Assembly: GCF_003555505.1 (NCBI RefSeq)
Contig: NZ_CP032152.1
Span: 682,001-746,000 of the forward strand
Direction: 5' to 3'
DNA: 64,000 nt
Origin: Thermosynechococcus sichuanensis E542
GTDB taxonomy: Bacteria > Cyanobacteriota > Cyanobacteriia > Thermosynechococcales > Thermosynechococcaceae
Positions 1-64,000 of the stretch are shown here, piece by piece (positions within the stretch are counted from its first letter, which is position 1; each line of letters starts with the position of its first letter). The notes under the pieces are model-generated. The model searched no databases. It was not told the origin of the DNA and saw nothing but the letters and a program-made list of their open reading frames with translations. A program made the translations under genes and the position numbers.

Positions 1-1089
1 CGTTGGTAACAACCGATGCCCATAGGCCAACAGTAGAGCAATCCCAACACCAAGAACCGCAGAGAGCGTGGCCAAAATCAGGCTGTGGCTGGCGTGTTCT
101 AAAAATTCACGGCTGAGGTGCAGTTGTTGGTAGCTAATGGCCAAGTAGAGGAGCAACCCGCCGGGAAGCAGGAGACCAAAGAACACCGGTAGCGCACAGA
201 CCAGCCATGCCAACGCCGCTCGCCATCCTTTGAGCACATAGGGAATGGGGCGATCGCCCCCGCGATTGTAATAGCGGGCTTTGCCCCGCGACCATTTCTC
301 GACAAGCAACAGGGCAAAGACAATCACTACCAAGACAGAAGCCAACTGCGCTGCCGCAATCTTGTCGCCCATGCCAAACCAAGTGCGGTAAATGCCGACA
401 GTGAAGGTATCGACACCAAAGTACTGCACAGTACCAAAATCATTGAGGGTTTCCATCAGAGCAAGGCTCGTACCCGCAGCGATCGCTGGCCGCGCAAGGG
501 GCAACGCCACCGTCCAAAAACTGCGCCAAGGCCCACAGCCAAGGGAACGACTGGCTTCTAAGCTACAGGTGGCCTGCTCCAAAAAGGCTACCCGCGCCAA
601 GAGAAAGACATAGGGATAGAGGACGAGGGTGAGCATGGCGATCGCCCCACCTAGGGAGCGGATATTGGGAAGCCAGTAGTCACCGTAGCCCCAGCCTGTC
701 AGTTCCCGTAGCCACGTCTGAACAGGACCTTCAAAGGCAAAAAACTCCGTATAGGTGTAGGCCAAGACATAGGCCGGTGCGGCCAAAGGGGTCAACAGCA
801 GCCACTGCCACCAGCCCACGCCCCAAAATTCACAGTTGGTCACCAGCCATGCCGTGCTCACGCCAATAACCATGACCCCGATTCCCACCCCCAACATCAA
901 CCAGAGGGAGTTCAACAAGTAGTCAGGTAAAACCGTTGTCGCCAAATGCTGCCAAGTGTCACCCGTATTCACAAAAACTTGGCTGAGAATGACGAGAATG
1001 GGCACGGCAATCACAAGGGCAATCAGCCACACCAGCAGCTCCCAAGGTTTGAGGTGGATCCCTAGGGGGAAACTAAGGGACTTAGACAC
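1..1089 (-). CDS. futB: Fe(III) ABC transporter permease, FutB/FbpB type (partial, 3' end outside window)
   Basis: Inner-membrane permease of a binding-protein-dependent ferric iron importer. My translation of the minus strand gives 363 residues without a stop before the window edge, so the C-terminal part is missing. The GTG start at 1089 is preceded by GGAGG (1097-1101) at a 7-nt spacing. The first permease half is complete: several hydrophobic segments from residue 14 on, then the EAA cytoplasmic loop at about 178-207 (EASRSLGCGPW...), followed by DFGTVQYFGVDTFTVGIYRT, which is typical of iron permeases of the SfuB/FbpB/FutB group. A second permease half begins near residue 290, as expected for this fused family of about 520-550 residues. 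It lies 32 bp downstream of nadC on the same strand. The assignment to iron rather than thiamine is by sequence resemblance from memory; the matching binding protein and ATPase are not in the window. Confidence 0.85.
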   Translation of the reverse strand, partial: MSKSLSFPLGIHLKPWELLVWLIALVIAVPILVILSQVFVNTGDTWQHLATTVLPDYLLNSLWLMLGVGIGVMVIGVSTAWLVTNCEFWGVGWWQWLLLTPLAAPAYVLAYTYTEFFAFEGPVQTWLRELTGWGYGDYWLPNIRSLGGAIAMLTLVLYPYVFLLARVAFLEQATCSLEASRSLGCGPWRSFWTVALPLARPAIAAGTSLALMETLNDFGTVQYFGVDTFTVGIYRTWFGMGDKIAAAQLASVLVVIVFALLLVEKWSRGKARYYNRGGDRPIPYVLKGWRAALAWLVCALPVFFGLLLPGGLLLYLAISYQQLHLSREFLEHASHSLILATLSAVLGVGIALLLAYGHRLLPT

Positions 1090-1121
1090 GGCACGACCTC
1101 CGCAAACAAGCACTCAAAAAA

Positions 1122-1988
1122 TCAAAGAATCGTCAAACTAAAATCTAACCAGGGCGATCGCGTAATCATCGCACTCGTCGAAATGTAATCCACCCCTGTC
1201 AAGGCTACTGATCGTAACGTTTCTAGGGTGATGTTGCCAGAAGCCTCAATTTTAGTGTGGGGGGCTGCGGTGCGGATCATTGCCACCGCTTTGTTCATCT
1301 CTGGAATCGGCATATTGTCGAGCATGATCACTGCCACCCCCACGGAGAGAGCTTCGCGTACCTGCTCTAGGGTCTCGGTTTCCACCTCAATGGCCAAGGG
1401 AAAGGGACTGGCTTGGCGGACTTTTTCAACCGCAGCCGTGATCCCCCCCGCTGCCGCAATGTGGTTGTCCTTAATCATGATTGCATCGTCAAGGCCAAAG
1501 CGATGGTTGACACCACCCCCCACCGCCACCGCATATTTTTCTAGCAGGCGCAGCCCCGGTGTGGTTTTGCGAGTATCCACCAGTTGCGTCGGCAAGTCAG
1601 CAATTGCTTGGGCATAGGTACGGGTAAGGGTGGCAATGCCACTGAGACGCATCAAGCCGTTGAGCGCCAGCCGTTCACCAAGGAGTAAGGTTTCTAGGGG
1701 CGCTTCAATGCGGGCGACAATGGTTGGTTCTTGACAGATGGCACCCTCAGGCTGCTCGTAGGTGAACACGACACTTGGTGTGAGGCGTTGAAAAACCCGC
1801 TCCACAATGGGCAGACCGGCAATCACTCCTTGGCTTTTGAGACGAATGTGGGCTTTTCCCCAGCGGTCTTGGAGATGCAGGGCTTGGGTGGTGCGATCGC
1901 CCCGACCGATGTCCTCCTGTAACCATTGATCCAACAGGGGATCCAAGACACACCACGGCGGTAAATAGGCAGACACCCTAGGATTCAT
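1122..1988 (-). CDS. nadC: Nicotinate-nucleotide pyrophosphorylase (carboxylating)
   Basis: Converts quinolinate and PRPP to nicotinate mononucleotide, the committed step of de novo NAD synthesis in the cytoplasm. The 288-residue length is normal. Recognisable elements are DTRKTTPG at residues 138-145 (PRPP/quinolinate binding), [20 protein letters not shown] from 157, IEVET in the barrel core, IMLDNM, and EASGNI near the C terminus. The ATG at 1988 lies inside the end of trpD, giving an 11-nt overlap (1978-1988), so the two are probably translationally coupled. The iron permease follows 32 bp downstream, suggesting a trpD-nadC-permease transcript. Function is well supported by motifs; the operon is inferred from spacing only. 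Confidence 0.96.
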
Positions 1989-2997
1989 TGGAGAGCGTCA
2001 CCAATGCCTGTAACTTGTCCCATGCCGCGCCACTGGCCAGAATCGCCTTTGCCCGATCCACCCCTTGCCACCAATCCTGAACTGCCGCTGCCACGTAGAG
2101 GGCTAAGGCCGCATTGAGCGCCACCACCTCCTGCTGAGCCGTTGTGCCTTTGCCCTGAAGAACTTGGGTAAGAATTTCGGCATTGGTTTGGACATCTCCC
2201 CCAGCCAGATCCTTCAGGGGTGCACTGGCAAGTCCCAAGGCTTGGGGATCAAGGACTTCTTGGCGCAGCGACTCCTCAGGGCTACTAAACATCACCAAAT
2301 CCGTCATATTGCCGAGGGTAGCTTCATCCACCCCTTCGCGACCATAGAGGACAATGCCCCGTTGGCGGCCGAGACGTTGCAGGGCACCGGCCATGGCTTC
2401 AAGATAGCGATCGCTAAAAACACCAATCACCTGCCCTGTGGGATGGAGCGGATTCACCAAAGGGCCGAGGAGATTAAAAACAGTGCGAATTTTCAGGGTG
2501 CGGCGTAGGGGAGCCACGGCTTTCATGGCGGGATGCCAACCGGGGGCAAAGAGGAACGCAATTCCCACTTCTTTGAGCAAAAAGGCGGGATCGCTGTGGG
2601 CAAGATTGACCCCTAGGCACTCAAGAACATCCGCCGAACCGACACGGCTAGAGACGGAACGATTGCCATGCTTGGCCACTTTGACCCCCGCTGCCGCTAC
2701 AACAAAGGCAACTGCTGTGGAGATATTAAAGGTACCGGCGCGATCGCCCCCCGTGCCGCAGGTATCAATGAGGGGTTCGGCTAAATTCAGCGGCGCACCT
2801 GCGGACTGAGCCAACAATACATTGGCCATGCCCGTGAGTTCCTCAACCGTCAGCCCCTTGAACTGTAGTGCCGTGAGAATAGCACCGGAGAGGGCATCGG
2901 GAATTTCTGCTGCCAGCCATCCTTCCATTAACCGGGTGGCCTGCTCTTGCGTCAGGGCTTGGCGATCGAGGAGTTGTTGGAGCAGGTCAGACCACAT
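1978..2997 (-). CDS. trpD: Anthranilate phosphoribosyltransferase
   Basis: Transfers phosphoribosyl from PRPP to anthranilate in tryptophan synthesis. Length is 339 residues, as usual for TrpD. The glycine-rich PRPP loop GTGGD is at residues 81-85, preceded by DTC and followed by [14 protein letters not shown] at 109-117 is the second signature. Both motifs match true TrpD rather than the cyanobacterial TrpD2 paralogue. It overlaps nadC by 11 nt at its 3' end. No other trp gene is nearby, as is common in cyanobacteria, where trp genes are scattered. The upstream spacer is only 37 bp and contains a 10-bp tandem duplication. Confidence 0.95.
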
Positions 2998-3020
2998 TGA
3001 ACTTTATAGGCAGAGAATCG

Positions 3021-3040
3021 AGACTTAATTAGACTTAATT
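3021..3040. repeat. Perfect tandem duplication of a 10-mer (AGACTTAATT x2)
   Basis: AGACTTAATT occurs twice head to tail. The second copy contains the TAA stop codon (3035-3037, minus strand) of the upstream small membrane protein, and both lie just ahead of trpD. It may be a slippage duplication that left the reading frame untouched, or a binding site. Confidence 0.9.
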
Positions 3041-3388
3041 GAGTTGTTGCTGGCGCTGGCGTGCCTGCCAATAGTGCATTGGTAAGCAAAGCAGCGAAGA
3101 GGTGGTGAGCAAAAAGGCCAAGAGTGCAGTAATTTTGCACATTTGACCCAAATCCGTGCCTTCTAATGGTACAGCGATTTGCAGACCCCGCGCACCACAA
3201 TAGACCAGCCAATAGACAAAGATCATGCGCCAAAGGGTTTCACCGTAGGCCTCTTGGGGGGAATACTCCCGCAGGGGAAAGTGTTTTTCCTCTTGATGGG
3301 CGGTGTATAAAAGCCAGCTTAAGCCACCCAAAGCGGCGATCGCTGAAACAATTAAGATTCCCACTGACCAAGAAGCAGCCACTGTCAT
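3035..3388 (-). CDS. Small multi-pass membrane protein, unknown function
   Basis: I do not recognise this 117-residue protein beyond its general look as a cyanobacterial membrane protein. It has a hydrophobic segment at about residues 8-28, a charged loop (HQEEKHFPLREYSPQE), a second hydrophobic stretch around 53-70 and a third at about 84-106, then a Gln/Arg-rich tail ending RQRQQQLN. AAAAGGACA precedes the ATG, which gives a reasonable ribosome binding site. It sits between cobQ, 96 bp upstream, and trpD, 37 bp downstream, on the same strand. The acidic/basic loop between the first two helices is the most distinctive part. No catalytic motif is seen. Confidence 0.7.
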   Translation of the reverse strand: MTVAASWSVGILIVSAIAALGGLSWLLYTAHQEEKHFPLREYSPQEAYGETLWRMIFVYWLVYCGARGLQIAVPLEGTDLGQMCKITALLAFLLTTSSLLCLPMHYWQARQRQQQLN

Positions 3389-3484
3389 TGTCCTTTTGCA
3401 CTCCCTATCATCAGCACATCGTTCCTCAGTCTAGGGGAGTCATTTGCAAGGGATGACAATTGCTAACAATTTGAAATTTTTACA

Positions 3485-4984
3485 TCAACATAATTTACAA
3501 ATGCTCTCTAGGTTCAGGTGAGCCATGACGGCTTCTGTAAGTTGATCGAGGGCAACAGCCCGTTGCTCGGCATAGTGGGGAATCGCTGTGGGTAGAGGGG
3601 GCAATTGCCGGCGCGATCGCAACCCATTCAACCAATGGCGACGCCAAGCCCCATTTTCCAATAGCCCATGCAGATATGTGCCCCAAAGTGTGCCCGCTGC
3701 GTTAACAAGGCCGAGTTCTGAGGCAGTAAAAAGGGGTTGCCAACCGCTGAGATCACCGGTGTATTCACTTTGGCCTTGGTGAATTTCATAGCCCACGATT
3801 GGCTCAGCACAGGGAAAATACAGCGATTGGGTTTGTTGTTGTCGAGTGCATTTGGTTGCCCTCAATTGGGTGTGCAGCGGCATGAGTCCCAGTCCTTCAT
3901 AGGTGCCGGGGCAGCCCTCTAAGCCCAGAGGATCGCTGATGGTCTGACCCAAAATCTGCCAACCGCCGCAAATGCCGAGAATGGTTCCCCCTTGAGCCGC
4001 GTAGGCTTGCAGTTGCTCTGCCATTCCCGTTTCCCGCAGGATGTGGAGATCGGCAATCGTCGTTTTCGTCCCCGGCAGGATCACGGCATCGGGCTGCCCC
4101 AAGGGACAATGGGGGGGTAGAAACTCAAGGGAGACACTGGGTTCCGCCAGTAGGGGATCCAGATCAGTGAAGTTGGCAATACGCGGCAGGCGAATTACTG
4201 TAATTTTCAAGTCTGCCCCTTGGCGTTGGGGACGCGGCTCCCATAGATCAAGGGAATCTTCAGCGGCGTAGTGGCGCTCGAGCCATGGAATCACACCTAA
4301 GACTGGTACCCCCGTGGTCTCCTCTAGCCATTGCACACCACTGTCAAGGAGCGATCGCTGACCACGAAATTTATTAATGACAATCCCTTGAATCAACGCC
4401 CGTTCGTCAGGCTCTAGCAGCATCAATGTCCCGACAATATGGGCAAACACACCCCCCCGATCAATATCCGCCACCAGAATTGTTGGTGCCCCCAGATACT
4501 TTGCGACCCGCATATTAGTGAGATCGCGGTGCTTGAGATTGATTTCCGCCGGGGAGCCTGCCCCTTCACACACAATCCAGTCAAAGCGCTGTTGGAGATC
4601 CGCCAAGGCCTCGGTAATCGCCTGCCAACCCCGCTCAAAATAGTCCCGATAGTAGTCTGCCGCTTGGGTAACCCCCGCCACCTGCCCCTTGAGAATTACT
4701 TGGGAGGTCATATTGCCCTGGGGCTTGAGGAGAATCGGGTTCATGGCCACTTCGGGTTCTATCCCTGCCGCCCAGGCCTGCATTGCTTGGGCATAGCCAA
4801 TTTCGCCGCCTTCACGGGTGACGTAGGCATTCAAGGCCATATTCTGTCCCTTAAAGGGGGTGACACGGTAGCCCTGCTGCGCCAGCCAACGACAAATCAC
4901 CGCTGTGAGGAGGGATTTACCTGCATGGGACGTGGTTCCCACTACCATCAGGGATTTAGCATTCAAGGTCGAGTTGATCATCAC
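3485..4984 (-). CDS. cobQ: Cobyric acid synthase (glutamine-hydrolysing)
   Basis: Amidates the b, d, e and g side chains of adenosylcobyrinic a,c-diamide in cobalamin synthesis, using glutamine and ATP. At 499 residues it has normal length. The N-terminal BioD-like domain shows the nucleotide loop GTTSHAGKSLL (residues 16-26), KGQNMALNAYVT (45-55) and CEGAGSPAEINL (139-150). The C-terminal class I glutamine amidotransferase has the nucleophile in GICGGWQILG (Cys339) and the partner histidine in GTYLHGLLEN. No B12 riboswitch is visible upstream, where a small ORF overlaps by 29 nt. Cobalamin from this pathway would serve, among others, the B12-binding radical SAM protein at 36.5-38.2 kb. Confidence 0.96.
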   Translation of the reverse strand: MMINSTLNAKSLMVVGTTSHAGKSLLTAVICRWLAQQGYRVTPFKGQNMALNAYVTREGGEIGYAQAMQAWAAGIEPEVAMNPILLKPQGNMTSQVILKGQVAGVTQAADYYRDYFERGWQAITEALADLQQRFDWIVCEGAGSPAEINLKHRDLTNMRVAKYLGAPTILVADIDRGGVFAHIVGTLMLLEPDERALIQGIVINKFRGQRSLLDSGVQWLEETTGVPVLGVIPWLERHYAAEDSLDLWEPRPQRQGADLKITVIRLPRIANFTDLDPLLAEPSVSLEFLPPHCPLGQPDAVILPGTKTTIADLHILRETGMAEQLQAYAAQGGTILGICGGWQILGQTISDPLGLEGCPGTYEGLGLMPLHTQLRATKCTRQQQTQSLYFPCAEPIVGYEIHQGQSEYTGDLSGWQPLFTASELGLVNAAGTLWGTYLHGLLENGAWRRHWLNGLRSRRQLPPLPTAIPHYAEQRAVALDQLTEAVMAHLNLESICKLC

Positions 4985-5177
4985 CTAACTGCTCTAAAAC
5001 ATGAACGATCTGTGCCCGCAACAGCGCTACTTCTTGGGTAGCTGTTACCCAGACCATGCGCCAGTTCAAGGCAAAATACTTCGTGCCCAGCAATACTGCG
5101 AAACCCAACAACATCGCTCCATGGAATCTGGGGATGCTGTTCAGTAAATTGCCGCGGTAGTCGCGCACAGGCTTCAT
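4956..5177 (-). CDS. Small hypothetical protein overlapping cobQ start
   Basis: A 73-residue ORF beginning MKPVRDYRGNLL, with a hydrophobic stretch (GAMLLGFAVLLGTKYFAL, about residues 20-37) and an amphipathic acidic tail ending GDDQLDLEC. It overlaps the cobQ start by 29 nt in another frame. The composition looks protein-like rather than random, and it would be the first gene of a two-gene unit with cobQ. However, no convincing ribosome binding site precedes the ATG, and it sits beside the decayed transposon. I cannot assign a function; it may be a real small protein or a chance ORF. Confidence 0.35.
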   Translation of the reverse strand: MKPVRDYRGNLLNSIPRFHGAMLLGFAVLLGTKYFALNWRMVWVTATQEVALLRAQIVHVLEQLGDDQLDLEC

Positions 5178-5197
5178 CGAATTATTTATGTCTGGAA

Positions 5198-5246
5198 GCC
5201 CCGTTACTTTAGTACGGGAGGAAAGACAAAGACGACTTTAGTCGTT
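5198..5246 (+). repeat. Two short hairpins at the edge of the TnpB remnant
   Basis: CCCGT(5200-5204)/ACGGG(5214-5218) with an inner ACT/AGT pairing, followed by AGG, resembles the end hairpins of IS200/IS605 elements. A second inverted repeat, ACGACT-TT-AGTCGT, follows at about 5233-5246. Both lie 25-70 bp before the remnant tnpB start. Confidence 0.55.
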
Positions 5247-5270
5247 GTTAGAGATAATACAGTTTTATCC

Positions 5271-5615
5271 ATGGAACAAACCCTAACAGTCGTTTGCAAG
5301 CTCCGACCAACCCCTGAACAGTCTCTGAACATCGAGAGATTCTTGAAAGCGTTTGCAGATGCTTGTAACTTTGCCAACAAAACGGTTCAACCGACAGTAA
5401 CGAATAAGATAACCATTCAAAACAGGATTTATTAGGAACTTCGTTCTCAGTTTGAGTTGAGTGCGAATCAAGCTGTGCGGGTTTGTGCCAGAGTGGGAGC
5501 CAACCGCAAGACCGCCAAACTGAAAAGCAAATACCTTTGGCATCAGCGATTGAGGGCTTCTATTTCCCTAGATGTTAACGATGACGTTTCGGATTGCTAT
5601 TCAGGGAAACAGTGA
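5271..5615 (+). pseudogene. Decayed TnpB (IS200/IS605-type) N-terminal remnant
   Basis: Reading the plus strand from ATG 5271 gives MEQTLTVVCKLRPTPEQSLN..., a typical TnpB/OrfB N terminus (KLxPTxEQ, then CNFANK). The frame is broken by TAG at 5433-5435, then continues in frame as ELRSQFELSANQAVRVCARV..., another typical TnpB stretch, to a TGA at 5613-5615. Only about 115 codons remain of a roughly 400-residue protein, so the RuvC nuclease part is gone. The broken frame explains why no long ORF is present between the small ORF before it and the histidine phosphatase. It is the only gene-like content of 5178-5752. A matching C-terminal remnant is found at 46.5-46.7 kb. Confidence 0.8.
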
Positions 5616-5632
5616 GGGCTGGTTGATTTATT

Positions 5633-5650
5633 GAGACCTAGCTTGGTCTC
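5633..5650. repeat. Inverted repeat GAGACC-N6-GGTCTC
   Basis: Perfect 6-bp arms (5633-5638 and 5645-5650) around TAGCTT, just after the TnpB remnant. It may be part of an element end or a terminator for neither flanking gene; no T-run follows on either strand. Confidence 0.6.
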
Positions 5651-5752
5651 TAAATCTCGGAAGCTGATGATTGCCTGAGCAATCGCAGTGACCACGCTGA
5701 CTTCCCTCTAGAAGGTCGGGTTGGTTTGCAAACGGGCAGTGGCGTTTTCAGC

Positions 5753-6367
5753 CTAGAGGTTCTGATTGAAGGCATTGATGCGCCACCAGCGGATATTTTC
5801 TGCTTCAAAGCGGCCATCTAAATCTACTCGTACTGAGAAGTCAAACCAAGCAGCCGGCGGAATTTCCATCCCCCACAGGCGATCGCTCCCCAGAACAACG
5901 CTGATCAGGCACTGCAAAAAGCCGCCATGACTAATACACCAAACGCAGTCCTCATCGCTGTGGCGTCGGAGTTGTTTCCAAGCCTGTTTTGCTCGCTGCC
6001 AAGCCATGGCCATTGACTCTGCCTCGGGGACTGAAATTAGGTAGTCACTTTCTTCTAGCTCTTTACAAAGCTCGGGATGTTGCGCCTGCGCCTGTGCCCA
6101 TGTGAGTCCTGTGAAAATCCCCTGATCAATTTCAATTAGCTCCGCTAGCTCCTGAATCTTTAACTCGGGACAGGGATTGATGAGCGTAGCCGTATCGCGG
6201 CAGCGTTGCAGCGGACTCGTGTAAATGGCATTCGGCGGCGGGAGTTTTTCCCGCAGGGCAAGGGCTTGCTGCCGTCCCCGTTCTGTGAGGGGTACATCTT
6301 GTCGTCCTAACATGACCCCTGAGGCATTACCCACAGCCTCACCATGGCGGATCAAAATTAAGCGCAT
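5753..6367 (-). CDS. Histidine phosphatase / phosphoglycerate mutase family protein
   Basis: A 204-residue member of the branch-1 histidine phosphatase superfamily. The start is set at 6367, where MRLILIRHGEA puts the catalytic RHGE motif at residues 7-10 and a GGGGAGAG-type ribosome binding site lies just upstream. The upstream in-frame ATG at 6400 would add 11 residues that the family lacks. Other family marks are the LTERGRQQA segment, YTSPLQRCRDTA with the second arginine, the acid-base glutamate in ELAELIEIDQGIFTG, and the second catalytic histidine in WCISHGG. Substrate cannot be told from sequence; candidates are sugar phosphates or alpha-ribazole phosphate (CobC-like), though it is not next to cobQ. 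It is divergent from thrC. Confidence 0.88.
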   Translation of the reverse strand: MRLILIRHGEAVGNASGVMLGRQDVPLTERGRQQALALREKLPPPNAIYTSPLQRCRDTATLINPCPELKIQELAELIEIDQGIFTGLTWAQAQAQHPELCKELEESDYLISVPEAESMAMAWQRAKQAWKQLRRHSDEDCVWCISHGGFLQCLISVVLGSDRLWGMEIPPAAWFDFSVRVDLDGRFEAENIRWWRINAFNQNL

Positions 6368-6490
6368 TGTGTAGCTCTCCCCTAGGGCGGCAATTGGCAA
6401 GTGTAACCCCTGATCGCTAAAATTATCGTACTGTGTGGCTGCACTCTATCCTCAGCCTCAAATTTATTCATATTTCTTTACTGCGTACCT

Positions 6491-7579
6491 GTGCCTGTAA
6501 CCCTCTCTGCTCCCCCCATCCGTCCGGCTTGGCATGGCCTGATTCACGCCTACGGCGACTTTTTGCCCGTGAGCGATCGCACGCCCGTGGTCACGCTCTA
6601 TGAAGGCAATACGCCCCTGATTCCGGTGCCTCAAATTGCGGCACGGATTGGTCGTAATATCTCGGTCTATGTCAAGTACGATGGCCTCAACCCGACGGGG
6701 AGCTTCAAAGATCGCGGCATGACAATGGCCATTTCTAAAGCCAAGGAAGCAGGCGCCGAAGCCGTAATCTGTGCCAGCACAGGCAATACCTCAGCCGCTG
6801 CGGCCGCCTATGCCCGACGAGCTGGACTGCGCGCCTATGTCTTGGTGCCCGAAGGCTATGTTGCCCAAGGGAAACTCGCCCAAGCCCTCCTGTATGGTGC
6901 CGAAGTCATTGCCATTGAGGGCAATTTTGATAAAGCCCTAGAGATTGTGCGCCTAATGGCGGAAACTTATCCTGTGACCTTGGTGAACTCCGTCAATCCC
7001 TATCGGCTGGAGGGGCAGAAAACAGCCGCCTTTGAGGTGGTGGATAGCTTGGGCAACGCCCCCGATTGGCTGTGTATCCCCATGGGCAATGCAGGGAACA
7101 TTACCGCCTACTGGATGGGCTTTTGCCAATATCGTGAGCAAAATCGTTGCGATCGCCTGCCGCGCATGATGGGCTTTCAAGCCGCAGGTTCTGCCCCCCT
7201 TGTCAAGGGTGAGATTGTCACCCATCCAGAAACGATTGCGACGGCCATTCGTATTGGCAATCCTGCCAACTGGCAACGGGCAGTCGCCGTCAAAGAAGCC
7301 AGCCAAGGTGCCTTTAATGCCGTTACCGATGCGGAAATCCTCAATGCCTATTGTCTGCTGGCCTCTGAGGAAGGTATCTTCTGTGAACCGGCGAGTGCGG
7401 CTTCTGTGGCTGGCCTCTTGAAATTGGCTGATCAGGTGCCCAGTGGTGCCACGGTGGTTTGTGTACTTACCGGCAATGGTCTCAAGGATCCAGAAACGGC
7501 GCTCAAGCAGGAGAGCGATCGCTTCCACCGCCACATTGAACCCACTGAGCAAACCGTGGCCAAGGTAATGGGCTTTTAG
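6491..7579 (+). CDS. thrC: Threonine synthase
   Basis: PLP enzyme converting O-phosphohomoserine to threonine. It is 362 residues long, of the compact bacterial class I type. The PLP lysine is Lys73 in [30 protein letters not shown] and the phosphate-binding [12 protein letters not shown] follow. The start is GTG at 6491 with no strong ribosome binding site visible in the short AT-rich leader; no better ATG exists before the conserved region. Its TAG stop overlaps by 3 nt the end of the convergent secreted-protein gene. No homoserine dehydrogenase or kinase is adjacent. Confidence 0.95.
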
Positions 7580-8190
7580 AAGCCGCGCTCTGCTCGCATC
7601 AGGTGGCGACTCGCCTTCAAAAGTTGTACTGCGGCTCGATTCGTGGCCAAATTGGCAACATTGGCGGTGGTGGGTGGCGGTGCTGTCAAGCTGGCAGGTT
7701 GGGCTAACTGCTGAGCACGGTTAAACAGATCGCGCACGGTGGGATTGCCCCCCCGAAAGTAGGCCATTTCTGCTTCGGTGCGGGTTAACTCACGACTCAC
7801 TTGGAAAGGGGCATCAAAGTAACTGCGGGAGAGATCCGCCTGACCCGTGCGGGCTTCACCAAGATTGCGAGCAGCTTCATAAACGCGGGTGGCCGCCTTG
7901 GCCGTTTCCTTAGCTTGGAAGTGGTTGCCGCTTTGCTGGAGTTGCTGGGCTGAAGCTAGTAGGCGATCGCCCAAGCTCAACAGGTTAGGATCTGCCCCAC
8001 TGACCGATTTTGCCCGCATCCCCTCATATTGCGCCTTGGCGAGGTCTCGAAATGCACTCCGCGCCTCCCGTTCCACAGAGCTAGGTGAAGGAGAGCCGGG
8101 ACGGGCCATCGCCGCTGGGGCGATCGCCATCGGTAGGAGAATTGCTGCAACAGTAGTTGCCACCAGAGATTGCCATCGTAGCGTCATCAT
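7576..8190 (-). CDS. Secreted helical protein, unknown function
   Basis: A 204-residue protein with a clear signal peptide: basic start, hydrophobic core at about 9-24, and a likely cleavage site after AMA near residue 29. The mature part is predicted mostly helical, with [23 protein letters not shown], a long Gln/Ala-rich helix, and [16 protein letters not shown]-like C terminus. It therefore looks periplasmic or lumenal. GGAGGTAAG lies just before the first ATG. I recall similar hypothetical proteins only from cyanobacteria and cannot give a function. It is downstream of the CHASE3 kinase on the same strand, and three AAGTGA-type repeats sit in its promoter region, so it could be a target of the neighbouring two-component system. 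Confidence 0.75.
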
Positions 8191-8268
8191 CTTACCTCCG
8201 ATTCATCTTGAATAGACCGATCTGGCCTTAGGAATGGTAGTCTTTGCCAGATACAGGTTGAGAATATC

Positions 8269-8292
8269 AAGTGAAAGTGACGTAAAAGTGAC
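8269..8292 (-). promoter_or_regulatory. Tandem GTCACTTT repeats, possible OmpR-type regulator site
   Basis: On the minus strand GTCACTTT occurs at 8292-8285 and again at 8281-8274, an 11-bp period, with a further CACTT partial copy to 8269. Direct repeats with 10-11 bp spacing are the usual target form of OmpR-family regulators. The site lies in the 110-bp gap between the kinase gene and the secreted-protein gene. Confidence 0.5.
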
Positions 8293-8300
8293 AGCCCATC

Positions 8301-9695
8301 CTAGGGAGCAAGGGGCAATTTGACGGTAAAGGTAGAACCTTGATTTTCTTGACTGTGAACCGTCACTGTTCCCCGATGCAGATGGACAATTTGACGAACG
8401 ATCGCTAGTCCTAGTCCTGAACCGCTAATGCCCTGTTGCCGCACTCGCTCGTCACGATAGAAATAATCAAAAATATGGGGCAGCGCCGCTTCGCTAATTC
8501 CCATGCCTGTATCGCTGACGTTGATCACCGCTGAGGTGCCCTGCTGGTTTAACTGGAGGGTAATCGTGCCTCCCTTGGGCGTATAGCGATCGGCATTGGT
8601 GAGCAAATTGAGGATCACTTGCTTGAGCATCTCGCGATCGCCCTTAATCATTAAAGGAACCGATGGCACTTCAAGATGAAAGTGATGGCTTGCCGTGCTC
8701 GTTTCCTGCCATTCTTGGACAACTTCCTCGATCAAGGGCACCAAATCAAAGGATGTGGCAAAGTCTGGGGGAGACACCCCCTCATAGCGAGCCAGAAAGA
8801 GCAAATCATTCACCAGTTGTCCCATGGACTTTGCCAGCGTAGCCACTTTTTCTAGCCGGGGGAGGGATTGCTCAGGGGCTTGCCGAGCCAGTAGGAGTCC
8901 CACTTGGGCATGGCTGAGAATTGCGGCAATGGGGGCGCGCAGTTGGTGGGAAGCATTGGCCGTAAAGCGAGCTAGGCGATCGCAGGCGACCTCAAGACGC
9001 TGTCCCCGCAGATCCACTTCCTGATAGAGTTGGCGAAACCAATGAATCGCTAAGCCACTACTGCCCAACCCCACCACCACCGCCAATAGGAGCACAACGG
9101 TATTGGTCTGCCGCAGCGCCTCTAACTGTTGTTGGCGATCGACCAAAAGTCGGTCTTCCTCACTCATAAAGGCGTTAATGGCAGCACGGGAACGATCCAT
9201 TGCCTGTTTTGCTTGCTCCAATTGCTGGTAAAAGTAGAGCCGTTGCTCCGCTTCTGCCAGAGAAAGGTTGAGTCCTTCCTCCAGTTGCTGCGCTAATAAT
9301 TGAAAGGTTTCCTTCACCGCGGATTTTAGATCTTGGAAGTGAGCCAACTGGTGTGGGTTATCGCTGATAAGTGCCTCTAGATTCTCAAGAGTTGAGGGCA
9401 ATTGAGCTGCGGCAGTGTAATAGGGTTCGAGAAAGCCCACCTGTTGCGTGAGATGATAGCCGCGCACCCCTGTTTCAGCATCAATGAGGTGATTCAATAG
9501 CTCCCGTCCCTCAAGCTGCACCCGTTGCGTGTGGCGCACCCAGCCTTCGTAGTCGGCGATGCTAGCACTGAGCCAAATCAACACCCCCACAGTACTCAAG
9601 AGACAGCACACAGGTAGGGCAATGATGACGATGCCCCGTTGGGTGGGGGGGAGTTGCTGCCACTTCTGGATCTTGAGCCACAGTTTCTTCAGCAT
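8301..9695 (-). CDS. CHASE3 sensor histidine kinase
   Basis: Membrane-bound sensor kinase of 464 residues. Order: TM1 at about 21-46; an extracytoplasmic CHASE3 domain (residues 47-195) with the hallmark DAETGVRGYHLTQ at 72-84; TM2 at about 198-219; a dimerisation/phosphoacceptor domain with His250 in NASHQLRAPIA; and an HATPase domain with the N box NLLTNADRYTPKGG, the G1 box DTGMGI and the G2 box GSGLGLAIV. No HAMP domain is evident. The gene begins 4 bp after the response-regulator stop, so the pair is cotranscribed. The CHASE3 ligand is unknown. The upstream cation ATPase suggests an ion or envelope signal, but this is inference. Confidence 0.92.
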   Translation of the reverse strand: MLKKLWLKIQKWQQLPPTQRGIVIIALPVCCLLSTVGVLIWLSASIADYEGWVRHTQRVQLEGRELLNHLIDAETGVRGYHLTQQVGFLEPYYTAAAQLPSTLENLEALISDNPHQLAHFQDLKSAVKETFQLLAQQLEEGLNLSLAEAEQRLYFYQQLEQAKQAMDRSRAAINAFMSEEDRLLVDRQQQLEALRQTNTVVLLLAVVVGLGSSGLAIHWFRQLYQEVDLRGQRLEVACDRLARFTANASHQLRAPIAAILSHAQVGLLLARQAPEQSLPRLEKVATLAKSMGQLVNDLLFLARYEGVSPPDFATSFDLVPLIEEVVQEWQETSTASHHFHLEVPSVPLMIKGDREMLKQVILNLLTNADRYTPKGGTITLQLNQQGTSAVINVSDTGMGISEAALPHIFDYFYRDERVRQQGISGSGLGLAIVRQIVHLHRGTVTVHSQENQGSTFTVKLPLAP

Positions 9696-9699
9696 GCTC

Positions 9700-10374
9700 C
9701 TAGGAATTGGCTTGCAGGCGGTAGCCCATGCCGTAGATGGTCTCTAGCCAGTCGGCACACCCTAGCTCCTCTAGGCGCAGGCGCAAGCGGCGAATTTGGG
9801 TACTGACGGCATTACTTTCCGGTTGGTTGTCCCACTCCCAAAGGTTCAGTTCCAGTTGTTCGCGACTGATGACTTGCCCTGGATGGCGCAGAAAAAACTC
9901 CAAAAACTGGTATTCCCGGGTGGAGAGCACGATCGCCTGATCGCCGCGTCGGAGCGTCATGGAGGGGAGATCTAGGACTAAATCCTGCAAATGTAGTTGA
10001 TCGCCTAGCCATTGGGGCGATCGCCGGCCAAGGGCACGCACCCGTGCCAACAGTTCCATCACATCGACGGGTTTGATCAAGTAATCATCGGCACCGGCAT
10101 CTAGCCCCATCACTTTGTCGGCAGTGGTATCCTTGGCCGTTAGCAATAGAATCGGCGTGCTCTTACCCTGCTGGCGGTACTGGCTACACAGTTCAAGGCC
10201 ATTCACTTTCGGTAACATCCAGTCCAAAATCAGCAGATCATAGGTTTTTTCCTGCATCAACCATTGAGCTGTTTCCCCCTCCTGAACCCCATCCACTAGA
10301 TGTCCCACGTGGGTAAGGGCAGTACTCAGCGGCTCCAATTGCTCTGGATCATCTTCTACAAAGAGAATGCGCAT
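9700..10374 (-). CDS. OmpR/PhoB-family response regulator
   Basis: A 224-residue DNA-binding response regulator, partner of the CHASE3 kinase. The start at 10374 gives MRILFVEDDPEQ, the normal receiver N terminus; an in-frame start at 10470 would add 32 low-complexity residues and run into the ATPase gene. The receiver has the acidic pair Glu7/Asp8-Asp9, the phosphoacceptor Asp51 in LILDWMLPKVNGL, the TAKD switch region and a lysine in YLIKPVD. The C-terminal winged helix (about 125-220) includes STREYQFLEFFLRHPGQVISRE. The LILDWMLP style recalls cyanobacterial RppA/NrsR regulators, but I do not assign that name. It starts 26 bp after the ATPase stop. Confidence 0.93.
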   Translation of the reverse strand: MRILFVEDDPEQLEPLSTALTHVGHLVDGVQEGETAQWLMQEKTYDLLILDWMLPKVNGLELCSQYRQQGKSTPILLLTAKDTTADKVMGLDAGADDYLIKPVDVMELLARVRALGRRSPQWLGDQLHLQDLVLDLPSMTLRRGDQAIVLSTREYQFLEFFLRHPGQVISREQLELNLWEWDNQPESNAVSTQIRRLRLRLEELGCADWLETIYGMGYRLQANS

Positions 10375-10400
10375 TCCACCACCACGGCCTCTTAGGAACA

Positions 10401-13226
10401 CTACTCCAACAATTTTAGTTCTTGGCCTTTGCTCAACAGCCGCAACGCCAGTTTCTCTAACTCCACCCACACAAAGACAAGGGTACTAAAGCCAATACAC
10501 ACCGCTAGCTCCGTTCCAGAGAGCAAGTAGGTGCCAAAGAAGCGGCGCAGGGGTGAGGCATAGATCAACAATAGTTGCAGAATCGTGGTCAGGATGACCG
10601 ATCCCCAAACAAAGAGGTTTGAGGTGGGGTTCATTTCAATCGTTAGGCGACTACTCGAACGAGCGGCAAGGGCATGACCCATTTGCGCGAGACAGAGGGT
10701 GGTGAACACCATGGTTGTCCAACGTCTTGGATCGAGTCCCCCTTCTATATGTTCGCTGGTATAGCTATAGGCCCATACCATCAGGGAAATGCCCACCATG
10801 GCCAAAATTAAGCCCACGCGAATCATATAGGAACCGAGGCCACGGCTGAAAATACTTTCGTTGGGTTTAATCGGTGGCCGTTTCATGACATCGGGATCTC
10901 CTGGTTCAACGGCGAGAGCAAGGGCAGGCAAGCCATCGGTCACCAAGTTCATCCAGAGAATTTGCAAGGGAGTCAGAGGGACGCCGCCCAATCCCAAGAG
11001 GGGTGAACAGGCGATCGTAATGACTTCACCAATGTTGGAGCCGAGAATGTACCTAATGAAGCGACGAATGTTGCTGTAAATGACTCGCCCTTCCTCAGTG
11101 GCAGCCACAATGGTGGCAAAGTTATCGTCCAAGAGCACCATATCGCTGGCTTCCTTGGTGACATCGGTGCCCGTCATCCCCATCGCTACACCAATATCCG
11201 CTTGTTTGAGGGCAGGGGCATCATTGACGCCATCGCCAGTCATGGCCACAATTTCACCGTGACGTTGTAGCGATTTGACAATCCGTAGTTTATGCTCCGG
11301 CGAGACGCGGGCATAGACATTGACGGTGAGGGTGGCAGCGTCTAATTCCTCAGGACTGAGCTTTTCAATCTCTCGACCGGTCAGAGCGCGATCGCCCCAC
11401 TCACAAATGCCAATTTGACTGGCGATCGCCTGCGCTGTTAATTGATGATCCCCCGTAATCATGATCGGGCGAATCCCAGCCCTGCGACAGGTGGCGACAG
11501 CCTCTAGAACTTCCGGCCGCGGAGGATCAAGAATGCCCACTAGCCCCAACCAGATCAACTCCTGCTCACTGGTCTCTACACTCGCCGCGGGTGGCAGCTC
11601 TGACCAGTAACGATGGGCAATGCCCAAGACCCGCAGCCCTTGAGCAGCAAAGCGATCGTTTTCAGCCAGAATCTCTTGGCGATCCGCTAGGGTTAGGGGT
11701 TGAATGTCCTGCCCCACCTGCCGCCATTGGCAGCGCTCTAATGTCAGTTCCGGTGACCCTTTGGTAATCATCCAGTAGGGTTCTTTGGCGGGCATCTCAG
11801 GAATGGATTCACTGCGGTAGAACGTACTCATCCGCTTGCGATCGGCATCAAAGGGAAACTCCGCCACCCGCGCCGCCTGCTGCTGCAAGGCCTTGAGATC
11901 AATCCCCCCTTTAACGGCCAAGGGCAAGAGGGAGCCTTCCGTCGGGTCACCGAGAATCACCCACTCCGCTGCGTGTTGTTTGAGGAGCGCATCATTACAC
12001 AGTGCCCCTGCCAGAAGGAGCAATTGCCGTTCGTAGAGTGCGGCAGGGTCGTCCGTATTGGCGTTGTAGAAGTCGCCCTTGGGTTCGTAGCCATTACCGC
12101 TCACTTTGGCGCGATAGGAGCTAGTAGCTACCGCCTGCACCACCATTTTGTTTTGGGTGAGGGTACCCGTTTTGTCGGAGCAGATCGTCGTTACACTACC
12201 AAGGGTCTCCACAGCGGGCAGACGACGGATGAGGGCATGACGTTTCACCATCCGCTGCGTTCCCAATGCGAGCGTGACGGTAATGACTGCCGGCAAGCCT
12301 TCGGGTACCACTGCCACCGCCATACTGAGGGAGACTTCAATCAATTCCCTGAGTAGGGAAAGATCGTAGAGACTACCCGCAACCACGACGATCGCCACCA
12401 GCACTAAGGCAATCCAAACCAAGCGATTACCCAGTTCCGTCATCCGTTTTTGCAGCGGTGTAGGTTCTTGCTCCACCTCTTGCAGAGCAGCGGCAATTTT
12501 CCCCAGCTCGGTGTCCATGCCGATCGCCGTGACGACGGCCACACCGCGGCCTTGGTTGACTTCGGTGCCGGCAAAGACGAGATTGCCGCGATCGCCCACT
12601 TCTGTATCAATGGGCAAAACTTTCTCAGCATTTTTACTAGTGGCTTCTGCTTCACCAGTGAGGGCGGCTTCGCGAATTTGTAAATTTACCGCTTCAAGGA
12701 GGCGACCATCGGCAGCGACTTTCACCCCAGCTTCCAAAAAGAAAATGTCCCCGACAACCAGTTCAGGGGAGTCAATTTCCATGACCTTTCCTTGGCGGAG
12801 CACACGCACTTTAGGAGCTGCCATATTTTTTAAGGCTGCCAGCGCCTCTTCGGCACGGGATTCTTGGACATAGCCCAAAATGGCATTGAGGATAACAACA
12901 ACAAGAATGGCCGTTGCATCCTTGGGAAAGGGGAAGGTGTTTTCTTCGAGAGATTCGAGAATATCTAACGTGGCAGAAACAATGGCTACCACCAAAAGCA
13001 TGATCAGCATCACATTGCGAAACTGATCAATGAAAATCTGCCAGCGGGGTCGGCGGCCATTGTCAATGAGTTCGTTGCGGCCATATGCCGCCTGTCGCCG
13101 TTCAACCTCTGCAAAACTCAACCCCTCTTGGCGATCGCTCCCAAGGCGGCTAATGACTTCATCAGCACTCAGAGCATGCCAAACTGATTCACGATCTATG
13201 TTGAAGGAGGCATTGGAGGAGGTCAT
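10401..13226 (-). CDS. P2A-type cation-transporting ATPase (Ca2+-ATPase/PacL-like)
   Basis: Ten-helix P-type pump of 941 residues. The start at 13226 ([19 protein letters not shown]) is chosen because the longer frame to 13307 would run into the end of the upstream GTPase gene. Elements in order: the N-terminal cation ATPase domain; the TGEA loop at 190-193; PEGLP (308-312) in M4, as in SERCA-type P2A pumps; the phosphorylated Asp351 in [39 protein letters not shown]; and in M6 [16 protein letters not shown], close to the SERCA motif. These favour Ca2+ or another alkali/alkaline-earth ion over heavy metals, as no N-terminal CxxC is present. The response regulator and kinase follow immediately, suggesting co-regulation. 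Confidence 0.93.
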
Positions 13227-13273
13227 GGCGGGTGAGGAGATGAACGGTTTTTTTATCCTTTCTTTATCTTCGT

Positions 13274-15151
13274 CTATTTTGCTGGAACCATAGCAAACCG
13301 CTGCCAATAGTCCTCATAGCGCGCCATCAGCGTCAGAGGTGGCTCAGGCTGTGTCCAAAACTCTACGAGGGTGTGTCCTGTGGCCCACGTATCTTGATCT
13401 AAAGGGCTACGCCGTTGTAGCAGCAGGGGAGCCAAGGTTTTTAGATCAAAGGGACGCGGCGGTACCTCTATGCGATCGCTGGCATTTTGCAACAGCGTGT
13501 AGAGTTCATAGGCCAGTTGCAATTTACAAAGAATCACCGGCAGGTGTTCTAGGGGCAGTTGTTCAGCCAGCAGCCATGCGGCAGCGGGAGACCCCGTGAG
13601 CATCGTTGAGAGAAACTGGAGTACCGGTCGCTTGAGCAAATCGGCAATGCCCTGACTGGTGGTGATGCGGTGGCAATAGGTGTCAATGAGGCGAGAAGCA
13701 GCCTGGAGTCGTGTCTGGCGATCGCTCAGCCAGCGAGCCATGCGGATCTGCTTGGCGGGGGCAATTAAATTCACCAAGGTATCACTGAGGGCATCGAGTC
13801 CCCAAGCCATGCGCCCTGGGGTGCTGTTGACGATGGGCAGAATATGGGGCGTATAGGCGGCCAACTGTTCTTGGCGATAGGCCACCGCTTCGCGAATACT
13901 CACTTCCTTGGGACGGGTACCCCGTTGCCAGTCGTAGGGCGGATGCCATTCCCGCAGGGGGCGCAGCCGATCCACTTGGGTGACCGCCACCACCATCGGC
14001 AAGTCCCTCACCTGTTGGCGAATTAGTTGCAGGGCGGTGATGTCCGGGGCAAGGGCAGGATCCAGCGCTGGGGTCAGCAGTAACACCACATCCATGCGCG
14101 GTAGGAGTTCCCGCAGGCGAGCTTGAATATCGGCACCGCGAATATCCTCGTAGCCGGGGGTATCCCAAAGGATCAAGTCTTCCTGCCAACGGTATTGCTG
14201 GATCTCGTTCGTGTTGGGCAAGGGGGAAACGCTGGTGGTGGGGGCAGCAAATAAACTATTGATCAGGCTACTTTTGCCTGCACCGGTGCGACCCACGAGA
14301 AAGACATTCACAGGCTCGGTTTCGGCACGGGCAAGGGGAAGACTCTGCTCTAAAATGTCCTGTAATGTCCCTGTATCGGTGCGCGGGGTGGGGGTGGGCA
14401 ACTCCAGTTGGGTCAGGCTACCGCTATAGAGGGCGATCGCCCGCAGTCCCAAGGCCTTGAGCACCTGTTCCCGCAGGGTCAGTCCCAAGTTGGCAATCAA
14501 GGCTTGATTGGCCTTTTCCTGCTGCTCCTGGGTAAAGGTTTTGGCGATCGCCACACTGGGATTGAGGAGCCACTGTGCCCAATTCCAAGCGGTAAAGCCC
14601 CAGCGAGCAACGGGCGCTACCTGTCGCGAGAGTTCATAGGCGCGCACTGCTTGTCCCACAGTTACCCGCGACAAAATTGGGTTAAGGGTTGCCAGCCAGC
14701 GATCCACATCCTCAATGGTGTCCCGCAGCAAGCGATAGGCTTGGGGCACATAGATTTGCAACAGTGGACGTTGGGCATTGGGATAATAGACCTTGGCAAT
14801 CTCACTGACGAGGGTTTGTGCCCGCTGCCAAAAGAGTGGCCAATTTTCCCAAGGGGGCGGGTCTTGGCGGCTTTGTTCAAGGGTGTGTTGGAGAATCTTG
14901 AGGGCGCGTTGATCCGTTTCTGAATCACTGCTCCGCGGCAGCTCAAAAGGACGAGAGTCAATCTCTGTCGGCTGACCCTTGAGCCAATGGGCAACCCCCC
15001 ACCGCCACAGCAGCAGAATCACCACGACCACTGCCCAAACCCAACTCAGTCCCCAGGCATGAATTTGGATCGAGGCGGCGGTGAGGATAAAGCTGGCGAT
15101 CGCCACCAGTGGCAGGACAAAAAGAATCCACTGCCACCAAGAGGGCTGCAT
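13274..15151 (-). CDS. Membrane-anchored GTPase
   Basis: A 625-residue GTP-binding protein of the TRAFAC class. Two hydrophobic segments at about 6-26 and 34-50 anchor the N terminus. A helical region (80-280) follows, then the G domain: G1 GRTGAGKS (287-294), a Thr-rich switch I with LPNTNEI, G3 DTPGYEDI (330-337) and G4 TQVD near 394. The C-terminal third is helical ([17 protein letters not shown]) and could contact membrane. The layout recalls cyanobacterial DUF697/dynamin-like GTPases, and the role is unknown; ribosome, membrane remodelling or transport control are all possible. It begins 3 bp after the rsfS stop and ends 47 bp before the ATPase start, so the genes probably share a transcript. 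Confidence 0.85.
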
Positions 15152-15154
15152 CGG

Positions 15155-15574
15155 TTAGGTAGTCACCAGTGACTCAAAGGGAATGCGCTGGGCGTGCCCC
15201 CAAAAAGCCTCAAGGTTGTAGTATTGCCGTTCCTTGGGCAACTGCACATGGACAATCACATCGCCGTAGTCCATCAGCACCCATGAACATTCCGCTTGGC
15301 CTTCAATATGTTGGGGTTGGCGTTGGCAATGTTCGAGCGCCGCCTCCTCAATCCCTTGGTAAATGGCGCGCACTTGGGTTTTTGAGAGTCCCGTAATGAT
15401 CACAAAGTAATCGGTGAGGTAGGACACGCCACTCACATCCAAAAGGCAGATATCCACTCCCTTGCGATCGTCGGCGGCATAGGCTGCGGTCCATGCTAGT
15501 TTAAGGCTAGGGTCAGTAATTGCGGCTACCCGTTGCATCTGTTGAATAGTCAGGCTGCTGTCTCCTAAACGCAC
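15155..15574 (-). CDS. rsfS: Ribosomal silencing factor RsfS (Iojap family)
   Basis: Binds ribosomal protein L14 on the large subunit and blocks subunit joining when growth slows. The conserved core is clear: KGVDICLLDVSGVSYLTDYF, VIITGLSKTQVRAI, EGQAECSWVLMDYGDVIVHV and FW near the end. Start choice: GTG 15574 has AAAGGA about 8 nt upstream and gives 139 residues. An ATG at 15538 would also keep the whole domain, while the 5'-most frame to 15622 would run through the menE promoter region. It is divergent from menE and tightly followed by the membrane GTPase gene. Confidence 0.9.
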   Translation of the reverse strand: MRLGDSSLTIQQMQRVAAITDPSLKLAWTAAYAADDRKGVDICLLDVSGVSYLTDYFVIITGLSKTQVRAIYQGIEEAALEHCQRQPQHIEGQAECSWVLMDYGDVIVHVQLPKERQYYNLEAFWGHAQRIPFESLVTT

Positions 15575-15624
15575 TCCTTTATCCTTTGATTTTACCCATT
15601 GGTTTAGGGAGGCGCAGGACAAAT

Positions 15625-16917
15625 TTGTTACAAAGCCTTACAAGCATTGCCCCCCACTGGCTGTGGTATCCCCACAACGGACAATGGCATACTGCTACCG
15701 CCATCCTTCTCGAGCAATTAGCCAACTATCAGGCGCAACTTCAAGAGCGGCAGCCGACGATCCTTGTGCTGGCCGAACCCGATCCCCTGTGTTTTATCAG
15801 TGGTTTTCTAGCAGCCCTCTCTACAGGCACGCCCCTATTGCTGGCCAATCCCCAATGGCAGTTCCAAGAGTGGCAGCAAGTGGCAGCGATCTTGCCCCAG
15901 AATTTTATCGCCTGGGGAACGGTGCCCCCCCTAGACCCCCAAGGCGCTGAAGAACCATTGCCCCAGGGCTGGATTCTGATTCCCACAGGCGGCACTCAAG
16001 GGCGGTTGCGGTGGGCAATTCACACGGTAGCTACCCTGCAGGCGGCGGTGATGGGGCTGCAACGCCACTTACGACAAGGAGTGATTCACTGTCTGAGTAT
16101 TTTGCCTTTGTACCATGTCAGTGGCCTGATGCCCGTGGTGCGATCGCTCTGGAGTGGCGGCCAACTCTATCTGGCGAGCCATTTACGGGACTTACGGCGA
16201 ACAGCCCCCCCCGCCAATTGGAATCTGTGGCTGTCTCTAGTGCCTCGGCAACTGCAACAGGTGCTTACAGAGCCGCTACCGTGGTTAGACAAGTTAAGGG
16301 GGATTTTTATTGGCGGTGGCCCCACTTGGTCGCAACTATTGGATCAAGCAGCAGCGCAGCGATTGCCGCTATGTCTCAGCTATGGCATGACCGAAACCGC
16401 AGGCATGATCTGTGCCCAGCGACAGGGGGACTTTTTGGCGGGCGATCGCTCCTGTGGTCAAGTCTTACCCCATGCCCAGATTGCTTTGACCCCTACGGGG
16501 GAGATTCAGATTCAGTCGGCCTCCCTTGCCCTTGGCTATTACCCTCAGTTATTCCCTGAAGGGATCTTCCAAACGGACGATCGCGCTCAATGGCGGGGCG
16601 ATCGCCTTTACATTTTGGGACGCAGTAGCCGCAAAATCATTAGTGGTGGCGAGAACATCTACCCCGAAGAGTTAGAAGCCTTACTCCTTGACAGTGGCCT
16701 TGTCCAAGACATTCACATCTACGGCGCACCCGACCCCCTGTGGGGCGAACAAGTCATTGCCCTCTATGTGGGAGATGCCTCCCCTGAGGAGCTAAGCAGA
16801 TGGCTCAAACAGCAGTGCAGTGCCTACAAGTGCCCCAAGCAATGGATTTCTGTACCCCAAATTCCCCGCACGCCCCAAGGAAAAGTGCGATTATCCTCGA
16901 TCATGGAGGCAGTTTGA
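15625..16917 (+). CDS. menE: 2-succinylbenzoate--CoA ligase
   Basis: ANL-superfamily ligase that activates o-succinylbenzoate in phylloquinone synthesis, needed for the photosystem I secondary acceptor. Seen motifs: the P-loop-like LIPTGGTQGRLRWA; YGMTETAG; TDDRAQWRGDRLYILGR; and the A10 lysine region PRTPQGKVR at the end. The 430-residue size is short for MenE but usual in cyanobacteria. No ATG is available: TTG 15625 has AGGA at 5 nt and AGGGAGG further up, while another TTG at 15586 has no ribosome binding site. The isochorismate synthase gene menF is 8 kb away in the same window. Confidence 0.88.
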   Translation: MLQSLTSIAPHWLWYPHNGQWHTATAILLEQLANYQAQLQERQPTILVLAEPDPLCFISGFLAALSTGTPLLLANPQWQFQEWQQVAAILPQNFIAWGTVPPLDPQGAEEPLPQGWILIPTGGTQGRLRWAIHTVATLQAAVMGLQRHLRQGVIHCLSILPLYHVSGLMPVVRSLWSGGQLYLASHLRDLRRTAPPANWNLWLSLVPRQLQQVLTEPLPWLDKLRGIFIGGGPTWSQLLDQAAAQRLPLCLSYGMTETAGMICAQRQGDFLAGDRSCGQVLPHAQIALTPTGEIQIQSASLALGYYPQLFPEGIFQTDDRAQWRGDRLYILGRSSRKIISGGENIYPEELEALLLDSGLVQDIHIYGAPDPLWGEQVIALYVGDASPEELSRWLKQQCSAYKCPKQWISVPQIPRTPQGKVRLSSIMEAV

Positions 16918-17135
16918 GCTTTTGTGGGTCGTGCTTGGGGGTAACTCACCCAGCAATCCTAAAATACGAAAAAAACTAGCGTTCCTAGCCATATCCAACA
17001 ATGTCCCAACAGCCACCAAATCTAACTCGTCAAACTTCCCCTCGCGCGTGGGCATTGGTGTTGAGGGGTTGTTGCTCGGCAAAAAATCAACTGAAACCCC
17101 TTGATCGTTTCAACGCTGGCTAGCGCAGCGGACGC

Positions 17136-17170
17136 AAAAATAAACGGGCAGGGATCCCAATCTCCTGCCC
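17136..17170 (-). terminator. Rho-independent terminator of the RNase J gene
   Basis: GGGCAGG (17146-17152) pairs with CCTGCCC (17164-17170). On the minus strand the hairpin is followed by a run of mostly T (TTTATTTTTG), 14 bp after the stop codon of the RNase J gene. The remaining 16918-17135 holds no supported feature. Confidence 0.85.
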
Positions 17171-17183
17171 AAGGGGTTTGCTG

Positions 17184-18929
17184 CTAGCCAACCACAGAAG
17201 CGGTGCTGCGACGCCGCCGAATTCCTGTCGTCACAGTGGGGGTGACATCGATGGGTTGCAGGAGCAATAGGACTGAGGCATTACCCTGAAGTTCACGGCG
17301 CACCAGTCGCACCAGCTCCCGTTCAATGTGGGCTTTCACCCCTGCCCAATCGATATCGCCGTTGCGGGCATATTCACTCCAGCGATCGCTCAAAGCGGTT
17401 TCCACCGTAGCATGTACCCAAGCCTGCCAAGCCTGTGGCTCAATGGCCGTCACTACACCCCGTAGGTGCACTTCAGGCGTGGCTTTCAGAGTGCCATCCG
17501 TACCCACCGCCACTGCCACGGTGATAATGCCTTCCTCGGCCAGTTGTTGCCGCTCTTGCAGCACATGGGCTTTGACAATGCCACCGCGATCCAGTAACTC
17601 AATGCCAGCGGGCACCTTATCTACGACACGAATCGAGTCACGGGTGAGTTCTACCACATCGCCGTTGTCAATAATCACCATGTTCTCAGGGGGAATGCCC
17701 ATGCTCTGAGCTGTTTGGGCGTGTTTTACCAACATGCGGTGTTCGCCATGCACGGGTAAAAAGAACTTGGGCTTCGTCAAGGCTAGCATCAGCTTTTGAT
17801 CCTCTTGGCAGGCATGGCCAGAGACGTGAATGCCCTGTTCGCGACCGTAGATGACTTTGGCGCCTTGCATCATCAGGCGATCGATCATGTTGACCACGGC
17901 AATCGTGTTTCCCGGAATGGGGTGAGCTGAAAGAATCACCGTATCACCGGGGCGAATTTTAATTTTGTTGTGTTCTCCCATAGAAATCCGCGTCAGCGCC
18001 GAAAGCGGTTCCCCTTGGGAGCCAGTGGTGAGGTACATCACCTGATGATCGGGGTACTTGTGCGTCATGTGCAGCGGTACAAAGAGATCATCGGGGCAGC
18101 GGATGTAGCCCAACTGCCGTGCATGGGCAATGACATTGAGCATCGATCGCCCCAAAACGGAGACCACGCGGCCATACTTTTGCGCCAATTCCAAGGCCAT
18201 ACTGAGGCGATGCACCGAAGAGGCAAAGGTGGTAAAAATAATCCGCCCCTCCGCTTGGCTAAAGGCACGATCCAAGTTGGGAAAAACCGATCGCTCCGAA
18301 GGGGTGTGGCCGGGGACTTCCGAGTTGGTAGAGTCACTAATGAGACAGAGCACCCCCTTTTCCCCATGCTCCGCGAGCCGCTGAATATCAAAGCACTCGC
18401 CATCAACGGGGGTAAAGTCAAATTTGAAATCTCCCGTGTGGATAATCACGCCAATGGGGGTATGAATCGCCACTGAGAAGCTATCGGCAATGGAGTGGGT
18501 GTTGCGGATATACTCCACAAGAAAGTTTTTGCCCAAGCGCACCATCTCCCGAGGCTGTACCGTGCGAAGTTCAGTGCGATCGGCAACCCCCGCCTCTTCG
18601 AGTTTCCCTTGGAGCAATGCCATCGCGAGCCGAGGACCATAGATGACGGGAATATCAAACTGCTTGAGGTGAAAGGCAATGCCACCAATGTGATCCTCGT
18701 GGCCGTGGGTGACAATCATCCCCTTGATTTTGTCGCGATTTTGCCGTAGGTACGTCATGTCGGGCAAGACGATATTGACCCCGTGCATCCCATCAGTGGG
18801 AAAGGCTAGCCCGGCGTCCAGCAAAATAATTTCATCTTGGAATTCAAAAACGCAGGTGTTCTTGCCAATTTCGTGCAGCCCACCGAGGGGAATAATTTTT
18901 AGGGCAGCAGTTGCAGCGGATTGACTCAT
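17184..18929 (-). CDS. rnj: Ribonuclease J
   Basis: Metallo-beta-lactamase-fold exo/endoribonuclease of RNA decay and 5'-end maturation. Length is 581 residues. The zinc motif HGHEDH is at 75-80 (His75, His77, Asp79, His80), with GLHEIGKN at 17-24, the H3 histidine in IRNTHSIADS, DFKFDFTP, the beta-CASP SDSTNSEVPG, TTGSQGEPLSAL, and HVSGHACQED followed by FLPVHGEHRML. The C-terminal domain ends in a basic RRRRSTASVVG tail. dapA lies 60 bp upstream on the same strand; a dapA-RNase J order is also known from other bacteria. A strong terminator follows. Confidence 0.95.
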   Translation of the reverse strand: MSQSAATAALKIIPLGGLHEIGKNTCVFEFQDEIILLDAGLAFPTDGMHGVNIVLPDMTYLRQNRDKIKGMIVTHGHEDHIGGIAFHLKQFDIPVIYGPRLAMALLQGKLEEAGVADRTELRTVQPREMVRLGKNFLVEYIRNTHSIADSFSVAIHTPIGVIIHTGDFKFDFTPVDGECFDIQRLAEHGEKGVLCLISDSTNSEVPGHTPSERSVFPNLDRAFSQAEGRIIFTTFASSVHRLSMALELAQKYGRVVSVLGRSMLNVIAHARQLGYIRCPDDLFVPLHMTHKYPDHQVMYLTTGSQGEPLSALTRISMGEHNKIKIRPGDTVILSAHPIPGNTIAVVNMIDRLMMQGAKVIYGREQGIHVSGHACQEDQKLMLALTKPKFFLPVHGEHRMLVKHAQTAQSMGIPPENMVIIDNGDVVELTRDSIRVVDKVPAGIELLDRGGIVKAHVLQERQQLAEEGIITVAVAVGTDGTLKATPEVHLRGVVTAIEPQAWQAWVHATVETALSDRWSEYARNGDIDWAGVKAHIERELVRLVRRELQGNASVLLLLQPIDVTPTVTTGIRRRRSTASVVG

Positions 18930-18989
18930 AGGTCTCCTTACGATGAAACGAACAAAAAAGGTGCAGCTTGGGAAATACCCAGCGTTGGC

Positions 18990-19880
18990 TTAAGACTTCA
19001 GTAGGCCAAGATCATCTAAAACAGGCTTCAATTGGCTCATCACAGCGTCACTCGCAGACGTGAGGGGCAGTCGGGGAGCACCCACCGCCCAACCTTGCAG
19101 GCTGAGGGCAGCTTTAATCGGAATCGGATTCGTCGTCACAAATAAAACCTTAAACAGTGGCAGTAGTTGACAATGAATAGCCGTGGCTTTGGCCGTCTCT
19201 CCTTGGACAAAGGCTTGGATCATCTCTTGAATGCGTAAGCCAACAAGGTGGCTGGCCACACTGACTACACCATAACCACCAACGGCCAGTAAGGGCAACG
19301 TCAGGGAATCATCGCCGGAGTAAATGCGAAACGTCGGCGGTAGGGCAGCCCGTAGGGTACTGGCTTGATCAAGGTTGCCGCTGGCCTCTTTGATGGCGAC
19401 AATGTTGGAGTATTCAGCAAGGCGGATCACCGTTTCTGGCAGCAGGTTTTGCCCTGTGCGGCCGGGGATGTTGTAGAGCATGAGGGGAAAGTCTGGCACT
19501 GCCTTGGCGATCGCCTGAAAATGGGCGTAGAGTCCTTCCTGGGGCGGTTTGTTGTAGTAGGGTACCACCAAAAGAGCACCATCGAGGCCGAGTTCTGCCG
19601 CCTTTGCCGTGGCATGAATCGCTTCACGGGTGGAGTTGGAACCCGTCCCAGCAATCACCTTAGCTTTGCCCGCCACCGCCTGCTGCACCGTTTGAAAAAG
19701 CTGAAATTCCTCTTCCCAAGTGAGGGTGGGGGATTCCCCTGTGGTGCCGCAAACCACAATACCATCGGAGCCATTGGCCACAAGGTGCTGCGCTAGGTCT
19801 GCCGCCACATCGTAGGCGATCGCGCCATCGGCTGTAAATGGCGTAATCATGGCGGTAATCACACGTCCAAAGTCAGTCAC
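18990..19880 (-). CDS. dapA: 4-hydroxy-tetrahydrodipicolinate synthase
   Basis: Condenses pyruvate and aspartate semialdehyde in lysine/diaminopimelate synthesis. Length is 296 residues. GTTGE is at 45-49, Tyr136 lies in [11 protein letters not shown], and the Schiff-base Lys164 is in [35 protein letters not shown] follows. It overlaps the upstream membrane-protein gene by 4 nt (start within ATGA), indicating translational coupling, and is followed by the RNase J gene. Confidence 0.96.
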
Positions 19881-20323
19881 AGTCCACCCTCAGCCAAGTC
19901 CCGTTGCAGTTGCCGAATCGTGACCGCACGGCTGTACACACGCCGGCGATCGCCCAAGGTTTCCAGAATAATTGCTCCCCGTCGCCAGCTTTGGGGCGAG
20001 CGATAAATGGTCAAATTCTCGTTGGTCTCAGCAATTTGATAGCCATTGTCCTTCAGCCATGCCTCCAGTCGCGACAGTTGCGGTAGGGCGACGGCAAGGA
20101 CTTGCGTATGATTCCGATAGGCAGCGATCGCTCCCACAATGACCCCCACAGCTAATCCCCAACGGTAGGGCAGGGGAGACAATAGACTCCAGTGGCAAAT
20201 TTGGCTCAAACTCAAAGCGGTGATGGCGGTGACGCAGGCAAAGTAATAAATGAACACCACCTTCACATCTAAGCCTTCGATGGCGGGGGGGTCAGCGGTT
20301 GTGGGAGAGTTGGGCATAGGCAC
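19877..20323 (-). CDS. Conserved membrane protein, unknown function
   Basis: A 148-residue protein with two hydrophobic segments at about 24-45 and 54-70, followed by a soluble C-terminal domain with [23 protein letters not shown], then [18 protein letters not shown] and [24 protein letters not shown] recall no function; it looks cyanobacterial. It sits between proC, with the stop and start adjacent (20323/20324), and dapA (4-nt overlap), so it is likely part of a sepF-proC-X-dapA-rnj transcript. Confidence 0.75.
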
Positions 20324-21145
20324 TTAGTTGAGGGCTTGGGCACGCTCGTAGGCCGCTTTTACCGTTTGCATGAGGGTTCCACGCACACCAGCAGCTTCCA
20401 GTACTTCGAGACCCGCAATGGTTGTCCCCGCAGGACTGGTGACCGCATCCTTAAGTTGTGCTGGATGCAGCCCGCGCTCATTAAGTAATTGTACTGTGCC
20501 TGCTATTGTGCCATAAACGAGTTCCTGTGTCAGCGATCGCGATAAGCCCACCGCCACCCCAGCATCACAGAGCGCCTCCACAATCAGGGCAACAAAGGCA
20601 GGGCCAGAGCCAGACAGCGCCGTTACCGCATCCATTTGCCCTTCACTGACAGCCACCACCTGCCCCAGCACCCCTAACAAATTCTTAATCTTTCGGATCT
20701 CCAGTTCACTGGCGGCACTATCGCTGGCAAGGGCAATCACGCCGGCACCCACCTGTGCAGGTGTATTCGGCATCGCCCGAAAGATCAACCGCTGCGGAAA
20801 AAGTCGCCGCAGCCGCCCACTGTTGATCCCTGCCATGATGGAAAGGGCAACTCCAGTCCCCTGAGCCACTGGCGTATCTGCTAGTTCTGACTCAATATCA
20901 GCAAAAACCTGTGGCTTGACCGCCAGCAAAAGCGTTTCGGCTGTGGCCACCTCTAGGTTCGTTGTCACTCTCACCCCATAGGTATCGGCCAAATACTGCT
21001 GCCGCTGGGGCGATCGCGCCGATACCCACACCTGCTCTGGCAAGAGACCATCCGCCAGCAACCGCGAAAGCATTGCCTCCGCCATGCGGCCACAGCCAAT
21101 GATCCCAAGGGCAGGCACCCTAGGCACTACGCTGCTGTTGGGCAT
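20324..21145 (-). CDS. proC: Pyrroline-5-carboxylate reductase
   Basis: NAD(P)H-dependent last step of proline synthesis. The start at 21145 ([21 protein letters not shown]) is chosen; a longer frame to 21205 lies deep inside sepF. It gives 273 residues, normal for ProC. The Rossmann motif [11 protein letters not shown] is near the N terminus, then [23 protein letters not shown], and the C-terminal signature [10 protein letters not shown] with [14 protein letters not shown]. It overlaps sepF by 26 nt. The sepF-proC order is widely kept in cyanobacteria and Gram-positives. Confidence 0.95.
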
Positions 21146-21695
21146 CCATCCCCCAAGCCGGTGGTGGGGCAACGGGTGTCGGTGTGGCAGTTGGACGAAC
21201 CCCACCCACTTGAGTACTCACTTGGACACAGCTTGGCGTAAATAGGAAAATACTCTCGCCAATACGCTCTTGGTGACCGTCAATAGTGTAGGTTGCACCG
21301 GCAACAAAGTCCACTGAGCGTTGAGCTTGCTCTGGCTCCATCAATGTCAGATTCAGCACTACCGACTTCCGCTCCTTGAGGGCTTTGATCACCTCCGGCA
21401 TTTCACTAAAACTGCGCGGCTGCATCACCAAGACTTCTGCCACTGCCCCCCACCAACGACCCGCATTGGGCATACCAATCACATTAGAAGAAGCTGATCC
21501 TGTCGGCACTGAACCAGTGGTCACTGAGGGGGATGGACTGGTGTCAAAGTCGTGACTCAAGGTTGGCCGTGATGTGGGCAACGGTTCCACGTCAGAGTCC
21601 ATGGCTGCCGTTCGTGGCGTTCCTTGAGGGTATTCCTCATCATAGATGTCAGTCTCTGGGGTTAGGCCCATGAGGTCACGGAGTTTGCCCAACAT
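21120..21695 (-). CDS. sepF: Cell division protein SepF
   Basis: FtsZ-anchoring division factor of 191 residues. The N-terminal amphipathic membrane-binding stretch [11 protein letters not shown] is followed by an acidic/Pro-Ser-rich linker (residues 15-75). The conserved SepF core then follows: [46 protein letters not shown] and [18 protein letters not shown] Pro-rich tail leads into the proC overlap. The 284-bp spacer to the next gene upstream holds no other supported gene; a TTGACA hexamer occurs on the minus strand near 21955-21960, but I could not pair it with a good -10. Confidence 0.93.
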
Positions 21696-21979
21696 AACGA
21701 CTCACTATTGCTCCCAATAAATGTAGGTAGTTCTAAAATGACCTAAAGCGCCATGGCTAGGTCACCACAGCCGGTCAGGACGGTAAAAGCCAGATGATAT
21801 GTTTCATGTTTTAACAATCTTAGTTTCGTGGCTAAAAGGGAACCTATGCACAAATACCCACGAGAGTTGCGTTAAAACAGGAAGATTCAACTGGCCATTT
21901 TACACGAAACCTAGAGAATAAAGATGAATTTGGCCTTAAGTGTCTCGCTTTTGCACGGGTTTGTCAAGCACAAGAATCT

Positions 21980-24163
21980 CTAGGTTGTGCTCGCTAGCGG
22001 AATACGAAACCAAAAGGTTGCTCCCTGAACTTGACTCTCTTCAGCTCCGATCTCACCTCCATGAGCGGTAATAATTTGCCGACAGAGGTATAGACCCAAA
22101 CCGATACCAGTGCGATGGTGGCTTTCACTGCCACGGTAGTAGAGATCAAACAGGCGCGATCGCTGGTCAGGGCAGATGCCCACGCCATTATCTTGGACGG
22201 TGCAGTAAATGCTATCTGCCTGAGCCTCAGCCGTCAGCGTGATGGTTATGCCGGGAGGATTGTGTTTTAGGGCATTGGTAATCAAATTTTCATAGACGCG
22301 CCGCAGTTGGATAGGATCAACGGGCACAAGGGGCAATGTGGGGGGGATATTCAGTTTCACGGTGGCCTTGTTTTTCTCAAGCAACGGTTGCAAATCGGCC
22401 AAGATCTCCTTCACCAGCGTGGCTAAGGAGGTGGGAGCGATCGCCAGAGAGAAGGTAGGTGGCTGTTCACCATCGATATGTAGAAGCGTTTCAATCAGAT
22501 GGAGTTGCCGCTGCTGGCTGTGCTGAATACAGGTTAAGGTGCTGCGGGGTACAGCAATCGTGTCGCTGGTGTCGCTCTGCAAGAGATGGTTAATGACCAT
22601 GAGGGTACCCAAGACAGGGGTGCGCAGGTCATGGGACACGGCGTGTAAAAACACATCCTTGAGGTGGTTGAGTTCCTCTAGTTCACGCATTTTTTGCTGC
22701 AACTGCTCAGTGCGCTCGGCCACTTGCTGTTCCAAATTGGCATTCAAGGCCGCGAGTTGTTGATAGAGTGCTGCCTGCTGGAGGGCGATCGCCACCTGAA
22801 TGGCCAACTGCTCTAAAAAAGCTCGCTCGTGGGGCTGCCACTCTCGCTGCCGGTCACATTGGTGGACGCCCAGTAGGAAGCACGCGCCTTGGGGCTGATG
22901 GTGGATGGGAATTAATAGGCAGGATTGAATGTGGTGCGCTTCATACACCTGTCGCAGATGGGGATCAAGAATTTCCGTTTGCCCACAGGAGAGGGTTGTC
23001 GGTGTCGTCAGCAACCGCGAACGATAATGGGCATTTTGCAGAAGTGCCTCCAGATTCGTGTGCCACTCGGGCGCCATGGCCGCAGCGACAATTTGAATCT
23101 CAGCCGTCCTCGGTTCATAGGCAACAATAAACACGCGATCGCTGAGGAGATAGCGCCGTACTTCCACCACCGTGGTATTAAGAATCTCTGGCAGTTCGAG
23201 TGTTTGACGAATGCGCAGGGCAATTTCCGCCAGCAGTTGTTGTCGTTGGGCAGCCAATCGCACATTCTGTTCAGCAGTCTTGCGTTGGGTAATATCGCGT
23301 ATCCCCACCACCCGTGCCCAGCGCCCCTGATAGAGAATGGATTTTCCCTGAACCTCAACAATCAGTGCGTCACCACTCTTGGTGCGAGCAAGGGCTTCAA
23401 AGGGGGCATCAATGGGCTGCTGAATTCGCTCTAAAATTAGCGATCGCGACTCTGGATGTGTTAGCAACAACACTGACTGACCCACCAGTTCTGTAGCGGT
23501 GTAACCAAAGAGGCGTTCGGTTGCCGCATTGACATCGAGAATTTGCCCCTGCTCATGGATAATGACTGCCTCGGAGGTGGCTTGAAAGAAAGTGGCCAAG
23601 CGGGCTTCACTTTCCTCCAGTGCTCTCAGGGCACGGTGGCGATCGCGACTTTCCACCACCAAGGACACCAGATCCGCTAGGGAAGCTGCAAACTGCTCCT
23701 CAGCAACGGTCCACTGGCGAGGAGGGCCGATGTGCTCGTAGCACAGAATGCCAATCATCACCCCCTCAACCCAAATCGGCACATCCAGCAGTGAGGTAAC
23801 GCCAAGGGGTTCCAAGTAACTGTGGCGAAACTCTTGGGTGCGTGGATCAGACCAAGCGTCATGGGCAGTAATCGTGCGCTCCTCTTTTAGAGCCGCGAAG
23901 TAGCAAGGATAGTCACTGGCCGTCAATTTCATCCCTGCTGTCAACCCCTGCGGCGATTGTTGAAACAAGTGCGCACATTCAATGTGCTGGCGATCGCCCG
24001 AATAAAACCAAAGACTCACCCGTGCCACATTGAGACTGCGGGCACTCGTGCAGAGAATGTCCTGCAAAATCTCCGCAAAGTTTGCTCCGTGGAACGGCTG
24101 CCGCCGTGCCAGTTCTACCAAAATGCGATTGAGACTTTGCAGTTGTTCAATCACAGGGGTCAT
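21980..24163 (-). CDS. GAF-PAS-GAF sensor histidine kinase
   Basis: Soluble multi-sensor kinase of 727 residues. Domain order: GAF1 at about 20-172 ([28 protein letters not shown]); PAS at about 185-300 ([31 protein letters not shown]); GAF2 at about 305-468 ([29 protein letters not shown]); a coiled coil at 468-503 ([15 protein letters not shown]); HisKA with His511 in [13 protein letters not shown]; and an HATPase with [15 protein letters not shown] and [12 protein letters not shown]2 resembles cyanobacteriochrome GAF domains in its C-terminal part but lacks the usual CH/CY chromophore cysteine pair. The gene overlaps the upstream msrB stop by 4 nt. No response regulator is adjacent. Confidence 0.9.
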
Positions 24164-24567
24164 GAAGAGGCGGCAGATTCAGGGATAAATTCCAGTGCCG
24201 CTGAGTTAATGCAGTAGCGCAGTCCCGTGGGTGGCGGGCCATCCTCAAAGACGTGGCCTAGGTGGGCATCACAGACATCACAGAGAACCTCCGTACGCAC
24301 CATGCCATGGGAAAGATCCCGCTCCATACGGATATTTTTGGGGTCAAGGGGTTGCCAAAAACTCGGCCAGCCACTGCCAGAGTCATACTTTGTCTGAGAG
24401 TGAAAAAGCGGTGTGCCACAGCAGACACAGCGATAGAGTCCGGGCTTTTTGTTATTCCAGTAGCAGCCTGTGAAGGCGCGCTCCGTTCCCTTTTTGCGGG
24501 TGACATAGTACTGCTCAGGGGTAAGTTGAGCTTGCCATTCCGCATCTGTTTTAATAACCTTCCCCAT
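24160..24567 (-). CDS. msrB: Peptide-methionine (R)-S-oxide reductase
   Basis: Repairs methionine-R-sulfoxide in proteins using thioredoxin. Length is 135 residues. The zinc-binding pairs CVCC (with the last Cys before GTPLF) and CDVC, then [23 protein letters not shown] with the catalytic cysteine, are all present; GSGWPSFW lies between. It overlaps the start of the sensor kinase by 4 nt (ATGA), so the kinase is probably translated by coupling. The divergent neighbour is menF. Confidence 0.96.
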
Positions 24568-24695
24568 GCTTGCCTCACAAATAGACAGTGATTCTACTCC
24601 TCAGCATAATCAGGCAGACAGGGAAGTTCCAGTCTTTTTGCCAAAGGTTCCCTGCCAAGGGGAAAATGTAAGGGCAATCTTGACCTTGTTTGGTT

Positions 24696-26069
24696 ATGCC
24701 CGTTTCGCTGCCCCTCACCTTTGATTTGTCCTCTGAATCCGAGTTTTATACTCAGGTCAGCACTGGCATTCAGGCAGCACAGCAAGCCAATTGTCAGTTC
24801 CTCAGTTTAGGCATCCCTTTGCCAACGGTTGATCCCCTGATGCTGTTGGCTGGGCTGATGCAGGTTAGTGGCGAAAGTGAGCATTTTTACCTTGAGCAAG
24901 CGGGGGAGATCGTTGCCGCCTGTGGCGCCGTGGCAACCAGTAGTGTTCAGGGAAGCCAACGGTTTAGCGACCTCCAGCATTTTAGTGAAAGGATTCTCAA
25001 TCGGGTGTGGGCGATCGCGCCGGCGGAACCCCGCATTTTTTGTCAATTCAGTTTTTGGGATGATGCCGCCAACCGTGCCTTTTTACCCCGCTGGCAGGTG
25101 ATTCAGCGTCGCGATCAGGTTTGCCTTACCCTCAGTTGTGCCTTAGAAACCAGTACACCCCATCGCCTCTGGCAAGACTGGCAACTCCTACAGCGGGCAC
25201 TGGCACACCTTGTTGCTGATCCGCCCCCCTGTTCACCGCCACGGGCGATCGCCCTACCGCCGCTAACTGAGCAATATGGGCAATTTATTACCAGTGTCAA
25301 GCGTGCCCTCCAGCTCCTCGAGGAGGGAGACCTCGAAAAATTGGTTTTGGCTGCCGCCCTCACCCTAGAGCAGCCCCAAGGGTTTAACTGGCTGGGAACG
25401 TTGCAAAACCTGCGTCAGCAGTACGCCAATTGCTACATTTTCAGTGTCGGTCAAAAGCGGCAACAGGTCTTTTTGGGGGCGAGTCCCGAACGCTTGGTCA
25501 AAATTGGCGATGGCGTTCTCTGTGCCGATGCCTTGGCGGGTTCCCGTCCTCGGGGGCAAACCCAACAGGAGGATCAACGCCTGCGCAATGGCCTTTACCA
25601 CAGCCCCAAGGAACGCTACGAGCATCAGGTGATTGTTGAATTTCTTTGCCAAACCCTCCAACAGTTGGGCATGAGCTGTGAGGTGCCGACCAAACCACGC
25701 ATCCTTGAACTCAGCCATATCCAACATCTGCAAACGCTGATTCAGGCACCGCTGCCTCAACCCATTCATATTCTCAAAGTGGTGGCGGCCCTACATCCTA
25801 CGCCAGCAGTGGCGGGCTATCCTGCTTCACGGGCACAAGACTGGCTTCGGCAACTGGAACTCTTTGATCGCAATGGCTATGCGGCTCCCCTTGGTTGGGT
25901 GACCCCGACGGGCGAAGGGGAATTCATTGTCGGCATTCGCTCTGCCCACCTGCAGGGCACCCATGCCCATCTTTTTGCTGGGGCGGGTATTGTCAAAGGT
26001 TCTCAGCCGGAACGGGAATGGCAGGAAATCCTGTGGAAATTTCAGACAATGATTTCAGCTTTGGCCTAG
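24696..26069 (+). CDS. menF: Isochorismate synthase
   Basis: Chorismate-to-isochorismate entry step of phylloquinone synthesis. The ATG at 24696 gives 457 residues; an upstream TTG at 24690 is less likely. The chorismate-binding domain has LEKLVLAAAL, GASPERLVKIGDG, DALAGSRPRGQT, KERYEHQVIVEFL, LHPTPAVAGYPA and FAGAGIVKGSQPEREWQE. The N-terminal 200 residues are the variable half. The same domain occurs in anthranilate and salicylate synthases, but the cyanobacterial setting and the presence of menE favour MenF. It ends in a 4-nt convergent overlap with a small membrane-protein gene. Confidence 0.92.
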   Translation: MPVSLPLTFDLSSESEFYTQVSTGIQAAQQANCQFLSLGIPLPTVDPLMLLAGLMQVSGESEHFYLEQAGEIVAACGAVATSSVQGSQRFSDLQHFSERILNRVWAIAPAEPRIFCQFSFWDDAANRAFLPRWQVIQRRDQVCLTLSCALETSTPHRLWQDWQLLQRALAHLVADPPPCSPPRAIALPPLTEQYGQFITSVKRALQLLEEGDLEKLVLAAALTLEQPQGFNWLGTLQNLRQQYANCYIFSVGQKRQQVFLGASPERLVKIGDGVLCADALAGSRPRGQTQQEDQRLRNGLYHSPKERYEHQVIVEFLCQTLQQLGMSCEVPTKPRILELSHIQHLQTLIQAPLPQPIHILKVVAALHPTPAVAGYPASRAQDWLRQLELFDRNGYAAPLGWVTPTGEGEFIVGIRSAHLQGTHAHLFAGAGIVKGSQPEREWQEILWKFQTMISALA

Positions 26070-26350
26070 CGCAGGGGGGGCTGCTTTTTGCTCATGGTCA
26101 ACATCGGCAAGGGCTGGGAGGATTGGGGCGGCAGCGCATACTGGGGAACCTTCTCAGGGAGAGGACGTTCGGGCGATCGCTGGAGCAGGCGATAGAGCAG
26201 CGCGCTTCCCATGAGACCCAAACCCAAGAGCAGCAGACCGTTGTAGCCCCCCAAACCGCCAATGGTCGAATCAACCCCCCCCATCAGCAGAAGGAAGGCG
26301 GAGATGGGTTCTTTACGGTAGGCTTTGCGCAGAAAACGGGGATAAATCAT
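26066..26350 (-). CDS. Small conserved cyanobacterial membrane protein
   Basis: From ATG 26350 the protein is 94 residues: MIYPRFLRKAYRKEPISAF, then a hydrophobic/glycine-rich hairpin (LLLMGGVDSTIGGLGGYNG, LLLLGLGLMGSALLYRLL, about residues 19-59), then a Pro/Gln-rich tail. An ATG at 26374 would add 8 residues. The PRFLRKAY start and GGVDxxIGG motif recall a family I have seen only in cyanobacteria; function unknown. It is convergent with menF (4-nt overlap). Confidence 0.7.
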   Translation of the reverse strand: MIYPRFLRKAYRKEPISAFLLLMGGVDSTIGGLGGYNGLLLLGLGLMGSALLYRLLQRSPERPLPEKVPQYALPPQSSQPLPMLTMSKKQPPLR

Positions 26351-26510
26351 AGGCGATCGCTGGCTACTCACCATCAGAATACGGGAATACTGACAACTTG
26401 GCGTTAATTAGGTTACATTTTAGCGACCGTACGCCAAACATTGATCTCTCAATAACAGCTCCATCAGGTGATTTACTTCTATCCTGACAGATCCAAGCGG
26501 CAATTGGCAT

Positions 26511-26540
26511 TAAGGGCAAAAGGGGGCGATCGCCCCCCAA
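26511..26540 (-). terminator. Probable terminator of petH built on an extended HIP1 palindrome
   Basis: GGGGGCGATCGCCCCC (26522-26537) is a perfect 16-bp palindrome containing HIP1. On the minus strand it is followed by TTTT, 12 bp after the petH stop. The tight GATC loop makes it less certain than a classic terminator. Confidence 0.55.
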
Positions 26541-26549
26541 ATGATCTCC

Positions 26550-27722
<1,173 letters not shown>

Positions 27723-27831
27723 CTACACGATCTCCAAAAATTAACTCAGCTTTACATTCTGCAACACAACGTCCCAACCGCGATCAATTATCACGTTTTG
27801 GCTACGGGATTGCCGTGCTTTGGCCACCCAC

Positions 27832-27837
27832 ATTATA
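27832..27837 (-). promoter_or_regulatory. Candidate -10 box for petH
   Basis: TATAAT on the minus strand, 113 bp before the petH ATG; the gap back to the diguanylate cyclase gene is only 147 bp. No good -35 and no GTA-N8-TAC (NtcA) site were found at the right distance. Confidence 0.4.
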
Positions 27838-27866
27838 TCTAGCAGGGGTAGCTACAGGGGCTGTCC

Positions 27867-28889
27867 CTAGGAGCAGGACTGAATTTGTTGGCTGGAAGAG
27901 ACAGGCTCAGGTACCCTAGGATGGGTTTGCAGCACATAGCGATCGCGCCCTGAGCGTTTGGCCTCATACAAAGCAGCATCGGCAGTGGCTACTAGCTCCG
28001 CCATTGGACAGTCCCTAGGCGTTGCGGTCACGATGCAAATGCCGGCACTGACGGTGAGGTAGGGTTGCACTGGTGAACTGGCATGGGGAATGCCTAGGCT
28101 GCGGATGTAGTTAAAAATCCGCTCTAAAACGCAAATAGCAACGTCATGGTGGGTGTGGCGCAACAGGAGAATAAACTCTTCACCGCCATAGCGAGCCACG
28201 AGATCAGCTTCCCGCACTTGGGACTTAATGGCATGGGCAACCCGTTGCAGGGCGCGATCGCCCGCCAGATGGCCATAGGTATCGTTATAGCGCTTGAAGT
28301 GATCAATATCCAGCAGGACAATGGCAAAAGGGGTATAGGTGGTGGCCGATTCCCGCCAAGCCGACCGCAGACAGGTCTCAAAGGCACGCCGATTTGCCAA
28401 TTTGGTCAGGCTATCTTGCTGTGAGACCCCCTGTAGGTGGCGATTTTCTGCCTCTAGTTGTTTTTGCCGCTGCTGTAGCTCCACAATTAAAGCGGTTTGC
28501 CGTGCCATCTGCTGTTGCAACTGCTGAAACTGTTGCCGTTGGAGGATAAACTGCCGTAGAAACCGAGGTTGGCGAAAGAGGCGCAAAAGAATCAAAGGGG
28601 GCTGGCAATGGTGAATCCCCACAGCTTCCACTTCAATTTTTTGGCCTTGATGGCCTCGGAGCGTGCCGGGCACCATTTGCGTGGCCTGTTGCCAGAGGGG
28701 CAACCATTTATTGAGTTTCTCGGGGGGGGTGGCGACTAATTCACTGAGGTTGCGATTGAGCACACTGCTGCCAAAAAATTCGCGGCCACTGGAGTTAATG
28801 GCCACAATGGTGCCTTGGGCATTCATGACCAGTGTTGGCTCTGGCAACAGATCAATCCATGCCCCAATATCAAGTGTTACGTCGCTCAT
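27867..28889 (-). CDS. PAS-GGDEF diguanylate cyclase
   Basis: Predicted to make cyclic di-GMP. At 340 residues it has a PAS-like N terminus (about 8-110: DLLPEPTLVMNAQGTIVAINSSGREFFG), a Gln-rich coiled coil (about 112-155), then GGDEF (about 158-320) with DSLTKLANRRAFE, LDIDHFKRYNDTYGH and the intact active motif GGEEF. READ lies five residues before GGEEF, matching the inhibitory I-site RxxD, so product feedback is expected. No TM segment is present. It follows the MetOD1-like gene by 33 bp on the same strand, so the two likely form one signalling unit. Confidence 0.93.
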   Translation of the reverse strand: MSDVTLDIGAWIDLLPEPTLVMNAQGTIVAINSSGREFFGSSVLNRNLSELVATPPEKLNKWLPLWQQATQMVPGTLRGHQGQKIEVEAVGIHHCQPPLILLRLFRQPRFLRQFILQRQQFQQLQQQMARQTALIVELQQRQKQLEAENRHLQGVSQQDSLTKLANRRAFETCLRSAWRESATTYTPFAIVLLDIDHFKRYNDTYGHLAGDRALQRVAHAIKSQVREADLVARYGGEEFILLLRHTHHDVAICVLERIFNYIRSLGIPHASSPVQPYLTVSAGICIVTATPRDCPMAELVATADAALYEAKRSGRDRYVLQTHPRVPEPVSSSQQIQSCS

Positions 28890-28922
28890 TTTGACCCTGC
28901 TGCAATGAAGGACTTGACTGGC

Positions 28923-29480
28923 TTAGACTGGCTCAATGCGATAGTATTCTCGCCCCTTGGCCGCTTGAGCCGCAGCCGTGGGTTGGGTATAGACCACCAC
29001 GCGGCATCCTTGATCCCCGTTGGCGATCGCCTGTTCAATACAGACTTTGGCATAGCCTAAATGGTGCGCCACAATCACGCCAAACACATTCGAGGTCATC
29101 ATGCACAACGAGGGATGACCCACCACGCTACTGCCAAGGGGGCACCGCTGATTTCCTAAAATAATCCGTTCCTCATCCTGCTCAATCAGGAAAAATCCCC
29201 CTTCAATGCGATTTTTGAGATCCACAAGAATGTGGGCAACCGTCTTGGCATCTAGGGGGCGATCGCCGAGGGCTTGGGTGTAAAGCTCATTGATTTGATT
29301 ACCCATTTGCTGCCCGACAAGGGCGATAAACCCCGCGGCATCATCGAGACCCACCACATCTTCAAGGGTTTCTGCCACTAATCCCAGCAAATTTTGCAAA
29401 AAGCTAGCAGACTGTAGGCCAATGGGCAGCTCTTCCACGTTTGGGCGAGCCTCAACTGGGAACATTTCCGTTGCTGTCAT
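28923..29480 (-). CDS. MetOD1-like (methanogen output domain 1) signalling protein
   Basis: A 185-residue soluble protein. The start at 29480 (MTATEMFPVEARPNVEELPIG) is preferred; the longer frame to 29651 has low-quality sequence and covers the promoter region. The body reads LGLVAETLEDVVGLDDAAGFIALVGQQMG, a helical dimer-like segment, then ERIILGNQRCPLG, CMMTSNVFGVIVAHHLGYAKVCIEQ and GCRVVVYTQP. These fit my memory of the methanogen output domain (MetOD1) found at the end of signalling proteins. The cysteines in RCPLG, LCMMTS and KVCIEQ could bind a ligand or metal. It is immediately upstream of the diguanylate cyclase gene. Confidence 0.7.
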   Translation of the reverse strand: MTATEMFPVEARPNVEELPIGLQSASFLQNLLGLVAETLEDVVGLDDAAGFIALVGQQMGNQINELYTQALGDRPLDAKTVAHILVDLKNRIEGGFFLIEQDEERIILGNQRCPLGSSVVGHPSLCMMTSNVFGVIVAHHLGYAKVCIEQAIANGDQGCRVVVYTQPTAAAQAAKGREYYRIEPV

Positions 29481-29635
29481 GGGGGTTGTCCTAGGGGAAC
29501 AGGGTCTGAGCGACTTGAGCACTTGATGTTGCCATGAAGCCTTTTTGAGGTGTTGCTGACCGTGCTCAGGTGTTACTGCAAGGGCGTAACTATATGAATC
29601 TATGGTAGATAAGCAACGGGGAGTGAGCAGAATCC

Positions 29636-29666
29636 GTGAAGAATTCTTCACATCTCATTGATGAGA
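29636..29666. repeat. Two adjacent palindromes upstream of the MetOD1-like gene
   Basis: GTGAAGAATTCTTCAC (29636-29651) is a perfect 16-bp palindrome, and TCTCAT-TG-ATGAGA (29653-29666) is a second one 1 bp further on. They lie between the PAM68 gene stop and the MetOD1-like gene start. No T-run follows, so an operator is as likely as a terminator. Confidence 0.6.
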
Positions 29667-29680
29667 GAAGACGATCGCGC

Positions 29681-30145
29681 TTATTCGGCCTTTTGCGATC
29701 GCTGGGCTTGATAGGCTTGCCAACTCTCGACCACCCGACCAAAATTGGTGCGGAACTCTTGCCAGCCGAGCCAACTGCCCTGCTCATGCTCATCCCAAGA
29801 GGCAGAAAGAATCCCATAGCTCAGCCCCAGCGCCCCAAGACCAAAGAGACCGAGACTAGCGATGACAACGGCCACATTGGGCAACTTAAACCAGCCCTCA
29901 TGGACAATGAAATAGCTGAGGGGAAATGTCATCAATCCCAAGAGCGTGGGGGTACCGCAGAAGATTGCCATCCGGGCAACCATGCGTTGGCTGACAATTT
30001 CTGGAATGCCTGTACTTTTTTTGGCTGGCTGGGTGGGGGATTTTGGGGCATTAGAACGGACGGCTGCGGCAGCAGGAGCTTTGGCAGATTTGGTTGCTCC
30101 TTTTTTCTTTTTAGGCTCAAAGGGCAGATCCGACCGTTTTGCCAT
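29681..30145 (-). CDS. PAM68-family photosystem II assembly protein
   Basis: A 154-residue thylakoid protein of the PAM68 family, which aids early photosystem II assembly (conversion of minimal reaction-centre complexes). The N terminus is basic and Lys/Pro/Ala rich (residues 1-50; FEPKKKKG). Two membrane segments follow, about 60-80 (MAIFCGTPTLLGLMTFPLSYF) and 92-113, with the conserved PEIVSQRMVARM ahead of the first. The C terminus has SASWDEHEQGSWLGWQEF, typical of the family. It lies 5 bp downstream of rpsO on the same strand, a pairing also seen in other cyanobacteria as I recall. Confidence 0.88.
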   Translation of the reverse strand: MAKRSDLPFEPKKKKGATKSAKAPAAAAVRSNAPKSPTQPAKKSTGIPEIVSQRMVARMAIFCGTPTLLGLMTFPLSYFIVHEGWFKLPNVAVVIASLGLFGLGALGLSYGILSASWDEHEQGSWLGWQEFRTNFGRVVESWQAYQAQRSQKAE

Positions 30146-30150
30146 TGTCT

Positions 30151-30420
30151 TTAACCCCGAATTCCTAGACGTTCAATGAGTTGGCGATAGCGCTCGGCAT
30201 CATGGCGATGGATATAGGCCAATAGCCGCTTGCGACGGCCAATAATTTTTAGCAGTCCGCGGCGGGAGGCGTGATCTTTTTTATTCGTCTTGAGATGTTC
30301 TGAAAGCTGTTTGATCCGCTCCGTGAGGATGGCAACTTGGACATCCGCAGAGCCAGTATCCGTAGCGTGGAGCTGGTAGGTGTTGATGATTTCCTGTTTA
30401 ACGTCGTGTTGCAGGGCCAT
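30151..30420 (-). CDS. rpsO: 30S ribosomal protein S15
   Basis: Small-subunit primary binding protein that contacts 16S rRNA helices 20-22. It is 89 residues from [12 protein letters not shown]; a start two codons earlier (30426) is equally possible, as neither has a clear ribosome binding site. Conserved motifs: [41 protein letters not shown] and [22 protein letters not shown]-like -10 lies on the minus strand about 35-45 bp upstream, in the 95-bp gap after rbcR. It is probably cotranscribed with the PAM68 gene. Confidence 0.96.
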
Positions 30421-30515
30421 GGTCATTAGTTATGAACAGCGCGATCTATTATCATACTCCGATCTTTTGAAATAATAAACTCTCCTGAGCGCAACCATTC
30501 TGTCTGTTAGCTGCC

Positions 30516-31556
30516 CTAGGAATTGCTGACATTGGTGCTGTTTTCCTCAATCGGGGCGATCGTCAGCAGTTCCTTGAGGGGTTTTTCACTATCGGAGATG
30601 GGAGGTTTGGCGGTTGTCAGTTCTGTATCAATGGCAAAGGTGGCAAACTGGGTGAGGATTTCGCGGCAGAAGACCTCTGCTGCCCGCGATCGGTAGCGAT
30701 TGGGATTGGTAATCAGTGACAGGGTGCGTTTCACCACCACATTTTCGATGCCCATCCGCCGTAGGCTCCCCAGTTGTAACTCCTTCTCAATGGCGGAAAT
30801 GGAGACAAAGGCAGCCCCCAAGCCCGACTGTACGGCGTTTTTAATCGCCTCGATGGAATTTAGCTCCATCTCTACCTTAAGGCGGCGGGGGTCAATGTTG
30901 GCACGCTGCAGCACCTGATCAATCACCTTGCGAATGGTGGATTGGGCATCAAGGGCAATAAAGCCCAACTTGTACAAGTCTTCTTTGGTCAGGGTTTCAG
31001 CACTCGCCAAGGGATGATCCACCGGTAAAATGAGTGCCAGTTCATCCTCAGCATAGGGGGTGACGGTAATTTGCTCACTCAGTTCCGAGGGGACTTCGCC
31101 GCCAATAATTGCCAGATCAATTTGGCCGTTGACCAAGCTCCAGCAGGTGCGGCGGGTGGAATGCACATGCAGTTGCACAGCTACTTCGGGATACTTGCTG
31201 CGAAATAGCCCAATCATACGGGGCATCAGATAGGTACCAGTGGTTTGGCTGGCTCCAATGATCAGGGTGCCCCCTTGCAATTTTTGCAGGTCTTCGATGG
31301 CACGGCAGGCTTCATGACACAGGGAGAGAATTTGATCGCCGTAGGCCAGTAGGAGTTGTCCGGCTTCAGTGAGTTGGGCGCGGCGTCCCCCACGATCAAA
31401 TAGGGGAACATCCAGTTGGCGCTCTAGGTTTTGCACCTGTAAACTCACGGCGGGTTGGGAGACGTAGAGGCTGTCAGCGGCTCGCTTAAAGCTTCCTTCG
31501 AGGGCGATCGCCTTCAGGATTCGCAATTGATCAAGGGAAAAGGGCAGTTCGGACAT
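30516..31556 (-). CDS. rbcR: LysR-type regulator of Rubisco operon
   Basis: LysR-type transcription factor that in cyanobacteria and red-lineage plastids (ycf30) controls rbcLS and carbon fixation genes. From [18 protein letters not shown] the protein is 346 residues. Several earlier in-frame ATGs (to 31682) exist but precede the conserved start. The HTH spans about 5-65 ([28 protein letters not shown]), followed by the effector domain with [60 protein letters not shown] and [15 protein letters not shown], very like Synechocystis RbcR. A disordered tail of about 40 residues is unusual. A perfect HLR1 motif lies upstream. Confidence 0.93.
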
Positions 31557-31693
31557 AGGCATTGAGGCCATAGGCATGCCACTAAGAGGCGTTTTTCTGA
31601 ACTTATCAGGAATCATGCCCAATTGATATCTATCCCTGCACAAGAAAGCTAACTCTGGTGTGCCCGTGACGCAAAATAGCACGTCTCAAACCT

Positions 31694-31699
31694 ATTGTA
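31694..31699 (-). promoter_or_regulatory. Candidate -10 box for rbcR
   Basis: TACAAT on the minus strand, 138 bp before the chosen rbcR start; no good -35 is seen at 17 bp, as is common for activator-dependent promoters. The HLR1 repeats begin 35 bp further upstream. Confidence 0.4.
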
Positions 31700-31734
31700 G
31701 GGGTTGGATTTCTCCCGCGCGATCGCCAGCTTTT

Positions 31735-31752
31735 GTTACATATTGTTACATT
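31735..31752 (+). promoter_or_regulatory. HLR1 motif (RpaB-type binding site)
   Basis: GTTACATA-TT-GTTACATT: two 8-bp direct repeats 2 bp apart, matching the HLR1 consensus (G/T)TTACA(T/A)(T/A)-N2-repeat at every position. It lies in the 342-bp divergent region between rbcR and the CHASE2 kinase. The rest of 31557-31898 holds promoter sequence and no gene that I can support. Confidence 0.75.
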
Positions 31753-31898
31753 ATTGCGCTGGGGAGCGAGCGATCGCCTTCTTGATATCCCGTTGCTTAT
31801 TCTCTAGCAACAGAGGAAAGAGAAGATTGTGGTTCGCTAAAATCGGTCTAGCGATGTTCTCGGGGAGCCGCTGCCCAATTGCGCGAGGAGTTGAAATC

Positions 31899-34072
31899 GT
31901 GCCCTACCCTTGGCCAAAATGGCTGCCGATGCCGCTTGTTGCCACCACACTGGGAGTCGCTGCTGTGGTCATCGGTGTGCGCCAACTGGGACTGCTTCAG
32001 TCATCGGAACTGAGTCTGTACGACTTCTATGTGCGATCGCAACCCGCCCGTGACCCTGATTCGCGTATCCTGACGGTGCTGGTGACGGAGCAGGACATTC
32101 AAGCCCAAAAAACGTGGCCACTGCCGGATGCTACCGTCGCCGATCTCCTCACCCGCCTCAATGCCGCTAGCCCGCGTGCCATTGGCTTGGATATCTTTCG
32201 TGATTTGCCTCAGCCCCCCGGCCACGACGAGCTGCAAAACATGATTCGCATCAACCCGCGCATTATTCCAGTGTGCAAATCAACGGGCGAAACAGCGGAA
32301 CAACCTGAGGTGCCGCCGCCACCGAGTATTCCCTTAGCGCAAGTGCCAGATCGTGTCGGGTTTGCCGATATTCCCCTCGATAACGATGGTGTCATTCGCC
32401 GCAATCTGTTTGTGATCAGCAATCCCAAGGCGCAGCGGTGTACAACGCCCTTTTCCTTTGCCCTAATGCTGGCACTGCGCTACCTCGATCAGGAGCCAAC
32501 TCAGACCATCAAACTCGATGACAAGGGTTTGACGCTGAATGATGTGCATTTTCCCCTCCTCACCAGTGATGCCGGTGGCTATGTGGGGGTGGATGATCGC
32601 GGCATGCAAACCCTGCTGAAGTACCGCTCCCGCACCGCGGTGGGGCCAACGGTTTCCCTAACGGATGTCTTGACGGGGCGGGTGAGCGAAGACCTGATTC
32701 GCGATCGCGTGGTTTTGATTGGTGTGTCTGCCCCGAGTATCAAGGATATTTTCCTCACCCCCTATAGCGGTAGTGATGCCGTGACGCAGCAAATGCCGGG
32801 GGTGGTTGTCCATGGCCAGATGGTGAGTCAATTTCTGAGTGCTGCCCTCGACGGGGAAAGTCCCATTTGGTACTGGCCGCTGCCGGTGGTGCTTGGCTGG
32901 ATTCTCCTGTGGGCCGGGGTGGGCAGTGTCCTTGGCTGGTGGTTGCGGCAACCCCTGTGGTTGGGGGGCGCAGTCGTGGGGGGGCTAATCATTCTCTTCG
33001 GGGGTGGCTTTGGCATTTTTGTCATGGGAAGTGGTTGGATTCCCGTGGTGCCGCCGGCGATCGCTCTGGTGCTCAGCAGTGTGGGTATGGTCGGCTACGT
33101 CAGCTATCAGGCACAGCAGGAGCAAAAATCTTTCCAAGAAAAAGTGCAGGAACAGGAAAAAGCCTTGGCGCTGTTGCGATCGCTCATGGCCGAGGATACA
33201 GCCGCCCTCAATGCCGCGCTGCGGGAACCCACAGAAATTACCGGCAAACCCCGTTCCCTTCTCAGTGGCCGCTACAAAATCCAAAAAGTCTTGGGGTCAG
33301 GGGGCTTTGGCCGCACCTATTTGGCTCAGGATACCCAACGCCCGGGAAACCCCCTTTGTGTTGTCAAGCATTTGCGACCGGGACGCACTGATGAGCGCTT
33401 TATGCAGGTGGCGCGGCGACTCTTTAATACCGAAGCAGAAATCCTTGAAAAGCTAGGACGCCACGATCAAATTCCCCTCTTGCTGGCCTATGTTGAGGAA
33501 AATCAGGAATTCTATCTGGTGCAGGAGTTCATTGATGGCGCTTCTCTCAGTGAGGAACTGAAACGCAAACACACGGAAGCCGAAGCCATCCAACTCCTAC
33601 GGGAAATCTTGGAAGTACTGAGTTTTGTCCACAGTCACTATGTGATTCACCGCGATATTAAGCCCGATAATATTATTCGCCGTGCTAGCGATCGCAAGCT
33701 AGTACTGATTGACTTTGGGGCAGTGAAGCAAATGCAACCCCAAGAAGTCGCGAAAACCCAAGGGAGCACTGTGGTCATTGGTACGATGGGTTATGCTCCG
33801 CCAGAACAGCTCTCCGGTCAGCCCACCCTCAGCAGTGATATTTACGCCGTGGGCATGATTGTCCTTCAGGCTTTAACGGGCATTAAACCCCGCGATCTAC
33901 CGCGAGATCCGCGCACGGGTGAAGTGGATTGGCAGCAGTGTGTCACAGTGAGTGAGGGTCTAGCGGCAGTACTCAATAAAATGGTGAAGTTTAACTTTAG
34001 CGATCGCTATCCCTCGGCCAAGGAAGCCCTTCAAGATGTGCGGCGCTTGGCACCACCTGCTTCACCCGTCTC

Positions 34073-34076
<4 letters not shown>
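31899..34076 (+). CDS. CHASE2-domain serine/threonine protein kinase
   Basis: Transmembrane receptor kinase of 725 residues. The start is GTG 31899, with AGGAG at 8 nt (31886-31890); longer frames to 31704 add a stretch unlike the family and run over the promoter. TM1 is at about 8-28. A CHASE2 sensor follows (about 30-325: SELSLYDFYVRSQPARDPDSRIL, GLDIFRDLP, VGFADIPLDNDGVIRRNL). Three TM segments lie at about 328-420, then a short coiled coil. The kinase domain starts near 455: G-loop GSGGFGRTYLA at about 464, VVKHL, HRDIKPDN at about 584, DFGAVKQ at about 604 and APPEQ. All catalytic residues are present. The end overlaps feoA by 4 nt. Confidence 0.92.
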
Positions 34077-35956
<1,880 letters not shown>

Positions 35957-36020
35957 CTAGTGCTAAGCCGCAGAGGCCATACTCATCAAAACCTACGCAC
36001 CTATTCTCGCATATTGCGGC

Positions 36021-36365
36021 CTAGGAGAAATTATGCACCAATTCCTTGACCACTTGGGATTGCTCCTCAATGCGCTGCTTAAGTCGCTGGCACACCAAGT
36101 CACACAGGGGAAAGATCGTTGGGTCAGCAATTTCATAATAGACGGTAACCCCTTGAGGTTGTCGCCGCACCAGACCGGCTTGGGCAAGGGTTTTCAAGTG
36201 CTTTGAGACATTGGCCTGCCCCAACCCCGTCTCTTGAATAATCTCTGAGACATTGCGTCGTCCCTGTTTTAGGGCACAGAGCACTTGCAGGCGGCTCGGT
36301 TCTGCCAGCACTTTGAAATAGTCAGCGACATGCACAAGCAACTCAGGGGAAGGGAGGTCAACCAT
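36021..36365 (-). CDS. ArsR-family regulator with SqrR/BigR-like cysteines
   Basis: A 114-residue winged-helix repressor: DYFKVLAEPSRLQVLCALKQGRRNVSEI, then the recognition helix TGLGQANVSKHLKTLAQAGLVRR and the wing GVTVYYEIADPTIF. The SmtB/ArsR metal motif (CVC) is absent. Cysteines are Cys30 (LQVLC, helix after the first), Cys88 and Cys92 (LCDLVCQRL, C-terminal helix). Cys30 and Cys92 fall where the two redox cysteines of persulfide sensors SqrR/BigR are expected; this alignment is from memory. A palindrome, ACTGTACAGT, lies beside its -10, suggesting autoregulation. It is downstream of the radical SAM gene but has its own promoter. Confidence 0.88.
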   Translation of the reverse strand: MVDLPSPELLVHVADYFKVLAEPSRLQVLCALKQGRRNVSEIIQETGLGQANVSKHLKTLAQAGLVRRQPQGVTVYYEIADPTIFPLCDLVCQRLKQRIEEQSQVVKELVHNFS

Positions 36366-36414
36366 AGGGAGTATTGCACGCTAAAGGCATCAGGATAGCT
36401 TAATTAATAAGTCT

Positions 36415-36432
36415 ATTATATGACTGTACAGT
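36415..36432 (-). promoter_or_regulatory. Promoter and palindromic operator of the ArsR-type gene
   Basis: Minus-strand TATAAT at 36420-36415, with the perfect palindrome ACTGTACAGT (36423-36432) 2 bp upstream of it, i.e. in the -10/-35 spacer. The position, 50 bp before the regulator start, fits an autorepressor site. Confidence 0.55.
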
Positions 36433-36478
36433 AAATAAAGCACCCCACCCTAGGGATAGGCAATGCCACAAAAAAGAG

Positions 36479-38164
36479 CTAGCGCAGTTTGACCGGCAAC
36501 TTGATGGCAGATTTGGATGAGGTGGCTGTTGTCTTTTGGCGGCGTAGGCGCTGGGCATAGAAGGACGCCGCTTCATCCCCGCGAGCACATTCTTGGGCAA
36601 AGTTAATGAGATGATGCCCGACCACACCCACGTGGATCACTTGTTCGATTTGGCCTTTTTTCAGGGCAGGCCATGCCAATTTCCAGAACGTCTTGCGATA
36701 GCTACCCCAAAGTCCCACCTGCCAGAGGAGGTTTTTCATGATCCGCAGTCCCCGCAGGATATTTTCGCGGCTGAGGCGAGCTGGGCTATTGGGCACGGCA
36801 ATGCGGTTGGGATAGGTGTGTTCCATTTGATAGGCAAACCGCTCGTAGAGAAACTCTGGTTCATAGGCGGTGGTGATGGTGCGGCGCCACATTTCCACCA
36901 CTTCTTCGTAGGGCATTAGGAACTCAACATTGGATTCGCGGCTTTCGTCATGGTTGAGGCGGCCTTCTGCTTCAAGGCGACGCCAGAGGGGAGTACGGGG
37001 TAGAGCATGCAGCAGGTTGATCGTCAATGTGGGGATGTGGGAAGCGCGAATAAACTCAAGAATGCGATCGCCCGTTTGGGGGGTATCGGTATCAAAGCCA
37101 ATAATGATCCCAGAAACCACTTCCATGCCGTAGCTATTGAGGGTTTGCACCGCCTGCAAAATCGGCATACTGAGGTTTTGGTCTTTGTGGATGGCATGGA
37201 GCGCTTCAGGTTCCGGGGTTTCAATGCCACAGAAAATGGTACAGAAATAGGCTTCCCGCATCATTTCTAGGAGTTTTGGGCTTTGGGCAATGTTCAGCGT
37301 CGCTTCGCAGGCAAATTGCAACGGGTAGCCATTGGCCTTTTGCCAGTCAATGAGGTGCGGTAGCAGTTCGGTTACGGCGCGGCGATTGCCAATAAAGTTA
37401 TCGTCAACGAAATAGACCGCCCCCGGATTCCCAGAAGCGAGCATCGTGTCCAATTCCTTGAGGATCTGCTGTGGCGTTTTCAGGCGTGGATTGCGGCCAT
37501 AGAGTTCGGGAATATCGCAAAACTCACAGCGAAAGGGACAGCCACTGGAAAACTGCACACTGCCGAGGAAGTAATTTTCCATGCGCACGTGCTGGTAGGC
37601 AGGGATGGGAAACTCACTCAGGGGTAAGCGTGCCGTGGTTTCAAAGATTAATTGTTGGGGGGGGCGCTGGCTGCCGTACTCGTCAAAGTAGGCAATCATT
37701 TTGTCTGTAGCATCCCCCAGTTCCCCAAGATGGAGAATATCCACATCGGGATAGTATTCCGGACAACTGGAGACCGAAGGCCCGCCGAGGGCAGTGAGTT
37801 TACCGTGACGATGGGCAATGTCGTTGATTTCTAAAATTTGTGGCCGTTGAATGTGCATGCCGCTAGTAATGACAATATCGGCCCAAGCATAGTCAGCATC
37901 GGTTGCTGGCCGTACATTTTCATCAATCAGGCGCACCTCCCACGATTCAGGAAGATAGGCGGCTACCAATAGAATTCCTTGGGGTGGCATAAAGGCGCGC
38001 ACCGTGCCCATGAGGGGGTAGGCGTGGTGAAACGTACCAAAGGAGCGGCTGTAGCGGGGGAAAATGCAGAGAATACGGCGATGGTTGCGGGGGGTATAGG
38101 GGACTCGACCACCGGTCATCTCGGGAACCAATTTAATCTCATCGGTGCTCCGACTAAGGTTCAT
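36479..38164 (-). CDS. B12-binding-domain radical SAM protein (DUF4070 type)
   Basis: A 561-residue enzyme with an N-terminal cobalamin-binding-like domain (about 30-165: HRRILCIFPRYSRSFGTFHH, PPQGILLVAAYLPESWEVRLID, ALGGPSVSSCPEYYPD), a radical SAM core with the cluster motif CPFRCEFCDI near 208-217 (CxxxCxxC), and a C-terminal DUF4070-like region. FVDDNFIGNRRA and FCGIETPEPEAL are typical of the HpnP/HpnJ-type group that modifies hopanoids or other lipids. The DGHxxG base-off B12 motif is not obvious. The exact substrate is unknown; hopanoid methylation is one option. cpdA lies 69 bp upstream. Confidence 0.88.
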   Translation of the reverse strand: MNLSRSTDEIKLVPEMTGGRVPYTPRNHRRILCIFPRYSRSFGTFHHAYPLMGTVRAFMPPQGILLVAAYLPESWEVRLIDENVRPATDADYAWADIVITSGMHIQRPQILEINDIAHRHGKLTALGGPSVSSCPEYYPDVDILHLGELGDATDKMIAYFDEYGSQRPPQQLIFETTARLPLSEFPIPAYQHVRMENYFLGSVQFSSGCPFRCEFCDIPELYGRNPRLKTPQQILKELDTMLASGNPGAVYFVDDNFIGNRRAVTELLPHLIDWQKANGYPLQFACEATLNIAQSPKLLEMMREAYFCTIFCGIETPEPEALHAIHKDQNLSMPILQAVQTLNSYGMEVVSGIIIGFDTDTPQTGDRILEFIRASHIPTLTINLLHALPRTPLWRRLEAEGRLNHDESRESNVEFLMPYEEVVEMWRRTITTAYEPEFLYERFAYQMEHTYPNRIAVPNSPARLSRENILRGLRIMKNLLWQVGLWGSYRKTFWKLAWPALKKGQIEQVIHVGVVGHHLINFAQECARGDEAASFYAQRLRRQKTTATSSKSAIKLPVKLR

Positions 38165-38202
38165 AGCCCACCACTCCTACCAACACGCACTTTTCAATAG
38201 GT

Positions 38203-38223
38203 ATAGCCTACAAACGCGGCTAT
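38203..38223. repeat. Inverted repeat ATAGCC-N9-GGCTAT
   Basis: Perfect 6-bp arms in the 69-bp gap between cpdA and the radical SAM gene. With no T-run after it, an operator or a weak terminator are both possible. Confidence 0.5.
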
Positions 38224-38233
38224 CGCCTAGGTT

Positions 38234-39022
38234 TTAGTACCCTTTGGCACTAAAGTCCAATGTCAGGGGAATCTCTACCCGCTCAATGTGGGTGCTAAAG
38301 GTGCCATCGGGGTATAGGGATAGATGACGAAATCCCGGACCAATGGGTTCAAGGGAAAATTCAGGGGCGCGGGGCAAAAACTGGATACAGGTGGAGGGGC
38401 AACCGAGATACGTCACCCCTTGCCGCTCGGTGACAAATTCCTGATGGATATGACCAAAGAGGACGAGCTTCACCTGCGGATGGCGATCCAACACGGCAAA
38501 AAGGTGCTCAGGATTTTGTAGGCGGCTACTGTCGAGCCAAGGGGCACCGGTCTCAAAGGGGGGATGGTGCAGGGCAATAAAGGTGGGGCGATCGCCACTG
38601 CGACTCAGGGTGTCCTCTAGCCAGCTTAGGGTTTCAGGACTCAATTCACCATGGACTTTGCCATCCGCTTGGGAACTGAGGAGCAGGCCTTGCCAAGCCC
38701 CAAGATTGATCTGGCGATCGCACTTCAGCGGGGGACGTTCCAAGGCCGGCAGCATTGCCTTGGGTTCATCATGGTTGCCGGCAATCCAATATACGGGACA
38801 GGTGAAGTCGGCAAAAGCCGTGGCCAAACGTTCGTAGGTGGCAGCAATCGGTTCTTGGGCTAAGTCTCCTGTGAGCAGTAAAGCATCCACAGGAAAATGA
38901 TTGCGAATGGTCTCTAAAACCGCAGCGAGGGATTGAGCCGTAGGCAGGCCAAGGAGTCTGCCGGCAGCGGTGGCAAATAAGTGCAGATCCGATAACTGGA
39001 TCAGGCGAATAGGTTGCTTCAT
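38234..39022 (-). CDS. cpdA: CpdA-type metallophosphoesterase (3',5'-cyclic-nucleotide phosphodiesterase)
   Basis: Calcineurin-like two-metal phosphoesterase of 262 residues. All metal motifs are present: SDLHLF (10-15), TGDLAQE (about 52-58), AGNHDEP (about 81-87), ALHHPP and GHIHQEF. The close spacing and the class III cyclic nucleotide phosphodiesterase look (CPSTCIQFLP) suggest cAMP hydrolysis, and cyanobacteria use cAMP signals, but UDP-sugar or other phosphoester substrates cannot be excluded. It starts 26 bp after the EamA transporter stop, so the two are probably cotranscribed. Confidence 0.88.
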   Translation of the reverse strand: MKQPIRLIQLSDLHLFATAAGRLLGLPTAQSLAAVLETIRNHFPVDALLLTGDLAQEPIAATYERLATAFADFTCPVYWIAGNHDEPKAMLPALERPPLKCDRQINLGAWQGLLLSSQADGKVHGELSPETLSWLEDTLSRSGDRPTFIALHHPPFETGAPWLDSSRLQNPEHLFAVLDRHPQVKLVLFGHIHQEFVTERQGVTYLGCPSTCIQFLPRAPEFSLEPIGPGFRHLSLYPDGTFSTHIERVEIPLTLDFSAKGY

Positions 39023-39048
39023 AAACTCGCTGGGGTCCGGTGCTCAGG

Positions 39049-40062
39049 CTACTTCATCCGATCAATCACCTTAACACTCACAGAGGTTGTCGATTCACGC
39101 AAGCGTGTAGGTAAGGGGAGTTGTTGCCACCACTGCCCCAGCACTTGGCGTTGATTGATGATGTAAATGCTAACCAGCGTCAGACCCACCCCCACCAACT
39201 GAACTGGACTCAGGGTTTCTCCCAAGAACCAATGCCCAAAGGTGAGGGCAAAGATGGGCGTGAGAAACGTCAGGGCACTGAGACTGGTGAGATTTCCTTT
39301 GGCGGCAAAATAGAAAAAGACACCGTAGGACAGGGCACTACCAAAGAGGGTGGCATAGCTAAGGTTGAGGACATCCGGCCAGTGGAGGGCTGCCCAAGGC
39401 GCTGGGGTATTCAAGCTCGGTAAGAGCAATAGGGGCAAGCCACCCAAGACCATGTGCCAGCCTGTCGCCATAACTGGATCGGCATAGCGTGCCAAGGGAC
39501 GCATGAGAATCGTTCCCACGGCCATCGAGAGGGCAGCCAACAGCATCCACAGTTCGCCCCGCTGCCACCACTGTCCCCAAGGAATGCCTTGCCATGCGCT
39601 AGGTTGCTGGAGCAGCGTCAACAGATCATCGCCTAAACCAATGCCACTAATGCCCACTAAGCCAAGGAATAGCCCCAGCCAGCCCCAGCCCCCAACCCGC
39701 TCCTGATACAGCCAGCGGGACAGCAGTGCCACCGCCAAGGGTTGGGAGTCAATCATCACAGAGCCAAGACCGGCGCCAGTTTTTGCTAAGCCCGTGGCCA
39801 GAAACCCCTGAAATAAAAAGCCATCCACAAGGGCAAACAGACTAATCCATCCCCAGGCGCGCAAGCTATTGGGTTGGGGTTTACCGAGGGCGATCGCCAC
39901 CGCTAAAACCAGAAGGCCTGCGGGCACAAGGCGCACACCGGCAACCCACAGCGGCGAGGTATGGGGCATCACCTCTTTCATGGCCACCATGGCAGTTCCC
40001 CAAAAGAAAAAGGGGGAGATTAAAACCAAGCGTTGCCAGAGTGTGGTCACAGGCGTTGCCAA
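39049..40062 (-). CDS. EamA/DMT-family transporter
   Basis: A 337-residue membrane protein with about ten hydrophobic segments and two internal EamA repeats. The first repeat shows WGTAMVAMKEVMPHTSPLWVAGVRLVPAG. The second shows AALSMAVGTILMRPLARYADP, with the helix FLTPIFALTFGHWFLGETLSPVQLVGVGLTLV near the end. The family exports amino acids or metabolites or imports nucleotide sugars; the substrate here is unknown. The start at 40062 lies downstream of a minus-strand TATAAT (40110-40105), part of a bidirectional promoter region with the next gene. Confidence 0.9.
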   Translation of the reverse strand: MATPVTTLWQRLVLISPFFFWGTAMVAMKEVMPHTSPLWVAGVRLVPAGLLVLAVAIALGKPQPNSLRAWGWISLFALVDGFLFQGFLATGLAKTGAGLGSVMIDSQPLAVALLSRWLYQERVGGWGWLGLFLGLVGISGIGLGDDLLTLLQQPSAWQGIPWGQWWQRGELWMLLAALSMAVGTILMRPLARYADPVMATGWHMVLGGLPLLLLPSLNTPAPWAALHWPDVLNLSYATLFGSALSYGVFFYFAAKGNLTSLSALTFLTPIFALTFGHWFLGETLSPVQLVGVGLTLVSIYIINQRQVLGQWWQQLPLPTRLRESTTSVSVKVIDRMK

Positions 40063-40104
40063 ATCAGGAAAAATGTTAAGGATTATTGCAATTCGTATCC
40101 TTAA

Positions 40105-40112
40105 ATTATAAT
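40105..40112. promoter_or_regulatory. Overlapping bidirectional -10 boxes
   Basis: TATAAT reads on the plus strand at 40107-40112 and on the minus strand at 40110-40105, inside one AT-rich stretch. The first would serve the 620-residue protein gene and the second the EamA transporter. Only one can be melted by polymerase at a time. Confidence 0.5.
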
Positions 40113-40143
40113 CCTGCCGTGGGAAACGGCAACTTCAGGCAGG
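40113..40143 (+). promoter_or_regulatory. Leader with two mutually exclusive hairpins
   Basis: GCCGT (40116-40120)/ACGGC (40126-40130) with loop GGGAA competes with CCTGCC (40113-40118)/GGCAGG (40138-40143), since both use the same CC bases. It sits right after the plus-strand -10, at the start of a leader of about 115 nt. Confidence 0.45.
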
Positions 40144-40212
40144 AATTGCCAAGGTGATTTGCTATAACAAGTTTTAACGACCTCCCTAGCATCCTAGGGA
40201 AACTTCAGGCAG
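40131..40212 (+). repeat. 12-bp direct repeat AACTTCAGGCAG, copies 70 bp apart
   Basis: Copies at 40131-40142 and 40201-40212, both in the leader of the 620-residue protein gene. Each is preceded by a GGGAAAC sequence. The distance is close to seven helical turns. Confidence 0.85.
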
Positions 40213-40235
40213 TGGGTGAGGAGCCGCAGTAAGGA

Positions 40236-42098
40236 ATGAAAGCACTAGAGGTTTGGCAACGCTGGTTCCGGCGGGTTCCGAAGTCAGCGGAGTTAGCGAT
40301 CGCCCCCGTGGGAACACCGGCCACGGAATCTCTTCCCTCCCACTGGCAAACCTACCGCCAACGCCTCATGGCATACGAGGGGTGGCCTTGGCTCATCCCC
40401 TTTTTAATCTCTGGGGCAACCTTGATGACCGCCAGTGCTTGGCTATTGGTTTTACCCCCCTTGCCCGATTGTCGTCACCCCGGCCTCGTTATGAGCGATG
40501 GCGATCGCCTCTACTGTGCCGATCAAGCAGCTCTCCACGGCAACTTACCCGCTCTTGCTCAAGCCATTGAAACCGTCAGTCAGTGGCCCGAAGATCACCC
40601 CCTTTTTCCTCAAGCCAAACGGCGGGTGGATGAATGGTCCGCTGCCCTATTGGTGATTGCCCGCCAACAGTTGAGCCAAGGCAATATCGATCTAGCCACT
40701 CTGCTGTTGCAAAAAATCCCCCCCACTGCAGCGAGCTACTCCCAAGCTCAAGAGCTACTGACCGCAACGAATGTGGGCGAAGGGGGAAACTTGTTGGCCA
40801 CGGCTGAAGCGGCGCTACGCCAGCAGGATTGGGGATTGGCCTTGCTGCAAGTGAAGTTGATGAACCAATTGGGCACTGACTACTGGCGGGAGCAAGCACA
40901 AAAGCTCTCGGTGCGCATTTCCCAAGAACAGGATGCGTGGGTGCAATTGGTACAGGCACGGGATTTGGCGGCTTGGCTAACGGCCAATGAACTGGCAGAG
41001 GCGGTCATGCTGGCTCTGAAAATTCCCCCAGAGGCAGTTGTCTATGCCCAAGCCCAAGCGGATATTCGCCGTTGGATCCCTGAAGTGTTTGTTTATGCAG
41101 AGGAACGCTTGGCGGCCGGCGATCGCGAGGGTGCCTTGGCACTGATTGAAAAAATTGCCCCCGCTCTCGATGTGTCCTACCACGATCGCCCGATTGTCAT
41201 CTTGGGACAGGCCAAAGCCCTCGCCGCTAAGGGAACAGTCTTGGGCTATTGGGAGGCGATCGCCCGCGTGCAGCAGATTCCCACCACGGATCCCTTCTAT
41301 GAATCGGCTCAAGCGTACCTCAAGACATGGCAACAGCAGTTGCGCAACCAGCAGCATCTTCAGTGGGCATCGTGGCTCGCCAATTCCCATCTGCGCTGGG
41401 GGTATGCCTTGGCCATTGCTCAAGCTCGGCAGGTGCCCCTGGGTCAACCGGAACGGGGTCAAGCCCAAGGTTTGATTGCCCTGTGGCAACGGGATTTGCG
41501 CACGATTGATGAGCAGCCCCTGCTCCATGCGGCGATCGCCCTTGCGGAACAGAAACAGTATCAGGCTGCCCTCGGAGTTTTGAAATACTTCCCCGACAGC
41601 GCTGTGCTTGCGAGGGTCGTTGCCAATTACCGTGAGGAGTGGCAAGCAAAACTAGAAGAAATTGAGGATCGTCCCATTCTGGATCGCGCCATTCGCTTGG
41701 CGCGGGAAGGCAAACTGGAGGAAGCCATTCACACTGCTGAGCAAATTGGTCGCGATCGCGCCCTTTACCGCGAAGCCCTGAACAAGATTTGGCAGTGGGA
41801 CTATGAACTCAGCGTGCGCCAACGTCAACAGGCAGCACCAACTCCCGCTTGGTGGGAAAGTCCCCCCGAAAGTTCCTCCGAGCCAGCCGCCGAGCCAGAA
41901 TCAGCTCCCCCAGCAACACCGCCGCCAGAAGCAGTGACGCCCGCGCCGCCACCTGAGGCATTCCCTACGCCTACCCCTGAAACCACAGTTGCCCCCACCC
42001 CTGCTAGTCCTACACCGACCCCTGAAGTCACGGCTGCGCCAGCGCCGACCCCTGTTCAACCGCCACCAGCGGCACCCGAACCAACAGCGACCCCCTAG
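40236..42098 (+). CDS. Large membrane-anchored repeat protein, unknown function
   Basis: A 620-residue protein with a cytoplasmic basic N terminus ([11 protein letters not shown]), one hydrophobic segment at about 48-73 ([24 protein letters not shown]), and a long helical domain (about 85-545). The helical domain is built of degenerate units such as [43 protein letters not shown] and [12 protein letters not shown], which resemble TPR/SEL1-like helical hairpins. The last 75 residues are a Pro/Thr/Ala-rich tail ([17 protein letters not shown]). Spacing in front of the ATG is odd: AAGGA abuts it and GAGGAG is 12 nt away. I recognise it only as a cyanobacterial hypothetical protein; a scaffold role is a guess. 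Confidence 0.75.
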
Positions 42099-42151
42099 CG
42101 ATCGCCAGCCATCGTAAAATAGAGGCTCTGTGCAGTATCGGTAGCCCAGCC

Positions 42152-43960
42152 ATGCGCCTCTCGCAAATGCTTTTTGTTACGCTTCGCGATGATCCAGCGG
42201 AAGCAGAACTTCCCAGCCACAAACTATTGCTGCGGGCAGGGTATATTCGGCGGATTGCCAGTGGCATCTATAGCTACTTGCCCTTGATGTGGCGAGTGCT
42301 GCAAAAAGTCAGCGCCATTGTCCGCGAGGAAATGAATCGCAGTGGTGCCTTGGAGTGTTTGCTGCCGCAACTGCAACCCGCTGAACTTTGGCAAGAGTCC
42401 GGACGCTGGGATACCTATACCAAAGCCGAAGGGATCATGTTTTCCCTTACCGATCGCGCTGAGCGGCAGTTGGCCCTAGGGCCTACCCATGAGGAGGTGA
42501 TCACCACCCTCGCCAAGGACTTGATTCGCTCCTATCGTCAATTGCCCGTTCATCTGTACCAAATTCAAACAAAATTTCGTGATGAGATTCGCCCGCGATT
42601 TGGTCTGATGCGGGGACGGGAATTCATTATGAAGGACGGCTACTCCTTCCATGCCGATGTGGCCAGCCTCAAGGAAACCTATCAGGTGATGTACGACACC
42701 TATAGCCGTATTCTTCAGCGCTGTGGCTTGACATTTCGAGCCGTGGAGGCGGATTCGGGTGCGATCGGCGGATCAGGTTCCCATGAATTTATGGTGCTGG
42801 CTGCCGCCGGCGAAGATGAGGTACTTTATACCGCTGATGGCCAATACGCCGCCAATGTGGAAAAGGCTGTTTCCCTACCCCCTGACCCTGTGCCCACAAC
42901 CTACAAAAAGGTGGCGACGCTGGATACTCCCAACACACCAACTATTGATGCCCTTGTTGAGCACTTGCAGTGCCATCCCAGCCAAATTGTGAAAAATGTC
43001 CTCTATCGAGCGGTTTTCGATAATGGGCGAGTGGGTCTGGTGTTGGTGAGTATTCGCGGCGATCAAGAGGTGAATAGCGTTAAGCTGCACAATACCCTCA
43101 CTTCCCTTGCGCCCAACTACGGGGGAACAAAATTGCTGGATCTGCGGGTGGCGGATGCCAATACAGTCCAAGAGTGGGCAGCAACCCCCATTCCCTTTGG
43201 TTACATTGGCCCTGATTTAGAAGATGCGGTGATTAAAGCCGATCCCCAAATTATTCCCCAGTGGATTCGCATTGCCGATCGCACCGTGACGGAATTGAAG
43301 CGATTTATTACCGGCGCCAATCGCGATCAACAGCATCGGGTGGGGGTAAACTGGGGCAAAGCCTGTCCCCTACCAGCAATTGTGGCCGATGTGCGCAAAG
43401 CCCAAGCGGGCGATCGCGCCTGCCATGATCCCACGCAGCACCTAGAAACGGCACGGGGCATTGAAATTGGCCATATTTTCCAGTTGGGCACCAAGTATTC
43501 TGAGGCGATGAAGGCTACCTACACCAATGAACAGGGGGAAGAAGTGCCTCTGGTGATGGGCTGCTATGGCATTGGTGTTTCCCGCTTGGCTCAGGCGGCG
43601 GTGGAGCAGCACCACGACGAAAACGGGATCATTTGGCCCCTAGCGATCGCCCCCTATCAAGTGATCATTGTCGTGCCCAACATTGAGGACAGCCAGCAAA
43701 TGCAGGTGGCCACTGACCTCTACGAAGGGCTGCAAGCAGCAGGCATTGAGGTGCTCCTCGACGATCGCGATGAACGGGCAGGGGTGAAATTCAAAGATGC
43801 TGATCTCATTGGCATTCCCTATCGGCTGGTGACGGGGCGGGCGATCGCCAATGGGGAAGTGGAACTCGTTATCCGCGCAACAGGGGCTAAATCCACCCTC
43901 CCCTTAACGGAGGTTGTTCGCTATCTTCAGAAGGAGATTGCTGAGCAGTTAGCCCAATGA
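42152..43960 (+). CDS. proS: Prolyl-tRNA synthetase
   Basis: Class II synthetase of bacterial type, 602 residues. It starts [26 protein letters not shown]. Motif 1 lies around [18 protein letters not shown]; motif 2 is [23 protein letters not shown]; motif 3 is [12 protein letters not shown]...AQAAVEQ. An INS editing domain sits at about 225-400 ([23 protein letters not shown]), and the C-terminal anticodon-binding domain has [21 protein letters not shown]. It overlaps the following methyltransferase gene by 4 nt. A TAAAAT box lies about 35 bp upstream. Confidence 0.97.
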
Positions 43961-44586
43961 TTCTCAATCCCCAACAGCGCACGAAATTGGATAGCCGCAG
44001 CGATGATCTCTTTTATGCGGCACCGCGCTTTGTCACGCATGTAGATGATTTCTTTCTAGCGCGCCTCACGGATCTCTACCGCCAATACTTGCAGCCGCAG
44101 ATGCGGGTTTTGGACTTAATGAGTAGTTGGGTGTCCCATCTCCCTCCGGAGCTATCCTTTCAGGAAGTGGTGGGTCATGGCATGAATGCGGTGGAGCTAG
44201 CCCGCAACCCGCGGCTGGATCATTATTTCGTTCAAAACCTCAATGAAGACTTGGCTCTGCCCCTCGAGGATGCCAGTTTTGATGCTGTACTGATGGCGGT
44301 GTCGGTGCAGTACCTCCAGTATCCTGAGGCCACTTTTACAGAAATTGCCCGCATCCTCAAGCCCCAAGGGGTCGTCATTGTCAGCTTCTCGAATCGAATG
44401 TTTTTTGAGAAGGCAATTCAGGCATGGCGAGACGCTACTGAAGGCGATCGCGTGCAGTTGGTGCACACCTACATCAATAGCATTCCCTCCCTGAAAGTCA
44501 TCGAGACCCATCTGCCGCGTCCCTGGTCTTGGCTGGCATTCACCGATCCCTTCTACGCTGTCGTTGGTCAAAAGCAGTTGGCGTGA
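43957..44586 (+). CDS. SAM-dependent methyltransferase-like protein
   Basis: A 209-residue class I methyltransferase-fold protein. The nucleotide-binding strand reads [15 protein letters not shown] rather than the usual DxGxGxG, so the glycine loop is altered. [10 protein letters not shown]-like [20 protein letters not shown] and [19 protein letters not shown] match the Methyltransf_11 type well. The substrate is unknown. The ATG overlaps the proS stop (ATGA), and the stop overlaps the next start by 1 nt (TGATG), so three genes are coupled. Confidence 0.82.
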
Positions 44587-45158
44587 TGGTTAGAGGGGGT
44601 GTCTATGAGCAGTTTCGCGGTGCCCTCCTTGGACTCCTCTGGGGCATTGCCAAAGAGAATCCTCAGTTTGCCCAGGCACTGCCGCACCAATGGTTAGCTC
44701 CCAACCAAGGGGAGTGGCCAGCTCAGCTTCCGCAGTTGTTGGCATCATGGGATCAGCCTCTGATTGCAGTCCCCGGGGAGTTGCAGGAGATTCAGGCCCT
44801 GCTCCATGAATACCTCAAGGCGGCTTGGGCACCTGAGCCTTTGCCTGTACCTCCAGAGAGAGGGGAGATGATCCGCTATGCCTTGGCGATCGCCCCTTGG
44901 GACTTAGAATTAGCCCATGAAATTGTTATCCAGCAGCAACCCAGCGCTGGTCTTCTCTTAAGCTGTCTTTTTGGTGCCTATTGGGGGGCGTTGGCCTTAC
45001 CCCTCAGCGCATGGGAGCATTGGACACCCACCGTAGCTGAAGTACTGAGGAATGTGATGGCGCAATGGACAGGGGGTATAGGAACCGAGATTGCAGTTGC
45101 CCCCAAGGCCGCACTAAAAAACTGGCGAAGGCGCTGCACTCGGAATATAGCGCTCTAG
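44586..45158 (+). CDS. Degenerate ADP-ribosylglycohydrolase-like protein
   Basis: A 190-residue protein starting [20 protein letters not shown], which resembles the first helix of ADP-ribosylglycohydrolases (YRGALLGLAxGDALG). The metal-binding acidic residues that should follow are missing. Later hydrophobic helices ([21 protein letters not shown]) also recall the family, whose active form has a GD...G and a DT/DD pair here absent. It probably is a non-catalytic relative. The longer frame to 44529 runs inside the methyltransferase gene. Its 3' end overlaps convergent murA by 45 nt. Confidence 0.65.
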
Positions 45159-46433
45159 CTGTGCACCCAAACCCCGCAGCTTGGCTTCAATTTGCCAGTA
45201 GCCCCGATCTAAGTGCTGCAAGCCATAGACGTGGGTTTCCCCGTGGGCAGCCAGTCCAGCAACAACTAAAGCCGCTGTGGCACGTAAATCCGTCCCCGTT
45301 ACGGGTGCACCGGAAAGATGAGGCACCCCTCGGATGGCGGCGTGATTCCCTTTGACACGAATATCGGCCCCCATGCGATTGAGTTCAGCCACATGGCCAA
45401 AGCGATTTTCAAACACCGTTTCGCTGACTAAACTATTCCCCTCACTGATAGCCAGCAATGTCATCATCAAGGCCTGCATATCCGTGGGAAAGCCGGGGTA
45501 GGGCAGCGTTTCAATGTCGGTGGCACGATAGCGCTGGGCAGGGGTAAAGCGCACACGAGTAGGATCGGGAAATTCAACCGTTGCTCCCATTTCTTCGAGT
45601 TTGGCGATAACGGGAGTGAGATGACTGGGAATCACCGGTGCAAGGGTAATGGCCGAGCGGGTGACAGCAGCGGCCAAGAGAAATGTGCCCGCTTCAATGC
45701 GATCGGGAATAATTTCGTATTCAGTGCCGTGGAGGCGATCGACCCCGACAATGGTGATCGAATTGGTGCCGGCGCCATAGATTTTTGCCCCCATTGCGAT
45801 GCAGAAGTTGGCCAAATCCACTACTTCCGGTTCTTGGGCGGCATTTTCAATCGTGGTTTCCCCCTCGGCAAGGGTGGCGGCCATCATTAGGGTTTCCGTT
45901 GCACCGACGCTGGGATAGTCCAAATAGATGCGTGTTCCCTTGAGTTTGGCCGCACTGGCGGTAACAACGCCGTGATCAATCGTGACTTCGGCCCCCATTG
46001 CTTGCAGACCCCGCACATGGAGTTCCACGGGACGGGCACCAATGGCACAGCCACCGGGCAAAGGAACGCGGGCAACGCCCAAGCGTGCCACCAGAGGGCC
46101 AATAGCAAAGAAACTTGCCCGCAGTTGGCTGACCAAGCGATAGGGGGGATCATTGGTATTTAAGTCCGTGGCATCAATGGCGATCGCTTCACTACCGAGG
46201 CGTTGTACCTTGACCCCCAATGCCTGTAAAATTTCCCCAAGGCGACGAATATCCGCTAAGTCAGGCACTGCCCGAAGAATGGTTGTATCCGCTGCTAAGA
46301 GTGCTCCTGCCATCAAAACCAGTGCTGAATTCTTGGCTCCGCTAATCCTCACCTCACCCGATAACCGATAGCCCCCCTGAATCTTGAGGTGTGCCTGCTC
46401 TGTGGTCAGCGGCGTTGCGGTCGAGGTTAGCAT
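45114..46433 (-). CDS. murA: UDP-N-acetylglucosamine 1-carboxyvinyltransferase
   Basis: First committed step of peptidoglycan synthesis: transfers enolpyruvate from PEP to UDP-GlcNAc. Length is 439 residues. Lys34 in ISGAKNSAL and the reactive Cys129 in [15 protein letters not shown] are in place (the cysteine makes it fosfomycin-sensitive in principle). [13 protein letters not shown]-like [18 protein letters not shown] and [18 protein letters not shown] close the protein. It is convergent with the preceding gene, with a 45-nt overlap; the TnpB remnant lies upstream. Confidence 0.96.
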
Positions 46434-46526
46434 ATTTCACTCTCACAGCCAAAAGAATTCCAAGCGATTATATCCTATCAGTGCGAATTTTATGCAAGGA
46501 TCAGTATTGACCCGGTGCGCGGCAAG

Positions 46527-46742
46527 CCCCGCCGTTCAGGGTGGGGGAAGGATAGCGCGGACGGCACAGCCGTCCTATAATCAAACTGCCATTTATGGCC
46601 TACGGCAGGACATGCCGGAAGTTACGCCTGAGGAGATACGAGCAGCGGTTGCGCGCTCGGCCCAGGAACCCACCGAAGCGAATCAGGGGCGGCTCAATGC
46701 CGTGCCTGAGCGCCGTAGGAATCCCTGTCCTTTAGGGCAGGG
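46527..46742 (+). pseudogene. TnpB C-terminal remnant with element right-end hairpins
   Basis: No complete gene is present in 46434-46803. On the plus strand a hairpin CCCCGCC/GGGTGGGG (46527-46545) and a perfect 7-bp hairpin GGACGGC-ACA-GCCGTCC (46559-46575) are followed by an open frame reading MPEVTPEEIRAAVARSAQ and on to NPCPLGQGG. This recalls the extreme C terminus of TnpB proteins. It runs into GAATCCCTGTCC-TTTA-GGGCAGGGAGGATGTCAA, whose 8-bp stem (46723-46730/46735-46742) is the usual right-end hairpin of cyanobacterial IS200/IS605 elements. The nuclease part is missing. It may be a separate insertion from the N-terminal remnant at 5.3 kb. Confidence 0.65.
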
Positions 46743-46803
46743 AGGATGTCAAAAAAGAGTAACAAACGCCCCCTTGTTGTTTTGCAAATCATTTAACGAT
46801 TGG

Positions 46804-47235
46804 ATGGAACATCAAAACCTCAGTGATTTACTGCGGCAAGAGGCAGCCAAACAGCGTCAAGCTCCCAGCAAGCGGAGTCGCCACCAGCCCACCAAGGCAG
46901 AACTGGAGCAAGAACTGACCACCCTCAAAGCAGCCTTAGCCGCCGCAGAAGCTGAGAAAACCACTCAGAGCACCCAGATAGAGCAACTACAAAAGGAAGT
47001 GGAAACGTGGCGCGATCGCGCCCAAGCCCTTGAAAATGAGCTTCAGGAACTGCAAACCCGCCATCAGGCGCTAGGAGCCGAATTTGAAGAGGCGAAAGAA
47101 GTCATTCGCCAACTCACCGCCCCGCAGCCCTACCGTTTTGAGGATGTGGGATTTAAGCCCCTTGTTAATGAGATTCCCACCCCCAATCCCAATGCGTCTC
47201 ACCTCGGCGATGCGGAAATAGGTTGGTTTGACTAG
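46804..47235 (+). CDS. Coiled-coil protein, unknown function
   Basis: A 143-residue soluble protein beginning MEHQNLSDLLRQEAAKQRQ. A longer open frame extends upstream to 46384, but only through the transposon remnant, so the ATG at 46804 is chosen. After a basic stretch (QAPSKRSRHQPTKAE), residues 33-102 form a strong heptad-like coiled coil (LEQELTTLKAALAAAEAEK...LEAFEEAKEVIRQL type). A conserved-looking tail follows (PYRFEDVGFKPLVNEIP). I recall homologues in cyanobacteria without a known role. glgP follows 163 bp downstream. Confidence 0.7.
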   Translation: MEHQNLSDLLRQEAAKQRQAPSKRSRHQPTKAELEQELTTLKAALAAAEAEKTTQSTQIEQLQKEVETWRDRAQALENELQELQTRHQALGAEFEEAKEVIRQLTAPQPYRFEDVGFKPLVNEIPTPNPNASHLGDAEIGWFD

Positions 47236-47398
47236 GAATGGTCTAGGCACTGAGGTCACGCTTTGAGAAGATTAAAAAAATGTAAAGGCAGATAAATCAA
47301 TTATTAAAATTCCCGCAGCGGTAATCTAATGTACATTTCACAAATCTGTATTAGCCTTAAGTTAAGTTATTTCCGATTCTTTCAGAGCCACAGGTTGC

Positions 47399-49999
47399 AT
47401 GAATAATTCCGCCACTCCTAACGGTCATCCTGTCAATTCAGTTTCCCACACCAATTCTCCTGCCAACGACGAACACTGCGATCTGTATATCGAAAGCGAT
47501 CGCACAGGGATGACAGTGCAAACCCTGAAGCGCGCCTTTGTTGATAATCTCCACTACATCCAGGGCAAGGATGCCATGTTTGCCACGCCCTACGATTACT
47601 TCATGGCACTGGCCTACACGGTGCGCGATCGCCTACTGCATCGGCGGATTAAAACCGCCCAAACCTATTTTGAGCAGGATGCCAAGGTGGTCTATTACCT
47701 GTCGGCAGAGTTCCTCATTGGTCGCCTGCTCCTGAACAACCTGATTAACGTCGGCCTCTACGAGCAAACCAAACAGGCCATGGCCGACTTTGGCCTTGAC
47801 CTCAATGAACTCATGGATCGTGAACCGGAGCCGGGGCTAGGCAATGGCGGTTTAGGACGCTTGGCGGCTTGTTTCCTCGACTCTCTCGCAACTCTTGAAA
47901 TTCCCGCTGTCGGCTACGGCATTCGCTACGAATTTGGTATTTTCGAGCAAATCATCACCAATGGCTGGCAGCACGAAGTGCCCGACAACTGGCTGCGTTT
48001 TGGTAACCCTTGGGAGATTGCCCGTCCCGATTACAACGTTGAAGTCAAATTTGGCGGCCACACCGAAGCCTACACCGATGCCCAAGGGCACTACCGCGTG
48101 CGCTGGGTTCCTAGCACCACGGTTTTTGGCACCCCCTATGATACGCCAATTCCCGGCTATGGCAAAAATACGGTAAATACGCTCCGGCTGTGGAGTGCCC
48201 GTGCAGCCCAGGACTTTAACCTTCAGGTGTTCAACGCGGGTGACTATACCCAAGCCGTCTCCGAAAAAACCTTTAGTGAGAATATCTCGAAGGTTCTCTA
48301 CCCCAACGACAACACCCCCCAAGGTAAAGAATTGCGGCTGCGGCAACAGTATTTCTTTGTCTCCTGTTCGTTGCAGGACATTATTCGTCTCTATCTACGG
48401 CGGCACACCAGCTTTGATGCTTTCCCCGATAAAGTGGCCATTCAGCTCAACGATACTCACCCTGCCATTGGTGTGGCTGAACTGATGCGACTGCTGGTGG
48501 ATGAGTACCAACTTCCATGGGAAAAAGCGTGGGACATTACCCAGCGCACTTTTGCCTATACCAACCACACGCTGCTGGCGGAAGCCCTCGAACGCTGGTC
48601 GGTGGATCTCTTTGGTCAACTGCTGCCGCGCCATTTGGAAATTATTTATGAGATTAACTACCGCTTCCTGAATGAAATTCGCCTGCGCTACCCAGGCAAC
48701 ATTGCGCGGTTGGCACGGATGTCTCTGATTGAGGAAGGTCATCCCAAGCAGGTGCGCATGGCGCATTTGGCCTGTGTCGGCAGCCATACGGTGAATGGGG
48801 TAGCGGAACTGCACACAGAGCTGATCAAGCAGGAGCTGATGCGGGACTTCTATGAGATGTACCCCAACAAGTTCCAGAACAAAACCAATGGCATTACGCC
48901 CCGCCGTTGGCTATTGATCAGTAATCCCCGCTTGGCCAGTCTGATTACCGAAACCCTGAAGAGCGATCGCTGGATTACCCACCTTGAAGAGCTGCGCGGC
49001 CTAGAACCCTACGCCACGGATCCCGCTTTTCAGGCCAAGTGGCAGCAAATCAAGCAAGCTAACAAAGAGCGCTTGGCGGAGTACATCTGGCGCAACAACC
49101 AAATCGAGGTAGATCCCTACTCTCTCTTTGACATTCAAATCAAGCGCATCCACGAGTACAAACGACAGCACTTGGCGGTGCTCCACATCATTACGCTCTA
49201 CGAGCAAATCAAGGCCAATCCCAACATTGACATTCAGCCGCGCACATTTATTTTTGGCGGCAAGGCAGCCCCCGGCTACTTCATGGCCAAGATGATCATC
49301 AAGCTGATCAATTCTGTGGGCGATATGGTCAACCACGACAGTGATGTGAATGGCCGCCTCAAAGTGGTGTTCCTGAGTAACTACTCGGTCTCCCTTGGCG
49401 AAATAGCCTATCCGGCTGCCGATCTCTCGGAGCAGATCTCCACCGCTGGTAAGGAGGCCTCCGGCACTGGAAATATGAAGTTTGCCCTCAATGGCGCCCT
49501 AACGATCGGGACGCTGGATGGTGCGAATGTGGAAATTCGCCAAGAGGTGGGGGCAGAGAACTTCTTCCTCTTTGGTTTGACGGCACAAGAGGTGATGAGC
49601 CTAAAAGCTGAGGGCTACAATCCTCGCGAGTACTACAACAGCAACCCAATGCTCAAGAAAGTGATTGACAGTCTTATTTCCGACTACTTCAATCCGCGTG
49701 AGCCGGGGCTATTTGAACCGATTGTCAGTTCGCTGCTCAACGAGGATCAATACATGCTCTTGGCGGACTACCAATCCTATGTGGACTGTCAGCAACGGGC
49801 AGCCCAAGCCTTCCGCGACAAAAGCCACTGGACTCAGATGTCGATTCTCAATGTGGCACGCATGGGCAAATTCTCGAGCGATCGCACGATTGCTGAGTAC
49901 TGCAAAGACATCTGGCACGTCAAACCCGTACCCGTTTCCCTAGACACCTGTCGGCCTGCTTTTCGCCCCAGTCGGGTGAGTCAAACCAGTAGTCTTTAG
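47399..49999 (+). CDS. glgP: Glycogen phosphorylase
   Basis: Releases glucose-1-phosphate from glycogen, the main night-time carbon source. Length is 866 residues, close to the family norm. GNGGLGRLAACFLDSLATL (starting near residue 148), YGIRYEFGIFEQ and the PLP lysine Lys694 in ASGTGNMKFALNGALTIGTLDGANVEI are all intact; QLNDTHPAIGVAELMRLL and KRIHEYKRQHL are also present. The 163-bp leader is AT rich, with no recognised regulator site. Confidence 0.97.
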   Translation: MNNSATPNGHPVNSVSHTNSPANDEHCDLYIESDRTGMTVQTLKRAFVDNLHYIQGKDAMFATPYDYFMALAYTVRDRLLHRRIKTAQTYFEQDAKVVYYLSAEFLIGRLLLNNLINVGLYEQTKQAMADFGLDLNELMDREPEPGLGNGGLGRLAACFLDSLATLEIPAVGYGIRYEFGIFEQIITNGWQHEVPDNWLRFGNPWEIARPDYNVEVKFGGHTEAYTDAQGHYRVRWVPSTTVFGTPYDTPIPGYGKNTVNTLRLWSARAAQDFNLQVFNAGDYTQAVSEKTFSENISKVLYPNDNTPQGKELRLRQQYFFVSCSLQDIIRLYLRRHTSFDAFPDKVAIQLNDTHPAIGVAELMRLLVDEYQLPWEKAWDITQRTFAYTNHTLLAEALERWSVDLFGQLLPRHLEIIYEINYRFLNEIRLRYPGNIARLARMSLIEEGHPKQVRMAHLACVGSHTVNGVAELHTELIKQELMRDFYEMYPNKFQNKTNGITPRRWLLISNPRLASLITETLKSDRWITHLEELRGLEPYATDPAFQAKWQQIKQANKERLAEYIWRNNQIEVDPYSLFDIQIKRIHEYKRQHLAVLHIITLYEQIKANPNIDIQPRTFIFGGKAAPGYFMAKMIIKLINSVGDMVNHDSDVNGRLKVVFLSNYSVSLGEIAYPAADLSEQISTAGKEASGTGNMKFALNGALTIGTLDGANVEIRQEVGAENFFLFGLTAQEVMSLKAEGYNPREYYNSNPMLKKVIDSLISDYFNPREPGLFEPIVSSLLNEDQYMLLADYQSYVDCQQRAAQAFRDKSHWTQMSILNVARMGKFSSDRTIAEYCKDIWHVKPVPVSLDTCRPAFRPSRVSQTSSL

Positions 50000-50055
50000 G
50001 TTGCTGCCCCTTTTGCTCTACACTAGGGCAAGTCTCAAGCAGTGGAACAAAATGA

Positions 50056-51321
50056 ATGGCGGGAATCGGCGCAGCCCTACGGGTTTTTCAAAGTCGCAAA
50101 ATGGCGGCACTGCTTTTGTTGGGGTTTTCGTCAGGGTTGCCCCTGTTTCTCACCAGCCGAACACTGCAAGCATGGATGACCGTTGAGGGCATTGACTTGA
50201 CCGCCATTGGCCTCTTTAGCCTAGTGGGGTTGCCCTACTCCCTGAAGTTTCTCTGGTCCCCCTTGCTGGATCGCTACACGATTCCCTTTTTGGGACGGCG
50301 GCGAGGGTGGTTACTGCTGATTCAGGTGCTCCTCTTGGGGGCGATCGCCCTGATGGCGGTACAGGATCCGAGTACGAGCCTGCGCCTGTTGGCGGTGAAT
50401 GCCCTTGCCATTGCCTTCTTGAGTGCCAGCCAAGATATTGCCGTGGATGCCTACCGTGCCGATGTCCTAGAACCCCTTGAAATGGGAGCAGGTGCGGGTA
50501 TCTACGTCCTTGGCTATCGCATTGCGCTCTTGGTCACGGGTTCCCTCGCCCTCATCCTTGCCGATCAACTGCCTTGGCCAGTGGTTTACGTCCTGATGGC
50601 ATTGTTGATGCTGGTGGGCATGGTTACCACCCTTTGGGCACCGGAACCCGAGGTACATCCCCCAGCCCCTCGCTCCTTAGCTGAGGCAGTCATTCAACCC
50701 TTTCTTGATTTTTTCCAGCGCTACGGCTGGGGAACGGGGCTGATTATTTTGCTTTTTATCTGCCTCTACCGCTTGGGGGATGCCCTCACAGGGAACATGA
50801 TGACCCCTTTTCTGTTGCAGCAGGGCTTTAGCCAAACTCAAATTGGGGCGGTGCAAGGGGGTGTGGGGCTGATTGCCACGATTGTCGGTGCCCTTGCCGG
50901 CGGCGCAGCCATCAGTCAAATCGGGATTCACCGTGCCCTGTGGATCATGGGGGGATTGCAAGCCTCCAGCAATATCTCCTATTTTGTGTTGGCCAATGCC
51001 GGTGCCAACCCAACGGTGATGGTGGCTGCCATTAGTATTGATAACTTCTGTGCGGGGCTGGCGATCGCGGCCTTAACCGCACTCCTGATGAGCCTCTGCA
51101 ATCCCCAATTTAGTGCAACGCAGTATGCCCTGCTCTCTAGTCTTTTTGCCTTTAGTCGGGATGTTCTGGCGGCTCCTGCAGGTAAAGCCGCAGAGATCAT
51201 GGGGTGGCCGCTCTTTTTTCTCTTTACGATTGGGGCTGCCTTACCAGCCCTGCTACTGCTGCCATTTTTTGCCCCTTGGCGAGGGAAGCCAGCGTTCCCC
51301 CGACCGGGTAGTGATGAATGA
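50056..51321 (+). CDS. MFS transporter, AmpG-like
   Basis: A 421-residue, about twelve-helix membrane protein of the AmpG-type major facilitator group. GFSSGLPLFLTSRTLQAWMTVEGIDLTAIGLFSL, KFLWSPLLDRYTIPFLGRRRGWLL and SASQDIAVDAYRADVLEP match the AmpG signature. AmpG imports anhydromuropeptides for peptidoglycan recycling in other bacteria; cyanobacterial members may differ. An earlier overlapping ATG at 50052 is out of frame. aroB starts 14 bp after the stop, so they probably share a transcript. Confidence 0.88.
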   Translation: MAGIGAALRVFQSRKMAALLLLGFSSGLPLFLTSRTLQAWMTVEGIDLTAIGLFSLVGLPYSLKFLWSPLLDRYTIPFLGRRRGWLLLIQVLLLGAIALMAVQDPSTSLRLLAVNALAIAFLSASQDIAVDAYRADVLEPLEMGAGAGIYVLGYRIALLVTGSLALILADQLPWPVVYVLMALLMLVGMVTTLWAPEPEVHPPAPRSLAEAVIQPFLDFFQRYGWGTGLIILLFICLYRLGDALTGNMMTPFLLQQGFSQTQIGAVQGGVGLIATIVGALAGGAAISQIGIHRALWIMGGLQASSNISYFVLANAGANPTVMVAAISIDNFCAGLAIAALTALLMSLCNPQFSATQYALLSSLFAFSRDVLAAPAGKAAEIMGWPLFFLFTIGAALPALLLLPFFAPWRGKPAFPRPGSDE

Positions 51322-51335
51322 AAAGATTGGAGTAG

Positions 51336-52463
51336 ATGTCCCTAGCAAAGCCAACAATGACCACTCTGATTTCCGTTCCCCTTGGTGAGCACGCCTACCG
51401 CATCGCCATTGGTGCCAACATACGGCGGCAGTTGCCTGCCCTTTTGGCCGAATATACCCCCTTGACGCCGAAAGCCCCTGCCCTGATCGTTTCCAATCCG
51501 CGAATTTGGCGACACTATGGCACAGAGGTGCACGAGGCATTAACGCAAGCGGGCTGGCAGGTCACCCCCTGTCTTCTCCCAGCGGGGGAACGCTACAAAA
51601 CCCTCAGAACCGTCGAAAAGATTTATGATGCTGCCCTGCGTCAGCGTTTAGAGCGGGGTTCTACCCTCTTTGCCCTTGGCGGTGGGGTCATTGGTGACAT
51701 GACCGGCTTTGCGGCGGCGACCTGGCTGCGGGGGATTGCCGTGGTTCAGATGCCCACCAGTCTCTTGGCGATGGTGGATGCAGCCATTGGCGGCAAAACA
51801 GGGGTGAACCATCCCCAGGGCAAAAATCTCATCGGTGCCTTTCATCAACCCCGTCTTGTGGTCATTGATCCCGATGTTTTGGTAACCTTACCCCCCAGAG
51901 AATTTCGGGCTGGCATGGCAGAGGTGATTAAATACGGCGTGATTTGGGATGCTCAGCTATTTGACCTGCTGAGTCAGTTGCCGCGCTTGGATCGCATGGC
52001 TGCTTTGCCTGCTGAGCAGTTGCTTCAAATCCTAGAGCGTTCCTGCCAAGCAAAAGTGGATGTGGTCAGCAAGGATGAGCGGGAAGCAGGTCTGCGGGCG
52101 ATTTTGAATTACGGGCACACAATTGGCCATGCCCTTGAAAGTATGGGTAACTATCGTCTTTTGAACCACGGCGAGGCTGTGGCCATTGGTATGATTGCCG
52201 CTGGCGAACTGGCGGTGACCTTGGGGTATTGGTCAGCAGAAGCCGCCGCCGCCCAACGGGCATTGATTCTCAAGGCAAAACTACCGACTACGATCCCAGC
52301 TCACTTTGATGTCGAGGGACTGCTGGCACTTCTGCAACATGACAAGAAGGTTCAGGCACAAAAGGTGCGGTTTATTCTCCCCACTGCCATTGGCCATGGG
52401 GAAATTTTTGATCAGGTGCCAACAGAACTAATTCGGGAGACACTCCATCGGCTCCAAGCCTAG
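51336..52463 (+). CDS. aroB: 3-dehydroquinate synthase
   Basis: NAD- and metal-dependent second step of the shikimate pathway. Length is 375 residues from ATG 51336; an ATG at 51357 is also possible. NAD-binding [16 protein letters not shown], then [32 protein letters not shown] and the zinc ligands in [11 protein letters not shown] and HGEAVAIGM are all present. Chorismate from this pathway feeds menF and trpD in the same window. It ends with a 4-nt convergent overlap with the next small gene. Confidence 0.96.
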
Positions 52464-52702
52464 CTAGGGGATGGGGTATCTGGGGTATCTAGCAAACATT
52501 TTTTGCTGGCTTTTAATTCCTTCCAGAGATTTTTAATTTGCTCGTAAGCTTCCTGAGGGGAGAGCTTGCCACTGTTTTCGAGGCCGGAAATGTAGCTCAC
52601 TCGGGTGGCAAACTCCTGCAAGTTGGCATCAAATAAAAAATTTTCGGGTGTAAACTCACCGTGGTAACGGCTGTGGGGATGTAAAAATTCGTATTTATTC
52701 AT
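52460..52702 (-). CDS. Small conserved cyanobacterial protein (DUF7219-like)
   Basis: An 80-residue protein: [63 protein letters not shown], then a Ser/Pro tail. The [10 protein letters not shown] and FANLQEF-type motifs match a family of small cyanobacterial proteins that I remember as DUF7219; no function is known. AAGG-type sequence precedes the ATG. It is convergent with aroB and divergent from the next hypothetical gene across a 259-bp AT-rich spacer in which I see no gene. Confidence 0.75.
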
Positions 52703-52961
52703 TGCTTACCTATCCTTTTTCCTCAGGGATTAACCTATTCTTAACTTCATTTTAACCAATTTCTCTCGGATAACCGTAGCTGCGGTAACAAAACTGTGAT
52801 CTTACTGGTGGGAAAACGGGGCTTTGTTAACAACTGTTGGCAAATGGTTAAGCATTATTAACTTTGATTGATCAAATAAAGGAGACTTATCACACTACAT
52901 AAGGGAAGCGCGATCCCTAGCGATCGCTGGATATCAATGCTGTTATTTAGGAAATAGATAC

Positions 52962-53396
52962 ATGATGCACGGACTCTCCTTGGCTCCCCGTTATCGTTTA
53001 GATGATGTTGATCCTTGGCTCTTGGGAATTGATCCCAGCCGTCATTATTGGCTGCAAGTCAATGGGAATCCTCAACAACGGGTGGCCATTCCGGGGGTCT
53101 GTGTCCAGAGCATCTCGGAACTGCGGGAGATTATGGAGGCGGTGCGCTCGCTCCTACCGGGGCAGCAGTTGCAAATTCAGCGGGCGGCCACCTGTCTAGA
53201 AATTCACTGTGTGGCTGAAAATCTGCTGGCGATCGCCCACCCTGTTGACGGTGCCCCCGCTTGGCATCTCTTTGATCGCGAAACCCTTGAAAGTTTAGTG
53301 ATGAGTGCCCATCCCCACTGGCAATGTCGGCCTGAGGATGTGGAGTTGGGGCGGCAGCAATTGTGGCAGGCGTTTCAGTTACCAGTGGCCGCCTGA
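52962..53396 (+). CDS. Hypothetical soluble protein
   Basis: A 144-residue acidic protein starting [24 protein letters not shown]. No TM segment or known motif is visible; [27 protein letters not shown] lies in the middle and [16 protein letters not shown] at the end. The ATG at 52962 has no clear ribosome binding site (GGAAATAGATAC). It overlaps convergent nusB by 22 nt. Function unknown. Confidence 0.6.
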
Positions 53397-54013
53397 ACTG
53401 CGTCAAGGACTTCACTAATCCGCCGCAGTACGCCATTGATAAAGCGGTGGCTGCCCTCGTCACTATAGCGTTTGGCCAGTTCGATCGCCTCATTGATGGC
53501 CACTTGCTTGGCCACGTCAAGATAGCGCATCTCCGCGACGGCAATTTCAATAATGGTGCGATCTAAGTGGGTCAGTCGCTCCAGTTGCCAATCCACCATT
53601 GAGCGATTCACCAGTTCTTGAATCTCCGTTTGGTGTCGCTGCAAACAGCGCAGCAGGGCGATCGCGTAGGCTTGGACCTCCTCCTGATGGGCAAAGTAGA
53701 GAATTTCGGGTAAATCGAGAGCAGCACCTATTTTGTTTAAGCCCTTTTCCGCCCGATTAAGGGCATCTTGGAGCACCATCTGTGCCCTTTCGAGATGGGG
53801 CAATTGAAACTCGCTGTGGTGGAGCAGGCGCTGACTTTCGCTGAGTTCGCTGCCGGCCTGTTCGAGGGTATCGCGCACATCACTTGCCAGCGTCCGTACA
53901 GCCGTTAAGATCAAACTGCGGCAGTCACTTTCATCGAGCAGTTTCGGTTGGCGTAACACTTGAGCGGCACTGAGCAACGCCAATTCCCGCGCAACACGAC
54001 GAGCAGTAATCAT
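53375..54013 (-). CDS. nusB: Transcription antitermination protein NusB
   Basis: Binds boxA RNA with S10 in rRNA antitermination. At 212 residues it is longer than the 140-residue E. coli protein because of an extra helical segment in the N-terminal half, common in cyanobacteria. The start [20 protein letters not shown] gives the RNA-binding arginine-rich helix. The C-terminal domain ([44 protein letters not shown]...[11 protein letters not shown]) is standard. It starts 24 bp after the DUF502 gene stop on the same strand. Confidence 0.93.
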
Positions 54014-54037
54014 AGGTGAATCCTCAAAAACAAGTTC

Positions 54038-54721
54038 TTAACCCAACGAAGCAGGGGCAGGGGGCAGGGTCGAGGTCGGAACTGATCCCGGTGTCACAAT
54101 CCCCCCCGAAATAATCAGCTTAAAGGCATCCTCGATCGAAATGTCCAAATCCCGCACATCCCGCTCACTGGCAATCACATACCAACCCGTGGTGGGGTTA
54201 GGGGATGAGGGGATAAATAAGCTCAACATCGGCTCGGAAAAAGCCGTCTGCAATGAACCATTAATTGTGCCAGTAACAAAGGCCACCGCCCACAGACCCG
54301 GCCGCGGGTATTCTACGAGCACCACCCGCCGAAAGCGATCGCGCGAATCCCGCAGAATCGTCTCTAGGAGCTGTTGCAGCACTTTATAAATGGTGCCCGC
54401 CAAGGGAATGCGCTTGAGAATGCTCTCACCCGTGTTCAAGAGCCACTGGCCAAAGATATTGCGTGCCATTAAGCCAATGAGCAGGATCCCTGTTAAGGGC
54501 ACGAAAATCCCCACTGCCACATTGAGCAGATCCACCAACAGGGGGTGCCATGTTTTGAAGGGATTCACTTGCTTAGGAATACGGGTGAGGAGATCCAACA
54601 CCCAACTGGAGACAGAAATCGATAGCCAAATTGTCGTTGCCAGTGGGATCACCACCAGCAGACCGGCAATGAGATCATTTTTAATTGCTTGTTGGAGTCG
54701 GTGCAGCACAGATACTCGCAC
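54038..54721 (-). CDS. DUF502 membrane protein
   Basis: A 227-residue protein with two TM segments at about 15-40 (DLIAGLLVVIPLATTIWLSISVSSWVL) and 65-90 (LLNVAVGIFVPLTGILLIGLMARNIFG). A soluble domain then follows (LKRIPLAGTIYKVLQQLLETI, VVLVEYPRPGLWAVAFVTG, PNPTTGWYVIASERDV, ISGGIVTP). These are the signatures of DUF502, whose plant relatives (COV1-like) act in membrane trafficking; the bacterial role is unknown. A Pro/Ser tail ends the protein. It lies between nusB and a TPR gene, 21 bp from the latter's stop. Confidence 0.88.
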   Translation of the reverse strand: MRVSVLHRLQQAIKNDLIAGLLVVIPLATTIWLSISVSSWVLDLLTRIPKQVNPFKTWHPLLVDLLNVAVGIFVPLTGILLIGLMARNIFGQWLLNTGESILKRIPLAGTIYKVLQQLLETILRDSRDRFRRVVLVEYPRPGLWAVAFVTGTINGSLQTAFSEPMLSLFIPSSPNPTTGWYVIASERDVRDLDISIEDAFKLIISGGIVTPGSVPTSTLPPAPASLG

Positions 54722-54742
54722 GAGCAGACTTCTGTTTCTAGC

Positions 54743-55852
54743 TTAGCGGTTGCTGCCACTGCGGGCACGGTGAAAGGCCAAGCTGCTGTAGAGCATGAAA
54801 GCGGCATCCCAAAGACTGTCTTCGCGACGAAAGAGGTTAATGTGGGGGGGAATTTTACTCAGGAGTTCGGTAAAGTCCAAGGCGGTTTCGGCAAAGCTGG
54901 TGAAGTCTTGCCATACGGGGCGATCGCCACAGTGCTGCTGCCACAGACTCGATAACTGCCGCCACTTCACCCATGAGGTATTTTGATCCAAATCTAAATC
55001 ACTTTGGATCACCTCCGCCACCCGATTGAGGGGAATCCCCTGATGAAATTGGTAACCGCCACGATAAAAGCGCAGGATTTGATTTTGCTGAAAGAGGTGG
55101 AGATCACAGCACTGGGCATGATCCTGAATTTGTTCTTTGCGGGTGACTTTCCCTTGGCGATCGCGATCGAACACCTGCTCAAAAATTGGCAGCAACCCCT
55201 CCACTCGCTGGCTAACCTGTGACCAAGTAAACGTTAGCTCCACAGGTTCTGGTGATAATGAACTAGTACACACCACACGCGGCTGTGGCTCCAGGGCCGC
55301 AAAATAACGCACCTGCAAGACGGGTGTGGCTGTCAGTGCCTCAAAGGGGACACAAAAGAGAGTAAACCCCTGCTGTTTCAGCTCTTGGCAATAGACCGTG
55401 AGTTCTGCAAAATTACCCGTGCGAATTAAGCGCCAGCCCCGCGACGGAATCAACAGTCGCGCCGTGTAGGGGTCAATCTTAAACATGGTGGCCAAAAGAC
55501 GGGCAAGGATCGTGCGTTGCTCAGGGGCAGCCACCCCCTCTAGAACAAGAACACCCTGCTGCTCCACTCCCACCACGGCATGGGTTGCTAAAATCGCCTG
55601 TTGTCGCTGTTGTTGACGAATTTGCTCAATTTTTTCGAGGCCGCGCCGAGCCATTTGGGTCAGCTTGGAACCGCAGTTGAGGCGCAGTAATTGGCGAAAG
55701 TCTGACTCCGCTGCCTCTAATCGCTCTGTCTTGAGATGGAGTTGACCTCGGCACAGAAGCACACGGGGATCCTCAGGAGGCAAGGTGGCCAGCAACTTTT
55801 CTGCCTGTTGGAAATTTCCTTTATCCAGTGCTGTTAAGACCTCAGTCAGCAT
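54743..55852 (-). CDS. TPR-containing protein, unknown function
   Basis: A 369-residue soluble protein. The N terminus holds about two TPR-like units (LTALDKGNFQQAEKLLATLPPEDPRVLLCRGQLHLKTERLEAAESDFRQLL). The next domain (about 90-260) contains GVLVLEGVAAPEQRTILARLLATMFKIDPYTARLLIPSRGWRLIRTGNF, and the C terminus is rich in aromatic residues (ILRFYRGGYQFHQGI, LFRREDSLWDAAFMLYSSLAFHRAR). I recognise it only as a cyanobacterial hypothetical. The setting beside dnaJ gives no firm hint. Confidence 0.7.
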   Translation of the reverse strand: MLTEVLTALDKGNFQQAEKLLATLPPEDPRVLLCRGQLHLKTERLEAAESDFRQLLRLNCGSKLTQMARRGLEKIEQIRQQQRQQAILATHAVVGVEQQGVLVLEGVAAPEQRTILARLLATMFKIDPYTARLLIPSRGWRLIRTGNFAELTVYCQELKQQGFTLFCVPFEALTATPVLQVRYFAALEPQPRVVCTSSLSPEPVELTFTWSQVSQRVEGLLPIFEQVFDRDRQGKVTRKEQIQDHAQCCDLHLFQQNQILRFYRGGYQFHQGIPLNRVAEVIQSDLDLDQNTSWVKWRQLSSLWQQHCGDRPVWQDFTSFAETALDFTELLSKIPPHINLFRREDSLWDAAFMLYSSLAFHRARSGSNR

Positions 55853-55896
55853 GGCCAGCGCCCCCCGACGTTTTTTTCTATTTTAGGCAATGCGCC

Positions 55897-57018
55897 CTAA
55901 CCACCAAATAAGCTGCCGAGGAAGCCCTCTAGACCGCCTTTGCCCATGCGCTCGCCGCGAATTTTCGCCAATTTCTCCAGCAGTTCTCGCTCCTCATGGG
56001 TGATATGGGTGGGAATTTCCACATCGACGGTAATGAGGTGATCGCCCCGCGCTACAGGATTGCCTACTCGGGGAACACCTCGGCCTTCTAGGACTAACAC
56101 CGTACCGGGTTGGGTGCCTGCGGGAATCTTGAGTTCTGCTTCTCCATCCACCGTGCTCACGGGAATCCGACAGCCCAGAATTGCTTGCAGGTAGCTAATT
56201 TTAATCCGCGATAGGATGTTGTTGCCTTCGCGCTGAAACTCGGGATCAGGTTCGACAAAAAGATAGACGTAGAGATCGCCGGGGGGGCCTCCCCGCAGAC
56301 CGGCATCCCCTTCCCCTGAGACCCGCAGCCGCGTGCCATTGTCCACCCCAGCAGGAATGGTGATTTTCAGCTTTTTGCTGACTTGGATATGGCCTTGGCC
56401 ACCGCAGGACTCACAGCGATCTTCAATCACCACACCAGAGCCACCACAGGTAGGACAGGTGGTTAGTTGCGTGAAACTGCCGAAGGGGGTTCGTGCCGAT
56501 CGCCGCACTTGACCAATGCCACCACAGGTACTACAGGTAACTGGTCGGGTACCGGGTTTTGCCCCAGTTCCTTGACAGGCTTTACAGGTTTCTAAATGGT
56601 TGATGCGAATTTCCTTCTCGCCGCCAAAGACAGCTTCGCGAAATTCCAGTTTCAGGTCATAGCGCAAATCTTCCCCGCGGGTGGGGCCTTGCTGTCGCCG
56701 ACTACTAGTGGCAAAGCCGCCAAAGAAGGTTTCAAAAATGTCGGCAAAGCCGCCCATATCACTGAAGCCAAAATCACTAAAGCCAGTCGCTCCAACGCCA
56801 CTAACCCCGGCTTCACCAAAGCGATCGTAGTTGGCTCGCGCTTGGGGATCCGAGAGCACCTCGTAGGCGCGGTTGATTTCCTTGAACTTTTCTTCAGCGC
56901 CCGGTTCTTTGTTGACATCGGGGTGATACTTGCGAGCCAAGCGCCGATAGGCTCGTTTTAATTCTTCAGCATCCGCAGAGCGTGAGACACCTAGGATCTC
57001 ATAGAAATCACGAGCCAT
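55897..57018 (-). CDS. dnaJ: Chaperone protein DnaJ (type I Hsp40)
   Basis: Co-chaperone that stimulates DnaK ATPase and binds unfolded substrates. From [11 protein letters not shown] it is 373 residues; a GTG two codons upstream is also open. The J domain has HPD at about 33-35, followed by the Gly/Phe region ([20 protein letters not shown]) and four zinc repeats ([32 protein letters not shown]), then the C-terminal beta-domains ([13 protein letters not shown]). It lies 17 bp after the dnaK stop on the same strand, so the pair forms an operon. GrpE is not adjacent. Confidence 0.95.
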
Positions 57019-57035
57019 AGCCACCGTTACCTAAA

Positions 57036-58991
57036 TTAATCAACCGCTTCATAATCTGAAACAACTGTTTCTTCATTATCGCTGATTATTGTGGCATCAC
57101 TATCCAAAACTTGAGTGGCTTGGGAACTAATTGTAGCCCCTCCCATTGTTGGGGTTGAGGTCATCATTGAACCGCCTGCGGTCTGTTGATACACCACAGT
57201 TCCCAAGGTCACTAAGGCCTGCTGCAGGGCTTCCATCCGCTTGCGAATTTCATCGGGGGTAATGTTGTCATCCACCATTGCTGCCTGCATACTCTGAACC
57301 ACTGGCTCAATGCGTGCCCGCAGATCGGGAGTTAATGTGATGCCATGGTTTTTGATCGTTGATTCATAGCTGTAGAGCAGGGCATCCGCTTGGTTGCGCA
57401 ATTCGGCAATTTCTTTCTTGATTTGGTCGGCTTGAGCATAAATTGCGGCCTCTTGGCGCATGCGCTCGATTTCCATACTGCTGAGGCCACCGCGATTGGT
57501 AATGCGCACACTTTGTTGGCGGCCTGTGGCGCGATCGACGGCAGACACACTCAGGATACCGTTGGCATCAATATCAAACGTGACATCAATTTGGGGCACC
57601 CCTCGGGGAGCGGGAGCAATACCAGTGAGTTCAAAGCAGGCCAGTTGTTTATTGTCCTTGGCCATGGGGCGCTCCCCTTGATAGACGGCAATTTCAACCA
57701 CGGTTTGGCCATCCGTGGCGGTGGAAAAGGTTTGGGTTTTGCTGGTGGGGAGGGTAGTGTTGCGTTCGATAATTTTTGTAAAGACACCGCCAAGGGTTTC
57801 CAACCCTAAAGAGAGGGGCGTGACATCCAGCAGCAGGAGATCTTTAACAGTCGTTTCCTTGCCAAGAATCCCCCCTTGAATGGCTGCACCGACGGCAACC
57901 GCTTCATCGGGATTAACGGAGCGATCGGGATTTTTGCCACAGAATTGCTTCACTAACTCCTGAATGGCGGGAATACGGGTGGAACCACCAACGAGTAACA
58001 CGCGATCAATATCCTGAACGGTCAAACCGGCATCGGCGATCGCCTGCTGCATGGGTTCGAGGGTCGCCTGAACCAAGTGGGCGCAGAGTTCCTCAAACTT
58101 ACTGCGGGTGAGTTCCATTTCAAGGTGCTTAGGTCCCGTTTCATCCGCCGTAATAAAGGGCAGGTTAATCGAGGTGCTCAGGGTGCCCGATAACTCCACC
58201 TTGGCTTTTTCGGCAGCTTCGCGGAGGCGTTGCAGTGCCATTTTGTCCTTGGAGAGATCAATCCCCTCCTGTTCTTTGAAGCAGGCCAAGAGCCAATCAA
58301 GAATACATTCATCAAAATTATCGCCCCCTAGGTGATTATTCCCCGCTGTGGAGCGCACCTCAAAAACGCCATCGCCGAGTTGGAGAATCGAAACATCAAA
58401 GGTGCCACCCCCCAAGTCAAAAACCAAGATGGTTTGATCTTGATCCTGCTTGTCAATGCCGTAGGCCAAGGAGGCGGCCGTTGGCTCGTTGATAATACGC
58501 AGCACCTCAAGGCCAGCGATCGCCCCGGCATCTTTGGTGGCTTGGCGCTGGGCATCACTAAAGTAGGCTGGTACAGTAATTACGGCTTGGGTGACAGGTT
58601 CCCCCAGATAGGCTTCCGCATCCTGCTTTAGCTTTTGCAGGATCATGGCGGAAATTTCTTGGGGGGTATAGGTGCGATCGCGAATCTGCACATCCACCAT
58701 GCCATCGCGACCCGGCACACAGGTATAGGGCACACGGGCACGCTCTTGAGCTGTTTCCTCCCAGCGGCGGCCAATAAACCGCTTGATACTAAAAACAGTG
58801 TTTTCAGCATTGGTGACGGCTTGCCGCTTTGCCAGTTGACCCACCAACCGTTCGCCCGATTTGCCAAAGGCGACAATACTGGGGGTGGTGCGCCCGCCCT
58901 CTGCACTGGGGATCACGACGGGATTCCCCCCTTCTAAGACTGCCACACAACTATTTGTGGTTCCAAGGTCGATGCCAATAACTTTACCCAT
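57036..58991 (-). CDS. dnaK: Molecular chaperone DnaK (Hsp70)
   Basis: ATP-dependent chaperone of 651 residues. The start at 58991 ([21 protein letters not shown]) is chosen over a frame to 59012. NBD motifs are [22 protein letters not shown] and [16 protein letters not shown]; the interdomain linker is [16 protein letters not shown]; the substrate domain has [19 protein letters not shown]. The C-terminal tail ([19 protein letters not shown]) is acidic but not the standard EEVD. Its dnaJ pairing suggests the DnaK2-like main chaperone of cyanobacteria. No CIRCE element (TTAGCACTC-N9-GAGTGCTAA) is seen in the 167-bp upstream gap. Confidence 0.96.
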
Positions 58992-59158
58992 AGCCGTAGT
59001 CGCTAATTCCAAAGATGCGTTATCAGAAGCAGACTTCCTACAAAAAGCCCGACTCTTTGGTTAGAATGCCGCAATGATGATGCTATCGTAACACCTGAAT
59101 TTAGGGCAAAACGGTTTATCAATAATCTTAGGCAACTGGCACAGGGTTGACCACTGCT

Positions 59159-59698
59159 TTATTCGCGAATGAGTGCCACGGCCACACGGTCATTACCTTG
59201 ATCCGTAATGGTTACCCGAATATTGGGGCCAAAGAACGTTTGCATCTTGGCTTGCTTTGATTGCCACACCTCAAGGGGAACTGCTGGGGAGTCAAATTCT
59301 AAAATTAGTGTATAGGCACCGTCCGTTAAGGTCTCGGCGATCGCCACCAAGACAGGACGCTCGGCATCTGAGGGACTCAAGCCTAAAGTGGCCAATGTGC
59401 TATCTAGGTGTGCTTCTTGGCCATACCGATAGCGGGTGACATCCTTACGGATTTGCGTTTGGGTGGGGGTGGCCTGGGCACGGCCAGCGATCGCCGCTGG
59501 GGTTGGGGTCTCACGATAGGGCACCGGTTTGAGTTCCGCCGCTTTCAGTGCCAATCCGCCCAAGAGTAGGGGCACACCGTAGAAAAAGCCCGCTAGATTC
59601 AAGGTGGCATTCCCCGTGGCATAGGCCACCACTCCCACCACAGTCAACAGTGAACCGACCATTAGCCCCAACGTTCCCAGTGATACAGACCCCAACAT
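59159..59698 (-). CDS. DUF2854 membrane protein
   Basis: A 179-residue protein with two hydrophobic segments at about 6-28 (GTLGLMVGSLLTVVGVVAYATG) and 34-52 (NLAGFFYGVPLLLGGLALKAAEL), then a soluble domain with KDVTRYRYGQEAHLDSTLATLGLSPSD and the closing FFGPNIRVTITDQGNDRVAVALI. This matches the DUF2854 family of cyanobacteria and plastids, of unknown role. It lies between yajQ and dnaK; the stop at 59159 is 167 bp from the dnaK start. Confidence 0.88.
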   Translation of the reverse strand: MLGSVSLGTLGLMVGSLLTVVGVVAYATGNATLNLAGFFYGVPLLLGGLALKAAELKPVPYRETPTPAAIAGRAQATPTQTQIRKDVTRYRYGQEAHLDSTLATLGLSPSDAERPVLVAIAETLTDGAYTLILEFDSPAVPLEVWQSKQAKMQTFFGPNIRVTITDQGNDRVAVALIRE

Positions 59699-59711
59699 GA
59701 CCCTTCAACCC

Positions 59712-60203
59712 CTAGCGGTAATTTGTAAATTGTAAGGGCACTGGGTAATCCTCCGTTTTCAGGCGTTGGATCACTGCTTGCAGATCATCCTTGGACTTGG
59801 CACTGACCCGTACTACATCCCCTTGAATCGAGGCTTGCACCTTCTTAAATTCATTGCGGATCAGCTTACTAATTTCCTTGGCCAATTCTGAGTTGATACC
59901 CCGCCGCAATTTAATGAACTGTTTGACCCGTTGGCCAGCCGCTGCCTCCACAGGTCCATAGTCAAAAATTTTCAGAGACAACTGCCGCTTCGCCGCCTTC
60001 TGTTGCAAAATGGTTTGCACTGAATTGAGCGTAAATTCACTATCGGTGTGAATCGTCAGTCCCTCTTTGGTTAACTCAAGGGTTGTCTGGGTGTCCTTAA
60101 GGTCATAGCGGGCTTTGATTTCCCGCTCCGTTTGATCCACAGCATTGACCAGCTCTTGCCAGTCAAAATCACTCACAATATCAAAGGAGAACGTGCTTGC
60201 CAT
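59712..60203 (-). CDS. YajQ-family nucleotide-binding protein
   Basis: A 163-residue two-ferredoxin-like-domain protein. It starts [29 protein letters not shown], with [19 protein letters not shown], then [23 protein letters not shown] and [27 protein letters not shown]. Members bind cyclic di-GMP in some bacteria. This fits a window with a diguanylate cyclase, but the binding in cyanobacteria is not shown by the sequence. It starts 3 bp after the binding-protein gene stop. Confidence 0.92.
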
Positions 60204-60205
60204 GC

Positions 60206-61492
60206 CTAGGGTTTTTGAGGATTCACTTGACCAATGATCTTTAATTTACCGTCATCAGTGACCTGCCAAATGTCATAAACGCCAACAACATCCCCATTTT
60301 CATCAATATCCACATTGCCACTGGCACCTTGGTAGTTAATTTCCTTGCCTTCCCGCAGGAGTGCTAGGGCAGCACACACATCATCCACTTCTTCGCCGGG
60401 AGGGTTGGCCACATCGCGCAATTTGCTGCGAATCCCTTCCCCCGTATTTTGTCCTGCGGCCTGGGCAGCCAACACAAGGAGGGCGGCGGCATCCCAAGCT
60501 TGAGCGCCAAAGGCAGGAAGATCACCGCCTTTTTGGGTGCGCCATAGCTCTTGCAAGCGACTCAGGGCTTTGCCATCTGCTCCAGGAACGGTTCCCTTGG
60601 CACCAGCAATAATGTATTTGCCATCGGGGGTGCGTCCCACTTGTTCTGGGAAACTTTCTGACTTCACACCATCGGTGAGGAGAATGGCCACATTTTGGGT
60701 GAGACCTTGTTCAAAAGCGGATTTTAGGAGGAGGCTCCCCGTTTCGGGATACAAAATCGCCACTACCGCATCGGGCTTGCCCCCAAAGGCAGCAGCCGCT
60801 TCTGTCGTGAAAGTGGTTGCCCGCTCATCATAACGGGTCGGGCGGTCTTCATTGATCACTGTGCCCCCTAGGGCTTTGAAGGCACGGGTAAATTCCTGCT
60901 CAAAGCTGCGGCCATAGTCATTGTTGATCACCACAGTGGCGACTCGTTGATACCCCTGTTCTTTGGCCAGTTGGGCAAGGGCTTGGGCTTGGTAGTTGTC
61001 GGGGGGAGCAGTGCGTGCCCAATAGCCGTTAAAGTCGCCTTTCTTAGCGCGTTCAGTGAGGAGTGTACTGGTACTGCCGGGGGAAATTAGCATCACTTGA
61101 CCCCGCGTGGCAATATCGGCGGCGGCATTGGAAACGCTACTACCAAAGGAGCCAACGACTCCGGCAACTCGGTCAATCTCCACCAACTTTGTCATCGCTT
61201 CTGCCCCAGAGGCAGGATTGGATTGATCATCGGCGGCAATGAGCGTGACCGGCTGGCCATTAACACCGCCACAGGCATTCACCGTTTCCACCAGCAGGGG
61301 CACTACCTCAGCAATGGGGGTTCCCACCGAGGCCAAGTCGCCGGTTGAGGGCAATAATGAGCCAATGCGCAGTCCTTCACCGGTTGGAGCGGTGGTAGTG
61401 GTGTCCGCCTCACAGGCACCAATGGTAAAGAGGAGAAGTAAGCCTGCAAAAATCTTGGCGGCTGCCCATCCGCTTGACGGCTGTTGACCCAT
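60206..61492 (-). CDS. ABC transporter substrate-binding lipoprotein, LivJ/branched-chain amino acid type
   Basis: A 428-residue type I periplasmic binding protein. The signal peptide (about 10-27: [19 protein letters not shown]) has a lipobox, IGAC, with the lipidated cysteine at about residue 27. The mature part has [58 protein letters not shown] and [19 protein letters not shown]. Ligand likely an amino acid, urea or a related compound. No permease or ATPase lies nearby; yajQ follows by 2 bp. Confidence 0.88.
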
Positions 61493-61572
61493 AGCTGTAC
61501 ACCCTCACAATTTGCCAGAATGCTACTGCAACTAGGACAATCTTGCAATGCCCAAAGAGGATACCTTAGGAC

Positions 61573-61605
61573 AAAAAAAGGGGCATTTCAACATCAACAG
61601 CCCCC
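61573..61605 (-). terminator. Rho-independent terminator
   Basis: GGGGC(61580-61584)/GCCCC(61600-61604) with a 15-nt loop, followed on the minus strand by seven T (61579-61573). It ends the 113-residue protein's transcript, 30 bp after the stop codon, and separates it from the binding-protein gene. Confidence 0.9.
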
Positions 61606-61635
61606 TTGCATCCAATGTTCTGTGGATAAGTTTTC

Positions 61636-61977
61636 CTAGGTAGAGGGACGAACTTGTCGCGCCATATTTAAGAAGGCAGCCATATTGGCGCCGGGACGAC
61701 GACGAGCAAAACGGGTGTAGGGAACACTGGGGGTGACAGGGGTGGGTTCTGCTGATGCTGTGGCAACGGGAGTGGGTGCTGCCGCAACGGGTTGAGGAGC
61801 AGATTCAGGGGTCGGGGCAGGTTCTGCCGCTTTAGTGGTGGTTGGCGGTGCAGCAGGGGCAGCCGTGCTTTCGTCTAGTTCAATGTAAAATTCGCCCTTT
61901 TTGCCCAAACCAAAGAGTTTCGCGATCGCCCCAAATAGGCCGAAAATCGCACCAAAGAGTTTCTTCAACAGATTCAT
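61636..61977 (-). CDS. Small amphipathic-helix protein with Pro/Ala-rich linker
   Basis: A 113-residue protein. The N terminus (MNLLKKLFGAIFGLFGAIAK, then LFGLGKK) is a repeating LFGxIFG amphipathic or membrane-inserting helix, with the next 12 residues acidic (GEFYIELDES). A low-complexity Ala/Pro/Thr stretch (about 37-82) then links to a short conserved-looking C-terminal segment (VPYTRFARRRPGANMAAFLNMARQVRP). I have a memory of similar proteins in cyanobacteria but no function. It is divergent from petB (193-bp spacer), and a strong terminator follows. Confidence 0.75.
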   Translation of the reverse strand: MNLLKKLFGAIFGLFGAIAKLFGLGKKGEFYIELDESTAAPAAPPTTTKAAEPAPTPESAPQPVAAAPTPVATASAEPTPVTPSVPYTRFARRRPGANMAAFLNMARQVRPST

Positions 61978-62170
61978 CTAAAAGCCTCCCAAGCGGTCGT
62001 TGTCAGTAAGGTAGCAGAGGAGACAGCCCCAAGTCAGACTCCTGAAGCTGTTGAGACTTTATTATCGGACGGTGGGTAGCACCAATCAACAACTGAATAT
62101 GGAAAGTCTGAGAGGGCTTATGTTACATTTTTCAAAGTAAAGCAGCGGTTTCGCAGGACTAATCACTGTT

Positions 62171-62818
62171 ATGAACAAAGTTTACGACTGGTTTGAGGAA
62201 CGCCTCGAAATTCAGGCGATCGCTGATGATGTCACCAGCAAGTATGTGCCGCCCCACGTAAACATTTTTTACTGTCTTGGTGGCATTACCCTCACCTGTT
62301 TCTTGATCCAATTTGCCACAGGCTTTGCCATGACGTTTTACTACAAACCTACGGTGGCTGAAGCCTTTGCCTCTGTGCAGTACATCATGAATGAAGTCAA
62401 CTTTGGCTGGTTGATCCGCTCCATTCACAAGTGGTCCGCCAGCATGATGGTCTTGATGATGATTCTGCACGTCTTCCGCGTCTATCTCACTGGTGGCTTC
62501 AAGAAACCCCGCGAACTTACTTGGGTGACGGGTGTGGTCTTGGCGGTGATTACCGTCAGCTTTGGTGTCACGGGCTACTCCCTGCCCTGGGATCAAGTGG
62601 GCTATTGGGCGGTCAAAATCGTTTCTGGTATCCCTGCGGCGATTCCCGTGGTGGGTGACCAACTGGTGGAACTGATGCGCGGTGGTGAAAGTGTTGGTCA
62701 AGCAACCCTCACTCGCTTCTACAGCTTGCACACCTTCGTGCTGCCTTGGTCGATCGCCGTCTTTATGCTGATGCACTTCCTGATGATTCGTAAGCAGGGT
62801 ATTTCTGGTCCCCTGTAA
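62171..62818 (+). CDS. petB: Cytochrome b6
   Basis: Core subunit of the thylakoid cytochrome b6f complex: carries two b hemes and the covalently bound heme cn. Length is 215 residues, exactly as usual. The heme ligands are His86 and His100 ([17 protein letters not shown]) plus His187 and His202 in the fourth helix pair ([19 protein letters not shown]). Cys35 (NIFYCLGG) is the heme cn thioether site. Four TM helices. The 193-bp upstream spacer contains one TTACATT half-site only. petD follows 105 bp downstream. Confidence 0.98.
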
Positions 62819-62923
62819 ACCAAGCATCAAGAAATGTAACAGAGCCTGCTATTTGCAGCGGTTTCACTTGTTATGCTCCAAGTAATCTCCCCCTTGCTGA
62901 CCCTCTAGGAGAACGATTGATTT

Positions 62924-63409
62924 ATGGCAAAAGTTTTGAAAAAGCCCGATTTAACGAATCCGGCACTGCGGGCAAAACTGAAAAAAGGCATGGGCCACAA
63001 CTACTACGGCGAACCCGCTTGGCCCAATGACCTGCTCTATATCTTCCCTGTGGTGATTATGGGCACGATCGCCCTTGTGATCGGTCTAGCGGTAATGGAT
63101 CCTGCTATGGTCGGTGAACCAGCGGATCCCTTTGCCACCCCCTTGGAAATTTTACCAGAGTGGTACCTCTATCCCACTTTCCAGATTTTCCGAGTGGTGC
63201 CCAATAAACTGCTGGGGGTGCTCATGAATGCCTCCATTCCCTTGGGTTTGATGTTGATTCCTTTCATTGAGAGTGTCAACAAGTTCCAAAATCCCTTCCG
63301 TCGTCCTGTGGCCATGACCGTGTTTCTCTTTGGCACACTGGTGACGCTGTGGCTGGGGATTGGTGCTGCTTTCCCCTTGGATAAGTCACTGACCCTCGGC
63401 CTGTTCTAG
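62924..63409 (+). CDS. petD: Cytochrome b6f complex subunit IV
   Basis: Three-helix partner of cytochrome b6 that completes the quinol-oxidation site. Length is 161 residues, one more than the usual 160. The PEWY motif, part of the Qo site, is present ([15 protein letters not shown]). The N terminus ([34 protein letters not shown]) is standard. AGGAG lies upstream of the ATG. A terminator follows directly, so petB-petD form a complete unit. Confidence 0.98.
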
Positions 63410-63432
63410 GAATCTTAAAAAAGACTTGATTT

Positions 63433-63463
63433 GCGCATCTGGCGATCGCTGGGTGCGCTTTTT
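63433..63463 (+). terminator. Rho-independent terminator of petB-petD
   Basis: GCGCA(63433-63437)/TGCGC(63454-63458) followed by five T (63459-63463). The loop contains a HIP1 octamer (GCGATCGC), which can itself fold, extending the structure. It lies 24 bp after petD. Confidence 0.85.
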
Positions 63464-63992
63464 AGTTGGCGTTTTGCAGGTCAAGTTTTTCAATAAAGGG
63501 GCGAATTTCGTTGAGATCAATGTAGCGATCGGTAGCATTGCGCAGTTCACGGGCAATCATCCCTTCGGTGGAAACGACTGTGATGTGGGTATTTTTGGAA
63601 CGCAAGAGTTCGATCGCCCGCTCAAAATCACCATCGCCACTAAAAAGAACCACGCGATCGTACTGGCCGACGGTATTGAACATATCAATCACAATTTCAA
63701 TGTCTAAATTGGCTTTTTGGTAATACTTGCCAAGGGTTTCATCGTAATATTCTTTCAGCAGCTTTGTGCGCACGGTATAGCCAAGGTTGATGAGGGCATC
63801 CCGAAAGGAACGCTGATCTTGCATGTCCTTGAGACCGGTGTACCAAAAGGCATTGACCAAGACAATGTTGGGATCACGGGTGAAGAATTCGAGCACACGA
63901 CGGGGATCGAAAAACCAGCCATTTTTCTGCTGGGCATAGAACATATTATTCCCATCGATAAAAATTGAGAGCCGTTCTTGATGGGGAAGCAT
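63462..63992 (-). CDS. NYN-domain protein, LabA-like
   Basis: A 176-residue NYN (PIN-like nuclease fold) protein. The conserved acidic set is present: RLSIFIDGNNMFYAQQKNGWFFD near the N terminus, KANLDIEIVIDMFN in the middle and VLFSGDGDFERAIELLRSKN, then STEGMIARELRNATDRYIDLN. The family includes LabA, which in Synechococcus tunes clock-controlled transcription downstream of KaiC, and RNases. Either role fits; the motif set suggests catalysis is possible. It is convergent with petD, with the end just within the terminator. Confidence 0.9.
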   Translation of the reverse strand: MLPHQERLSIFIDGNNMFYAQQKNGWFFDPRRVLEFFTRDPNIVLVNAFWYTGLKDMQDQRSFRDALINLGYTVRTKLLKEYYDETLGKYYQKANLDIEIVIDMFNTVGQYDRVVLFSGDGDFERAIELLRSKNTHITVVSTEGMIARELRNATDRYIDLNEIRPFIEKLDLQNAN

Positions 63993-64000
63993 AATAGGGA

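What the first reader, a model, noticed from the sequence alone, without database searches (positions are those of the whole stretch)
31735..31752. Perfect HLR1 (RpaB-type) motif between rbcR and a CHASE2 kinase
GTTACATA-TT-GTTACATT matches the high-light regulatory 1 consensus in both 8-bp repeats and in the 2-bp spacing. HLR1 is bound by RpaB, which controls photosystem I and light-stress genes. Here it lies about 35-53 bp upstream of a TACAAT -10 (31699-31694) for rbcR, near -56 from the likely transcription start, a position used by activated photosystem I genes. This would tie the Rubisco regulator, or the divergent membrane kinase, to light/redox control.
Basis: partly seen in the sequence, partly recalled or inferred. 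Interest (0 to 1): 0.6.

Follow-up and report, generated by a model that had tools for sequence, protein, structure and literature searches.

The report
RpaB-type light switch upstream of rbcR
In heat-loving cyanobacteria (Thermosynechococcus), the gene for the presumed Rubisco regulator RbcR carries a perfect copy of the DNA site used by the light/redox regulator RpaB, which would place carbon fixation under light control; this is a sequence-based prediction not yet tested at the bench.

Summary
GTTACATA-TT-GTTACATT at 31735-31752 is a perfect HLR1 consensus, the only one in the window (0 of 100 shuffles) and one of four in the genome.

It is unlikely to be chance. In 11 Thermosynechococcus genomes the consensus occurs 37 times, against 2 for the reversed pattern and 1 with the repeats half a DNA turn further apart. 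The rbcR site is perfect in 5 of 11. Its 12-base core is intact in a sixth, changed at one or two bases in three, and too degenerate to call in two.

It fits rbcR better than the divergent CHASE2 kinase. The gap to the rbcR -10 box is 35 bp in 9 of 9 genomes; that to a candidate kinase -10 varies from 85 to 163 bp. Where the kinase lies elsewhere, no HLR1 precedes it.

RpaB is encoded, and the inferred position (-65 to -48) falls in a published activating range. Most likely RpaB activates rbcR in low light.

It is lineage-specific: 117 rbcR upstream regions outside the genus show no excess. The start site is inferred, the motif faces away from rbcR, and binding is untested. A new member of a known kind.

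The parts
31735..31752 (+). HLR1 element GTTACATA-TT-GTTACATT (two direct repeats, 10-bp period); predicted RpaB site
   Evidence: Exact match; 37 perfect sites vs 2 reversed-pattern controls in 11 genus genomes, 1 with a 7-bp spacer; conserved core
31694..31699 (-). rbcR -10 box TACAAT, with no good -35
   Evidence: TACAAT in 9 of 11 genus genomes, TAGAAT/TCGAAT in the other two; 35 bp from HLR1 in 9 of 9
31687..31687 (-). inferred rbcR transcription start (about +/-2 nt)
   Evidence: inference: 7th base after the -10 box; puts HLR1 at -65..-48
30516..31556 (-). rbcR, LysR-type regulator (start MSELPF assumed; upstream in-frame starts exist)
   Evidence: Pfam HTH_1 and LysR_substrate; close homologue in 28 of 29 order and 141 of 145 class genomes. 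The name RbcR is from the finding and recall, not from a call
31838..31843 (+). candidate -10 box TAAAAT of the divergent kinase
   Evidence: read from the sequence; 85-163 bp from HLR1 in 9 genomes; no independent support
31899..34076 (+). CHASE2 Ser/Thr protein kinase gene, divergent from rbcR (GTG start assumed)
   Evidence: Pfam CHASE2 and Pkinase; adjacent to rbcR in 9 of 11 genus genomes

Best explanation
The 18 bp are a genuine HLR1 site for the OmpR-family regulator RpaB, acting on rbcR. Inferred mechanism: in low light or oxidised conditions phosphorylated RpaB binds the two tandem half-sites just upstream of a promoter that has a good -10 but a poor -35, and helps RNA polymerase start rbcR. 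In high light or reduced conditions RpaB is dephosphorylated or released and rbcR falls to a basal level. This makes a two-step path NblS-RpaB, then RbcR, then Rubisco and CO2-concentrating genes, specific to the Thermosynechococcus lineage. Shown here: the motif, its statistical excess, its conservation with rbcR, and the presence of RpaB. Inferred: binding, start site, sign of control, downstream effect. NblS was not searched for.
For: Perfect consensus once in the window, 0 of 100 shuffles. Genus-wide 37 perfect sites vs 2 reversed controls and 1 with a 7-bp spacer; outside the genus 260 vs 46 in 91 genomes. In nine genomes the 12-base core is 96% conserved and the 4 bases between 72%; 5 of 186 same-shaped windows upstream of the inferred start do as well, three being registers of the motif and two the -10 region. 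Gap to the rbcR -10 is 35 bp in 9 of 9, with a poor -35 in all nine (2-3 of 6). Three half-sites in G002 and G007, four in G010. RpaB encoded: NF045944, 398.5 bits against a cut-off of 330. Other sites in this genome lie upstream of a CpcS-type lyase gene (perfect), a chlorophyll-binding antenna gene and psbD (one mismatch), psbA and psaC (two mismatches). Activating range -66 to -45 (PMC13421787, passages).
Against: No measured start site, no binding or expression data. The nine genomes are close relatives (RbcR 98-100% identical), so shared descent explains part of the conservation. The motif is on the strand opposite rbcR; of 4 psaD upstream sites scoring 14 or more, 3 are on the gene's strand and 1 opposite. 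Outside the genus 117 upstream regions score like the reversed control, none above 14 of 16. G001, G008 and G009 score no better than their own reversed controls (14 vs 14, 14 vs 14, 13 vs 13), and G006 has two core changes. psaD, a reported RpaB target, has no site of 14 or more within 300 bp in the five genus members examined, so the local regulon may differ. A paralogous OmpR-type regulator could read the site.
Confidence: 0.6

Rival explanations
1. The HLR1 site is real and RpaB-bound but serves the divergent CHASE2 kinase (motif read forward towards it), or both genes.
For: The motif is on the kinase's coding strand; the kinase is adjacent in 9 of 11 genus genomes. It would lie at about -115 to -98 of the start inferred from the TAAAAT box, at the edge of the looser activating range of about 50-100 nt given in PMC11633204 (passages).
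Against: Distance to the candidate kinase -10 is 85, 127, 128 (three genomes), 147 (two), 156 and 163 bp, while the rbcR gap is fixed. In G001, G008, G028 and G026 the kinase lies elsewhere and no site scores above 12 of 16 in its 450 bp upstream. Outside the -66 to -45 range of PMC13421787.
Confidence: 0.12
2. The site represses rbcR in low light (or acts from an unmapped start), so high light induces rbcR.
For: RpaB represses when its site overlaps the start (PMC13421787, passages). The rbcR start is only inferred, and a strongly conserved block lies further downstream in the 5' region.
Against: The -10 box at fixed distance in 9 of 9 genomes puts the site at -65..-48.
Confidence: 0.1
3. Another factor reads the repeats: RpaA or another OmpR paralogue, a CRP-type regulator (NtcA, SyCRP1), or RbcR itself.
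For: Two further proteins match the RpaB model over nearly its whole length at 218 and 196 bits, and weaker ones follow. RbcR is reported to activate its own gene (PMC13249358, passages). In G006 the best RbcR-like match (2 mismatches) overlaps the repeats, and in G010 a SyCRP1-like match (2 mismatches) lies on the extra half-sites.
Against: GTAN8TAC is absent in 12 of 12 upstream regions; ATTAR-N5-YTAAT is at best 3 mismatches away in this genome and 2 in any of the 12; the SyCRP1 consensus (recalled) is 4 away here. Direct 10-bp repeats fit OmpR-type tandem binding, not a dyad.
Confidence: 0.1
4. Chance resemblance with no function.
For: At up to 2 mismatches the genome shows little excess, 74 vs 63; no conservation beyond the genus.
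Against: Perfect sites are 37 vs 2 in the genus, so about 5% of perfect sites are expected by chance, and this one is conserved in core rather than spacer.
Confidence: 0.08

Closest known systems
HLR1 elements of RpaB-activated photosystem I genes (Synechocystis 6803, S. elongatus 7942)
   Same: Same 18-bp consensus and the same position range upstream of the start (PMC13421787, passages)
   Different: Target is a presumed carbon-metabolism transcription factor; motif on the opposite strand; start site not mapped
atpT promoter HLR1-like element of Synechocystis 6803
   Same: AT-rich HLR1-like element between -45 and -60, bound by RpaB in gel shifts (PMC9241938, passages)
   Different: That one is described as similar to HLR1 and was tested; ours is a perfect match and untested
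Repressing HLR1 sites of scp and other high-light genes
   Same: Same repeats, listed on either strand (PMC6331805, passages)
   Different: Those lie within the core promoter near the start; this one is inferred to lie upstream of it

Membership tests
[quoted passage not shown]
HLR1 element | 2-bp spacer (10-bp period) | tested here: met
   a 7-bp spacer gives 1 genus-wide match vs 37
HLR1 element | RpaB encoded in the same genome | tested here: met
   NF045944 398.5 bits, cut-off 330
HLR1 element | position -66..-45 (activating) or -38..+23 (repressing) of the start | tested here: inconclusive
   -65..-48 from an inferred start, in 9 of 9 genomes
HLR1 element | orientation as in activated promoters | tested here: inconclusive
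   opposite to rbcR; of 47 psaD upstream regions 4 hold a site of 14 or more, 3 on the gene's strand and 1 opposite
HLR1 element | RpaB binding and light-dependent expression | not testable with these tools
   needs gel shift and expression data
RbcR (LysR-type) | HTH_1 plus LysR substrate domain | tested here: met
RbcR (LysR-type) | near-universal close homologue in cyanobacteria | tested here: met
   141 of 145 class genomes at E <= 1e-60, one match each; 28 of 29 order genomes, two of them with a second match
RbcR (LysR-type) | curated family model naming it | tested here: not met
   no NCBIfam match over its cut-off among the 25 shown of 48; such a model may not exist
RbcR (LysR-type) | own box ATTAR-N5-YTAAT in its promoter (autoregulation) | tested here: not met
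   best 3 mismatches in the 330 bp before the gene; reported for Synechocystis (PMC13249358), so it may differ here
RbcR (LysR-type) | controls rbcLXS | not testable with these tools
   needs a mutant

The most novel reading that the evidence does not exclude
Thermosynechococcus has rewired its light/redox response so that RpaB sits directly above RbcR. Photosynthetic redox state would then set Rubisco and CO2-concentrating gene expression through a two-step cascade. The number of tandem half-sites (two to four between species) would tune its strength.
Probability: 0.4. Interest if true: 0.58.

Novelty: new member of a known kind. Interest (0 to 1): 0.42.

Why it matters
[quoted passage not shown] A direct RpaB site on rbcR would give a simple, testable wire between photosynthetic redox state and the Rubisco regulator, in a transformable thermophile whose photosystems are structural models (the last point is recalled). 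It is one lineage's promoter, not a general cyanobacterial rule.

Tried and rejected
Rejected: the kinase as main target; NtcA, SyCRP1 and RbcR boxes as the better reading of this site; general conservation of an HLR1 upstream of rbcR in cyanobacteria (117 regions); counting at 2 mismatches, which has little power (74 vs 63).

Led nowhere: psaD as an orientation yardstick, with 4 of 47 usable upstream regions holding a site of 14 or more (3 of 50 loci dropped because the start was not found). No Thermosynechococcus RpaB study or start-site map stood out among the 12 papers listed or the 20 of 226 listed (listings only). The papers on the RpaB regulon (Riediger 2019), RbcR (Bolay 2022) and psaAB (Takahashi 2010) are not held, so I could not check whether rbcR is already listed as an RpaB target. 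The main text of Piechura 2017 (PMC5785211) has no occurrence of rbcR; its source data were not open to me. Searches for RpaB, HLR1 and rbcR gave 1 paper, for HLR1 and RbcR 3 papers, and a wider one 11; of these I saw passages of PMC13421787, PMC6778093, PMC11979508 and PMC11288746 and the rest as listings.

Dropped or unread rows: L021 was left out of the alignment because its start motif did not match. Of the 141 class genomes with an rbcR match, 98 upstream regions from outside the family were examined (18 returned as loci, 80 fetched), plus 19 from the family; some are distant homologues. The printout was cut. In this genome all 18 sites with at most one mismatch were read for neighbours, and 53 of the 56 two-mismatch sites (two overlap other sites, one at 2635157 was not fetched), with no neighbours shown for sites inside genes. 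In the genus, neighbours were read for 30 of the 37 perfect sites; one more (G007) was assigned to rbcR by coordinates.

Full report
Observation. The window carries GTTACATATTGTTACATT at 31735-31752 on the + strand, between a LysR-type regulator on the - strand (30516-31556) and a CHASE2 serine/threonine kinase on the + strand (about 31899-34076); domains. It fits the published HLR1 consensus KTTACAWW-N2-KTTACAWW at every position (PMC13421787, passages). It is the only perfect match in 64 kb, with none in 100 shuffles. The 2.65-Mb genome belongs with Thermosynechococcus: G004 of its genus has rbcR on a 9407-bp contig, the same length as the rbcR-bearing contig of a record named Thermosynechococcus sp. 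M98_K2018_005.

Is it more than chance? In this genome four perfect sites exist and none of the reversed pattern; at one mismatch 18 vs 9, at two 74 vs 63. In 11 genus genomes perfect sites number 37 vs 2 reversed, and moving the repeats to a 7-bp spacer leaves 1. In 91 sampled genomes of the class outside the genus the figures are 260 vs 46. By the reversed control about one perfect site in twenty would be chance in the genus, and nearly one in five in the wider class. Many genus sites are orthologous, so they are not independent.

What else carries it here? I read neighbours of all 18 sites with at most one mismatch and of 53 of 56 two-mismatch sites. Photosynthetic genes among them: a CpcS-type lyase (perfect; Pfam CpeS), a chlorophyll-binding antenna protein (one mismatch; NCBIfam TIGR03041 over its cut-off), psbD (one mismatch, 399 bp before the start), psbA and psaC (two mismatches). 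Pfam gives the reaction-centre family for psbA and psbD and ferredoxin-type domains for psaC, so these three names rest on my reading of the sequences. No rbcL was among the genes displayed, so a direct site on the Rubisco operon was not seen by this criterion. In the genus, among the sites read, the CpcS/DUF2605 region keeps a perfect site in 9 genomes, a cellulose-synthase-like gene in 4 and the NnrU gene in 3.

Whose site is it? The rbcR copy is perfect in 5 of 11 genomes (G000, G002, G004, G007, G010). The 12-base core is intact in a sixth (G003), changed at one base in G005 and G009 and at two in G006. G001 and G008 keep related 10-bp-spaced repeats, but these score no better than the reversed control (14 vs 14), and G009 also ties (13 vs 13). 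In the nine genomes where both genes are divergent the gap from motif to rbcR -10 box is 35 bp in all nine; the gap to the candidate kinase -10 runs from 85 to 163 bp. Where the kinase is elsewhere (G001, G008, G028, G026) no site above 12 of 16 precedes it within 450 bp. In the nine-genome alignment the core is 96% conserved and the four bases between 72%. Five of 186 same-shaped windows upstream of the inferred start do as well, three of them registers of the motif itself and two on the -10 region; counting the 5' untranslated region it is 47 of 314, so that region is conserved too. These nine are close relatives (RbcR 98-100% identical). G002 and G007 have a third half-site and G010 a third and fourth.

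Mechanism. RpaB is present; NblS was not searched for. With the start placed 7 bp after the -10, the motif lies at -65 to -48. The review gives -66 to -45 for activation and -38 to +23 for repression (PMC13421787); another paper gives about 50-100 nt for activation (PMC11633204). The -35 hexamer is poor in all nine (2-3 of 6), as expected of an activator-dependent promoter. The most likely mode is activation of rbcR by phosphorylated RpaB in low light, relaxed in high light. In Synechocystis RbcR activates rbcLXS, ccm, sbtA and ndhF3 genes (PMC13249358, passages), so the cascade would couple photosynthetic redox state to carbon fixation. Two reports point to other light or redox links of RbcR: its target genes change with thioredoxin A level in Synechocystis (PMC11288746, passages), and rbcR and nblS are both enriched targets of the sRNA Yfr2 in Prochlorococcus (PMC6778093, passages).

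Weak points. The motif is on the strand opposite rbcR. HLR1 sites near start sites are listed on both strands (PMC6331805, passages); for activation I found only thin evidence, 3 of 4 psaD sites on the gene's strand. psaD in the five genus members examined has no site of 14 or more, so the Thermosynechococcus regulon cannot simply be copied from Synechocystis. Outside the genus 117 rbcR upstream regions are no better than the control (best score 14: 6 vs 5; 13: 20 vs 20; none higher). The gene name RbcR rests on the finding and recall; the nearest solved relative is named Rubisco operon transcriptional regulator, 5y2v, at 129 bits.

Novelty. I found no statement linking HLR1 or RpaB to rbcR in what I saw (searches; passages), but the principal regulon papers were not available. 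As a kind of thing it is a known promoter element on a new target.

Noticed in passing
window 31598-31610 (- strand), rbcR 5' region: A block CCTGATAAGTTCA shortly before the rbcR start is identical in 11 of 11 genus genomes and in sister genus G028. In ten of these twelve it forms CTGA-N5-TCAG. Whether it is an operator, an RNA element or translated was not tested.
   Followed up: partly
L138 (genome C1:669400-669417) and orthologues: A perfect HLR1 between a CpcS-type lyase gene and a DUF2605 gene is kept in 9 genus genomes read, more than any other site read.
   Followed up: partly
L143 (genome C1:548765-548782) and orthologues: HLR1 sites (perfect in 4 other genomes read, one mismatch here) precede a cellulose-synthase-like gene, suggesting light/redox control of cellulose production.
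   Followed up: no
L014 (G010), rbcR upstream region: Four GTTACATW half-sites at 10, 13 and 9 bp spacings, as if the half-site had been multiplied.
   Followed up: no
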